Shown: one piece after another, positions 1 to 42,494 of the stretch
Numbering within the stretch: position 1 is the stretch's first letter
How the letters are laid out: each line of letters starts with the position of its first letter
Assembly (NCBI GenBank): GCA_021298975.1
Contig: JAJTGC010000011.1
Span: 1-42,494, forward strand
Length of the DNA stretch: 42,494 bases
DNA from: Oxalobacteraceae bacterium
GTDB taxonomy: Bacteria > Pseudomonadota > Gammaproteobacteria > Burkholderiales > Burkholderiaceae_D
Direction: 5' to 3'
Program-made: the position numbers and the translations under genes
The notes under the pieces: generated by a model
Told to the model about the DNA's origin: nothing
Database searches by the model: none
The model's input: the letters and a program-made list of their open reading frames with translations, nothing else

Positions 1-1
1 G

Positions 2-1489
2 CAGATCAAGACCGAGTCCGGTACCAACACCACCATCCGCGGTGGTGTACTCACGGCACCCCAAGTCACCATCACTACCGGCACCAGCGGCAACGGCAAT
101 TTAACGATCGAATCGCTGCAAGACACCAGCCAATTCAAGAGCCAACAGAAACAACAGGGCGCCACCCTCAGCGTACCAATCACCGGTGGCAAACCCAGCG
201 GCAGTGTCAACGTAAACAAGAGCGATATCGACAGCGACTACGCGAGCGTCAAGCAGCAGTCTGGCATTCGGGCGGGTGATGAAGGCTTCCAAGTCAACGT
301 CCAAGGCGACACCACCTTGACAGGCGGCGCAATCACCAGCACCCAGGCGGCAGTCGACAACAACAAAAATACCTTCCACACCGACGGCACGCTCGCCACC
401 ACCGATATCGACAATAAATCCACCTTTGAAGCCAAGAGCGTCGGTGTCAATCTGGGTGTTGGATTCAGCCCCAGCGGCCAACTCGCGCCGCAAGGCACGG
501 GGGTGGGAGCAGGCAGTGACAGCGATAACCAGCGCAGCACCACACAAGCAGCCATTAGCGATATCGCGGGCAATAAAGCAGCGCGCACGGGGGACGCCGA
601 AACTGGTCTGGTCAACCGCTTCGATGCAGAGCGGGTGCAGAAAGAAATCGCCGCCCAAGTACAGATCACGCAACTTTTTGGGCAACAGGCGGGTAAGAGA
701 GTCAGTGATTACGCAAAGACAAGAAGGGACCTATTGCAAGAGCAATTTAAAAATTCTACGGATCAAAGGGACAGGCGGGTGATACAAGTGGAGATTCATG
801 ATTTGAATATGCAGGAGCGTGCGTTAAATGTGATGGTGGGTGCGGTCACAGGTTTCGGTGGCGTAGTCCTGTTGAAGGAGGCCTTGTCGACAGGGGCGGA
901 ACAGATGCGTCAGCTCATGATTGAGGATTCGATGAAATTCAAGGGTGTCACTGATGGCAAGACAGTATTAAGTAACGTATCTGGGGCAAGTGACGGTGTT
1001 CGGGGGGATGGTGTGAAGGTAGGGGGTACGCGTGTGGATTTGGATTTGTTGTGCGGACCTGTCAATGAGCGATGCGAGAAAAATTCGGATCAGAGCCTAA
1101 AGATTGATCCTAATGGAAATGTAATTTTCATTAGGGGTGATTTCGAGGAATTTATCGAAACGACAGACGGAAAAAAAATGATTGGACCTACGGGTGGTAT
1201 TCAAGGTTCAAAGGGCAAGTTGTTTGGTATGGATTACGAGGCGGGTAGTTGGCAAGATCGGCTGATTGAAGCATTCAGTGGAACCCACGATATGGTTGGC
1301 GGAAAATTAAGCGGGTTGTATGACGAACAAGGAAACATTAGACGCGGAATGAGTGATTTAGAAAGGAAAATATATGATAAAGGCGTCACCACAACGGCTA
1401 TTTTGCCAAGCATACCGTTTGCTACTGCCGAATTTCTGACGCCAGAGCTGTGGAAAGCCATGTCTATTTTTTTGAAAGCAGCAAGATGA
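2..1489 (+). CDS. CdiA/FhaB-type hemagglutinin-repeat exoprotein, 3' end only
   Basis: The reading frame is open from the left edge, so the true start lies outside the window; 495 codons are visible. The first ~210 residues are Thr/Ser/Asn/Gly-rich with the spacing of filamentous hemagglutinin repeats (for example QSGIRAGDEGFQVNVQGDTT followed by LTGGAITST). From about position 700 the composition changes to a charged segment, then to a conserved terminal module with GAVTGFGG, GVTDGKT, GGTRVDLDLLCG, GGIQGSKG and SWQDRLIEAFSGTHDM. From memory this module closes many large two-partner-secretion exoproteins of Betaproteobacteria, which are exported by a TpsB partner and act at the cell surface. 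No further variable toxin tail follows it. The stop codon overlaps the ATG of the lipoprotein gene. Family assignment is firm; toxin activity is unproven. Confidence 0.85.
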   Translation, partial: QIKTESGTNTTIRGGVLTAPQVTITTGTSGNGNLTIESLQDTSQFKSQQKQQGATLSVPITGGKPSGSVNVNKSDIDSDYASVKQQSGIRAGDEGFQVNVQGDTTLTGGAITSTQAAVDNNKNTFHTDGTLATTDIDNKSTFEAKSVGVNLGVGFSPSGQLAPQGTGVGAGSDSDNQRSTTQAAISDIAGNKAARTGDAETGLVNRFDAERVQKEIAAQVQITQLFGQQAGKRVSDYAKTRRDLLQEQFKNSTDQRDRRVIQVEIHDLNMQERALNVMVGAVTGFGGVVLLKEALSTGAEQMRQLMIEDSMKFKGVTDGKTVLSNVSGASDGVRGDGVKVGGTRVDLDLLCGPVNERCEKNSDQSLKIDPNGNVIFIRGDFEEFIETTDGKKMIGPTGGIQGSKGKLFGMDYEAGSWQDRLIEAFSGTHDMVGGKLSGLYDEQGNIRRGMSDLERKIYDKGVTTTAILPSIPFATAEFLTPELWKAMSIFLKAAR

Positions 1490-1836
1490 AATTTATTTTT
1501 TATTTCAGTTTGAATTTATTATCAATCTTATTTCTTTCTGGTTGTGAGTTACTTTGCCAAGCTGGAACCGGCACATGTGGGCTGAGCAGCGAGGAGCGAT
1601 ACAAATTGCTGCATCCGAAAGCCTACGGAGAATACTTCGTTAAAGCTGGAATCGGAAAGCATGAGTGGAGGAGCGATTGGATCGCCTGTGGTGGTATGGC
1701 TGATGGCGGATTTTCGACTGACGTGCCTTCGGGCTCACCTACTGACGTTTTAATAAACGCCTCTAAACAAAAAAGAAAAGATCTGGCGAATTGCATGATA
1801 TCGAAGGGTTATGACCATGAAAAAGGTTTTGAATAA
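1486..1836 (+). CDS. Small lipoprotein coupled to the CdiA-type gene (possible immunity or accessory protein)
   Basis: The gene encodes 116 residues. I chose the ATG at 1486, which overlaps the TGA of the exoprotein gene (ATGA), over an in-frame ATG at 1450 because it places a lipoprotein signal peptide at the N-terminus: MKFIFYFSLN, a hydrophobic core, then lipobox LFLSGC with Cys20. The mature part carries W-x3-DW-x2-CGGM and ends with NCMISKGYD, so several cysteines could form disulfides in the periplasm. Translational coupling to the exoprotein suggests that the two work together, either as immunity or as a processing or anchoring factor. Codon use is AT-richer than in the core genes, like the 3' end of the exoprotein gene. 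No enzymatic motif is visible and the function is inferred from context only. Confidence 0.75.
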   Translation: MKFIFYFSLNLLSILFLSGCELLCQAGTGTCGLSSEERYKLLHPKAYGEYFVKAGIGKHEWRSDWIACGGMADGGFSTDVPSGSPTDVLINASKQKRKDLANCMISKGYDHEKGFE

Positions 1837-1985
1837 ATAAAAAACTGAGTTGAGTTAAGAGAAATTTAATTCTTGATATATTCAATGAAAATGAATTTAC
1901 CTTCGTTTTTATGATTTCTTGAATCTTCGGGGATCGCATGATCTTATGCAGGCTTTTATCGCGGCTTCCAAAAAAATGCACATTC

Positions 1986-2247
1986 TCAGATCGCTAGCTT
2001 CCATCGACGCAATTGAGTAACAGTCTGGGTCAGGCCCTGCTTCAGCAAAGTGTCAAGATATTCATCAATTGTCTTGGCTGGATTTTTTAGGGATCGACGG
2101 TGGTGGGAGGCGGCTTCGCAAATTTTTTTTGAATGCTGTCCAACGCGCCCTGTAAAGATCGGTCAACGCCAGGCGCATGAGAAAATCGCGCAAAGGCGCA
2201 GGGAAGAGCACGCATGCGTCGTAGATCACTGTAACATTTGAGCGCAT
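1986..2247 (-). pseudogene. Decayed PIN-domain toxin: internal deletion plus frameshift
   Basis: The ATG at 2247 directly follows the antitoxin stop (TGA ATG). The first ~37 residues (SNVTVIYDACVLFPAPLRDF, then a leucine-rich helix ending ARWT) match the start of a PIN-domain RNase toxin family of about 190 residues. The open frame then runs through a run of eight A (minus strand) and stops after 60 codons. One base over, the same strand encodes SLKNPAKTIDEYLDTLLKQG and LTQTVTQLRRWKLAI, ending with TGA at 1986-1988, which is the expected C-terminus of such a toxin. Removing one A from the A8 run joins both pieces into ~86 codons, so about 100 central residues, including most acidic catalytic positions, are missing. 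The toxin is very likely inactive. Confidence 0.75.
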
Positions 2248-2712
2248 TCATTCGTATCCCATATTGAGCATTTGGGCTTGCTCGGCCAGAGCATCGAGTG
2301 CTTTGCGGCGCTCCGCATCAATGCGTTCCTTGTAGGCGATCACGTCCTGGTAGCGGATTCGGCGGTGCGTGCCGATTTTGTGAAACGGCACCTCGCCACG
2401 CTCCAGTAACTGCACGAGGAATGGCCGCGAGACGTTGAGCGCATCTGCAGCCTCTTGTGTAGTCAGCTCCGCATGTGCCGAAATGATGCTCACTGCATTG
2501 CCCTCGCTGATCTCGGCTAATGCGTCCAAGAGCAGACGCAGCGCAGAGACGGGTACACGGACGGCGTGGGCAGCACCTTTGGCGTCAAAGATCTCGATAT
2601 GCTGGGTTTCTGCGCTCACCTGAAGACACGCAGCCAGAGCCCGGCTGCTCTCACGGGCGCTGGCAATTTCTGTTGCAGTAGGCAATGAATGGCGGGTAGA
2701 AAGGGTTGTCAT
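2248..2712 (-). CDS. Antitoxin with excisionase/MerR-like helix-turn-helix
   Basis: The gene encodes 154 residues. The C-terminal half (about 85-135) has an excisionase-type DNA-binding segment: LTTQEAADALNVSRPFLVQL, followed by GEVPFHKIGTHRRI and a tyrosine-containing recognition region. This is the layout of antitoxins paired with the PIN toxins encoded immediately downstream in many Proteobacteria. Here it is the first gene of a bicistron whose second gene is the decayed PIN toxin, joined stop to start. It probably represses its own promoter: a perfect 10-bp palindrome lies between recognisable -35 and -10 boxes upstream. The frame is intact although the toxin is broken, so it may persist as an orphan repressor or anti-addiction gene. 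Confidence 0.8.
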   Translation of the reverse strand: MTTLSTRHSLPTATEIASARESSRALAACLQVSAETQHIEIFDAKGAAHAVRVPVSALRLLLDALAEISEGNAVSIISAHAELTTQEAADALNVSRPFLVQLLERGEVPFHKIGTHRRIRYQDVIAYKERIDAERRKALDALAEQAQMLNMGYE

Positions 2713-2750
2713 GGCAAGGTTATGAAAGTCTCGAATCAGGTCTGGCAGTT

Positions 2751-2780
2751 AGTGTAATCGAAATAAACGAATATTCGCAA
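2751..2780 (-). promoter_or_regulatory. Promoter/operator of the antitoxin gene
   Basis: On the minus strand a TTGCGA box (2775-2780) and a TACACT box (2751-2756) are separated by 18 bases. The perfect palindrome CGAATATTCG (2768-2777) overlaps the -35 box and the spacer, as expected for an autorepressed toxin-antitoxin operon. This is a reading of the sequence only. Confidence 0.5.
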
Positions 2781-2965
2781 TATCCGAAATAACCTTGGAT
2801 TGTGTGGAATCTCGGCACTGTTTAGCCGATCCTGGTGCGCACAATCACCAGTTTGGGGCCGATCGTGTGCCAGGCAGCATGGGGGGGCGCTGCTGCTGAG
2901 CGGAAATTGCGGTGATTTAGATCCAAAGGATCTGCTGCCACCACGGACTAGATTAGGTGGCCCGG

Positions 2966-3418
2966 CTAAACACGATCGCCCATCCCCTCCCAAGCCTCCG
3001 GCGTCACGATTTGAAACAACCCCGCCTTGTGCGTTTTACGCGCCAGCTTCAGTAGCGCCTTGTCTTTGGTGATCAGCATCGTGGCGCCGCTTTGGTAGGC
3101 AAGTTCAATGAATTTCTGATCATCGGTGTCACGGCAGAGCGGCAGCTTGATGCTTCCATCAGAGACGGTGTCTGGAAACAGTCTGATCAGCGCATCAAAT
3201 TCGGCGCGAATGGCTGTCTGCATTGCCTCATCCAGTCGCAGATGGGTATAGCCCAGCACGATATGCCATTCCATTCGGCAGTCGGCGCGGGTGACGGCTT
3301 CGACCTCGCCATCGGTGAGTGCCTGCATCAGCCTTTGCCAGCGAGGATCACGAAAGACGAACAGGTCCAGGCATACATTGGTATCGAGGACGATGCGGGT
3401 GGGAGATTTGGGTATCAT
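2966..3418 (-). CDS. PIN-domain protein of the putative toxin family (COG1569-like), solitary
   Basis: The gene encodes 150 residues with the acidic residues of a PIN nuclease: Asp12 in IVLDTN, Glu50 in CRMEWH, and Asp97/Asp100 in [21 protein letters not shown] follows near the end. PIN proteins cleave RNA at a metal-dependent acidic site. No antitoxin gene is adjacent on the same strand, so it is either a solitary member or its partner lies elsewhere. It is divergent from yaaA with only 26 bases between the starts, so the two share a compact promoter region. This gene appears complete, unlike the PIN relic 700 bases away. Confidence 0.8.
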
Positions 3419-3444
3419 TCAGTAAATTTTTTCTGTGGTGCCCT

Positions 3445-4221
3445 ATGCTGATTGTTCTATCGCCTGCAAAAACGCTGGACTATGAATCGCCCCTCAGCGT
3501 CAAAACACATACCCAGCCGGATTTTATCCCGCGCTCGTCTGAGTTGATTGCGCTGCTGCGCGAGATGTCGCCGGCAAAGATCGGTAGTCTGATGAAGATT
3601 TCCGATTCGCTGTCGCATTTAAATGCGGCCCGATATGCGAGTTGGTCGAAAAAATTCAATTTCGATAATGCGCGTCAGGCGCTGCTGGCTTTTAATGGTG
3701 ATGTGTATGAGGGACTGGATGCAGCCAGTCTGAGCGAAAAGCAGCTTGGCTGGGCGCAGGATCATCTGCGTATTTTGTCGGGCTTGTATGGGGTATTGCG
3801 ACCACTCGATCTGATGCAACCTTACCGGCTTGAGATGGGTACCAAGCTGCCCAATGCGCGCGGCAAGGATTTGTATGCGTTCTGGGCAGATGAGGTGACC
3901 GCGGCATTGAATGCCTCGCTTCAGGCGCAGAAAAGCAAGGCACTGGTGAATCTGGCCTCGGAGGAGTACTTCAAATCAGTGAAGGCGGCATCGCTGGTCG
4001 TGCCGGTGATTACCCCCGTGTTTGAAGATTGGAAGGGCGGGAAATACAAGATCATTTCCTTTTATGCGAAACGCGCCCGTGGTTTGATGGCGCGCTTTGC
4101 AATCGAGAAAAAAATCACCCGCCCTGAGTCATTGAAAGATTTTGACAGCGAGGGGTATGCGTTCGAGCCGAAAGGTTCGGATGACGGTCATTGGTTGTTC
4201 AGACGTCGTCTTGCCGATTAG
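3445..4221 (+). CDS. yaaA: Peroxide stress protein YaaA (UPF0246/DUF328)
   Basis: The gene encodes 258 residues, the usual family size. The start at 3445 gives the characteristic N-terminus [14 protein letters not shown]; an upstream in-frame ATG at 3319 would add 42 residues that overlap the divergent PIN gene. Conserved family segments include [32 protein letters not shown] and the [13 protein letters not shown] region. In Escherichia coli YaaA lowers intracellular free iron and protects DNA during hydrogen peroxide stress; it is cytoplasmic. The same role is inferred here by family membership. The ribosome-binding site is weak. Downstream lie copy A of the intergenic repeat and the convergent bamD gene. 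Confidence 0.93.
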
Positions 4222-4296
4222 TCGCTCTTGCACACCATGACCACATCACCACAGATGCTGGCAAGAACGTAGAACCTGTCTTCTTAGACCGCTAGC

Positions 4297-4415
4297 GGCG
4301 TTGGCATCCCTTGCCGGGCGAGAGCTGGCTTGCATGCCAGTGCCGTTACGCAGGCGGGCGACATGGAGTCCGAATTCCCCGCTTCACCCTTGCTATCGGC
4401 CTGACGAGACAGGCT
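4297..4415 (+). repeat. Dispersed intergenic element, copy A
   Basis: This 119-base segment aligns without gaps to 11526-11644; I count 93 of 119 identical bases (about 78%). It lies between yaaA and convergent bamD. The short sequence GTCT 15 bases upstream (4278-4281) can pair with AGAC inside the element (4407-4410), within a 7-bp helix CCTGTCT/AGACAGG (4275-4281 with 4407-4413). CTGGC/GCCAG forms an internal hairpin. The strand is given as the shared orientation of both copies; transcription is not shown. Confidence 0.7.
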
Positions 4416-4445
4416 ACTAGACCGAGCGCACTGCGTGAGAGAGAC

Positions 4446-5249
4446 TTACCAGAACTTCCACCACGACTTGGTTGCTGCTTCCTGATCCGGCGCACGTACC
4501 GTTGAACTGACCTGATAGTTGAGCTGGAATACGCGCTCTGCATCATCGCGCAAGTCCGTCAGTCCCATCGCGTTGTAAGCCTGAATCTGAATGCGCAATG
4601 CGTTGCGCACGGATGGGGATGAGGGATAGTTGCGCATCACCACTTGGGCGCGGTTGACCGCGGCAACGTGAGCGCCCTTCATCAGGTAGTAGCTGGCAAC
4701 ATGAACTTCGTACTGTGCCATGGCTTCGACCAAATATTTCAGGCGATCGCGAGAATCTTCAGCATATTGGCTGTCGGGGAAGCGCTCGAGTAATTGTTTG
4801 AATGCTTCAAAGGCCGCGCGTGCCGCCTTGGGGTCACGCTCGGTCGGGTCTTGGCGGCTGATGAAATCGAACAGGGATTTCTTGTCATTGAAATTGGCCA
4901 GCCCGCGCAGGTAATACATGTAGTCCACGTTGGGATGATTCGGATGCAGGCGAATGAATCGCTCGACGGCCGCGAGGCATTGCGCCTGATCGTTTTGGCG
5001 GTAGTAAGCATAGGCCATATCCATTTGCGCTTGCTGAGCAAATTTACCAAATGGATAGCGAGATTCGAGTTTCTCGTAATACTTGATTGCCTTTTCGTAG
5101 CCGCCCGCCTTCAGCTCATCCCTGGCCTCAGCGTATAATTTCTCGGGAGACCAGCCTTTGGTTTCATCGCTCTTTTGGCCGATTGAGCCGCAAGCCGACA
5201 GCAGCAGCGCCAGCGTGAACACAGCATATTGCAGGAAAGTCTTGAGCAT
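4446..5249 (-). CDS. bamD: Outer membrane assembly lipoprotein BamD
   Basis: The gene encodes 267 residues from the ATG at 5249. A longer in-frame start at 5306 would overlap rluD and bury the lipoprotein signal, so it was rejected. The N-terminus MLKTFLQYAVFTLALLLSAC is a signal peptide ending in a lipobox. The rest is tetratricopeptide-like: AEARDELKAGGYEKAIKYYE, YRQNDQAQCLAAVERFIRLH, YMYYLRGLAN and LERFPDSQYAEDSRDRLKYL. BamD is the essential lipoprotein of the BAM complex that inserts beta-barrel proteins into the outer membrane, bound to BamA on the periplasmic side. It is divergent from rluD, an arrangement common in Betaproteobacteria. Confidence 0.95.
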   Translation of the reverse strand: MLKTFLQYAVFTLALLLSACGSIGQKSDETKGWSPEKLYAEARDELKAGGYEKAIKYYEKLESRYPFGKFAQQAQMDMAYAYYRQNDQAQCLAAVERFIRLHPNHPNVDYMYYLRGLANFNDKKSLFDFISRQDPTERDPKAARAAFEAFKQLLERFPDSQYAEDSRDRLKYLVEAMAQYEVHVASYYLMKGAHVAAVNRAQVVMRNYPSSPSVRNALRIQIQAYNAMGLTDLRDDAERVFQLNYQVSSTVRAPDQEAATKSWWKFW

Positions 5250-5293
5250 GGGACGGCGCTTGAGCAGGTCAGAAACGACGCCGATTATAGCCG

Positions 5294-6343
5294 ATGGACA
5301 CGCCATTGAAACGACAAAACATGAATGACCCGGCAGCGCAGTACGACGACGATGTCATTGAGGATGCCGAGGACTTCGACGTCACGGTACTCGCCACCGA
5401 CCCCGACCTTGCCCCCGATCTTGTGCCCCTGAGCCTGACCGTGGGCCTGGAGCATCGCGGCACTCGCGTTGACAAAGTGCTGTCACAGTGTCTGCCGCAG
5501 TTTTCCCGTTCGCGTTTGCAGCAGTGGATAGAAGCGGGTCTGGTCAGCGTCGACGGCAAGCCGTGCGGGGTACGCGAGATCATGCTGGGAGATGAGCGCA
5601 TTGTCGTCTCGCCCCAACCCGATCCTTCGTCGATGTCCTTTATCGCCGAACCAATGCCGATGTCGGTCGTGCATGAAGATGATGCCCTGATCGTCATCGA
5701 TAAACCCGTTGCCATGGTGGTGCACCCGGCGGCGGGTAACTGGACCGGTACCTTGCTGAACGGATTGCTGCATCGTTGGCCCGCGCTGCAGGGTGTACCG
5801 CGGGCTGGCATCGTGCATCGCCTCGACAAGGACACCACCGGTCTGCTGGTGGTTGCCAAGACGCTCAGTGCGCAAACCAGTCTGGTGCGGCAACTGCAAG
5901 ACCGCAGCATGAGCCGCCAGTATCTCGCGCTGGTCTGGGGGCAGACGGTCACCGGTGGACGCATTGAGGCCGCCATTGCACGCCATCCGCGCGAGCGTAC
6001 CCGCATGGCGGTCAGTCAGTCCATGTTGGCCAAGCCGGCGGTCACCCATTACACGCGACTGGCCACCGGTGTCCTCGATGGCAAGTCGGTATCGCTGCTG
6101 CAATGTCGGCTGGAGACGGGGCGAACGCATCAGATCCGCGTACATCTGCAATCCATCGGTTTTGCGCTGGTGGGTGATGCGGTGTACGGCAAATCCCATC
6201 TCACTGCCTTTTTCCCGCGTCAGGCCTTGCATGCAGAGCGGCTGGGGTTGGTGCATCCGACGTCGGGCGCGCTGTGCGAATGGCAGGCGCCACTGCCTGC
6301 GGACATGGCGGCGCTGCTGGAGCGCTCGGGCATTGTTCACTGA
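5294..6343 (+). CDS. rluD: 23S rRNA pseudouridine synthase RluD
   Basis: The gene encodes 349 residues. An acidic N-terminal tail precedes an S4 RNA-binding domain (about 50-110: RVDKVLSQCLPQFSRSRLQQ) and a pseudouridine synthase domain with the signature HRLDKDT at residues 175-181, where Asp178 is the catalytic aspartate. LETGRTHQIRVHL is the conserved C-terminal motif. RluD makes pseudouridines in helix 69 of 23S rRNA during late 50S assembly. The ATG at 5294 gives a slightly long N-terminus; a second ATG at 5321 (MNDPAAQ) is possible. The stop is immediately followed by the pgeF ATG, so the two genes are coupled. Confidence 0.93.
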   Translation: MDTPLKRQNMNDPAAQYDDDVIEDAEDFDVTVLATDPDLAPDLVPLSLTVGLEHRGTRVDKVLSQCLPQFSRSRLQQWIEAGLVSVDGKPCGVREIMLGDERIVVSPQPDPSSMSFIAEPMPMSVVHEDDALIVIDKPVAMVVHPAAGNWTGTLLNGLLHRWPALQGVPRAGIVHRLDKDTTGLLVVAKTLSAQTSLVRQLQDRSMSRQYLALVWGQTVTGGRIEAAIARHPRERTRMAVSQSMLAKPAVTHYTRLATGVLDGKSVSLLQCRLETGRTHQIRVHLQSIGFALVGDAVYGKSHLTAFFPRQALHAERLGLVHPTSGALCEWQAPLPADMAALLERSGIVH

Positions 6344-7156
6344 ATGCAGACCCTGACGGTGGACTGGCCTGACTTGCCCGCTGGCGTGGGTGTGCTCTCC
6401 ACCCTGCGCAGCGGCGGCGTCAGCATGGGTCGCTATGGCGCAATCAGCGTGTCCGGGGCTGCTGGTTCCATTGAATCTGCTGCGGGTGCCACCAGCGACC
6501 GCGGCGGTGGGCTTAATCTGGGTCTGCATGTGGGTGATGATCCGGCAGCGGTCGAGCAGAATCGTCGCTTGCTGCGCGCAAAACTGCCGGCCGAGCCCGC
6601 CTGGTTGGCTCAGGTACACGGCTCGCGGGTCGTGGATTTGTCGTCGGCATATGACGGGCTGAGCATATCGGAGGCGGATGCCAGCATTGCCTGCCGACCG
6701 GATCGCGTGTGTACCATCATGAGCGCTGATTGCCTGCCGGTGCTGCTGGCGGATTGTCGCGGTACCCAGATTGGCGCGGCCCATGCGGGTTGGCGCGGTC
6801 TGGCGCAGGGGGTGATCGAGCAAACAGTAGCCGCCATGCGGGCTTCCGGTGCCGATCAGCTCACGGCCTGGCTGGGGCCTTCAATTGGACCCAAGGCGTT
6901 TGAGGTGGGTATCGAGGTGCGTCGCGCTTTTGCGCACCTGGGTCCCGAGGCGGAAGCTGCATTTACACCGGCGCCGCGCGGGGCAGACAAATTTCTGGCA
7001 GATCTGGCCGGGCTGGCGCGCATCGCGTTGCGGCGATCGGGTGTGACGCTGGTATGGGGCGGTCAGGATTGCACCGTCAGTGATCCCGCTAAGTTCTATT
7101 CATTTCGCCGGGATCAGGTCACGGGCCGCATGGCCTCCTTGATCTGGATCAGGTAG
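6344..7156 (+). CDS. pgeF: Peptidoglycan editing factor PgeF / multicopper-polyphenol-oxidase (laccase) domain protein
   Basis: The gene encodes 270 residues and starts directly after the rluD stop (TGA ATG). Zinc-binding and catalytic residues of the YfiH/PgeF family are present: His92 in QVHG, Cys130 in ADCLPVLLADC and His147 in GAAHAGWRG. Family members act on purine nucleosides, and in E. coli PgeF hydrolyses misincorporated UDP-MurNAc-L-Ser. Between SGGVS (residues 23-27) and GLNLGLHVGDD (56-66) there is a Gly/Ala/Ser-rich stretch of ~28 residues, where members I remember have only a few residues. The insert is in frame and the downstream motifs are intact, so the protein is probably functional. 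Confidence 0.9.
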   Translation: MQTLTVDWPDLPAGVGVLSTLRSGGVSMGRYGAISVSGAAGSIESAAGATSDRGGGLNLGLHVGDDPAAVEQNRRLLRAKLPAEPAWLAQVHGSRVVDLSSAYDGLSISEADASIACRPDRVCTIMSADCLPVLLADCRGTQIGAAHAGWRGLAQGVIEQTVAAMRASGADQLTAWLGPSIGPKAFEVGIEVRRAFAHLGPEAEAAFTPAPRGADKFLADLAGLARIALRRSGVTLVWGGQDCTVSDPAKFYSFRRDQVTGRMASLIWIR

Positions 7157-7157
7157 C

Positions 7158-7394
7158 TCAGGCGCCTTCGCGTTTATCTTCTGGCACCATTTGTTGCTGC
7201 TCTTGCATGTCACGCTGCCGTTGGTGCTCCTGCGCCCGGCGCTGGCGGCGTCTTCCGGTGCCACCGATGTAGAGAATGATCGTTACTGGCAACACACCAT
7301 AGACGAAAAACGTCATAATGCCGGCGACAAATGATTCTTCGACAACCGACATCATCAGCACGACGTAGATCCAGCCCACTGCTGCAATATGCAT
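7158..7394 (-). CDS. Small inner-membrane protein of unknown function
   Basis: The gene encodes 78 residues from the ATG at 7394, preceded by AGGA with an 8-base spacer; an upstream in-frame ATG at 7424 has a weaker site. Two hydrophobic segments, IAAVGWIYVVLMMSVV and VAGIMTFFVYGVLPVTIILY, are followed by a Arg/Gln-rich cytoplasmic tail (GRRRQRRAQEHQRQRD). No functional motif is recognised. It is convergent with pgeF, ending one base away, and divergent from phaC. Its position suggests a conserved hypothetical rather than a spurious frame; function unknown. Confidence 0.65.
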   Translation of the reverse strand: MHIAAVGWIYVVLMMSVVEESFVAGIMTFFVYGVLPVTIILYIGGTGRRRQRRAQEHQRQRDMQEQQQMVPEDKREGA

Positions 7395-7527
7395 GACCAA
7401 TTTCCTGATATTCGCAATCGGCATCCGATCGCAGCCCCATCGTAGCTCGACAGTAACCTGATCCTAACACCGTCCCAGCCCAGCTGCGCAAGCTCGGCAT
7501 ATCAGTCAACCATCCCGCGGAACACCC

Positions 7528-9258
7528 ATGAGTAAATCTGAAAATGACACCAATGCATCGCAGTCCAATGCAGCCGAGGCCTGGCTCTCGCAGCTCTCCG
7601 ATCCCAAGGCCTGGCAGTCGATGATGAACGTGATGCAGCCCGGCATGCCGGGACTCGCGGCCAATCATGCAGTGAGTGCCATGGTACCGCCCGAAAAACT
7701 CACCCAGCTGCAAACGGCTTATCTGGACGAAATGTCGCGTTTGTGGGCCGGGCTGATGACACAGCACATTCCAGAGATCAAGGACAGGCGTTTCTCATCG
7801 CCGGCCTGGAAATCGAATGCTTACCATGCGTTCACTGCAGCGGCTTATTTGTTGAACGCAAAATTCATGAATGCCCTCGCGGATGCTGTCGAGGTGGACG
7901 AGAAGATCAGAAAAAAAATTCGTTTCGCTGTGCAGCAGGGTATCGATGCCATGTCGCCTTCGAATTTTCTGGCGACTAATCCTGAAGCGCAACAGAAAAT
8001 GATCGAGACCAAAGGCGAAAGCTTGACGCGCGGCATCATGCATATGGTCGCTGACATGCGTCGCGGCCATATTTCGCAGACGGATGAAAGCGCATTCGAA
8101 GTCGGTCGCAATGTCGCCACCACCGAGGGTGCCGTGGTCTTTGAAAATGAGGTCATGCAACTGCTGCAGTACCGGCCGCTGACCCCCAAGGTTTACAAAC
8201 GTCCGCTTCTGATGGTGCCGCCTTGCATCAACAAGTTTTACATTCTCGATCTTCAGCCGGACAACTCACTCATTCGGTACGCGGTCTCGCAGGGACATAC
8301 CGTGTTCGTGGTGTCCTGGGTCAATCCGGATGAATCTCATAGCGGCATGACCTGGGATGACTACATTGAGAGCGGCGCGATCACGGCGATTGAAACGGCG
8401 CAGGCCATCAGCGGCGAGAAGCAAATCAATGTGCTCGGCTTCTGTGTAGGTGGAACGATTCTGTCCACCGCACTGGCGGTGATGGCGGCGCGCGGCAAAA
8501 AGCCCGCAGCCAGTGTGACGCTCCTGACGACGATGCTGGATTTCTCGGATGTCGGCGGCATTGATATTTACGTCGATGAGGCGCAGGTGATGCAACGCGA
8601 GCAGGCCATCGGCAAGGGTGGCCTGATGCCGGGGCGTGATTTTGCGGCGGCATTTTCCAGTCTCAGGCCCAACGATCTGGTGTGGAATTATGTCGAGTCG
8701 AACTATCTGAAGGGCGAGGAGCCGCCGCCGTTCGATCTGCTCTACTGGAACGCAGACAGCACCAATTTGCCGGGCCCGATGTTCTGTTACTACCTGCGGA
8801 ACATGTATCTTGAAAACAAACTGTTGATACCGGGTCGCCTGTCAGTCAATGGTGAACCTGTCGATCTGGGTACGGTGCAGGCGCCGACCTTCATTTATGC
8901 GTCCCGCGAAGATCACATCGTGCCCTGGGCGAGCGCCTATGTAACGACCGGCCTGATTAATACCGGCAAGCGCAGCAATAATCGCTTTGTTCTGGGGGCC
9001 TCGGGTCACATTGCCGGCGTCATCAACCCGCCGGCCAAGAATAAGCGCAGTTACTGGACCCATGACCAACTGCCGGTAGCGGCCGACCAGTGGCTGGCAG
9101 AAGCCACCGAGCATCCGGGCAGTTGGTGGACGGAGTGGACGGATTTTCTTGGCAAGCATGCCGGTGATCAGGTCGCGGCTCCTAAAAAATACGGTAACAC
9201 GCGATACAAGCCGATCGAGTCGGCGCCCGGGCGTTATGTCAAAGCCAAGGCAGGCTGA
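7528..9258 (+). CDS. phaC: Class I poly(3-hydroxyalkanoate) synthase PhaC
   Basis: The gene encodes 576 residues, typical of class I synthases that polymerise 3-hydroxyacyl-CoA into granule polyester in the cytoplasm. The lipase-box variant GFCVGG contains Cys306, and the remaining triad is Asp462 in SREDHIVPW and His494 in GASGHIAG. The N-terminal PhaC domain (WLSQLSDPKAWQ onward) precedes an alpha/beta-hydrolase domain starting about residue 225. phaR lies ~230 bases downstream. No phaA or phaB is present, so monomer supply must come from genes elsewhere. Family, class and catalytic residues are clear. Confidence 0.95.
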   Translation: MSKSENDTNASQSNAAEAWLSQLSDPKAWQSMMNVMQPGMPGLAANHAVSAMVPPEKLTQLQTAYLDEMSRLWAGLMTQHIPEIKDRRFSSPAWKSNAYHAFTAAAYLLNAKFMNALADAVEVDEKIRKKIRFAVQQGIDAMSPSNFLATNPEAQQKMIETKGESLTRGIMHMVADMRRGHISQTDESAFEVGRNVATTEGAVVFENEVMQLLQYRPLTPKVYKRPLLMVPPCINKFYILDLQPDNSLIRYAVSQGHTVFVVSWVNPDESHSGMTWDDYIESGAITAIETAQAISGEKQINVLGFCVGGTILSTALAVMAARGKKPAASVTLLTTMLDFSDVGGIDIYVDEAQVMQREQAIGKGGLMPGRDFAAAFSSLRPNDLVWNYVESNYLKGEEPPPFDLLYWNADSTNLPGPMFCYYLRNMYLENKLLIPGRLSVNGEPVDLGTVQAPTFIYASREDHIVPWASAYVTTGLINTGKRSNNRFVLGASGHIAGVINPPAKNKRSYWTHDQLPVAADQWLAEATEHPGSWWTEWTDFLGKHAGDQVAAPKKYGNTRYKPIESAPGRYVKAKAG

Positions 9259-9401
9259 CCGGACTGGCCCCGCCTCTGACGGAGAGTGTCTACTTCTGGG
9301 GTTTTCATAATGAAAACGGGCGTTTTGCGGGCCGCAGTTTGCGCCGCAATATCGCTCGGGGTCGATGACCTGAAGCTACCCAAGTTTATGTTTTTAGGCA
9401 C

Positions 9402-9407
9402 TATAAT
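9402..9407 (+). promoter_or_regulatory. Likely -10 box of the phaR promoter
   Basis: A perfect TATAAT occurs about 86 bases upstream of the phaR start, in the gap after phaC. No good -35 match sits 17 bases upstream, so an activator or an extended element may be used. An AAAACgggcGTTTT hairpin just after phaC may separate the two transcripts. Confidence 0.45.
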
Positions 9408-9492
9408 GCGCGCAAAGGGGTGTCCGCCCCCCTTCCATTGTTCATAAAATCTTGCATCCGCATTGCAACGCAAAATAACCGGGGCCCCCGTC

Positions 9493-10068
9493 ATGACCAC
9501 CACCAAGAAGGTAACCGAGCGCCTGATCAAGAAGTACCCCAATCGTCGCTTGTACGATACCCAGACCAGTTCCTACATCACGCTCGCGGATGTGAAACAG
9601 CTCGTGCTTGGCAATGAGAATTTCGTTGTTATCGATGCGAAAACAGAAGAGGACCTGACACGCAGCATCCTCTTGCAAATCATTCTTGAAGAAGAGTCCA
9701 ACGGTCAGCCCATGTTCTCTAGCTCTGCGCTGTCACAGATCATTCGCTACTACGGCCATACCATGCAGGGCATGATGGGTTCTTACCTGGAAAAGAACAT
9801 TCAGGTCTTTATCGATATTCAAAACAAGCTCGCGGAAAACTCCAAAGGTCTGATGGAAGAGAAGTCTTTCAGCCCGGAGATGTGGACCCAGTTCATGAGC
9901 GTGCAAGGCCCGATGATGCAGGGGATGATGACCAACTACATCGAGCAGAGCAAGGGCCTGTTCATCCAGATGCAGGAGCAGATGCAGAGCCAGTCCAAGA
10001 ACGTGTTTGGTACGTTCCCTTTTCCGGGCATGCCGGGCGCGAAGGTTGCCGAGGCCAGCAAGCTCTGA
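9493..10068 (+). CDS. phaR: Polyhydroxyalkanoate synthesis repressor PhaR
   Basis: The gene encodes 191 residues. The start at 9493 gives MTTTKKVTERLIKKYPNRRL, the family's standard N-terminus; the upstream in-frame start at 9463 was rejected. PhaR carries an N-terminal DNA-binding/PHB-accumulation domain (RRLYDTQTSSYITL, then the DVKQLVLGNENFVVIDAKT segment) and a Met/Gln-rich helical C-terminal part that binds PHB granules. The known role is to repress phasin genes and itself until polymer titrates it away. It follows phaC and precedes rimO, a typical order in this bacterial group. Confidence 0.93.
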   Translation: MTTTKKVTERLIKKYPNRRLYDTQTSSYITLADVKQLVLGNENFVVIDAKTEEDLTRSILLQIILEEESNGQPMFSSSALSQIIRYYGHTMQGMMGSYLEKNIQVFIDIQNKLAENSKGLMEEKSFSPEMWTQFMSVQGPMMQGMMTNYIEQSKGLFIQMQEQMQSQSKNVFGTFPFPGMPGAKVAEASKL

Positions 10069-10140
10069 TCGTTCTGGGGTGGCAAAGGGTAAAATCGGGA
10101 CTTCTTCTCGCATTCCCTTGCCACTTTCGCCCCCGCCCTC

Positions 10141-11502
10141 ATGTCTGATTCCCTGGTAACACCCAAAGTAGGTTTCATTTCACTCGGCTGCCCCAAGGCC
10201 TTGGTCGATTCCGAGCAAATCCTGACTCAGTTGCGCGCTGAAGGCTACGACACCGCCAAGTCCTATGAAGGCGCTGACCTCGTCATCGTCAATACCTGTG
10301 GCTTCATTGATGCTGCCGTCACCGAATCGCTGGATGCCATCGGCGAGGCGCTGAGCGAAAACGGCAGGGTGATTGTCACCGGTTGCCTGGGTGGTAAAAA
10401 AGACGCCTCGGGTCAGGATGTCATTCGTGCCGTGCATCCCAAAGTGCTGGCCGTGACCGGGCCGCATGCGCTCGCCGAGGTCATGGATGCAGTGCATCTT
10501 CATTTGCCCAAACCGCACGAGCCGTTCCTTGATCTCGTGCCGCCGCAAGGCATACGCCTCACCCCGCGTCATTACGCGTACCTGAAAATTTCCGAAGGCT
10601 GCAATCATCGCTGCAGTTTTTGCATCATTCCATCGATGCGGGGCGATCTGGTGTCGCGACCCATCGCCGAGGTCATGCTCGAAGCTGAAAATCTCTTCAA
10701 AGCAGGCGTCAAAGAGTTACTCGTCATTTCACAAGACACCAGCGCCTACGGTGTCGATGTGAAATTTCGTACCGGCTTCTGGCAGGGCAGGCCGGTGCGC
10801 ACGCACATGACGGATCTGGTTGCCTCGCTAGGTGCGCTGGCAAAGCACTACGGCGCCTGGGTCAGACTGCATTATGTGTATCCGTATCCGCATGTGGATG
10901 ACGTCATCCCGCTCATGAACGATGGCCATGTGTTGCCCTATCTCGATGTGCCCTTGCAGCACTCGCATCCGGATGTGCTCAAGCGCATGAAGCGTCCTGC
11001 GAATGGCGAAAAGAATATCGAACGCATCCGCGCCTGGCGCGCTGCTTGTCCCGATATCACGATACGTTCGACGTTTATTGCCGGTTTCCCCGGTGAGACC
11101 GAAGAAGAATTTACGCATCTGCTCGATTTTCTGAAAGAAGCGCAAATCGACCGCTTGGGTTGTTTTGCCTATTCACCTGTCGAAGGTGCCACTGCCAATG
11201 CGCTCGCTTCACCCGTGCCCGATGAAGTCCGCGAGGAGCGTCGTGCACGCGTGATGCAGCTGCAGGAAAGCATTTCCCGTACACGACTGCAGGCCAAAGT
11301 CGGCAAGACGCTCAGGGTGTTGATCGATCAGGTTGACCGCAATGGTGCGACCGCGCGTTCGTCTGCGGATGCGCCCGAGATTGATGGCGTGGTGTACGTC
11401 AAGCTGCCCTATGATCCGTCGATCAGTCTGAAGGTTGGTGAGTTCATTGACGTGAGAATCACCACAGCGGATGCGCATGACCTCTGGGGTAGTGCCGATT
11501 AA
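10141..11502 (+). CDS. rimO: Ribosomal protein S12 methylthiotransferase RimO
   Basis: The gene encodes 453 residues. The N-terminal methylthiotransferase domain has the three [4Fe-4S] cysteines C17 ([11 protein letters not shown], the RimO-type sequence), C53 (VNTCGF) and C82 (VTGCLGG). The radical SAM site is C154-x3-C158-x2-C161 in [11 protein letters not shown]-terminal TRAM domain follows. RimO adds a methylthio group to the conserved aspartate of ribosomal protein S12. The gene follows phaR with its own ATG. Copy B of the intergenic repeat begins 23 bases after its stop. Confidence 0.95.
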
Positions 11503-11525
11503 AAGTCTATCTCGTTGCCACCTGT

Positions 11526-11644
11526 GGCGTTGGCAAGCCTTGCAGGGCGCGTACTGGCTTGAATGGTAGTGCTGTCACGCAGGCGGACTGTATGCAGTCT
11601 GAATTCCCTGCTGCATCCTTGTCATCAACCTAACGAGACAAGCT
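11526..11644 (+). repeat. Dispersed intergenic element, copy B
   Basis: This is the second copy of the 119-base element at 4297-4415, in the same orientation with no gaps. It fills the gap between rimO and the beta-lyase gene and ends 24 bases before the GTG start. A 7-bp perfect helix TCTCGTT (11510-11516) with AACGAGA (11632-11638) can enclose it; GTCT/AGAC (11505-11508, 11636-11639) is an alternative closing pair that matches copy A. GACTG/CAGTC forms a small internal hairpin. It could be a leader element of the downstream gene or an independent repeat. Confidence 0.7.
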
Positions 11645-11668
11645 TTGAGAAGTGAGCAAGGAGAGATC

Positions 11669-12838
11669 GTGAGCGATAAAAAATCGTTTCAGACACTGCT
11701 GACCACGACGGATTATCGTCCGCCCGAAGGTTTCGATGCTTTTCCTACGCCTATCCATCATGCATCGACCGTACTGTTTCGCAATGTCGCTGCGCTGCGC
11801 TCACGCAACTGGCAAGAGAAGAATGCGTATACCTACGGCCTGCATGGCACGCCAACGACTTTTACGCTGGAAGCGCGATTAGCCGAAATCGAAGGTGGCA
11901 GTGATTGTCTGCTGGCTCCCAGCGGGCTGGCTGCGATTGCAATGATTGATCTGGCCTTGCTTCGTGCTGGCGATGATTTGCTCATTCCTGAAAATGTCTA
12001 CAACCCGAACCGAGAACTGGCGCAGTGGCTGTCACGTGATTACGACATCAGCGTGCGCTACTACGATCCCCTGATCGGTGAGGATATTGCTGTACTCATA
12101 CAACCCAATACGCGTCTGATCTGGACCGAAGCGCCGGGATCGGTCTCGATGGAAGTGCCGGACATACCGGCGATATGTCGTGCTGCGCACGCACGCGGTG
12201 TTCCGGTAGCGCTCGACAATACCTGGTCGGCAGGTATTGGTTTTCGTGCGTTTGAGCATGGTGTTGATATCGTCATGCAGGCGCTCACCAAATATCACTC
12301 CGGTGGCTCGGATGTGCTGATGGGAGCCGTCATCACGCGTGACAAAGATTTGCACCGAAAAATGGGTGCCGCGCATATGCGACTGGGCATGGGCGTATCG
12401 GGTGATGATGCGTTCCTTGTTTTGCGGGGTTTGCCCAGCATGAAGCTGCGTTTTGATGCGCATGATGCAGCGGCACGCCAGATCGCACAGTGGCTCAAAG
12501 GGCGACCTGAAATTTCGGAGGTATTGCATCCGGCCTTGCCGGATTGTCCTGGCCACGCCCTATGGCAGCGTGATTTTACGGGTGCTGGTGGATTGTTCTC
12601 GGTGCTGTTCGATCCGCGTTTCACCGAGGCGCAGACGGATCACTTTATCGACAGCCTGAAATTATTTCGCATTGGGTACAGCTGGGGTGGGGCGAATAGC
12701 CTCGCCGTACCTTATCGAATGGCAGCGATACGCAGTGAATGGCACAGTGCAGGGCAGCTGGTGCGATTCAATATTGGCCTAGAAGCCGTGGAGGATTTGA
12801 TAGCGGATCTGTCGCAGGCATTGCTCACACTGTCATAG
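11669..12838 (+). CDS. metC: Cystathionine beta-lyase (PLP-dependent trans-sulfuration enzyme)
   Basis: The gene encodes 389 residues from the GTG at 11669, which has AAGGAG about 7 bases upstream; a TTG at 11645 would extend into the repeat. The Cys/Met metabolism PLP enzyme fold is clear: YTYGLHGTPTTFTLEARLAE, APSGLAAIAM, VPVALDNTWSAGIGF and ALTKYHSGGSDVLMG, where Lys208 is the pyridoxal-phosphate lysine. MetC cleaves cystathionine to homocysteine, pyruvate and ammonia in methionine synthesis. Related enzymes with other sulfur substrates look similar, so the exact substrate is inferred. Its 3' end overlaps that of the convergent membrane protein gene by 14 bases. Confidence 0.85.
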   Translation: MSDKKSFQTLLTTTDYRPPEGFDAFPTPIHHASTVLFRNVAALRSRNWQEKNAYTYGLHGTPTTFTLEARLAEIEGGSDCLLAPSGLAAIAMIDLALLRAGDDLLIPENVYNPNRELAQWLSRDYDISVRYYDPLIGEDIAVLIQPNTRLIWTEAPGSVSMEVPDIPAICRAAHARGVPVALDNTWSAGIGFRAFEHGVDIVMQALTKYHSGGSDVLMGAVITRDKDLHRKMGAAHMRLGMGVSGDDAFLVLRGLPSMKLRFDAHDAAARQIAQWLKGRPEISEVLHPALPDCPGHALWQRDFTGAGGLFSVLFDPRFTEAQTDHFIDSLKLFRIGYSWGGANSLAVPYRMAAIRSEWHSAGQLVRFNIGLEAVEDLIADLSQALLTLS

Positions 12839-13190
12839 CTTTATTGGCATTCAGATCCAGAAAGCCCCGTATCAGGCGATACGCTTTCCAAACCCAGGCA
12901 ACGAGCCAGATCAGCGCAGCGACCGGTATGCCGATCACCGTGATAAACGCGGCAAAGCCAAATGTCATCCAAACGAGATACCACCAGAACGAACGGATTT
13001 GCCAGCTGTGGTGCGAGCGCAGAAAACTGCCTTCGGTGTCTGCGCGTTTCAGATAGTTGATGATCAGTGGCACAAAAGAGAGTGCACCCAGCGAAAAAAT
13101 CATCGACAGGCCATGCATCAGATACAGCCACCACAGTAGCCGCTTGTGTGACTCGGTGTTACTGTCGTAGAAAATTTTTTCATCCATCAT
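12825..13190 (-). CDS. DUF4870-like membrane protein
   Basis: The gene encodes 121 residues from the first of two tandem ATGs at 13190. The longer open frame upstream overlaps serB and is not credible. Hydrophobic segments are RLLWWLYLMHGLSMIFSLG, ALSFVPLIINYL, FWWYLVWMTFGFAAFITVIG and PVAALIWLVAWVWKAYRLIR, with the motif LRSHHSWQIRSFWW between them. This pattern resembles small DUF4870/TMEM-like inner-membrane proteins of unknown function. It is the last gene of the mfd-serB strand cluster, 56 bases from serB. Confidence 0.75.
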   Translation of the reverse strand: MMDEKIFYDSNTESHKRLLWWLYLMHGLSMIFSLGALSFVPLIINYLKRADTEGSFLRSHHSWQIRSFWWYLVWMTFGFAAFITVIGIPVAALIWLVAWVWKAYRLIRGFLDLNANKAMTV

Positions 13191-13246
13191 GGATTGTTTT
13201 ATCTCATCGCATTTCAACTGAAAAAATGGCGGTGCCGATAACGACA

Positions 13247-14101
13247 TCAGCGGAACAGATTCAGAACACCATCCAGCCCGGCGTAGTTCAGCGTGACATG
13301 TGCTTTGGCCTGAACGACGGGTTTGGCGCGGAAAGCCACCGATAACCCTGCAACCGACATCATGGCCAGGTCGTTCGCGCCATCGCCGATGACGATTGCC
13401 GCTTTCGGTGACACACCCAGCGCTGCGCATTCATCGATCACCGTTTGTCGCTTTGCCTCGGCGTCGATGATGTGACCGATCACATGGCCGGTCAATTTCC
13501 CTTCGACGACCTCAAGCAGGTTGGCGCGCGTGGTATCAAGCGCCAGCATGGCCTTCAGACGGTCAGTGAAATACGTGAAACCACCCGATACCAGTACCGA
13601 GCGCAGTCCGGCCGCCTTGACGCCTTCCAGCAAGGCGTGCGCGCCCGGAGAAAGCCGCAGTCGCTCCTCGAACACCTGATGCAGTGCAAACGCATCCAGA
13701 CCCTTGAGAAGTGCCACCCGTCGCAGAAGACTTGCCTGAAAATCCAGCTCACCGCGCATTGCCGCTTCGGTGATCGTGGCGACCTCGGTCTTGAGTCCCT
13801 GCATGTCGGCGATCTCATCAATACATTCGATCGTGATGAGCGTCGAATCCATGTCCATCACCAGCACGCGGAAGTCAGACAGTTGCCGGCTGGCGTCCAT
13901 GAAGGTGCCATCCATGCGCGCAGGGTGGCAGGCGGCCGAGACATCCGAGCGCAGCGCATTGCTGCTGTCGATGCCGTCGCAACGAAATGCCTGCGCTGCA
14001 ATGGGAGTAATTTTTTGCGCATTGACGATGGCTGCAATGCGTTTGACGGTGTCACGATCGGCACCGGGACCTTGGAGAATCAGTTTCGTCGAGGAGTTCA
14101 T
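13247..14101 (-). CDS. serB: Phosphoserine phosphatase
   Basis: The gene encodes 284 residues. The HAD phosphatase core has motif I MDMDSTLI with Asp83 (nucleophile) and Asp85, motif II VSGGFTYFTD, and motif IV IGDGANDLAMM. The N-terminal ~75 residues form the ACT-like extension (KLILQGPGADRDTVKRIAAI) seen in this SerB type. The enzyme makes L-serine from phosphoserine, the last step of serine synthesis. It lies 20 bases downstream of mfd on the same strand and is probably cotranscribed with it. Confidence 0.95.
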   Translation of the reverse strand: MNSSTKLILQGPGADRDTVKRIAAIVNAQKITPIAAQAFRCDGIDSSNALRSDVSAACHPARMDGTFMDASRQLSDFRVLVMDMDSTLITIECIDEIADMQGLKTEVATITEAAMRGELDFQASLLRRVALLKGLDAFALHQVFEERLRLSPGAHALLEGVKAAGLRSVLVSGGFTYFTDRLKAMLALDTTRANLLEVVEGKLTGHVIGHIIDAEAKRQTVIDECAALGVSPKAAIVIGDGANDLAMMSVAGLSVAFRAKPVVQAKAHVTLNYAGLDGVLNLFR

Positions 14102-14121
14102 GATCGAGCTGGGTCAGCGTA

Positions 14122-17100
14122 TCAGTGGGACAGTGCGCGTATGGTGGCCTTGAGTTGGTTAACCCGCGCGGCCAGATCGGGCATGGCGGCCGTGATTTTC
14201 AGCTTGTCCTGCCCGGACAGGCGTATGTGACGGCTTTTCTGGACAAGTTCAATAATGCGCATCGGATCTATCGGTGGCTTCGGTTCAAATTGCAGTTGCG
14301 CAGATTCAGCATGCGCATCAATCTTGATGATGCCAACCGCTTTTGCAGATACGCGCAGCCGGTGCGTTTCAATCAGCGCTTTGACAGGATCGGGCAGTTT
14401 GCCAAAGCGATCGATCAGTTCTTCCTGCAGATCATCGATATTTTCCTGGGTGTTGCCATTGGCCAGACGCTTGTAAATTGACAGCCGTTCATGCACGTCA
14501 CCGCAAAAATCACTGGGGAGCAATGCAGGTACGTGCAGATTGATTTCAGTGGTCGTGGAGAGAGGCGATGCGAGATCGGGCTCTTTGCCGTTTTTCAGGG
14601 ATCTCACCGCAGCCATCAGCATGTCGGAATATAGCTGGAATCCGATCTCGGTCATCTCGCCTGACTGGTTTTCACCGAGTACCTCACCCGCGCCACGAAT
14701 TTCCAGATCATGCATGGCCAGATAAAAGCCACTACCGAGCTCTTCCATTTGCTGGATCGCTTCAAGTCGGCGCTCGGCCTGACGGGTCAGTGTTTGTACA
14801 TCATGTACCAGCAAATAGGCATAGGCCTGATGGTGCGATCGGCCGACGCGGCCCCGCAGTTGATGTAACTGCGCGAGGCCAAAGCGATCGGCACGATGCA
14901 TGATGATGGTGTTGGCGGTGGGTACGTCAATACCGGTTTCGATAATGGTCGTGCACAGAAGAATATTGAAACGCTGCGCAACGAAGTCGCGCATCACTTT
15001 TTCAAGATCGCGTTCATGCATTTGTCCATGGGCGATCGCAACCCTCGCCTCGGGCAGCAGCGCCTCAAGCGCCTTGCGACGATTGTCGATGGTATCGACT
15101 TCATTATGCAAAAAATACACCTGACCACCGCGCTTGAGTTCGCGCAGACAGGCTTCGCGAATCACGGACTCCGATTCGCCCCGAACAAAGGTTTTGATCG
15201 CCAGACGTTTTTGAGGCGCTGTGGCAATGATCGAAAAATCACGCAGGCCTTCGAGTGCCATACCCAGGGTGCGGGGTATCGGCGTCGCAGTCAGCGTGAG
15301 TACATCGACTTCGGCACGCAATGCCTTCAGCGCTTCTTTCTGACGAACGCCAAAGCGGTGTTCTTCGTCGATGATCACCAAACCCAGTCGCTGAAATTTC
15401 ACATCGGCTGACAACAGTTTGTGCGTGCCGATGACGACATCGATCGATCCATCGGCCATGCCTTTGAGTGCCTGCGTGACTTCCTTGCCGGTTCTGAAGC
15501 GCGACAACTCGGCGATACGTACCGGCCAGTCGGCAAAACGATCGGCAAATGTTTGTGCATGCTGCTCGGCCAGCAGCGTGGTCGGCGCCAGTATGGCGAC
15601 TTGTTTGCCACCCATGACGGCAACAAAGGCGGCGCGCAGGGCGACTTCGGTTTTGCCGAAACCCACGTCGCCACAGATCAGGCGATCCATGGGTTTGCCT
15701 GAGGTCATATCCTTGATCACGGCGGTAATGGCGGCGGCCTGATCAGCGGTTTCTTCAAAGCCAAAACTGTCAGCGAAGGCCTCATAGTCGTGGGCTGAAT
15801 ACTCGAACGCATGACCCTGCCGGGCGGCACGCCGCGCATACAGGTTAAGCAACTCGGCGGCGGTATCGCGTATCTGCTCGGCAGCTTTGCGTCGTGCTTT
15901 TTCCCACTGGCCTGAGCCGAGTGAATGTAGTGGGGCGTCTTCGGGTGCGGCACCCGAGTAGCGCGAGATCACATGCAGTTGCGACACCGGCACGTAGAGC
16001 GTCGTTTCTTTTGCATACTGGAGATGCAGGAATTCTGTCTCGCCTTCGCCCAGATCCATGCTGATCAGGCCGCAGTAACGACCGATGCCGTGATTGAGAT
16101 GCACCACCGGATCGCCGATTTTCAGTTCAGACAGGTCGCGTACCATCGCATCGACCTGCGTCGGCCCTTCCTGGCGCTTGCGGCCCGCACGCCGGCCACT
16201 GCCGGCATACAGTTCGGTTTCCGTGATGAAGGCGATATCGCCGAGTTCTGTCGAGAGCAGCGCGCCCTCGTGCAAGGGCGAGACGCACAACATCATCCGG
16301 TCTGTGGCACCCATGAAATCATCAAGGCTCTCGCAGGCCTTCAAGGGCAAGTCATATTCATTGAAGTATTCACGCAGCGTTTCACGCCGTCCGCCGGATT
16401 CAGCGCAAATCATCACGCGATGAGGGCTGTGCAACAAAAAAGCGCGCAGGTTGCTGAGCGGGTCATCGAGTCGACGATTGACCGCAATGTCGGGCAAGGG
16501 TGCGGAGAGCTCGGAGGCTTCGGTCTTTTCCTGCAAGACCCAGCGCCCGTAGGGTTTCAGCAGCGAAAAGAAATCTTCGCCACCCAGAAAAATCTGTTCG
16601 GGCGGCAGCAGCGGTCGCTCGCGATCAGATTTAAGGAAGTTGTAACGCGAGCGTGTATCGGACCAGAAGCGCTGTATGGAAGCTTCGATATCGCCCATCA
16701 GCGTGAAGCTGCTGCCTTCGGGCAGATAATCAAACAGCGTCGCGGTCTCTTCGAAGAAGAGCGGCAAATAGTATTCAATGCCGGCTGACGCAATGCCGTT
16801 ACCGATATCACGATAAATCATGGACCGCGACGGATCGCCTTCGATCACTTCGCGCCAGCGGCCGCGAAAGGCACTGCGCGCTGCTTCATCCATCGGAAAT
16901 TCACGACCGGGCAAAAGACGCACCTCTTTGACCGGGTACAGCGATCTTTGTGTATCGACGTCAAAGGTACGCAGACTCTCGATGCTGTCGCCAAACAGAT
17001 CAATCCGGTACGGTAGTACCGAGCCCATCGGAAAAAGATCAATCAGCCCGCCGCGCACCGAGTATTCACCCGGCGACATGACTTGTGCGACATGCGCATA

Positions 17101-17574
17101 GCCGGCCAGTGTGAGTTGTGATCTCAGTTGCGCTTCATCGAGTCGCTCACCCTGCCTGAAAAAGAAGGTGTAAGCGGCCAGGAATGACGGTGGCCCCATC
17201 CGTACCAGCGCCGTGGTGGCCGGAACGATCAGGACGTCACATTGAGCGCTGCGAATTTCATGCAGTGTCGCCAGACGCTCGGACACCAGATCCTGATGCG
17301 GCGAAAAGGCATCGTAAGGTAGTGTCTCCCAATCCGGCAGCAAGTGGCAGCGCAGCGCCCGATCGTCACGCTGTCCAAACCACGTGATCTCGGTCAGTAA
17401 ACGCTGTGCCGCGGGCGCATCGGCGACAATAATGGCCAGCATGCGACCCTCGGCCTTGAGTGCGTGCGCAGCCTGAGCGAGCACGAAAGACTCCGCGGCA
17501 CCATGCAGCGCAGGCATCACGAAGCGGGTGCCGGGTTTGGGAAGCGGTCGTATCGGTGTAGAAGCTGAGGGCAT
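14122..17574 (-). CDS. mfd: Transcription-repair coupling factor Mfd
   Basis: The gene encodes 1150 residues, standard for Mfd. The ATG at 17574 (MPSAST) was chosen over an in-frame TTG at 17589. From the N-terminus it has the UvrB-like region (MLAIIVADAPAAQRLLTE, then the YDAFSPHQD segment), the RNA polymerase-interacting domain (DPVVHLNHGIGRYCGLISMD), and the RecG-like translocase with Walker A GDVGFGKTEVALRAAF, DEEH in VIIDEEHRFG, TATPIPRTLGMAL and QLRGRVGRS. The TRCF C-terminal domain closes it. Mfd removes stalled RNA polymerase from lesions and recruits UvrA. It is divergent from ispD. Confidence 0.97.
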   Translation of the reverse strand: MPSASTPIRPLPKPGTRFVMPALHGAAESFVLAQAAHALKAEGRMLAIIVADAPAAQRLLTEITWFGQRDDRALRCHLLPDWETLPYDAFSPHQDLVSERLATLHEIRSAQCDVLIVPATTALVRMGPPSFLAAYTFFFRQGERLDEAQLRSQLTLAGYAHVAQVMSPGEYSVRGGLIDLFPMGSVLPYRIDLFGDSIESLRTFDVDTQRSLYPVKEVRLLPGREFPMDEAARSAFRGRWREVIEGDPSRSMIYRDIGNGIASAGIEYYLPLFFEETATLFDYLPEGSSFTLMGDIEASIQRFWSDTRSRYNFLKSDRERPLLPPEQIFLGGEDFFSLLKPYGRWVLQEKTEASELSAPLPDIAVNRRLDDPLSNLRAFLLHSPHRVMICAESGGRRETLREYFNEYDLPLKACESLDDFMGATDRMMLCVSPLHEGALLSTELGDIAFITETELYAGSGRRAGRKRQEGPTQVDAMVRDLSELKIGDPVVHLNHGIGRYCGLISMDLGEGETEFLHLQYAKETTLYVPVSQLHVISRYSGAAPEDAPLHSLGSGQWEKARRKAAEQIRDTAAELLNLYARRAARQGHAFEYSAHDYEAFADSFGFEETADQAAAITAVIKDMTSGKPMDRLICGDVGFGKTEVALRAAFVAVMGGKQVAILAPTTLLAEQHAQTFADRFADWPVRIAELSRFRTGKEVTQALKGMADGSIDVVIGTHKLLSADVKFQRLGLVIIDEEHRFGVRQKEALKALRAEVDVLTLTATPIPRTLGMALEGLRDFSIIATAPQKRLAIKTFVRGESESVIREACLRELKRGGQVYFLHNEVDTIDNRRKALEALLPEARVAIAHGQMHERDLEKVMRDFVAQRFNILLCTTIIETGIDVPTANTIIMHRADRFGLAQLHQLRGRVGRSHHQAYAYLLVHDVQTLTRQAERRLEAIQQMEELGSGFYLAMHDLEIRGAGEVLGENQSGEMTEIGFQLYSDMLMAAVRSLKNGKEPDLASPLSTTTEINLHVPALLPSDFCGDVHERLSIYKRLANGNTQENIDDLQEELIDRFGKLPDPVKALIETHRLRVSAKAVGIIKIDAHAESAQLQFEPKPPIDPMRIIELVQKSRHIRLSGQDKLKITAAMPDLAARVNQLKATIRALSH

Positions 17575-17672
17575 GACAGGCAAAGACAAAAAGCCTTCGC
17601 GGGTGGCGACCGAGCGGCACGGCCGTGGTTATGAATGGAAACTTTGCAGCTAAGCGTGCGATTATATCGCCT

Positions 17673-18356
17673 ATGACTCAGCCTCGTTACTTCGCGCTTG
17701 TTCCCGCCGCCGGTGTCGGCGCGCGCATGGGGGGCGTCGTGCCCAAGCAATATGGACAGATTGCGGGCAAGTCACTGTTGCAGCATGTGATGGAAACTTT
17801 TGCTGCAACGCCTGAAATCGAACATTGCTATGTGGTGGTGAGCCCCGATGACAGTGTCATTGCGACTCTACCTGCCGTACCGCGCACGACACTACTGTTC
17901 TGCGGCGGTGCGACTCGTCAGGCCTCGGTCATCAACGGCCTTGCCGCGATCGACTCCGAGGTCAAGCCCGACGATTGGGTGCTGGTGCATGATGCGGCGC
18001 GTCCCGGTTTGACGGTGGCGCTGGTCGTCAGGCTGATCACGGCCGTTGCAGCGGATCCGGTCGGTGGATTGCTGGCCCTGCCCGTGGCAGATACGCTCAA
18101 GCGCAGCAGTGAGCAGGGTCGCTCGCTTGAAACGGTGCCGCGAGAGCGCTTGTGGGCGGCTCAGACACCGCAGATGTTTCGTCATGCAGCGCTTCTGGAG
18201 GCGCTGTTGAAAGTCAACGCTGTCACGGATGAAGCCAGTGCTTTCGAGGCACTCGGCCTGCAGCCGCGTCTGGTGGAGGGTAGTCCACGCAATTTCAAAG
18301 TCACGCTGCCAGAAGATATGCTGCTGGCCGAACGCTATCTGAAAGGCTCTGCATGA
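17673..18356 (+). CDS. ispD: 2-C-methyl-D-erythritol 4-phosphate cytidylyltransferase IspD
   Basis: The gene encodes 227 residues from the ATG at 17673 ([20 protein letters not shown]). The nucleotide-binding loop AAGVGARMG with downstream PKQY, the VHDAARP motif and AAQTPQMFR are all diagnostic. IspD makes CDP-methylerythritol in the non-mevalonate (MEP) isoprenoid pathway. The upstream in-frame start at 17625 gives an N-terminus unlike the family. The gene overlaps ispF by the ATGA arrangement. It is divergent from mfd. Confidence 0.96.
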
Positions 18357-18856
18357 ACCATTCATCCTCGTCTCTGCCACCGTTTCGGATTGGTCAGGGC
18401 TATGACTGTCACGCATTGGTGCCGGGAAGGCCTTTGATTATTGGCGGCGTCACGATTCCTCACCGTTGCGGACTGCTGGGACACTCCGACGCCGATGTGC
18501 TGCTGCACGCCATTACCGATGCCCTGCTGGGCGCGGCGGGTCTGGGCGATATCGGCCGGCATTTTCCCGACACGGATCCAGAGTTTGCAGGGGCTGATTC
18601 GCGGGTGCTGCTGCGGGTGGCAGCGCAGCGGGTGCGCTCCGCGGCGTATGAAATCGGCAATATCGATGCCACGATCATCGCTCAGGCACCCAAAATGGCC
18701 CCCCACTTGGCCCGCATGATTGCGCATATTGCGGCTGATCTGGCCGTTTCCGATGACCGGATCAATATCAAAGCCAAGACCAATGAGCGTCTGGGATGGG
18801 AGGGGCGGGAGGAAGGCATTGCCGCACAAGCCATTGTTCTGCTTGTGCAGAAGTGA
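18353..18856 (+). CDS. ispF: 2-C-methyl-D-erythritol 2,4-cyclodiphosphate synthase IspF
   Basis: The gene encodes 167 residues and starts inside the ispD stop (ATGA). Zinc ligands are Asp18 and His20 in GQGYDCHAL and His44 in [33 protein letters not shown] is the family C-terminus. IspF forms the cyclic diphosphate from CDP-methylerythritol phosphate, two steps after IspD. The pair is translationally coupled. The ~208-base gap after it holds the rubrerythrin leader. Confidence 0.97.
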
Positions 18857-19004
18857 TAATAGTTCTCATCTACAAGTATTTATAACCCAATAGTTTTTCT
18901 CAATCGACTGCATTGAGATAGCCAATTTGAGCTTTCCCAGCGATACCCGCATACTCCGCTTCGAAAGCCTATACCAGCTAGTCGGTTTTCACCCCAGTCC
19001 GTAT

Positions 19005-19033
19005 ACCGCCAGCATCGCTTTGGTAATGGCGGT
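19005..19033 (+). other. Hairpin in the leader of the rubrerythrin gene
   Basis: ACCGCCA (19005-19011) and TGGCGGT (19027-19033) form a perfect 7-bp stem with a 15-base loop, about 30 bases upstream of the rubrerythrin ATG. It may be a 5'UTR structure or an operator; no U-run follows. An upstream TCTCAA/TTGAGA hairpin near 18897-18917 may end the ispDF transcript. Confidence 0.4.
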
Positions 19034-19064
19034 CAGTTGTTCCATGAATTCATAGGAGATAGAC

Positions 19065-19487
19065 ATGTCCAAGTTGAAAGGCTCCAAGACGGAAGCCAAT
19101 CTGAAAGATGCATTTTCAGGCGAATCGCAGGCCAATCGTCGTTATTTGTACTTCGCGAACAAGGCTGATATCGAAGGCCAAAACGATGTCGCAGCGCTGT
19201 TCCGCTCGACCGCTGAAGGCGAAACCGGCCATGCACACGGCCATCTCGAGTACCTCGAGCAGGTCGGTGATCCTGCAACGGGCATGCCCATCGGTTCTTC
19301 ACGTCAGAACCTGATGGCCGCTGTTGCTGGCGAAACGCACGAGTACACCGATATGTACCCAGGCATGGCCAAGACAGCGCGCGAAGAAGGTTTCGACGAA
19401 ATCGCTGACTGGTTCGAAACACTGGCCAAGGCAGAGCGTTCACACGCAAACCGTTATCAGAAAGCCCTCGACGCACTGGTCGACTGA
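19065..19487 (+). CDS. Rubrerythrin (diiron domain only)
   Basis: The gene encodes 140 residues, the length of the four-helix diiron domain without the C-terminal rubredoxin domain. Likely iron ligands fit the family spacing: Glu20, Glu53 and His56 (EGETGH), Glu90 and Glu93 (GETHEY), and Glu124 and His127 (KAERSH). Rubrerythrins reduce hydrogen peroxide in the cytoplasm, usually with a rubredoxin-type electron donor; without its own rubredoxin it needs a partner. The ribosome-binding site is strong (TAGGAG). It is followed by a three-arm inverted repeat, the Fe-S protein gene and the DUF3501 gene, which probably form one operon. Confidence 0.92.
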
Positions 19488-19498
19488 TCAGTACGTCA

Positions 19499-19574
19499 CA
19501 CAACCCTCCGAGCAAAAGCAAAGAGGGTTGTGCAAAGCGTAGCAACCTGTCACCCATGCGCTTTGCACAACCCT
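19499..19574 (+). promoter_or_regulatory. Three-arm inverted repeat with mutually exclusive hairpins
   Basis: Arm a CACAACCCTC (19499-19508), arm b within 19523-19539 and arm c (19559-19574) overlap in pairing. Arm a pairs with GAGGGTTGTG (19523-19532) as a perfect 10-bp stem with a 14-base loop. AGGGTTGTGCAAAGCG (19524-19539) pairs perfectly over 16 bp with arm c, with a 19-base loop. Both stems use the same middle arm, so only one can form. No U-run follows arm c, so this is not a plain terminator. It ends 22 bases before the next ATG, close to the ribosome-binding site. Confidence 0.65.
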
Positions 19575-19596
19575 AATTCAAGGCAAAAGACCCACC

Positions 19597-20931
19597 ATGT
19601 CACGAGAAGGCAATCTAGAAGCACCTACCCGTCATCCACTCGATTGGCTGAGCGAGGATTTTTACAACGAGGACTCCCTCAACAACGAACTTGAGCGCGT
19701 CTACGACATCTGTCACGGTTGCCGACGCTGCGTATCGCTGTGCGCGTCCTTCCCGACGCTGTTTGATCTGGTGGATGAATCCGACACCATGGAAGTCGAT
19801 GGCGTCGACAAAAAAGATTTCATGAAGGTCGTAGACCAGTGCTACCTGTGCGACCTTTGCTACATGACCAAATGCCCGTATACACCGCCGCATGAGTGGA
19901 ACCTCGACTTCCCCCACCTGATGTTGCGTGCCAAAGCCGTGAAGTACAAAAAAGGCGAAGTGCTGGCGCGCGACAAGTTCCTCTCCAATACCGATGGTCT
20001 CGGCATGTTTGCGGGCATACCTATCGTGACTCAGGCAGTCAATGCGGTGAACAAGTCACCAGTGACGCGCGGCGTTCTGGAGAACGTACTGGGTATTGAC
20101 AAGAAAGCCTGGCTGCCTGAATTCGCCACGACCAAATTCCGTTCCGGTGCCAAGCCATCCGCCTCGCATCCTGTGAAGGACGGTAAAAAAACGCCGGGCA
20201 AAGTGGCGATTTATTCAACCTGTTACGTGAACTACAACGAGCCAGGCATTGGTCACGATCTGCTGGCCATCCTTGATCACAATGAAATTCCGTATGTGAT
20301 GGTGGAAAAAGAAGCCTGTTGTGGCATGCCCAAGCTGGAGCAAGGTGACTTGCAAGGCGTGGCCGAGAAGAAGGCGATCAACATACCGCATCTGGCCAAG
20401 CTCGCCAAAGAAGGCTACGCAATCCTGACTGCAATCCCTTCCTGCACGCTGATGTACAAGCAAGAATTGCCACTGATGTTCCCCGACTGTGCGGATACGC
20501 AGCTGGTCAAAGAAGCCATGTGGGATCCCTTCGAGTATTTCGTCACGCGCAATCGCGATGGTTTGCTCAAGACCGATTTCAAGGAATCGCTGGGGCAGGT
20601 GTCATATCACATCCCCTGTCACTCACGCGTGCAAAACGTCGGCCGCAAGACCGCCGAGATGTTGCAACTGGTGCCGGATACCAAACTCAATGTCGTCGAG
20701 CGCTGCTCCGGACATGCGGGTACGTACGGCGTGAAGAAGGAGTATCACGCGATGTCGATGAAAATCGGCAAACCGGTCTTCAAGGCCATGGCCACTGATG
20801 AGCCGGATTACATTTCGTCCGACTGCCAGCTGGCAGGCCATCACATTGCGCAGGGCATGGAAGAGGGTGGCATGAAAAAAGCCGAGATGGCGCATCCCTT
20901 GACGCTGCTGCGCAAAGCGTATGCCGTCTGA
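19597..20931 (+). CDS. Fe-S oxidoreductase, GlpC/HdrD-like, of the rubrerythrin-DUF3501 cluster
   Basis: The gene encodes 444 residues. Two ferredoxin-type clusters sit at C39-x2-C42-x2-C45-x3-C49 (CHGCRRCVSLC) and C82-x2-C85-x2-C88-x4-C93. The C-terminal half has two CCG-like domains: STCYVNYNEPGIG with EACCGMPKLEQGD, and HIPCHSRVQNVGRKT with ERCSGHAGTYG. The second lacks the doubled Cys (RCSG). Such proteins pass electrons between dehydrogenases, quinones and thiols, as in GlpC and heterodisulfide reductase. With rubrerythrin upstream and DUF3501 downstream, an electron-delivery role for peroxide reduction is likely but inferred. The only hydrophobic stretch is weak, so it is probably cytoplasmic. 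Confidence 0.85.
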   Translation: MSREGNLEAPTRHPLDWLSEDFYNEDSLNNELERVYDICHGCRRCVSLCASFPTLFDLVDESDTMEVDGVDKKDFMKVVDQCYLCDLCYMTKCPYTPPHEWNLDFPHLMLRAKAVKYKKGEVLARDKFLSNTDGLGMFAGIPIVTQAVNAVNKSPVTRGVLENVLGIDKKAWLPEFATTKFRSGAKPSASHPVKDGKKTPGKVAIYSTCYVNYNEPGIGHDLLAILDHNEIPYVMVEKEACCGMPKLEQGDLQGVAEKKAINIPHLAKLAKEGYAILTAIPSCTLMYKQELPLMFPDCADTQLVKEAMWDPFEYFVTRNRDGLLKTDFKESLGQVSYHIPCHSRVQNVGRKTAEMLQLVPDTKLNVVERCSGHAGTYGVKKEYHAMSMKIGKPVFKAMATDEPDYISSDCQLAGHHIAQGMEEGGMKKAEMAHPLTLLRKAYAV

Positions 20932-21001
20932 CCGCCTGACCTGATGTCCTTACTAGATTCGATTGTTTGATTTTGTTAATTTACTTTAAAAGGAATTCAC
21001 C

Positions 21002-21580
21002 ATGATTACTCGTGAAAGCCTGATGGGCCTCGAGACTTACGCGAAAACACGTATCGAGTTCCGCAAACAGGTCATGGAGCACAAAAAGAACCGCAGCGTT
21101 TATCTTGGCAATCATGTCACGCTGCTGTTTGAAGATGAATTGACACTGCGCTATCAGGTGCAGGAGATGCTGCGCATCGAAAAGATTTTCGAGGAAGAGG
21201 GTATTCAATCCGAGCTGGATGCCTACAATCCCTTGTGTCCGGAGGGCAGCAACTTCAAGGCGACCATGCTGATCGAGTATGGCAACATCGCCGAGCGCAA
21301 GGTAGCACTCGCCAAGCTGATCGGCATTGAAGACCGTTTGTTCATTCAGGTTGAAGGTCAGCCGCGCGTTTATGCGATCGCTGATGAAGATCTGGAGCGC
21401 GAAACCGCCGAGAAAACTTCAGCGGTGCACTTCGTGCGTTTCGAACTGACACCAGAAATGAAGTCGGCATTGAAGAGCGGTGCGCAGATGATGGTGGGTT
21501 GCGATCACCCGAATTATCCTGTGCATCTCGAAGAACTGCCACAGGAGACGCTGTCGGCGCTGCTCAAGGATTTGAGCTGA
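21002..21580 (+). CDS. DUF3501 family protein
   Basis: The gene encodes 192 residues. It starts ITRESLMGLETYAKTR, followed by segments I recognise from DUF3501: EHKKNRSVYLGNHVTLLFED, LTLRYQVQEMLRIEKIFEEE and NFKATMLIEY. It is soluble, charged and rich in acidic residues with no signal peptide, so it is cytoplasmic. The function is unknown; family members regularly follow a rubrerythrin and an HdrD-like Fe-S gene, as here, so the three likely act together. An AAGGA site precedes the start. The gene ends 4 bases before the convergent histidine kinase gene. Confidence 0.85.
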   Translation: MITRESLMGLETYAKTRIEFRKQVMEHKKNRSVYLGNHVTLLFEDELTLRYQVQEMLRIEKIFEEEGIQSELDAYNPLCPEGSNFKATMLIEYGNIAERKVALAKLIGIEDRLFIQVEGQPRVYAIADEDLERETAEKTSAVHFVRFELTPEMKSALKSGAQMMVGCDHPNYPVHLEELPQETLSALLKDLS

Positions 21581-21584
21581 GGGC

Positions 21585-22955
21585 CTAAGAAGGAATGACC
21601 GGTGCTGCTTTGAGCCACACCCGAACCGCGAGCCCACCGGCCTCGCGGTTTTTTATTTCCAGTCGTCCCTGATGTCGTTGTACCACGCGATCCACAATCG
21701 CCAGACCCAGCCCGGCCCCATTGGCATGGGTTCGCGCAGTATCCATGCGGGTGAACGGGCGCAGCAAATGCGGTATCTCTTGATCGGGCAGTCCAGTGCC
21801 GCGATCCGCGATTTCCAATCGGATAAGTCGGCCATCGCATGTCGCGGTGATGTCAATCTCCGCAACGCCGCTGCCGGGCGTTTTTCCGTAGCGCCGCGCA
21901 TTCTCGATCAGATTACCGATGACGCGTCCGATGTCGGTGGGGTTGCCCGATGCACTCAGCGCCGAATCAATGGCGGTATTGATTTTCAAATCGGGGAGGC
22001 GTGCTGCCTCCTCCGACATTTTGTGCAGCAATGCCGATAAATCGAAATTACGGTAAACGGCGGTCTCGGCAGGACGCGCATAATCCAGAAACTGCCCGAT
22101 GATCGCTTCCATTTGTGCGAGATCCGATTGCATGCCGTTGCGGGCGTCCTCCGGCAGTTTGGCCATTTCGACCTCGAGCAGCATGCGGGCAATCGGCGTG
22201 CGCAAGTCATGCGAGATACCGGCCAGAATGACGGCGCGATCCGACTCGACCTGATCCAGATCTTGCACCATTTGATTGAAGCTCTGATTGGCTTCGCGTA
22301 TTTCTGCAGGACCCTGATCCGGCAAGGGCGATGGCGTCACGCCGCGAGCCATGGCGCGCGCTGCGGAAGACAGCCGGGCCAGTGGCTGATTGATCAGGCG
22401 ACTGATGAACACGGCACCAAGCAATGACAGCACCAGTGTGACCGTCACCCAGCCGATCCACTGAATGCCGGAGGTGCGTTCGATGCGCTCGCGATCCATC
22501 ATCAGCCAGTAATCATCATCGTCAATACCAAAGCTCACCCAAAAACCGCGTATCTCATTGACCTCACCCGCAAATTGCGTATCTTGTCCCAGACGCTGAC
22601 GCACACTCTCTTCGATCACATTCATCAGATCCGTGTCCGGCATCCCATCGGTGACATCATCGGCTTCGCGCGGATAAATGCGTATGCCCTGATTGCTTGC
22701 CAGATCAAACAGCAGTTCGCGCCGCAGCTCCGGTGCGGAGTGGAGCAGTGCCGCGCGGGTAATCGTGACGATTGAGGTCACCTGTGCCGCAATTTGTTCG
22801 CCGCGCGGCGTGCGCTCCACGACGCGGAAGCTCGCCACCCAGGCCGCCATGCTGGCGGCGATCAGAAAGGCAATCAGAAAAAAAGTACGCCAGAACAGGC
22901 CGCTGCGCAGCCCGGCCAGATGAATCGGCGGCTTACGTTCTGTTGCGCTATTCAT
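21585..22955 (-). CDS. EnvZ-like sensor histidine kinase
   Basis: The gene encodes 456 residues. Two membrane segments (about 22-42, FWRTFFLIAFLIAASMAAWV, and 166-186, WIGWVTVTLVLSLLGAVF) enclose a periplasmic sensor loop of ~120 residues. A HAMP region follows, then a HisKA domain with His249 in AGISHDLRTPIARM, and an ATPase domain with NLIENARRYG, DRGTGLPD and GAGLGLAIVDRVV. It phosphorylates the response regulator encoded just upstream (ATGA overlap). The AGISHDLRTP motif is the EnvZ type, so osmotic or envelope sensing is plausible; the stimulus is unknown. Confidence 0.9.
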   Translation of the reverse strand: MNSATERKPPIHLAGLRSGLFWRTFFLIAFLIAASMAAWVASFRVVERTPRGEQIAAQVTSIVTITRAALLHSAPELRRELLFDLASNQGIRIYPREADDVTDGMPDTDLMNVIEESVRQRLGQDTQFAGEVNEIRGFWVSFGIDDDDYWLMMDRERIERTSGIQWIGWVTVTLVLSLLGAVFISRLINQPLARLSSAARAMARGVTPSPLPDQGPAEIREANQSFNQMVQDLDQVESDRAVILAGISHDLRTPIARMLLEVEMAKLPEDARNGMQSDLAQMEAIIGQFLDYARPAETAVYRNFDLSALLHKMSEEAARLPDLKINTAIDSALSASGNPTDIGRVIGNLIENARRYGKTPGSGVAEIDITATCDGRLIRLEIADRGTGLPDQEIPHLLRPFTRMDTARTHANGAGLGLAIVDRVVQRHQGRLEIKNREAGGLAVRVWLKAAPVIPS

Positions 22956-23719
22956 GCCGGACGATCATCAGGTATGAACACATACCCCAGTCCCCAGACA
23001 GTCTGGATATAGCGCGGGCTGGCGGGATTGGGTTCGATCAGCTTGCGCAGCCGTGATATCTGCACATCGAGGCTGCGATCGTAGATTTCATACTCGCGAC
23101 CACGCGCGAGTTCCATCAGTTTTTCACGGGAGAGTGGTTGCCTCGCATGGCGAGCCAGCACCTTGAGTACCGAATACTCGCCACTGGTCAGCGCGATGGC
23201 TTTGCCACTTTGTGTCAGCGAACGTCGGGATAAATCGAAGGTGAATTCACCGAAGACGTAGACTTCGACGTGATCCGACGGTGCGCCCGGCAACGCCTCG
23301 GGCACCACCCGTCGCAGCACCGCAGTGATCCGTGCCAGCAGTTCGCGCGGATTGAAGGGTTTGGGCAGGTAATCATCGGCACCTGTTTCAAGTCCGGCAA
23401 TTCTGTCGGCGTCCTCGCCTTTCGCAGTGAGCATGATGATCGGGGTGTGGTCACCACCGCCACGAAGCCGTCCACAAATCGACATGCCATCTTCGCCGGG
23501 CAACATCAGGTCGAGTACCAGCAGGTCATAGCGCTCGCGTATCCAGAGTCTGTTCATTTCTATCGCGCTGGCAGCGGCTGTCACTGCATAGCCGTTCTCG
23601 CTCAGAAAGCGCTTGAGCAGGTCGCGCAGGCGCGCATCATCATCGAGCACCAGAATTCGCGCCTGGGATCCTGGCTTGCGCCGGGAAAGGACGATGGGTG
23701 CGGTATTTGTCGTGTCCAT
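22952..23719 (-). CDS. ompR: OmpR-like response regulator
   Basis: The gene encodes 255 residues. The receiver domain has ILVLDDDARLRDLLKRFL with acidic residues at 26-28 and the phosphoacceptor Asp70 in LLVLDLMLPGEDGMS. The C-terminal winged helix (LTSGEYSVLKVLARHARQPL to SRLRKLIEPNPASPRYIQTV, then GLGYVF) binds DNA. The OmpR-type sequence and the coupled EnvZ-like kinase downstream support a classic OmpR/EnvZ pair. The first ~18 residues are an extra N-terminal tail. The symbol is by family resemblance; targets are unknown. No porin gene is adjacent. Confidence 0.88.
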   Translation of the reverse strand: MDTTNTAPIVLSRRKPGSQARILVLDDDARLRDLLKRFLSENGYAVTAAASAIEMNRLWIRERYDLLVLDLMLPGEDGMSICGRLRGGGDHTPIIMLTAKGEDADRIAGLETGADDYLPKPFNPRELLARITAVLRRVVPEALPGAPSDHVEVYVFGEFTFDLSRRSLTQSGKAIALTSGEYSVLKVLARHARQPLSREKLMELARGREYEIYDRSLDVQISRLRKLIEPNPASPRYIQTVWGLGYVFIPDDRPA

Positions 23720-23869
23720 GGCGCTATGGTAACGTCCTTCCCGAATTCCACTAGCCGGATTCAGGCAGGAATTACAAAGCTTTACAAAGTTTCGACCACC
23801 CGTTGGCCATTGACCCGCTGGAACCCACGTACACTACGGCCTGTGCCAAAAACCGCCTTCATCGCTGCC

Positions 23870-24145
23870 ATGAAATCCGCTTCGCAACTGTTGCTCTTGC
23901 CTGTGCTTGTGCTCTTGCACGGAAGCGCTGTGGCCGAGGCGCAGGGCAAAGCCGAAAACCGCCCGCGACACGAAATGGCGCCGGCCTCAGCCAGTGAGCC
24001 ACGGCCGCGTAACAATGATGAGACTCGCCAGCGAAACGAGGACGGCGATCGCCGCTCTTCGCGTTTGTCGCCCGAAGAACGGAAAGCCTTGCGGCAGCAG
24101 ATTAACGAAGCCGGTCAGGACCTGTACCAACCGCGACGGCCCTGA
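23870..24145 (+). CDS. Small exported protein with RLSPEERKALRQQINEAG motif
   Basis: The gene encodes 91 residues from the ATG at 23870; an in-frame GTG at 23843 could add nine residues. MKSASQLLLLPVLVLLHG followed by SAVAEA is a signal peptide with a plausible cleavage site, so the mature protein is periplasmic. It is a highly charged, Arg/Glu/Asn-rich low-complexity chain ending RLSPEERKALRQQINEAG and QDLYQPRRP. I recognise this ending from small unassigned proteins of Burkholderiales, but no function is known. Most of a much longer frame on this strand is antisense to the response regulator gene and was not used. Confidence 0.7.
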   Translation: MKSASQLLLLPVLVLLHGSAVAEAQGKAENRPRHEMAPASASEPRPRNNDETRQRNEDGDRRSSRLSPEERKALRQQINEAGQDLYQPRRP

Positions 24146-24161
24146 CAAAGGCAGGCGGTGC

Positions 24162-24192
24162 TTTACCCAAAGGGCGGTTCTGATGGTATACT
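24162..24192 (+). promoter_or_regulatory. Promoter of tRNA-Arg
   Basis: A TATACT box (24187-24192) lies 10 bases before the tRNA, with TTTACC or TTACCC 18-19 bases upstream as a weak -35. The GC-rich CGCGCCG after the -10 box fits a stringently controlled discriminator. Confidence 0.5.
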
Positions 24193-24202
24193 TCGCGCCG
24201 TC

Positions 24203-24279
24203 GCGGCTGTAGCTCAGCTGGATAGAGTACTTGGCTACGAACCAAGGGGTCGTGGGTTCGATTCCTGCCAGCCGCACCA
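24203..24279 (+). tRNA. tRNA-Arg(ACG)
   Basis: The gene spans 77 bases including an encoded CCA. The acceptor stem GCGGCTG pairs with CAGCCGC; the D-arm contains AGCTCAGCTGGATAGAG and the T-arm GTGGGTTCGATTCC. The anticodon stem CTTGG/CCAAG encloses the loop CTACGAA, so the anticodon is ACG (24237-24239), read as ICG after TadA deamination for CGU/CGC/CGA codons. A terminator follows. Since tRNA 3' ends often serve as integration sites, the accessory genes that follow are notable, although I saw no second copy of the 3' end by eye. Confidence 0.97.
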
Positions 24280-24287
24280 GTAATACC

Positions 24288-24320
24288 AACGGGTTAGTTC
24301 TCACAAGGGACTGACCCGTT
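24288..24320 (+). terminator. Terminator of tRNA-Arg
   Basis: AACGGGTTAGT (24288-24298) and ACTGACCCGTT (24310-24320) form an 11-bp stem with one G-U pair and an 11-base loop. A T-rich tract (TCTATTTG) follows. Confidence 0.65.
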
Positions 24321-24630
24321 TCTATTTGTGGCTGCCACAATCAAATCACCTCCACAGTTTCAAATGCTGCAAGTCACCTTCTATTTTTTTGCGAAATAGA
24401 TTCAAATCTCGATTTTGATGCCGAAGTGCCGCATTGCGCCGGCCAGAGAAGCTTCGACATGAGCATGAAGAGCAGCGCTCAGTCTCTCACATGTTTTCAA
24501 GCGCGGAATGTCGCTGTATAAATGTCGACAGAATAATTAGTTATCGGGAAGCCGGTTGACCAACTGATGATTGTTACAACCGAAAAATCCAGAGCAAGTG
24601 AAAATTCTTGCCTACGTATTTTTACAACGC
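24321..24630. other. 310-base gap without a recognisable gene
   Basis: No complete gene was found between the tRNA terminator and the XRE gene. On the minus strand a 45-codon open stretch ends LHAHVEASLAGAMRHFGIKI, which looks protein-like but lacks a start and a recognised family; it may be a gene remnant. A GCTCA/TGAGC hairpin at the end of the XRE gene may help end that transcript. Confidence 0.4.
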
Positions 24631-24957
24631 TCATGTTTGAGCCACCATTCGAATGACTAATTTCATCCCGCATGCATCAGCATAGCGACGCAGGGTATTG
24701 AGTGAAGGGGAATGATTTTTTTTGCCTAGGCTTGCTTCAATACGTGCGACCACTGGCTGCGCGACTCCCATGCGTGAGGCGACCTCGGCTTGTGTCAATC
24801 CCGCTTTGGTACGGGCGTGAAGCAGGGCTGACAAAGCGGCGAATTCATCTTCCAGCGCATCATAGGCGACTTTGAATTTCTTATCTGTAGCGCTACGCTT
24901 ATTTACGTAAGCCTTGGGCTCGAATTTGGTGGGGTTGAATGTATTAGCGTTGTCCAT
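24631..24957 (-). CDS. XRE-family antitoxin-like regulator, orphan
   Basis: The gene encodes 108 residues. The helix-turn-helix is LTQAEVASRMGVAQPVVARI at about residues 54-73, followed by SLNTLRRYADACGMKLVIRM, the ending typical of HigA/XRE antitoxins of type II systems. It would bind its own promoter and a RelE/HigB-like toxin. No toxin gene is found next to it: the 120 bases upstream encode no RelE/HigB sequence in any minus-strand frame, and the phosphoribosyltransferase gene follows. The toxin was either lost or lies elsewhere. Confidence 0.75.
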   Translation of the reverse strand: MDNANTFNPTKFEPKAYVNKRSATDKKFKVAYDALEDEFAALSALLHARTKAGLTQAEVASRMGVAQPVVARIEASLGKKNHSPSLNTLRRYADACGMKLVIRMVAQT

Positions 24958-25080
24958 CTTTAATTTTTGTTGATGTCCATCGACGTACTTCGGCGGAGGC
25001 AGAGCAAATACATTCGGCTTCGCACATCAAGTAAAGCGATTGGTCGTACCTCAGCGTGGTGCGAGCATCTGCAGCCAGGA

Positions 25081-25722
25081 CTAGGATGCCGACAATATCC
25101 GTATGACTTCATCTTCCTCGACCTGTGGAAAATGTTGGTAAAACTGGCCAACACTGCGAAAATCGTCTGGCACCTGCAGACAGATCACTTCATCCGCCAG
25201 CTCTGATACGCGATCCAGTGTATCCGAAGGCGCCACAGGTATCGCGCAGACCAGTCTGGCAGGTTCACGCGCTCGAATGGCATGCAGTGCCGCAATCATG
25301 GTGGCACCGGTAGCCAGACCATCATCAACCACGATCGCGATCCGACCTTTGACAGCGGCTGGTTTTTTACCGGACTTGAATCGTATCCGGCGATGTTTCA
25401 GGCTATCGAGTTGTCTTTCTTTTTCTTGCTCGAGATAACTTGGGCTAATTCCGGCGCGCGCTGCTAAGGGAGAGATGTAGACCCATCCGCTCTCGTCAAT
25501 GGCGCCAATCGCATACTCCGGATCCATGGGCGCGCAGAGTTTGTGGGTGAGCACAATATCCAGTTCGCCATCCAGCTGGCTCGCAATGAGGCTGCCCATC
25601 GGTACCGCACCTCGAGGGATGGCAAGCACCAGCGGATGGCGACCCTTGTACCGGATCAATTCTTGCGCCAGCAGTTCGGCAGCTTGCTCGCGTGACACAA
25701 AGCGCTGCGCGTTAATTGTCAT
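25081..25722 (-). CDS. Phosphoribosyltransferase-domain protein
   Basis: The gene encodes 213 residues of the type I phosphoribosyltransferase fold. The PRPP-binding motif is IAIVVDDGLATGATMIAALH at about 128-147. PLVLAIPRGAVPMG and LDIVLTHKLCAP are conserved in stand-alone proteins of this family. The substrate is unknown; such proteins (COG1926-like) are often encoded among stress or anoxia genes in Burkholderiales rather than in nucleotide salvage operons. Here it is divergent from the BCAM0308-family and ribonucleotide reductase genes, which fits an lxa-like setting. Confidence 0.85.
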   Translation of the reverse strand: MTINAQRFVSREQAAELLAQELIRYKGRHPLVLAIPRGAVPMGSLIASQLDGELDIVLTHKLCAPMDPEYAIGAIDESGWVYISPLAARAGISPSYLEQEKERQLDSLKHRRIRFKSGKKPAAVKGRIAIVVDDGLATGATMIAALHAIRAREPARLVCAIPVAPSDTLDRVSELADEVICLQVPDDFRSVGQFYQHFPQVEEDEVIRILSAS

Positions 25723-25852
25723 GTGGTTTCATGGAAGACAGGTACATGGAAGCGCTGCTACGGATTTTTACGGCAACGGCACTGAACATTCCCTCAAGTT
25801 AGCAGTCCTCATGAACCCCGGTTTGTGTCGCCGCAAAGGCTTGGGACACTGC

Positions 25853-25880
25853 TTGGCTACGCTGTCGGTATTGATATGAT
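25853..25880 (+). promoter_or_regulatory. Promoter of the BCAM0308-family gene
   Basis: TTGGCT (25853-25858) and TATGAT (25875-25880) are spaced by 16 bases, 21 bases before the ATG. A half-site TTGAT overlaps the -10 region, but no full FNR palindrome is present. Confidence 0.45.
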
Positions 25881-25901
25881 TTTTCATGCAAAGGCATTGC
25901 C

Positions 25902-26411
25902 ATGAAAACGCCACAGGGATCTGCTCCAGCCTTTCATCCAGGACGCCATCTGGAAATTTTCGATGGTGCTGTCATCGATCCATATCAGCAACGCGGTAAA
26001 TATGCAGAGCCAACCGTATGCAGCGATTGCGGCGCGGTTTATCAGCAAGGTCGCTGGCAATGGTCATCTGCACCACGGCACGTACAGGTGCATCAGGCCC
26101 GATGTCCCGCCTGTGCTCGTATCCACGAGGCCATGCCGGCGGGTTATCTCACGATCAAGGGTGATTTTGCAAAAGCACATCGTGATGAACTGATACAGCT
26201 GTTGCGCCATCACGAGCAGCGCGAAAAAAATGAACATCCCTTGCAACGCATCATGCGGATTGATGAGCAGCCCGATGCCTGCGAAATCACGACCACCGAT
26301 ATTCATCTGGCCCGCGGCCTGGGCGAGGCACTCGAGCATGCTTATCGGGGCACGCTGCACTACCACTACAACAAGGGCGACTACCTGCTGCGGGTGTTAT
26401 GGGAGCGCTGA
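25902..26411 (+). CDS. BCAM0308-family zinc-ribbon protein
   Basis: The gene encodes 169 residues. Two CxxC pairs, C40-C43 (VCSDCGAVY) and C68-C71 (RCPACARI), probably bind one zinc. C-terminal to them are GYLTIKGDFAKAHRDELIQL and the ending HYHYNKGDYLLRVLWER. I recognise this as the family named after BCAM0308 of Burkholderia cenocepacia, which as I recall lies in the low-oxygen-activated locus; the fold resembles the NMD3-like zinc ribbon. The function is unknown. It is 23 bases upstream of the ribonucleotide reductase gene, so the two are probably cotranscribed. Confidence 0.8.
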   Translation: MKTPQGSAPAFHPGRHLEIFDGAVIDPYQQRGKYAEPTVCSDCGAVYQQGRWQWSSAPRHVQVHQARCPACARIHEAMPAGYLTIKGDFAKAHRDELIQLLRHHEQREKNEHPLQRIMRIDEQPDACEITTTDIHLARGLGEALEHAYRGTLHYHYNKGDYLLRVLWER

Positions 26412-26434
26412 GGTGATTCTATGGGGGGCAGGTC

Positions 26435-28243
26435 ATGACTGATGCGCTGTTATACGAGCCCGTTGCCGATCATGTGTGGCGGCTGCGTTATCGCCTGAAT
26501 GAAAACGGTCATGTCCATGAGCCATCCCTGCAGGCGACCTGGTCGCGAGTCGCACTGGCCTTGTCGGGGCCGGAGCTGCATCAGCGTGATATCTGGTGCG
26601 AGCGTTTCAGAACGGCACTGTCGGATTTTCGTTTTCTGCCCGGCGGACGAATTCTGGCTGGTGCTGGCAGCCAGCGGCGCAACACCCTGTTCAATTGTTT
26701 TGTATCCGGTGCCTTGCACGATTCGATTGATGCTATTTTTTCAACACTCGGCGAAGCCATGGTCACGCTGCAGGAGGGCGGGGGCATCGGCTGTGATTTC
26801 TCTGCGCTGCGTCCGGCGGGCATGCCGGCCCGAGATACGGGCAATATCGCCTCGGGTCCGGTATCTTTTCTGCCGGTATGGAATCAGGCGTGCGCCACAA
26901 TAGCCTCCACCGGAGTGCGGCGGGGTGCCATGATGGCGACCCTGCGCTGCGATCATCCGGACATCGAAGCCTTCATCGAAGCCAAACGCGAGCCCGGCGT
27001 GCTGTCGTATTTTAATCTTTCGGTGCTGGTGTCGGATGCTTTCCTGCGTGCGGTAGAGCGCGATGAGCTGTGGCCGCTGGTGTTTCCTCTGGATGGACGG
27101 CCCGTACCCGCGGGCGCCATGATCTGCGAGCGCATATGGTCGGGATCGATCACGCCTGAGCCTTGCGTCGCCAGCAAGACCGTCTCTGCCCGTGAGTTGT
27201 GGCGCAAGCTGCGCGCAGCCAGCATTGCCTTTGGCGACCCCGGTGTCATCTTTATTGATCGCGTCGAGAGCAGTAACAACCTGTGGTACGCCGAAACCAT
27301 CAGCGCCACCAATCCCTGCGGTGAAGTACCTCTGCCGTCGCATGGGGCCTGTAATCTCGGATCGATCAATCTCACGCAATTCATCGAACATCCTTTCGGT
27401 GCGCATCCAAAAATTGACTTCAAGGCGATCGCGGGTACCACCGCAGTCGCTGTCAGGATGCTCGATAACGTGATCGATATGTCGCATTTCCCGCTCAATG
27501 CACAAAAAAAATCAGCCCGCGGTACGCGCCGGATTGGGCTTGGCATCACGGGTCTGGCGGATGCACTCATCATGCTTGGCCTTCGCTATGATTCCGAATC
27601 CGCACAAGACGTGGCCGCTGCCGTAATGCAAACGATTTGTCATGCAGCCTACCAAAGCTCGATTGATCTGGTACCCGAACGCGGCATGTTTCCTCAGTAC
27701 CGCGCTGCGAAATATCTGGAGAGTGGTTTCGCCCGTTCTTTGCCACCCGCGCTGCGCGACGCCATTCAGCATCAGGGCATACACAACAGTCACCTGACAG
27801 CGATTGCGCCGGCCGGATCGATCAGCCTGCTGGCAAACAATATCTCCAGTGGTGTGGAGCCTGTTCAGGCATTTCATGCGCATCGCAGTTTCAGAGAGGG
27901 GGACGGTATCGAAAGCCGCATACCCGTGCATGATTATGCGTGGACGCTGTTTCGAAAGATGTTCGGCGAGAAGACACCGCTGCCTTCAAGTTTTATCGAG
28001 GCTCGTGATATCGATCCGGTCGATCAACTGAAGCTGCAGGCAGCGCTGCAAGCGCATGTCGATCAGTCCATATCCAAAACCGTGCAATTGCCCGCCGATG
28101 CGGATGTGGATCGTTACGGCCACGTCTTTGATCAGGCCTACCAGCTGGGCTTGAAAGGCTGTACGGTGTTTCGCGCCGGCAGCGACCGCGGTGGCGTCTT
28201 CTGTTCAACGGATACGCAGCAGGTGCCAGACGCTTGTCCATGA
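26435..28243 (+). CDS. nrdJ: Adenosylcobalamin-dependent (class II) ribonucleotide reductase
   Basis: The gene encodes 602 residues, a compact class II enzyme. The active-site motif NPCGEVPLP has Asn293, Cys295 (thiyl radical) and Glu297; Cys88 (NTLFNCFV) and Cys306 (ACNLGSINL) are the likely redox pair. GGGIGCDFSALRP and APAGSISLLANNISSGVEPV are family signatures. The protein makes deoxynucleotides without oxygen, using vitamin B12, which suits anoxic survival. The C-terminal tail is short and ends with Cys590 and Cys601 rather than a CxxC swinging arm. It follows the BCAM0308-family gene; the decayed capA frame overlaps its stop. Confidence 0.9.
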   Translation: MTDALLYEPVADHVWRLRYRLNENGHVHEPSLQATWSRVALALSGPELHQRDIWCERFRTALSDFRFLPGGRILAGAGSQRRNTLFNCFVSGALHDSIDAIFSTLGEAMVTLQEGGGIGCDFSALRPAGMPARDTGNIASGPVSFLPVWNQACATIASTGVRRGAMMATLRCDHPDIEAFIEAKREPGVLSYFNLSVLVSDAFLRAVERDELWPLVFPLDGRPVPAGAMICERIWSGSITPEPCVASKTVSARELWRKLRAASIAFGDPGVIFIDRVESSNNLWYAETISATNPCGEVPLPSHGACNLGSINLTQFIEHPFGAHPKIDFKAIAGTTAVAVRMLDNVIDMSHFPLNAQKKSARGTRRIGLGITGLADALIMLGLRYDSESAQDVAAAVMQTICHAAYQSSIDLVPERGMFPQYRAAKYLESGFARSLPPALRDAIQHQGIHNSHLTAIAPAGSISLLANNISSGVEPVQAFHAHRSFREGDGIESRIPVHDYAWTLFRKMFGEKTPLPSSFIEARDIDPVDQLKLQAALQAHVDQSISKTVQLPADADVDRYGHVFDQAYQLGLKGCTVFRAGSDRGGVFCSTDTQQVPDACP

Positions 28244-28445
28244 GTTCAGTCACTCAGGCACCGGCCTGTGTTCGCGTCATGTTTGGCGGCGACGTCATAC
28301 ACGGACGCGGTGTCGGGGGTTGCATTGAGCGCTGGATTGGGCGCTAGTGGATAAGCCATCCACTGGTGCATGTCGCTTCGTTGATGTGAGGCGCCGATCT
28401 GACCATGGTCAATCTTGAATGTGCGATCGCGGCGTCTGAAGAGGT
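28240..28445 (+). pseudogene. Remnant of a CapA-like (poly-gamma-glutamate synthesis) gene
   Basis: The frame begins with an ATG overlapping the nrdJ stop and reads VRVMFGGDVIHGRGV, then hits TAG at 28345-28347. In the same frame, after a second stop (TGA), it continues as [17 protein letters not shown] (from 28393). Both pieces match the start of CapA-family metallophosphatase-like proteins (GGDV-x3-GRGV and a later VNLECA motif). The remainder of the gene is absent, replaced at about 28446 by a groEL fragment. It looks like a truncated, stop-interrupted relic; not functional. Confidence 0.65.
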
Positions 28446-28661
28446 GATTTCGGCGACAACGCCGCGAACGATCAGTACGGCAATCTGATGCAGATGGGGA
28501 TTATCGATCCGACCAAGGTCACGCGGCTTGCGCTACAGAATGCCGCCTCGGTCGCCAGCCTGATACTGACAACAGATTGTGTCGTGGTTGATCGGCCCGC
28601 GACGGTGGAGGACTTCGGTGCGGCGATGCGACCAGAGCCGGGGATGGCGTTTGCGGGCTGA
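28446..28661 (+). pseudogene. C-terminal fragment of a groEL gene
   Basis: The 72-codon frame reads [20 protein letters not shown], then [20 protein letters not shown] and CVV, the conserved penultimate region of GroEL. It ends in a divergent tail ([18 protein letters not shown]) in place of the usual Gly/Met repeat. A stop codon lies just upstream in frame and no start is present, so ~470 N-terminal residues are missing. It is joined directly to the capA remnant, which points to a deletion between two neighbouring genes, or to import of a broken segment. A full groEL must be elsewhere in the genome. Confidence 0.75.
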
Positions 28662-28670
28662 TGCGTTTTT

Positions 28671-29642
28671 CTATTGATCCCGAAACGATGCGGCAAATGC
28701 TTCGGTAAATTCAGTCAATCGTGTGCGCGGCAAATGATCAATACCCGCTGCCGCCGCTCGGCCGCTGCCGCCGAACAGTGCGCACAGGGTATCGGCACCA
28801 CGCAGCCGGCGCTTTGGTGCCCGTACGCTGATGGTGTAGTCCTGCTGCCGATCGGGGGTGAGCACCGCGTGGGCTTGTTCCGGAAAGGCCGTAGCCAGTT
28901 GATTGGCGAACGCACCCCGTACGCGCCGGCTCGCGGCGGTATCAGGCAGCAGAATGAGGCTACCGACCGCAAGCTCGATGCGCTTCTGATCAAGGTTGGC
29001 TGATGTCAGGTCGGTCGTGCGTGTTGCGCGCAGCCGGGCACACACCGGCTCGCTGGAAAAAAATTTCCAGGGATCCCGGTAGCGACTTAGCCGTTCGTAG
29101 AGACGGCGAGGATGGATGATTAGATCTTCGTCACTGTCGCCGTAGGCGTTGTAGTTCAGGCATTCGCCCAGTTCTTGCAGTAAGGCGAGTTGCGGCGCTG
29201 CCATGCCGGCGGTTGCGCCGAGTGCGCGCGCCTGTTCAGCGAGATTGTCGCCAAACGCTGCGACCACCGCCCAGGGTCGTTGTCGTCCGTGCAGGAAGCG
29301 ATCGACCAGCATGCCGGTGCAGACATCGGGCGTCGTATCGATAATGGCGTGCAAACCGGGCTGAGAAGGCAGCTCACCGGCCTGATGGTGATCGAAGTAA
29401 TCAACGCGGACGCCTTTTTGCAGCAGCGCATCGAGCGCTGTACGGTTGCGTGCCAGGGAAATATCCAGCACCGTGACCCGGTCACCCGCCTCGGCCTGTA
29501 CGCGTTCCAGAAGCGCAATCTCGCGCTTTCGGCCCGTGATCAGCGTTGCCTGTGCCGGCTGCTCCAGCCGCAACTGATGCAGGGCGCAGATGCCATCGGC
29601 ATCGCCATTGAAGACATCGAATTGTCGAGTCGCAGATCGCAT
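28671..29642 (-). CDS. DHH-family phosphoesterase
   Basis: The gene encodes 323 residues. It starts with RQFDVFNGDADGICALHQLR, the metal-binding DxD motif of the DHH superfamily (usual form NGDADG), followed by VTVLDISLARN and the DHH motif in VDYFDHHQAGELP. AVVAAFGDNLAEQARALG and the C-terminal LFGGSGRAAAAGIDHLP correspond to the DHHA1-like part. Such proteins hydrolyse short oligonucleotides or cyclic dinucleotide products; the exact substrate here is unknown. It is convergent with the nrdJ side (9 bases after the groEL relic) and divergent from hsp20. Confidence 0.85.
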   Translation of the reverse strand: MRSATRQFDVFNGDADGICALHQLRLEQPAQATLITGRKREIALLERVQAEAGDRVTVLDISLARNRTALDALLQKGVRVDYFDHHQAGELPSQPGLHAIIDTTPDVCTGMLVDRFLHGRQRPWAVVAAFGDNLAEQARALGATAGMAAPQLALLQELGECLNYNAYGDSDEDLIIHPRRLYERLSRYRDPWKFFSSEPVCARLRATRTTDLTSANLDQKRIELAVGSLILLPDTAASRRVRGAFANQLATAFPEQAHAVLTPDRQQDYTISVRAPKRRLRGADTLCALFGGSGRAAAAGIDHLPRTRLTEFTEAFAASFRDQ

Positions 29643-29923
29643 GTCGGCTTGTGCAGCAGGCGGTTTGGCGCATCATCAACGGCAGTTGCCGGTATCACTT
29701 CAGGTCGACGATCGTCACTCTGGCAGGTGGCAAAACGCAGATTGATGGAAGCGAATGAGCGGTATCGTCAGAGGATTCATGAAGAGCTGCCTTGCGCTCG
29801 CGCATATCGAACTGGTGTGCGATTCGTATGCTGCACAGAGGGTGTGCCCACATGATGGATTGATGCGCAGCACGCTCGCTCATATTTTCGCCAACCCATT
29901 CGCCAACCAATACGAGGTTTTCC
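29643..29923. other. Gap upstream of hsp20
   Basis: The 281 bases between the divergent DHH and hsp20 genes hold no convincing gene. A perfect 10-bp palindrome GACGATCGTC (29707-29716) could be a regulatory site. The direct repeat TTCGCCAACC occurs twice just before the hsp20 ribosome-binding site (about 29888-29907). Confidence 0.35.
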
Positions 29924-30370
29924 ATGGCTAGCAATCTGACACGCTTTGATCCTGTGCGCGAAATTGCACGGTTTGATCCCTTCCGCAACATGGAGGATTT
30001 TATTCGCGACTTTTCCCTGATGCCGGCGCTGCGAGGTATGGAAACGGGACAGGTCATCCGCATGGATATCGCCGAAACTGATACCGCCTACACCATCAAG
30101 GCAGAAGTGCCGGGGGTAAAAAAAGAGGACATCAAAGTCGCCGTCGATGGCAATCAAGTCACGATCAGCGCCGAAACCAAAGAAGAGAAAGAGGAAAAAA
30201 GCCTCAATAGGCTCCGCAGTGAGCGCTACTACGGGCAGCAATACCGCAGTTTTACCCTGCCTCAGGAAGTCGATGACACCAAGTCTCAGGCAAAGTACCA
30301 CGACGGTATTCTGGAAATGACGCTGCCCAAGCGGCCCGGCACCGGGGGCAAGCAGATCACGATTCAATGA
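29924..30370 (+). CDS. Hsp20 small heat-shock protein
   Basis: The gene encodes 148 residues. The alpha-crystallin domain spans about 43-140 (RMDIAETDTAYTIKAEVPGV, then KKEDIKVAVDGNQVTISAET, ending GILEMTLPKRPG). An N-terminal arm with RFDPVREIARFDPFRNMED helps form oligomers. It acts as an ATP-independent cytoplasmic holdase for unfolding proteins. The conserved C-terminal I-x-I appears as KQITIQ. The neighbouring anoxia-type genes suggest expression in low oxygen or stationary phase, besides heat. A strong terminator follows. Confidence 0.93.
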   Translation: MASNLTRFDPVREIARFDPFRNMEDFIRDFSLMPALRGMETGQVIRMDIAETDTAYTIKAEVPGVKKEDIKVAVDGNQVTISAETKEEKEEKSLNRLRSERYYGQQYRSFTLPQEVDDTKSQAKYHDGILEMTLPKRPGTGGKQITIQ

Positions 30371-30454
30371 TATTCACACGCGAAATACTGTCGGAGCGGA
30401 TCCTGTGGCCAGGGGTAACTCCGCACTGACATCAAAATATTCATCAAGAACAAT

Positions 30455-30487
30455 GGGTTACGTTCAAAAGACGTAGCCCTTTTTTTT
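30455..30487 (+). terminator. Rho-independent terminator of hsp20
   Basis: GGGTTACGT (30455-30463) and ACGTAGCCC (30471-30479) form a 9-bp stem with one G-U pair and a 7-base loop, followed directly by eight T (30480-30487). Confidence 0.9.
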
Positions 30488-30588
30488 GAGAGGAAATAGG
30501 CCGCAAGCCTCCCGATTTGGTATTCTCTCGTTGCCGTGAATCAAGCAATCTTGATTTATCGACGAAAAACACATTCTGGAGGTTTGTA

Positions 30589-31632
30589 TTGAGGCACTTT
30601 AGTGGTTCCATCTTCATCGCAATCATCTGCCTGTCGCTCGCCACGTGGTGGGGTTTCGAACATGGGGGAGTGACAGGCGCACTGACCGCGTTCGGGGTTG
30701 CGCTCATCCTCGGCATCATGGAAGTCTCGCTGTCCTTTGATAATGCGGTCGTCAATGCCTCCGTACTCAAAAACTGGGATGAATTCTGGCAGCGGTTATT
30801 TCTGACAGTCGGTATGGTCGTCGCCGTCTTCGGCATGCGGCTGCTTTTCCCGCTGGTGATCGTTGCGCAGACGGCTGATCTGGGTGCTGCCGAGGTCTGG
30901 AACCTCGCTCTGCACAGCCCGCATGAATTTTCAGGTTACCTGACCAAGCATCATGATGAAGTGGCTGCTTTTGGCGGAGTCTTCCTGTTGCTGGTATTCC
31001 TGAATTTTATTTTTGATGAAAACAAGGAGTTGCACTGGCTCGGTCATGTCGAAGCAAAAATGTCCAGCTACGGCAAGATTCAAGCGGTGCCGATCTTCAT
31101 TGCCCTGCTGGTGGTGCTGGGTAGTTTGACGCTGGCGGAGGACTCCAATCATCTGGTGGTGCTGACCGCCGGTGTGTGGGGCATCATCGTGTATGTGGGT
31201 GTCGATATCCTGAGCAATCTGCTGGAAAAAGAAGACGCCGAGGGCGGGGATCTGGCGAAGGTCGTCAAGAGCGGCAGTATCGGTGGTTTTTTGTATCTCG
31301 AGATACTCGATGCATCTTTTTCCTTCGATGGCGTGATCGGTGCTTTTGCCATCACCAACGATGTCGTGATCATCATGCTCGGTCTGGCGATTGGCGCCAT
31401 GTTTGTGCGCTCGACCACGGTCTATCTGGTCAAGCAGGGCACTCTGGACGAGTATGTGTATCTTGAACACGGTGCGCATTATGCGATTGGCATTCTGGCG
31501 CTGATCATGTTCATCACCATGAAATTTCATGTACCCGAGATCATCACCGGACTGATCGGTATCGCTTTCATTGCCGCGTCGGTGTGGTCTTCACTGCACT
31601 ACCGAAAGACGCATGCCGCAGATGATGACTAG
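30589..31632 (+). CDS. DUF475/TerC-like integral membrane protein
   Basis: The gene encodes 347 residues from a TTG at 30589, preceded by GGAGG with a 6-base spacer. An upstream in-frame start at 30517 lies before the ribosome-binding site and was rejected. About eight hydrophobic segments are visible. The family motif EVSLSFDNAVVNA and the later ILDASFSFDGVIGAFAITND carry the acidic and Asn residues typical of the TerC/YjbE group. These proteins are linked to metal (manganese, tellurite) handling at the membrane. It is flanked by the hsp20 terminator and a 25-bp dyad. Specific substrate unknown. Confidence 0.85.
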   Translation: MRHFSGSIFIAIICLSLATWWGFEHGGVTGALTAFGVALILGIMEVSLSFDNAVVNASVLKNWDEFWQRLFLTVGMVVAVFGMRLLFPLVIVAQTADLGAAEVWNLALHSPHEFSGYLTKHHDEVAAFGGVFLLLVFLNFIFDENKELHWLGHVEAKMSSYGKIQAVPIFIALLVVLGSLTLAEDSNHLVVLTAGVWGIIVYVGVDILSNLLEKEDAEGGDLAKVVKSGSIGGFLYLEILDASFSFDGVIGAFAITNDVVIIMLGLAIGAMFVRSTTVYLVKQGTLDEYVYLEHGAHYAIGILALIMFITMKFHVPEIITGLIGIAFIAASVWSSLHYRKTHAADDD

Positions 31633-31715
31633 GCATGCCACGACGCCGGATTGACCGGTGCTTTGAAGACTACGCTCGCCTTCTCTCAAGAGCACATGAA
31701 CGCGCACAGACAACG

Positions 31716-31740
31716 ACGCTGGATCCCCGGGATCCAGCGT
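31716..31740. repeat. Perfect 12-bp dyad in the gap after the DUF475 gene
   Basis: ACGCTGGATCCC (31716-31727) and GGGATCCAGCGT (31729-31740) form a near-continuous palindrome around a single C. It lies between convergent genes and could serve as a bidirectional terminator, but no T-run follows on either strand. Confidence 0.55.
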
Positions 31741-31792
31741 GTGTCGTCGATTACCTGAAAAAATTATTTCTCGTGAACTTGAGCAAGCCTGT

Positions 31793-33955
31793 TCAAGCCT
31801 TGTACTCGAAGCCATGATGCCGTAGCGGCAAAGAGCGAATCCGTTTACCTGTTGCCTTGAACAAGGCATTCATCATCGCAGGAATCACACCGCCAATCGG
31901 CGGTTCGCCGACGCCACCCCAGAAGCCGCCGGTGGGTACCAGTACGGAAATCACCTCGGGTGCGTGCATGATGCGTGCGAGCGGATAGTCGGCAAAATTA
32001 CTCTGCACCACACGACCCTGATCGATCGTGATGTCCTCGAACATCAGCGCCGACAATCCCCAGATCACGCCACCTTCGATCTGTGCCTTGACTGCATCCG
32101 GATGCACCACGTGGCCGCTGTCAATCGCCACGGCCACCCGTTTGACATCAATCACCGAGTCCTTGCTGACGGAGAGTTCGACGGCTGCTGCGGTAAAGCT
32201 GCCGTACGAGTCAACCACCGCAATCCCGCGATGTACACCGTCGGCGGCAGGTTTGTCCCAGCCGATGGCCTTGGCCACGGCATCCAGTACGGCCTGATCT
32301 TTTTTGCCTTCCAGCAGAGGGCGGCGGAACTGGTAGGGATCTTTGCCAGCCGCATGCGCGAGCTCATCAATGAAGCATTCGCGATAAAACGGATTATTGG
32401 TGTGGGCGACCGCACGCCAGAAACCGGGTGGCACATGCAGCTCGCGCATCAGGTATTCATTGGTAAAGTTGGGTACGGCATACGGGTTGTCCCGAAACAC
32501 ACGCGTGTTGATCTGATCGACGCCATCCTTCACAAATTGCGGATACACCGTGATGGCGATTGATTGATCCGACTGCCGTACTTCCCAGCCCACCCAGTTG
32601 CCTTTGTCATCCAGGCCACCGCGCAGTTTCACCAGTGTGACCGGACGATAGCGCCCCTGACGCATGTCTTCTTCGCGCGACCATTGCAGACGCACGGGCG
32701 TGCCTGGCAGGGTTTTGGCGATCTTGACCGCTTGCTTCACATAGTCCTGATGCGGTCCACGTCGGCCAAAGCCGCCGCCGGCATGCATCTTGTGGATATA
32801 CACTTTGTCGAGTGCCAATCCGCCGGATTCGGATGCTGCGGCTGCGGAGGCTTCACCGTTTTGCGTGCCGACCCAGACATCGAGCCGGTCGGCTGTGTAA
32901 ATGGCGGTGGCCGTCTGCGGCTCCATCGTGCAGTGATTGACAAAGCCGGTGGTGTACTCGGCTTCCAGCACCTTGTGCGCGCTGGCGAGTGCGCTGCGGG
33001 CATCGCCATCCTTGCGTGCAATCGGTGCTTCTTTTGCCTCCAGACCCTCGCGCATGTAGGCCATGATGGACGCACTGGAGATATTGCCTTTCACGCCGTT
33101 TTCCCACTCAGCCTTGATGGCTTTGAGTGCCCGGTTCGCCTGCCACCAATTGTCGGCAACGACAGCAATCCATTCCTCCGAGCTCACGATATGCCTCACA
33201 CCCGGCATTTTTTTTGCGGCAGCATCGTCATAGCGTTTCAGAAAACCGCCAAACACCGGGCTTTGCAAGATCGATGCGTGCAACATGCCCGGCAGGCGTA
33301 TGTCGGCCGCATAGACTTGCGAGCCATTGACCTTGGCCGGTATGTCAAAGCGCGCGGGCGATGTGCCGATCAGTTTCCAGTTTTTCGGATCTTTCAATGA
33401 GGGCGAGGCCGGGACTGGCATGGTGGCGGCAAGGCTCGCCAGTTCGCCATAGCGCGCCGTTTTGCCGGACGGGTGGGTCACCACGCCTTGATTCACACGG
33501 CATTCCGACGCAGGTACGTTCCACTGCTGTGCTGCGGCAGCGATCAGCATCTCGCGTGCAGCAGCACCGCCCTGACGTACATATTCGTGTGAATCGCGGA
33601 TGCCGCGACTGCCGCCCGTGGACATGTCCTTGAAAATTCGGTTGCGGCGCATGTGCATGTTCACATCCGCGTATTCAGGCTTGACCTTGTTCCAGTCGCA
33701 TTCCAGCTCTTCGGCCACCAGCTGCGCCAAACCCGTGAAAGAACCCTGACCCAGTTCCGAGCGCGCGATACGGATGATGACGGTGTCATCGGGCTCAATC
33801 ACGATCCAGTGCGTCACCTCCGGCGCGCCACTGGCGTCAGCGGCAAGCGCAGTTCCCGCGGCACCCGCCTGCACGCCCAGGACAAAGGCACCGCTGAGTG
33901 CTGCGGACTGTTTGAGGAAAGTGCGGCGTGGGGAAGGCTTGGATACGGCGGACAT
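31793..33955 (-). CDS. Xanthine dehydrogenase-family molybdopterin-binding subunit (IorB type), solitary
   Basis: The gene encodes 720 residues. The ATG at 33955 has AGGAG 8 bases upstream and gives a twin-arginine signal (SPRRTFLKQSAALSGAFVLG), so the enzyme is folded with its cofactor and exported by Tat. ARSELGQGSFTGLAQLVAEE, HAGGGFGRRGPHQDY and GGFWGGVGEPPIGG are molybdopterin dehydrogenase motifs; the Glu of GVGEPP is the presumed catalytic residue. Members include isoquinoline 1-oxidoreductase beta subunits and aldehyde dehydrogenases, which need a 2Fe-2S subunit. No such gene is adjacent, so its electron partner must be encoded elsewhere. Confidence 0.88.
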   Translation of the reverse strand: MSAVSKPSPRRTFLKQSAALSGAFVLGVQAGAAGTALAADASGAPEVTHWIVIEPDDTVIIRIARSELGQGSFTGLAQLVAEELECDWNKVKPEYADVNMHMRRNRIFKDMSTGGSRGIRDSHEYVRQGGAAAREMLIAAAAQQWNVPASECRVNQGVVTHPSGKTARYGELASLAATMPVPASPSLKDPKNWKLIGTSPARFDIPAKVNGSQVYAADIRLPGMLHASILQSPVFGGFLKRYDDAAAKKMPGVRHIVSSEEWIAVVADNWWQANRALKAIKAEWENGVKGNISSASIMAYMREGLEAKEAPIARKDGDARSALASAHKVLEAEYTTGFVNHCTMEPQTATAIYTADRLDVWVGTQNGEASAAAASESGGLALDKVYIHKMHAGGGFGRRGPHQDYVKQAVKIAKTLPGTPVRLQWSREEDMRQGRYRPVTLVKLRGGLDDKGNWVGWEVRQSDQSIAITVYPQFVKDGVDQINTRVFRDNPYAVPNFTNEYLMRELHVPPGFWRAVAHTNNPFYRECFIDELAHAAGKDPYQFRRPLLEGKKDQAVLDAVAKAIGWDKPAADGVHRGIAVVDSYGSFTAAAVELSVSKDSVIDVKRVAVAIDSGHVVHPDAVKAQIEGGVIWGLSALMFEDITIDQGRVVQSNFADYPLARIMHAPEVISVLVPTGGFWGGVGEPPIGGVIPAMMNALFKATGKRIRSLPLRHHGFEYKA

Positions 33956-34017
33956 GGTCTCGGCTCCTGAGGGTGTGGTTTTTGTTGTGTGCATTCTACC
34001 GTCTGCGCCAGCGCTCT

Positions 34018-35658
34018 TCAGAGGCTGCCTGCAGGCAGCTGTCGTGCCGCCCGCTCGGACATGATGAGGATGAGCTTCATTCGCGCCCGGGTCATGCCGA
34101 CGAAGAGCTTGCGAAAACTTTTTTCATCCAGGGTCTCGAAATCGATTTCTGTAAAAATCACGGCAGGTGCCGACTGACCCTTGAAACGATAGACCGATTC
34201 GGTCAGCAGCTCACCCTCGCGAAATTCCGGATTGCCGAACAAGTCATAGCTGCCCTTGAATGATTTGAGTGGATGCTGACCCAGTACGTCAAGATTGAGC
34301 AGTGTTGAATTTTCACGGCCACGAAAACTCACGATCGCCATATCGCTGCGCGCATAGCCTGCTGCCAGACAGCGGGTGATGGCCTGACGGGTCTGCGCTT
34401 GCAATGCGCTGGCGTCGTCATGCACATACGTGAGCAGATCAATCTCGGCACCGGCAAACGGGCTTGCCGCTTCGATCGTGGTTCCCATCGGCGCGAGTGC
34501 AGACAGCAGATCGACGATGTGTCTGGGGCTGCGGAAATTGGACCACGCATGCAGGCTCACCCAGCCGGGCAGTGATACAGGATCACGGCCGTACAAATTT
34601 TGCATGGGGTCTTCCAGCCACAGCGCACGGCCGGCAGGTTTCAGCAGACGCAGCAGGGTATCGCGCCAGCGGTCGGAGAAATCCTGACCCTCGTCGACGA
34701 TCAGCAGATCGAATTGCCAGTCGGCCGACAGCGGACTATCGGCCAGCGTCTGCTCGAGACTGCGCCACACCGCAGGATCGCGATAATCCGGTGTGATGCC
34801 CGAATCGCGCGCAAAGCGGTCGCACAGCTGATGAAAACTCGTCACCAGGCCGCCGTCCGGCAGGAGCTTGCGCACATGATCGGCCAGCGGACGGTTATAA
34901 GATACATACAGGGGCCGCAATCCGCGCGCCAAGGCATCGGAAAATTCAGCCAAGGCCAACTGCGTCTTGCCGCTGCCGGCAGTGCCCGTGACCCGCAGAC
35001 GAAAAGGCGAGAACTCGAGTTGCCGTGCCCACGTGGCAAGCCCCCCCGAGAGGCGCGTGACCAGTGCAGTCGCCTGCCCGATCATGGCGCTCGGGTCGGG
35101 CACCAGCTGCAGCACATTACTGAAAAAACGCAGCACGCGATCACGCTGCGCTGCTTTGCCTGCCGGTGGCAAGATCTGCAGAATCAGCGTCGTCAGCTGA
35201 TCGCGGCGACTGGCGTCGACGATGCGCTCGGGGGCGATACCTGCGGCTTGCGGGCGCTTGATCTGGTAATCCGGGCAGTACAGCAAATAATCGATCAGCA
35301 GCGGTTCAGCCTGTTGGCCAAAGCGCTGACGCAGCACCGACAGCGGCCGCAAAATTTGCTGCTGAATCAGTCGGGGCTTGTCGGTACCCGGCATTTTTTT
35401 GGCAAGCCCTTCATCGGTCTCGGTCAGAAAACCGGATTGCTGTTCGATCAGCAAAGTGCGGCCATCCGGCCCGACAATGATGAAATCAATATCGGCATAG
35501 GCGGAATAGCCTTGCTCTACGTGCGTCCAGTGCACGCCATGGAACACCGTGTAGTCATCGGAGAGCGTGGCCGCCAGCAGATGCAGCGTTTCGATCTCGC
35601 GTTGTGCTGCGCCGGTGACGGCCATTTCACGCCAGCCTTCGGGTTGGATATGCGCCAT
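34018..35658 (-). CDS. UvrD-like helicase with an N-terminal nuclease-related domain
   Basis: The gene encodes 546 residues. The N-terminal ~200 residues resemble a NERD/restriction-endonuclease-like domain (YSAYADIDFIIVGPDGRTLL, then IEQQSG). The helicase core follows with Walker A GTAGSGKTQLAL at about 230-241, LLIVDEGQDFSDRWRD as Walker B, and VGMTRARMKL near the C-terminus, a superfamily 1A pattern. The nuclease motif reads E-Q-Q instead of E-x-K, so cleavage may be lost. The role is probably DNA repair or defence against foreign DNA. It lies 62 bases upstream of the dehydrogenase gene on the same strand and is divergent from rmuC. Confidence 0.8.
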   Translation of the reverse strand: MAHIQPEGWREMAVTGAAQREIETLHLLAATLSDDYTVFHGVHWTHVEQGYSAYADIDFIIVGPDGRTLLIEQQSGFLTETDEGLAKKMPGTDKPRLIQQQILRPLSVLRQRFGQQAEPLLIDYLLYCPDYQIKRPQAAGIAPERIVDASRRDQLTTLILQILPPAGKAAQRDRVLRFFSNVLQLVPDPSAMIGQATALVTRLSGGLATWARQLEFSPFRLRVTGTAGSGKTQLALAEFSDALARGLRPLYVSYNRPLADHVRKLLPDGGLVTSFHQLCDRFARDSGITPDYRDPAVWRSLEQTLADSPLSADWQFDLLIVDEGQDFSDRWRDTLLRLLKPAGRALWLEDPMQNLYGRDPVSLPGWVSLHAWSNFRSPRHIVDLLSALAPMGTTIEAASPFAGAEIDLLTYVHDDASALQAQTRQAITRCLAAGYARSDMAIVSFRGRENSTLLNLDVLGQHPLKSFKGSYDLFGNPEFREGELLTESVYRFKGQSAPAVIFTEIDFETLDEKSFRKLFVGMTRARMKLILIMSERAARQLPAGSL

Positions 35659-35738
35659 ACAGAGTGGGGATTGGGACAGAAGCGCTATTGTAGCCAGCTC
35701 ACTGGTAAACTTCTGCGCACCGGTGTTTGGAGAATGGC

Positions 35739-37124
35739 ATGGATTTATTGTTGGTCAGCGTAGCGCTCGTCGTAGGTGTCGCCGGTGGCGGGTTGGTCGC
35801 TGCATGGCTCGTGCGCGGTCAGCAGAGCGCGCAGCAGGCGAGCCAGCAGGCCACTCAGCAAGAGCGATTGCGCTCGCTGGACGCTCAGCAGGCGCACCTG
35901 TTGCAAGAAAATCAGCAATTGCGGGAGCAGGTCTCCGTGCTGGATCGCGAGCTGGCCAGCGTGGGTACGCGTCTGGAAGAAGAGCGTAAGCAGGCAGAAG
36001 AAAAAATCGCATTGCTGCGTGAAATGACCGAGTCTGGCAAGAAGGCGTTGACGGAGGAATTCCAGAACCTTGCCAACAGCATCCTGGAAGACAAGACCAA
36101 ACGCTTCACCGAACAAAATCTCGAGAGTCTCGGGCAGGTGCTCACACCATTTCGTGAGCGACTCAATGAATTCAAATCCCGGGTAGAAGAAATACACTAT
36201 CAGGACGCACAGCAGCAGGCCGCACTCAAAACGGAACTCGCACAGCTCAAAGAACTGAACCGTCAGATGAGCGAAGAAGCGCATGATCTGGCGACGGCAC
36301 TCAAAGGTCACGCAAAAAAGCAGGGCAACTGGGGTGAGCTGGTGCTGGAAAACGTACTTGCACGCTCCGGCCTGCAGATCGATCGCGATTATCGTCGCGA
36401 GGTCAGCTTCAACACCGAAGATGGCAAACAACGCCCGGATGTCATTGTCTATCTGCCGCAGCAAAAACATCTGATCGTTGACGCGAAAGTCTCACTCAAT
36501 GCCTACACGCGCTACGTGAATGCAGAAGATGAACTCGAACGCAAACAGGCACTGAAAGAGCATGTACAGGCCATCGCCGACCGGATCACCGAGTTGTCCG
36601 ACCGTCGCTATTTCGAGCTGGATGACCTGAATTCACCGGAGATGGTGTTCATGTTCATTCCGGTCGAGTCCGCTTTTGTGGAAGCCTTGCGCGCTGATGA
36701 AACCCTGTTTCAGCAAGCCCTGCAGCAGAACGTGCTGGTCGCCACGCCCACGACCTTGCTGACCAGTCTGAATATTGTTCGTCAGCTCTGGCGTCACGAG
36801 AACCAGAATATTCACAGTGCCAAGCTGGCCGACAGCGCTGCTCAGTTATATAAAAAACTCGCTGGCTTCATCAAGACCATGGAAGAGCTGGGTCGCAAGC
36901 TCGATTCGGCCAAGACGTCCTATCAGAGTGCCTTTGGTCAGTTTTACAGCGGGCCGGGCAATGTGATTAAGCGCGCGCGCGATTTCGAACAACTCGGTGT
37001 CGCGGTGCAGAAAGCGCTGCCGCAAAGTCTGGTCGACAAGGCCGATCTGGAGTTGGATTATCTACCGCCGATGGCGGCCGAAAGCCTGGGTGAGGCGGCG
37101 GCTGAGCAGGATGAGTCTGCCTGA
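35739..37124 (+). CDS. rmuC: DNA recombination protein RmuC
   Basis: The gene encodes 461 residues from the ATG at 35739, with GGAG 6 bases upstream (a TTG at 35727 was rejected). An N-terminal membrane anchor (LLLVSVALVVGVAGGGLVAA) is followed by a long Gln/Glu-rich coiled coil (about 30-160) and the RmuC core: GNWGELVLENVLARSGLQID, RPDVIVYLPQQKHLIVDAKV and VFMFIPVESAFVEAL. The core resembles a restriction-type nuclease fold (RPDVIV...DAKVS). RmuC limits inversions at short inverted repeats in E. coli. It is convergent with the P450 gene, 5 bases apart. Confidence 0.92.
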   Translation: MDLLLVSVALVVGVAGGGLVAAWLVRGQQSAQQASQQATQQERLRSLDAQQAHLLQENQQLREQVSVLDRELASVGTRLEEERKQAEEKIALLREMTESGKKALTEEFQNLANSILEDKTKRFTEQNLESLGQVLTPFRERLNEFKSRVEEIHYQDAQQQAALKTELAQLKELNRQMSEEAHDLATALKGHAKKQGNWGELVLENVLARSGLQIDRDYRREVSFNTEDGKQRPDVIVYLPQQKHLIVDAKVSLNAYTRYVNAEDELERKQALKEHVQAIADRITELSDRRYFELDDLNSPEMVFMFIPVESAFVEALRADETLFQQALQQNVLVATPTTLLTSLNIVRQLWRHENQNIHSAKLADSAAQLYKKLAGFIKTMEELGRKLDSAKTSYQSAFGQFYSGPGNVIKRARDFEQLGVAVQKALPQSLVDKADLELDYLPPMAAESLGEAAAEQDESA

Positions 37125-37129
37125 GCGAA

Positions 37130-38350
37130 CTAGCACAGCGTTGCAGGCAATCGTAAGAATCCACGAAAACGTACACGCGGACTGCGCACCGCATCGTTGA
37201 CAACGTAATTCGGAAAGCGCGCGATGAAGCGTCCTATCGCGACCTGACCCTCCAGCCGCGCCAGACTCATGCCGACACAGGCATGCGTACCGCTGGCAAA
37301 CGCCAGATGGCGGTTGGGATGGCGGGTGATATCAAAACGCTCTGGATCGTTGAACTGTGCCGGGTCACGATTGGCGGCACCTATGCAGAGCGTTACGCGG
37401 GTGTGCGACGACATCGTCACGTCGCCGACTTGAACGGTCTCGGTGGTAATCCGGTTACCCAGCTGATTTGAGCTTTCATAACGCAGCACCTCTTCCACGC
37501 AAGATTTGATCAGGGCTGGTTCACGCAACAGCCGCTCGCGCTCGGCCGGAGCGTTGTACAGTGCCATCAAGCCATTGCCGATCAGATTGGTGGTGGTTTC
37601 ATGTCCGGCATTGAGCAGAAAAATACAGTTATGCAGCAGCTCTTTCATCGTCAGTCGCTCACCCTGAAGCTCGCCCTGAATCAGACGTGTGAGCACATCC
37701 GACTCGGGATTGCCGGGATGGGCACGGCGATGGGCAATCAGCCCTTCCAGATAATGAATGAATTCTGCGACTGCGCGATTACCTCGGTCGAAGGCTTCCG
37801 GACTGATCACCGGCTCCAGCGCCCCCAGTATTGCCAGCGACCAGCCACGCAAAGGTTGGCGGTCTTCCGGAGGTACATCCAGCAGATTGCCAATCACTTC
37901 AATCGGAATGGCCGAGGCAAAGTCATCAATCAGGTCGGGACGGGACTTGTCTTCCATCGCGTTCAGCAAATCATCGACCAGACGGATCAGGCTCGCTTCC
38001 ATCCCTGCAATCGCCCGCGGCGTCAGCGCGCCCGAGATGAGTTTTCTGACGCGCGTATGCAGGGGCGGATCGGAAAAAACCAGACTGGTGGTGTGATGTT
38101 CATAGAGCAGGGAAGCGCCAAACTTCGGCGTGAACTCGCGCTGCTTGTCTGAACTGAAGGATGTCGGATTTTTGTAGATCCCGATCAGATCGTCATAGCG
38201 TGTCAGAAAGTAACTGCCATCCGGCATGGCCTTGACCGGTGCATGGACGCGCAGCGCACGATACACAGGGAAGGGATCGTCATGAAACTCTGGTGGCAAC
38301 TGCAGCAGGTCGAAGCGGTCGGCAATGGCGCGGGGGTCGGCGAGGGTCAT
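37130..38350 (-). CDS. Bacterial cytochrome P450
   Basis: The gene encodes 406 residues, the usual size of a soluble bacterial P450. The oxygen-activation motif AGHETT is in the I helix, the ExxR motif is in SCVEEVLRYES, and the heme-binding Cys lies in FASGTHACVGMSLARLE. The protein hydroxylates an unknown small substrate and needs external ferredoxin or reductase, none of which is adjacent. It lies downstream of pqqA on the same strand, but a strong terminator separates the two. An alternative role in alcohol or terpene metabolism cannot be told from sequence. Confidence 0.9.
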   Translation of the reverse strand: MTLADPRAIADRFDLLQLPPEFHDDPFPVYRALRVHAPVKAMPDGSYFLTRYDDLIGIYKNPTSFSSDKQREFTPKFGASLLYEHHTTSLVFSDPPLHTRVRKLISGALTPRAIAGMEASLIRLVDDLLNAMEDKSRPDLIDDFASAIPIEVIGNLLDVPPEDRQPLRGWSLAILGALEPVISPEAFDRGNRAVAEFIHYLEGLIAHRRAHPGNPESDVLTRLIQGELQGERLTMKELLHNCIFLLNAGHETTTNLIGNGLMALYNAPAERERLLREPALIKSCVEEVLRYESSNQLGNRITTETVQVGDVTMSSHTRVTLCIGAANRDPAQFNDPERFDITRHPNRHLAFASGTHACVGMSLARLEGQVAIGRFIARFPNYVVNDAVRSPRVRFRGFLRLPATLC

Positions 38351-38434
38351 GGATCGCTTCAGGAAAGGAGTAACCCGATGAAGTATAGGGGGACTGTCGG
38401 GGAATCGAGGGTGTTATCAATTTAAAAACGGACG

Positions 38435-38457
38435 AAAAAAAACGACCCAGAGGTCGT
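38435..38457 (-). terminator. Rho-independent terminator downstream of pqqA
   Basis: On the minus strand ACGACC-TCTG-GGTCGT (38457-38442) is followed by seven T (38441-38435). It ends the pqqA transcript before the P450 gene. Confidence 0.88.
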
Positions 38458-38476
38458 CTTTCAGCAAGCTTTTGGT

Positions 38477-38505
38477 TGGCAGCCAGTCAGAAGACCAGGC
38501 TGCCA
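38477..38505 (-). other. Hairpin between pqqA and its terminator
   Basis: TGGCAGCC (38477-38484) and GGCTGCCA (38498-38505) form an 8-bp perfect stem with a 13-base loop, 11 bases after the pqqA stop; GGTT/AACC can extend it. It could stabilise the short messenger. Confidence 0.55.
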
Positions 38506-38515
38506 GATAACCGAA

Positions 38516-38590
38516 TTAACGGTTAGCGATGTACATCGTGATTTCGAAGCCGAAACGCAGATCAGTCGCTGCAGGTGTAGTCCATGCCAT
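38516..38590 (-). CDS. pqqA: PQQ precursor peptide PqqA
   Basis: This 24-codon gene is too short for usual gene finders. It starts at the ATG 38590, with AGGAG 6 bases upstream, and ends TAA at 38516-38518. The peptide begins MAWTTPAATD and continues LRFGFEITMYIANR. It matches the PqqA family: Glu16 and Tyr20 (E-I-T-M-Y) are at exactly the positions that are cross-linked to make pyrroloquinoline quinone, and the FGFE-x3-Y-x-ANR frame is conserved. The usual pqqBCDE genes are not adjacent; instead a hairpin and terminator follow. It would feed a PQQ pathway encoded elsewhere. Divergent from a MoxY-like kinase. Confidence 0.92.
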   Translation of the reverse strand: MAWTTPAATDLRFGFEITMYIANR

Positions 38591-38696
38591 GATTATCTCC
38601 TAATGAGTTTATGTAACCGAACAGAAAACCCGTTCAGCGATCGCGATGATGGCCTTTGCCCTGACATCATGCATCTGTGAAACACGTAAATTAGGC

Positions 38697-38712
38697 TCAT
38701 GATTTTCATGAA
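38697..38712. promoter_or_regulatory. Candidate operator between pqqA and the sensor kinase gene
   Basis: Two palindromes, TCATGA (38697-38702) and TTCATGAA (38705-38712), are separated by two bases in the ~245-base divergent region. They could bind a regulator such as the adjacent LuxR-type protein. Weak evidence by eye. Confidence 0.3.
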
Positions 38713-38836
38713 CCGCCGGGCGCGGCCGGGCGCCGGCCAGAAAGGGCCGTTCAGCCGGGAAGCCTGCTGCTATGATGCACCCCAGAGACAGGCCGCAACA
38801 GACGTGCCCGGCTGCCATGTTGCAACGCAACCGAAG

Positions 38837-40261
38837 ATGACAACGACCAACCCCACCGAGACCAAGGCCGCCACTTTTGTGGACCTTGCTGCCGCATCCC
38901 GCCCTGGCATGAGCCTGCGGCTCAAGATCAATCTGATTTTTCTGGCACTGACCGTGCTCGTCTTCCTGATCCTGATTCGGGTCGAGGTCAGCGCCACGCG
39001 CGACAGCGTGCGCGAGGAGATGGAAGCCTCCAGTCGTATTGCCGCGCAGTTGCTGGCGCGCGTGAGCAGCTCTTATGTCAATGACGACCTGACAGAGCTG
39101 ATCGGCTTTCTGCAAGCGACCGGCCGCATACGCGCCAATGACATTGTCTTGTATGACAAATCAGGCATATTGCGCTACCAGTCACCGCCGTCGGTGTACA
39201 AGGCCGGGCGCGACGCGCCGCAGTGGTATGCCAGCGTGGTCTCTCCGCCGGAAATGAAGCGAGTGATTGGGATCGGTGACGCGCGGCTGGTGATCATTAC
39301 CAACCCGACGCGTGCCATCCTCGATGGCTGGGACAATCTGCGCGACATCTTGCTCGCGCAATTGATTCTGTTCGTATTGGCCGATATTGCCCTGTTCTGG
39401 CTGATCGGTCTGTGGGTCGCGCCATTGGAAAAAATCGAGCGCGGTTTGAGTGAGATCGAGCGCGGCGATCACCAGGTGCGCCTGCCGCCCTTGCTGGGCA
39501 AGGAAGCAGGCCAGATGGGACGCACCTTCAATCGCATGGCGCAAGCCGTCGAAGACAATATTCAGGTGCGACAGGCCAGCGCCGAGGCTCAGGCTCGGCT
39601 GTATGCACAGAGAGACTTTACCAAGCAGCTGCATGCGCGCATCGAAGAGGAACGTGCTGCGCTGGCGCTTGAGTTGCATGATGAGTTGGGGCAGTCGCTG
39701 ACTGCCATTCGCAGTATTTCCAAGTCGATGATGCAGCGTCCGGATGTGGCCGGCGGTCCGCTGGAGCAGCACGTCAAGATGCTGTTTGACACGGCGGGCA
39801 TGACCTCGGATGCCATGCATCGGATGATTCCCCGGCTGCGTCCGATCAAGCTTGAGGGCATGGGCCTGGTCGATGCGGTACGCGATTTGCTGACCGAAAC
39901 ACAGCAGAATAATCCCGAGATACGGTTTGATCTGAAAGTGACGGACAGCATACCGCCGCTGGAGGAATCACTCGAGCTGTCTGCCTATCGTATCGTGCAG
40001 GAGGCGGTGACCAATATTGTCCGTCATGCCGGCGCCACCCGAGCACACATCAATATCAGCAGCGGTGACGGACAATTCACGCTCGTCATTTCCGATAACG
40101 GACGTGGCGCGTCTTCGGTCAAGCGTGAGGGTCACTACGGTGTACGTGGCATGCAGGAACGCGCCGAATCACATGGTGGTCAGATTGCGTTTCAGACCGC
40201 AGCTGAAGGCGGACTCGAAGTGGTCGTCTCACTTCCCATCAAAGAAAATCACAGCTCATGA
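38837..40261 (+). CDS. MoxY/NarX-like sensor histidine kinase
   Basis: The gene encodes 474 residues from the ATG at 38837; starts at 38699 and 38909 are alternatives. Two membrane segments (LKINLIFLALTVLVFLILI and LLAQLILFVLADIALFWLIG) flank a periplasmic region with YDKSGILRYQSPPSVYKAGR, typical of the LapD/MoxY N-terminal sensor type. A HAMP region, a HisKA_3 domain with His281 (LALELHDELGQSLTAIR), and an HATPase domain (AYRIVQEAVTNIVRHAGATR, ISDNGRGA) follow. It phosphorylates the regulator encoded next (ATGA overlap). Kinases of this type control PQQ-dependent alcohol dehydrogenases in other bacteria, consistent with divergent pqqA; that role is inferred. Confidence 0.87.
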   Translation: MTTTNPTETKAATFVDLAAASRPGMSLRLKINLIFLALTVLVFLILIRVEVSATRDSVREEMEASSRIAAQLLARVSSSYVNDDLTELIGFLQATGRIRANDIVLYDKSGILRYQSPPSVYKAGRDAPQWYASVVSPPEMKRVIGIGDARLVIITNPTRAILDGWDNLRDILLAQLILFVLADIALFWLIGLWVAPLEKIERGLSEIERGDHQVRLPPLLGKEAGQMGRTFNRMAQAVEDNIQVRQASAEAQARLYAQRDFTKQLHARIEEERAALALELHDELGQSLTAIRSISKSMMQRPDVAGGPLEQHVKMLFDTAGMTSDAMHRMIPRLRPIKLEGMGLVDAVRDLLTETQQNNPEIRFDLKVTDSIPPLEESLELSAYRIVQEAVTNIVRHAGATRAHINISSGDGQFTLVISDNGRGASSVKREGHYGVRGMQERAESHGGQIAFQTAAEGGLEVVVSLPIKENHSS

Positions 40262-40899
40262 AAAAAACAATCAATGTCATGCTGGTCGACGATCATGCCG
40301 TGGTGCGTATGGGGTTTCGCATGCTGCTCGAAGCGACCGAAGATATCCGTGTCGTGGCCGAGGCAGAGTCGGCCGAGGTGGCGTATCAGCAGATAGCCAC
40401 TACCCAGCCGGATGTGATCGTGATGGATATTTCGCTCGGTGGAACCATGGGCGTGGAGGCTACGCGCCGTATCGTGGCACGCGACAAGCATGCGCGCGTG
40501 CTGGGTTTGTCTTCGCATGAAGACCCGAGCTATGTACGCTACATGCTCAAGGCCGGTGCACTCGGTTATTTGTCCAAGCGCACCGCACCGGACGAGTTGA
40601 TACACGCGATACGGCAGGTTAATGAAGGGCGTATGTATATCGACAGCCATTTATCGCAGCGCATGGCGCTGGAAGAGTTCAACGGCGAAAAAAGTCCGAT
40701 CGAAGTGCTGTCGGAACGAGAGTTTGGTGTCTTTATCCAGCTCGCCAAAGGCGGGTCGGTCAATCAGATTGCCGAAATGCTCAATATTTCACCGCGTACC
40801 GTCGGTACCCATCTTTATAACGTCAAGCAGAAACTTGGCGTTGCCAATCAGGCTGAACTTACGCTGATCGCTGTAAGACATGGGTTGATTGAATTGTAG
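40258..40899 (+). CDS. NarL/FixJ-family response regulator (MoxX/AgmR type)
   Basis: The gene encodes 213 residues. The receiver has VMLVDDHAVVRMGFRMLLEA with phosphoacceptor Asp57 in VIVMDISLGGTMG. The C-terminal LuxR helix-turn-helix is LSEREFGVFIQLAKGGSVNQ followed by IAEMLNISPRTVGTHLYNVK. Its ATG overlaps the kinase stop, so the pair is one operon. MoxX, AgmR and ErbR regulators of PQQ-linked alcohol oxidation belong to this group. Together with pqqA on the other side of the kinase gene, control of PQQ-dependent oxidation is a reasonable hypothesis. A hairpin terminator follows. Confidence 0.88.
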   Translation: MKKTINVMLVDDHAVVRMGFRMLLEATEDIRVVAEAESAEVAYQQIATTQPDVIVMDISLGGTMGVEATRRIVARDKHARVLGLSSHEDPSYVRYMLKAGALGYLSKRTAPDELIHAIRQVNEGRMYIDSHLSQRMALEEFNGEKSPIEVLSEREFGVFIQLAKGGSVNQIAEMLNISPRTVGTHLYNVKQKLGVANQAELTLIAVRHGLIEL

Positions 40900-40934
40900 T
40901 TTTCGGGTGCCCAGTAACTAGTACGTCCCCCACC

Positions 40935-40963
40935 CATTTCTGCGTCACTCAGGCGCAGAAATG
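40935..40963 (+). terminator. Hairpin downstream of the regulator gene
   Basis: CATTTCTGCG (40935-40944) and CGCAGAAATG (40954-40963) form a perfect 10-bp stem with a 9-base loop. A TTTTT tract follows eight bases later, so termination is likely but not canonical. Confidence 0.65.
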
Positions 40964-41107
40964 CGGCTATCATTTTTAGCAGTGGTTCCCCTGATTTAAT
41001 CTATGGTCGTGCGCATCCGCGTTTACCGCGTGCCATTCTGCGCATATCGGATACGGACTTTTTTCAATCGAATTGCTGGTTTTTTTAGCATATTTATCGA
41101 GCTGACT

Positions 41108-42187
41108 ATGCTTCCATCGTTGAAGGGAAAAGCTGACGACCGTTCCACGGGTAATTTTTTGAAGCTCGATAACGATATCTCTCTTTCAAAATCCGGGTTG
41201 AAAGTTGAAACGGTATTTTTTGATACGTCAACGGGTGGGGCACGATCAAAAAATTTATTTACTTTTATTTTTGGAAAGGTGATGGAATGGCGTGCTAAAA
41301 ATTGGGTTAAAAATTTTGTGGAAAAAAATAAATACTACTTGCCGGGCGCTGATATATTTTTAAAAAATATAAATTCTTCTAGCGGTGTCAAGCGAAACGA
41401 AGTTATGTCGCTTTTGGCTTCAGCAAAAATTGCTCGATCGCCCATTTTTTCAATGCCAGAAAAAAATACTCAAGGCTTGAATGTCAATTATTTAATTAAA
41501 GACCCCGGCGAGAGTGTAATAGATTTTTTTGTTAAATCAATTGATCCTGCGCCCAGCAGAGATGCTGTAAAAGTTTTTTTCAATTTTGTTGAAAAAGGTT
41601 CATCTGCGATTAATTACGGAAATGCTCCGGATGCACTGAATTTTTTGGATAATTTCCGACTATGGTCTGAAAAAAATCCGGAAGATAGTTTGCTAAAAAT
41701 GGTCAGAGGGAATGTAAATTTATTTCGTTCATCGGTAATAAAAAAAATAGATGAATTTAATCCGAAAAATAATGACACGGAAAATAAAACAAAAAATATA
41801 AAAATGGCTGTAAATGAAAAGAACATAAAAGACGCATTCGACATAGTTCGGGAAGAGGAAGATAGGTCTAAATTTTTATTTTATGAATCTCTTGGTTCTT
41901 TTAAAAATAGTTCAATTGCTTATTTTTTGGGCTACATCCGCAACGGCGCTTCTGCAATAAATTTTTCAAATATAGAAAAACTTGAATTATGGGCGAATAA
42001 GGAAATGCAAATTTTTATTGAAAGCCCTTTATTGGATCATCAATACCTTATCCCTTCCTTGCAAGTGGTTTGTAATCAATTAAAAATTAATATTAGGGAA
42101 TTTAATGGAGATTCTTACAAGGGCGTTATTGATAGGCCAGATTTTTTTGCGCCAAAAACTATCGCTCATTCAGACAATGATTCGTGA
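41108..42187 (+). CDS. AT-rich gene of unknown function with an internal duplication
   Basis: The gene encodes 359 residues from the ATG at 41108 (MLPSLKGKADDRSTG); an upstream ATG at 41003 would add an Arg/Phe-rich leader. The sequence is clearly foreign: a sampled line (41281-41340) has 17 G or C in 60. Lys, Asn, Phe and Ser dominate. There is no signal peptide, no membrane segment and no known motif. Two parts resemble each other: FFNFVEKGSSAINYGN, then LWSEK and DEFN, and YFLGYIRNGASAINFSN, then LWANK and REFN, so a helical repeat module was duplicated. Possible roles include a secreted effector or defence protein; no function is claimed. Confidence 0.7.
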   Translation: MLPSLKGKADDRSTGNFLKLDNDISLSKSGLKVETVFFDTSTGGARSKNLFTFIFGKVMEWRAKNWVKNFVEKNKYYLPGADIFLKNINSSSGVKRNEVMSLLASAKIARSPIFSMPEKNTQGLNVNYLIKDPGESVIDFFVKSIDPAPSRDAVKVFFNFVEKGSSAINYGNAPDALNFLDNFRLWSEKNPEDSLLKMVRGNVNLFRSSVIKKIDEFNPKNNDTENKTKNIKMAVNEKNIKDAFDIVREEEDRSKFLFYESLGSFKNSSIAYFLGYIRNGASAINFSNIEKLELWANKEMQIFIESPLLDHQYLIPSLQVVCNQLKINIREFNGDSYKGVIDRPDFFAPKTIAHSDNDS

Positions 42188-42298
42188 TGATAAATATTTT
42201 CGTTGAATTGAATATTTAATCTTTCTTTATTAATAAATTTTCTTTAAATTTTTCTGCATGCTATCTATTGTGTTGAGGCGGAATGCACTACCGACAAG

Positions 42299-42494
42299 GT
42301 GGGTCTGCGCTTGAAAATTCCTTCGAAAATAATCGCGCAATATTTTATTCTTTCGAGCGTATTTTTATCTGCGCATCTTTTCGCTGAGACCAACATCAGC
42401 TGGGGTATCACGATCACCGGTGGCACGCCCCCACCCATCGCGCGTGTCGAACCGATTCCATCGCCGCGCGCCGGTTATGTGTGGATCCCCGGTT
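42299..42494 (+). CDS. YXWXPGYW-repeat-type exported protein, 5' part only
   Basis: The frame is open to the right edge, giving 65 codons. The start is uncertain: GTG at 42299 or TTG at 42311, the latter with AAGG at 42296-42299 as a possible ribosome-binding site. The N-terminus LKIPSKIIAQYFILSSVFLS followed by AHLFA is a signal peptide. The mature part begins TNISWGITITGGTPPP and ends PSPRAGYVWIPG, the start of a YXWXPGYW motif found in small periplasmic or surface proteins of unknown function in Burkholderiales. GC content rises back to the core level within this gene. Confidence 0.7.
   Translation, partial: MGLRLKIPSKIIAQYFILSSVFLSAHLFAETNISWGITITGGTPPPIARVEPIPSPRAGYVWIPG

Follow-up and report, generated by a model that had tools for sequence, protein, structure and literature searches.

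An orphan pqqA gene with a divergent two-component pair and a shared palindromic box in a genus of Burkholderiales

The window, which is the whole 42,494-nucleotide stretch of DNA analyzed here and the entire contig C60 of the draft genome G000, carries a pqqA gene detached from pqqBCDE. The preferred reading, to which we assign a probability of roughly three in four, is that this is a working pqqA that would supply its peptide in trans to PqqB, PqqC, PqqD, and PqqE, within a two-component regulon of precursor supply and PQQ import. In such a regulon, a histidine kinase would sense an unspecified signal and act on its response regulator, which would bind a palindromic box (TCATGAAAATCATGA) and so alter transcription of each pqqA copy and of an importer gene in genomes that have one there. 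The PqqA peptide would then meet PqqE and PqqD made from another locus, and precursor supply and PQQ import would be set jointly by the regulator, with the enzyme genes left outside the box regulon in the genus. Binding of the box by the regulator, activation as the direction of control, reception of a signal by the kinase, and use of this PqqA by PqqE are inferences. PQQ serves dehydrogenases that oxidize alcohols and sugars, and to our knowledge little is understood, beyond a few model organisms, of how bacteria adjust PQQ supply to need.

The pqqA gene and its separation from pqqBCDE

The gene (38516 to 38590, minus strand) encodes a 24-residue PQQ precursor peptide and is preceded by the ribosome-binding site AGGAG (38597 to 38601, minus strand), which is kept in other copies as judged by eye. 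The frame matched both Pfam PqqA (PF08042; E 2.2e-10; 40.7 bits, cut-off 21.1) and NCBIfam TIGR02107 (39.6 against 20; E 3.2e-10). The glutamate and tyrosine that become PQQ, three residues apart, are present as Glu16 and Tyr20, and the initial annotation of a 24-codon pqqA with a strong ribosome-binding site and these two residues is borne out. Excluding one operon copy (in G010), the genus holds 26 orphan copies with 21 distinct nucleotide sequences and 20 variable codons; 19 of these 20 vary synonymously only, the exception being codon 2, and Glu16 and Tyr20 are unchanged throughout. This pattern indicates that the window pqqA is under purifying selection.

Two RNA structures are predicted 3′ of the coding frame on the minus strand. 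The hairpin in the 3′ untranslated region (38477 to 38505) folds at -21 kcal/mol, a value equaled by none of 200 shuffled sequences, and the stem with a U-run that follows (about 38435 to 38462) is equaled by 6 of 200; taken jointly, the two reach a z score of -4.75 and 0 of 200 shuffles. The first had been described as an 8-bp hairpin, and the strong fold stands, but 8 bp is the outer stem only, to which a 4-bp inner stem with a bulge is added. The second is likely a rho-independent terminator of pqqA, as had also been claimed; that assignment draws on the fold and on stem plus T-run sequences seen by eye 3′ of other pqqA copies in the genus, because a simple consensus scan at the window pqqA picked out no terminator and no sigma-70 promoter. 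The next gene on the same strand is a cytochrome P450 gene (37130 to 38350; PF00067, E 3.5e-32), as first annotated. Elsewhere in the window, a 394-codon frame (41003 to 42187, plus strand) has no Pfam match, and a tRNA gene (24203 to 24276, plus strand) is the sole Rfam match above the gathering score.

The absence of pqqBCDE beside the window pqqA, noted from the start, is confirmed; pqqB, pqqC, pqqD, and pqqE lie together on contig C21, each above its NCBIfam cut-off. A working precursor had been said to depend on finding pqqC and pqqE in the genome and the peptide in relatives, and both were found. On C21 there is no pqqA before pqqB, and a prolyl aminopeptidase-like gene adjoins the stretch there; the arrangement of a pqqABCDE operon, with pqqA immediately 5′ of pqqB, does not occur in this genome. 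G000 encodes three PQQ-dependent alcohol dehydrogenases above cut-off, including one beside pqqBCDE, where a quinoprotein alcohol dehydrogenase lies about 2.8 kb downstream, and a search for PqqF found no match over the cut-off (best, 62.7 of 320 bits). A second pqqA with an identical peptide sits on contig C18 (73573 to 73644; 9574 to 9645 of the extracted locus L005), where it likewise has a box and a terminator-like stem; a third listed PqqA match, at E 0.24, was taken as noise and not counted. The suggestion that the window gene might be a second copy is correct insofar as two identical PqqA genes exist, although neither adjoins pqqB. The C18 copy lies between genes that we label FAD oxidoreductase-like and Cys-rich (YkgJ-like), and G002, G006, G013, and G018 have one or both of these neighbors at their second copy too.

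Most titles of named contigs that match the genus of the window read Oxalobacteraceae or Burkholderiaceae, and several of these contigs come from ponds or lakes. Among 21 genomes of the genus, 19 carry pqqA (27 copies above cut-off), and the two PqqA-less genomes (G004 and G015) both have pqqE. The region before a pqqB of this type could be read in 14 genomes, and none of them has pqqA beside it, a count that leaves out the pqqE contigs of G013, G017, and G019 as well as G004 and G012, which are seen from pqqC on only. G010 has a pqqABCDE operon of another type (PqqB, 64% identical) in addition to an orphan pqqA. Detachment of pqqA from pqqBCDE is a trait of the genus. Outside it, pqqA stands immediately before pqqB in 20 of the 22 Burkholderiales genomes with PqqA, as read from the sequence; of the other two, G096 fits this arrangement by position only, and G114 shows an independent split, its pqqA being about 40 kb from pqqE. 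At one further locus (L191, contig C31 of G105, positions 3910 to 5407), a second pqqA is followed by pqqD and pqqE, and tblastn found no pqqB or pqqC there; the arrangement resembles the divergent pqqADE islands reported in the available text of PMC4109929.

The two-component pair, the palindromic box, and a PqqU-like importer

Divergent from pqqA, the window encodes a membrane histidine kinase with HAMP, HisKA_3, and HATPase_c domains (38837 to 40261, plus strand; Pfam) and, adjacent to it, a NarL/LuxR-type response regulator with Response_reg and GerE domains (40258 to 40899, plus strand; Pfam), which is the proposed binder of the box. The combination of a HAMP-containing HisKA_3 and HATPase_c kinase with an adjacent receiver and GerE regulator is that of a two-component system, and the regulator passed none of the NCBIfam cut-offs for named regulators. 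Because the listed start of the kinase frame (38699) overlaps the box, the ATG at 38837 is the more likely start. The pqqA gene, which had been said to stand alone, is indeed detached from pqqBCDE, but it forms one half of a divergent locus with this pair. The same divergent arrangement is present in 18 of the 19 pqqA-bearing genomes of the genus. The exception is G012, in which the contig ends 571 nt upstream of a boxed pqqA, and a genome search there found no regulator of ortholog rank.

A scan of named genomes for the kinase returned 30 loci, of which 11 distant ones have a long match (L124 to L134; the short domain matches L135 to L137 were left out). In 8 of these 11, from Rhodocyclaceae, Variovorax, Derxia, Steroidobacter, and other proteobacteria, the pair is divergent from an intact pqqA-pqqB start, and in all 8 pqqA is preceded by TCATGAAAATCATGA or a closely related version of it; the remaining three (L128, L129, and L131) have no pqq gene within the DNA stretch examined. 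All 32 genomes with the regulator at E 1.9e-71 or better have PqqA, compared with 41 of 116 genomes overall. Two genomes (G236 and G291; loci L310 and L311) encode regulator relatives that are 51 to 52% identical, with no pqq gene within 12 kb and no PqqA beyond E 1e-4 in the genome.

The box, a 15-base palindrome proposed as the operator, occupies positions 38697 to 38711 (minus strand), with its 5′ end 121 nt upstream of the pqqA ATG, and is the single match in the window at up to one mismatch. At the same tolerance and within 400 nt, it lies upstream of 25 of the 27 pqqA copies in the genus; the two copies without it (G007b and G018b) had only 86 nt of upstream sequence scanned. The box precedes both pqqA copies of G000, and the remainder of their two leaders differs. 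A 16-base version has exactly two exact sites in G000, both upstream of the pqqA genes, and with two mismatches it gives 36 matches against 2 for a reversed control. A wider box regulon in G000 was considered and is not convincing, with most of the ten near-box stretches viewed, a subset of the two-mismatch sites, lying inside or at the start of unrelated frames. A scan of 600 nt upstream of pqqB, allowing up to three mismatches and ending before the start codon, found a box in 0 of 14 genomes of the genus. A near-box with two mismatches does overlap the pqqB start codon in G000, in a stretch that the genus conserves; pqqB may therefore not lie outside the box regulon, and the enzyme genes may also be under the box.

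Box and regulator coincide in the 22 other Burkholderiales genomes with PqqA: all 14 genomes that have the regulator have the box, and none of the 8 that lack the regulator does (Fisher's exact test, 3.1e-6, which ignores the kinship of the genomes). The regulator cut-off in this comparison, E 1.9e-71 or better, was placed at a gap in these very data when the boxes were already known. Counted by pqqA copy, the box is found at 24 of 28 in regulator-plus genomes, the other four having none within 400 nt, and at 0 of 8 in regulator-minus genomes. In G091, all three stand-alone pqqA genes are boxed, and the regulator is some 35 kb or more away.

A hold-out search covered 369 genomes of the class at a regulator cut-off fixed in advance (E 1e-55) and yielded 49 further genomes with PqqA and 77 upstream regions (one of 89 bases). 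At that cut-off, the test failed: the box was present in one of the 17 genomes that have the regulator and in none of the 32 that do not (p 0.35), and a link of box and regulator across the wider class was rejected. At the stricter ortholog gap of about 1e-70, the same data give 1 of 1 and 0 of 48. The one boxed genome (G389) has its kinase pair divergent from pqqA and a regulator of 58% identity (E 6e-71), the only one to reach the ortholog gap, so the distribution indicates that this regulator is accompanied by the box and that its 43 to 53% identical relatives are not. In G274, where a 49% identical regulator lies beside pqqA, the palindrome is changed to TCAGGA-AAA-TCCTGA in 3 of 7 pqqA regions; this variant, noticed after the fact, is as expected if site and regulator change together. 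G274 holds nine pqqA matches in one genome (L249 to L252 and L307 to L309). Upstream of pqqA in several other gammaproteobacterial genomes (L236, L237, L246, L253, L254, and L265) is a TGGCAC...TGC stretch, which we take to resemble a sigma-54 promoter.

The import side of the proposed regulon comes from the gene 3′ of pqqA, which is a P450 gene in 7 loci of the genus and a PqqU-like receptor gene in 6 others (G001, G002, G005, G007, G009, and G014); G002 has the receptor after pqqA, and its close kin have the P450. The receptor of the genus loci matches the PqqU model NF041535 at E 1.2e-163 with 546 and 511 of 1200 bits, below the equivalog cut-off, so membership in PqqU is not established by that threshold, and PqqU is nevertheless both the best match and the best solved structure: the receptor matches PDB 9c4o at E 1.5e-123, and among solved structures YncD and the PQQ transporter are closest to it. 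At E 1e-100, a receptor is present in 8 of the 12 genus genomes searched and absent from G000. In 5 of the 6 loci, the PqqU-like gene has a box of its own between pqqA and the receptor; G001 has a 13-base variant in that space, and in G114, outside the genus, one box stands upstream of the PqqU-like gene. The earlier proposal that a detached pqqA lets peptide supply be controlled separately thus gains comparative support from the regulator pair and the box.

Origin of the split locus and competing explanations

One account of how the arrangement arose, compatible with a working pqqA in a two-component regulon and in our view evenly poised, is that the genus is a hybrid: pqqA and the pair would derive from a regulator-linked pqqABCDE locus, and pqqBCDE from a box-less pqqABCDE-alcohol dehydrogenase locus minus its pqqA. 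In a concatenated PqqB/C/E tree, the genus groups with the box-less G023, G026, G031, and G049 (bootstrap, 96), and in G031 and G049 the alcohol dehydrogenase near pqqBCDE is 80 to 82% identical to the one on C21. Forcing the genus together with the G010 operon copy, G034, G037, G044, and G052 was rejected (delta lnL, 133; p-AU, 8e-5, with an IQ-TREE warning that a reliable AU test needs more than the 5000 replicates used), although two members of that group (G037 and G044) have no regulator. The regulator tree separates a group of the genus, G034, and G052 from all others (support, 100), placing these two inside the genus with weak support. Against a hybrid origin, the rpoB tree leaves the family unresolved, and vertical descent of pqqBCDE with a transferred regulator locus is therefore equally possible.

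The hybrid account would also make the ribosome-binding site and ATG before pqqB a fossil of the lost pqqA. An ATGC element, which is what the script searched for, stands 133 to 157 nt ahead of pqqB in all 14 genomes; about half of them pair it with a strong ribosome-binding site, and no reading frame is conserved there. In box-less operons, pqqA starts 138 to 170 nt before pqqB. The ATGC stretch is perhaps such a fossil. In locus L006 (about 11460 to 11620), the element and a ribosome-binding site precede pqqB, again with no frame conserved in 14 genomes. A conserved leader peptide at this place was rejected because the frames run from 6 to 45 amino acids in three different frames.

The strongest competitor to the preferred reading, which we regard as unlikely, is that this is one more orphan pqqA like those of methylotrophs, under no special regulation. 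The box would then be a promoter element of a generic type, and the kinase pair would be adjacent by chance or as a passive neighbor. Multiple and separately placed pqqA genes are indeed reported (PMC4109929, PMC9851590, and PMC11317620), and the class test at its pre-set cut-off showed no link between box and regulator. The methylotroph strain described in PMC9851590 nevertheless retains one operon pqqA, whereas here none stands beside pqqB, and among the Burkholderiales genomes with pqqA all 8 without the regulator lack the box and all 14 with it have the box, even where the regulator is distant (G091).

A different proposal, that the orphan peptide serves a purpose other than PQQ, such as metal handling, follows a speculation about orphan pqqA in Methylorubrum extorquens (PMC11317620) and would suit a peptide gene that is detached and separately regulated. 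We consider it very improbable: the two identical copies are the sole PqqA sequence in a genome that has the full pqqBCDE and PQQ enzymes, and the crosslinking residues are invariant in 26 copies. That a pqqA before pqqB exists in the species and was lost from a broken assembly is scarcely credible even for a 2.69-Mb draft in 131 contigs (88.6% complete), since C21 runs unbroken through the region before pqqB, which likewise lacks pqqA in all 14 readable genomes of the genus.

Because precursor and enzymes are naturally separated here and a single short box marks both the precursor genes and the importer gene, the old idea that peptide supply limits PQQ becomes directly testable. The box would offer a searchable mark for PQQ regulons, and the pair is a candidate sensor. 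A bolder extension, which we hold tentatively and somewhat short of an even bet, is that this is a dedicated PQQ two-component system that sets make-or-take through the palindrome from Burkholderiales to other proteobacteria, with variants that change together with the regulator; in the genus, only the peptide would be under the switch, and peptide supply would be the control point of PQQ.

Comparison with known systems

Orphan pqqA genes are already in print. A description of the pair and box was not found in the literature searched, most subscription journals lying outside it, and the palindrome strings occur in no paper of that literature. Compared with canonical pqqABCDE, the precursor peptide family and the four maturation proteins are the same, all above NCBIfam cut-offs; the difference is that pqqA here is on another contig than pqqBCDE and in two copies, each with a leader and a terminator-like stem.

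The methylotroph genes are similar in being separate, single pqqA genes, several per genome, with one set of the other genes. Methylophilaceae are reported to have 3 to 12 pqqA copies (PMC4109929), and a Methylovorus-like strain has five, three of them separate and one in pqqABCDE (PMC9851590), which differs from the absence of any operon copy here. In M. extorquens, the orphan pqqA2 and pqqA3 respond to the neodymium source, and in Methylovorus, peptide supply is reported to be a possible limit on PQQ (PMC11317620). Neither a two-component pair nor a shared palindrome is mentioned for these orphan genes in the available text of the papers.

In Pseudomonas, AgmR/ErbR and partner kinases include a LuxR-type activator that promotes the PQQ biosynthetic genes (PMC12997753). 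The link of a LuxR-type regulator to pqq genes is the same as that proposed here, the gene arrangement is different, and PMC12997753 gives no binding motif or palindrome. PqqU is a TonB-dependent PQQ importer (PMC12124388; PDB 9c4o), and its synteny with the biosynthesis operon is reported for only four Burkholderiales genomes (PMC12124388). Unlike the operon synteny described there, the PqqU-like gene in this genus adjoins a pqqA without pqqBCDE.
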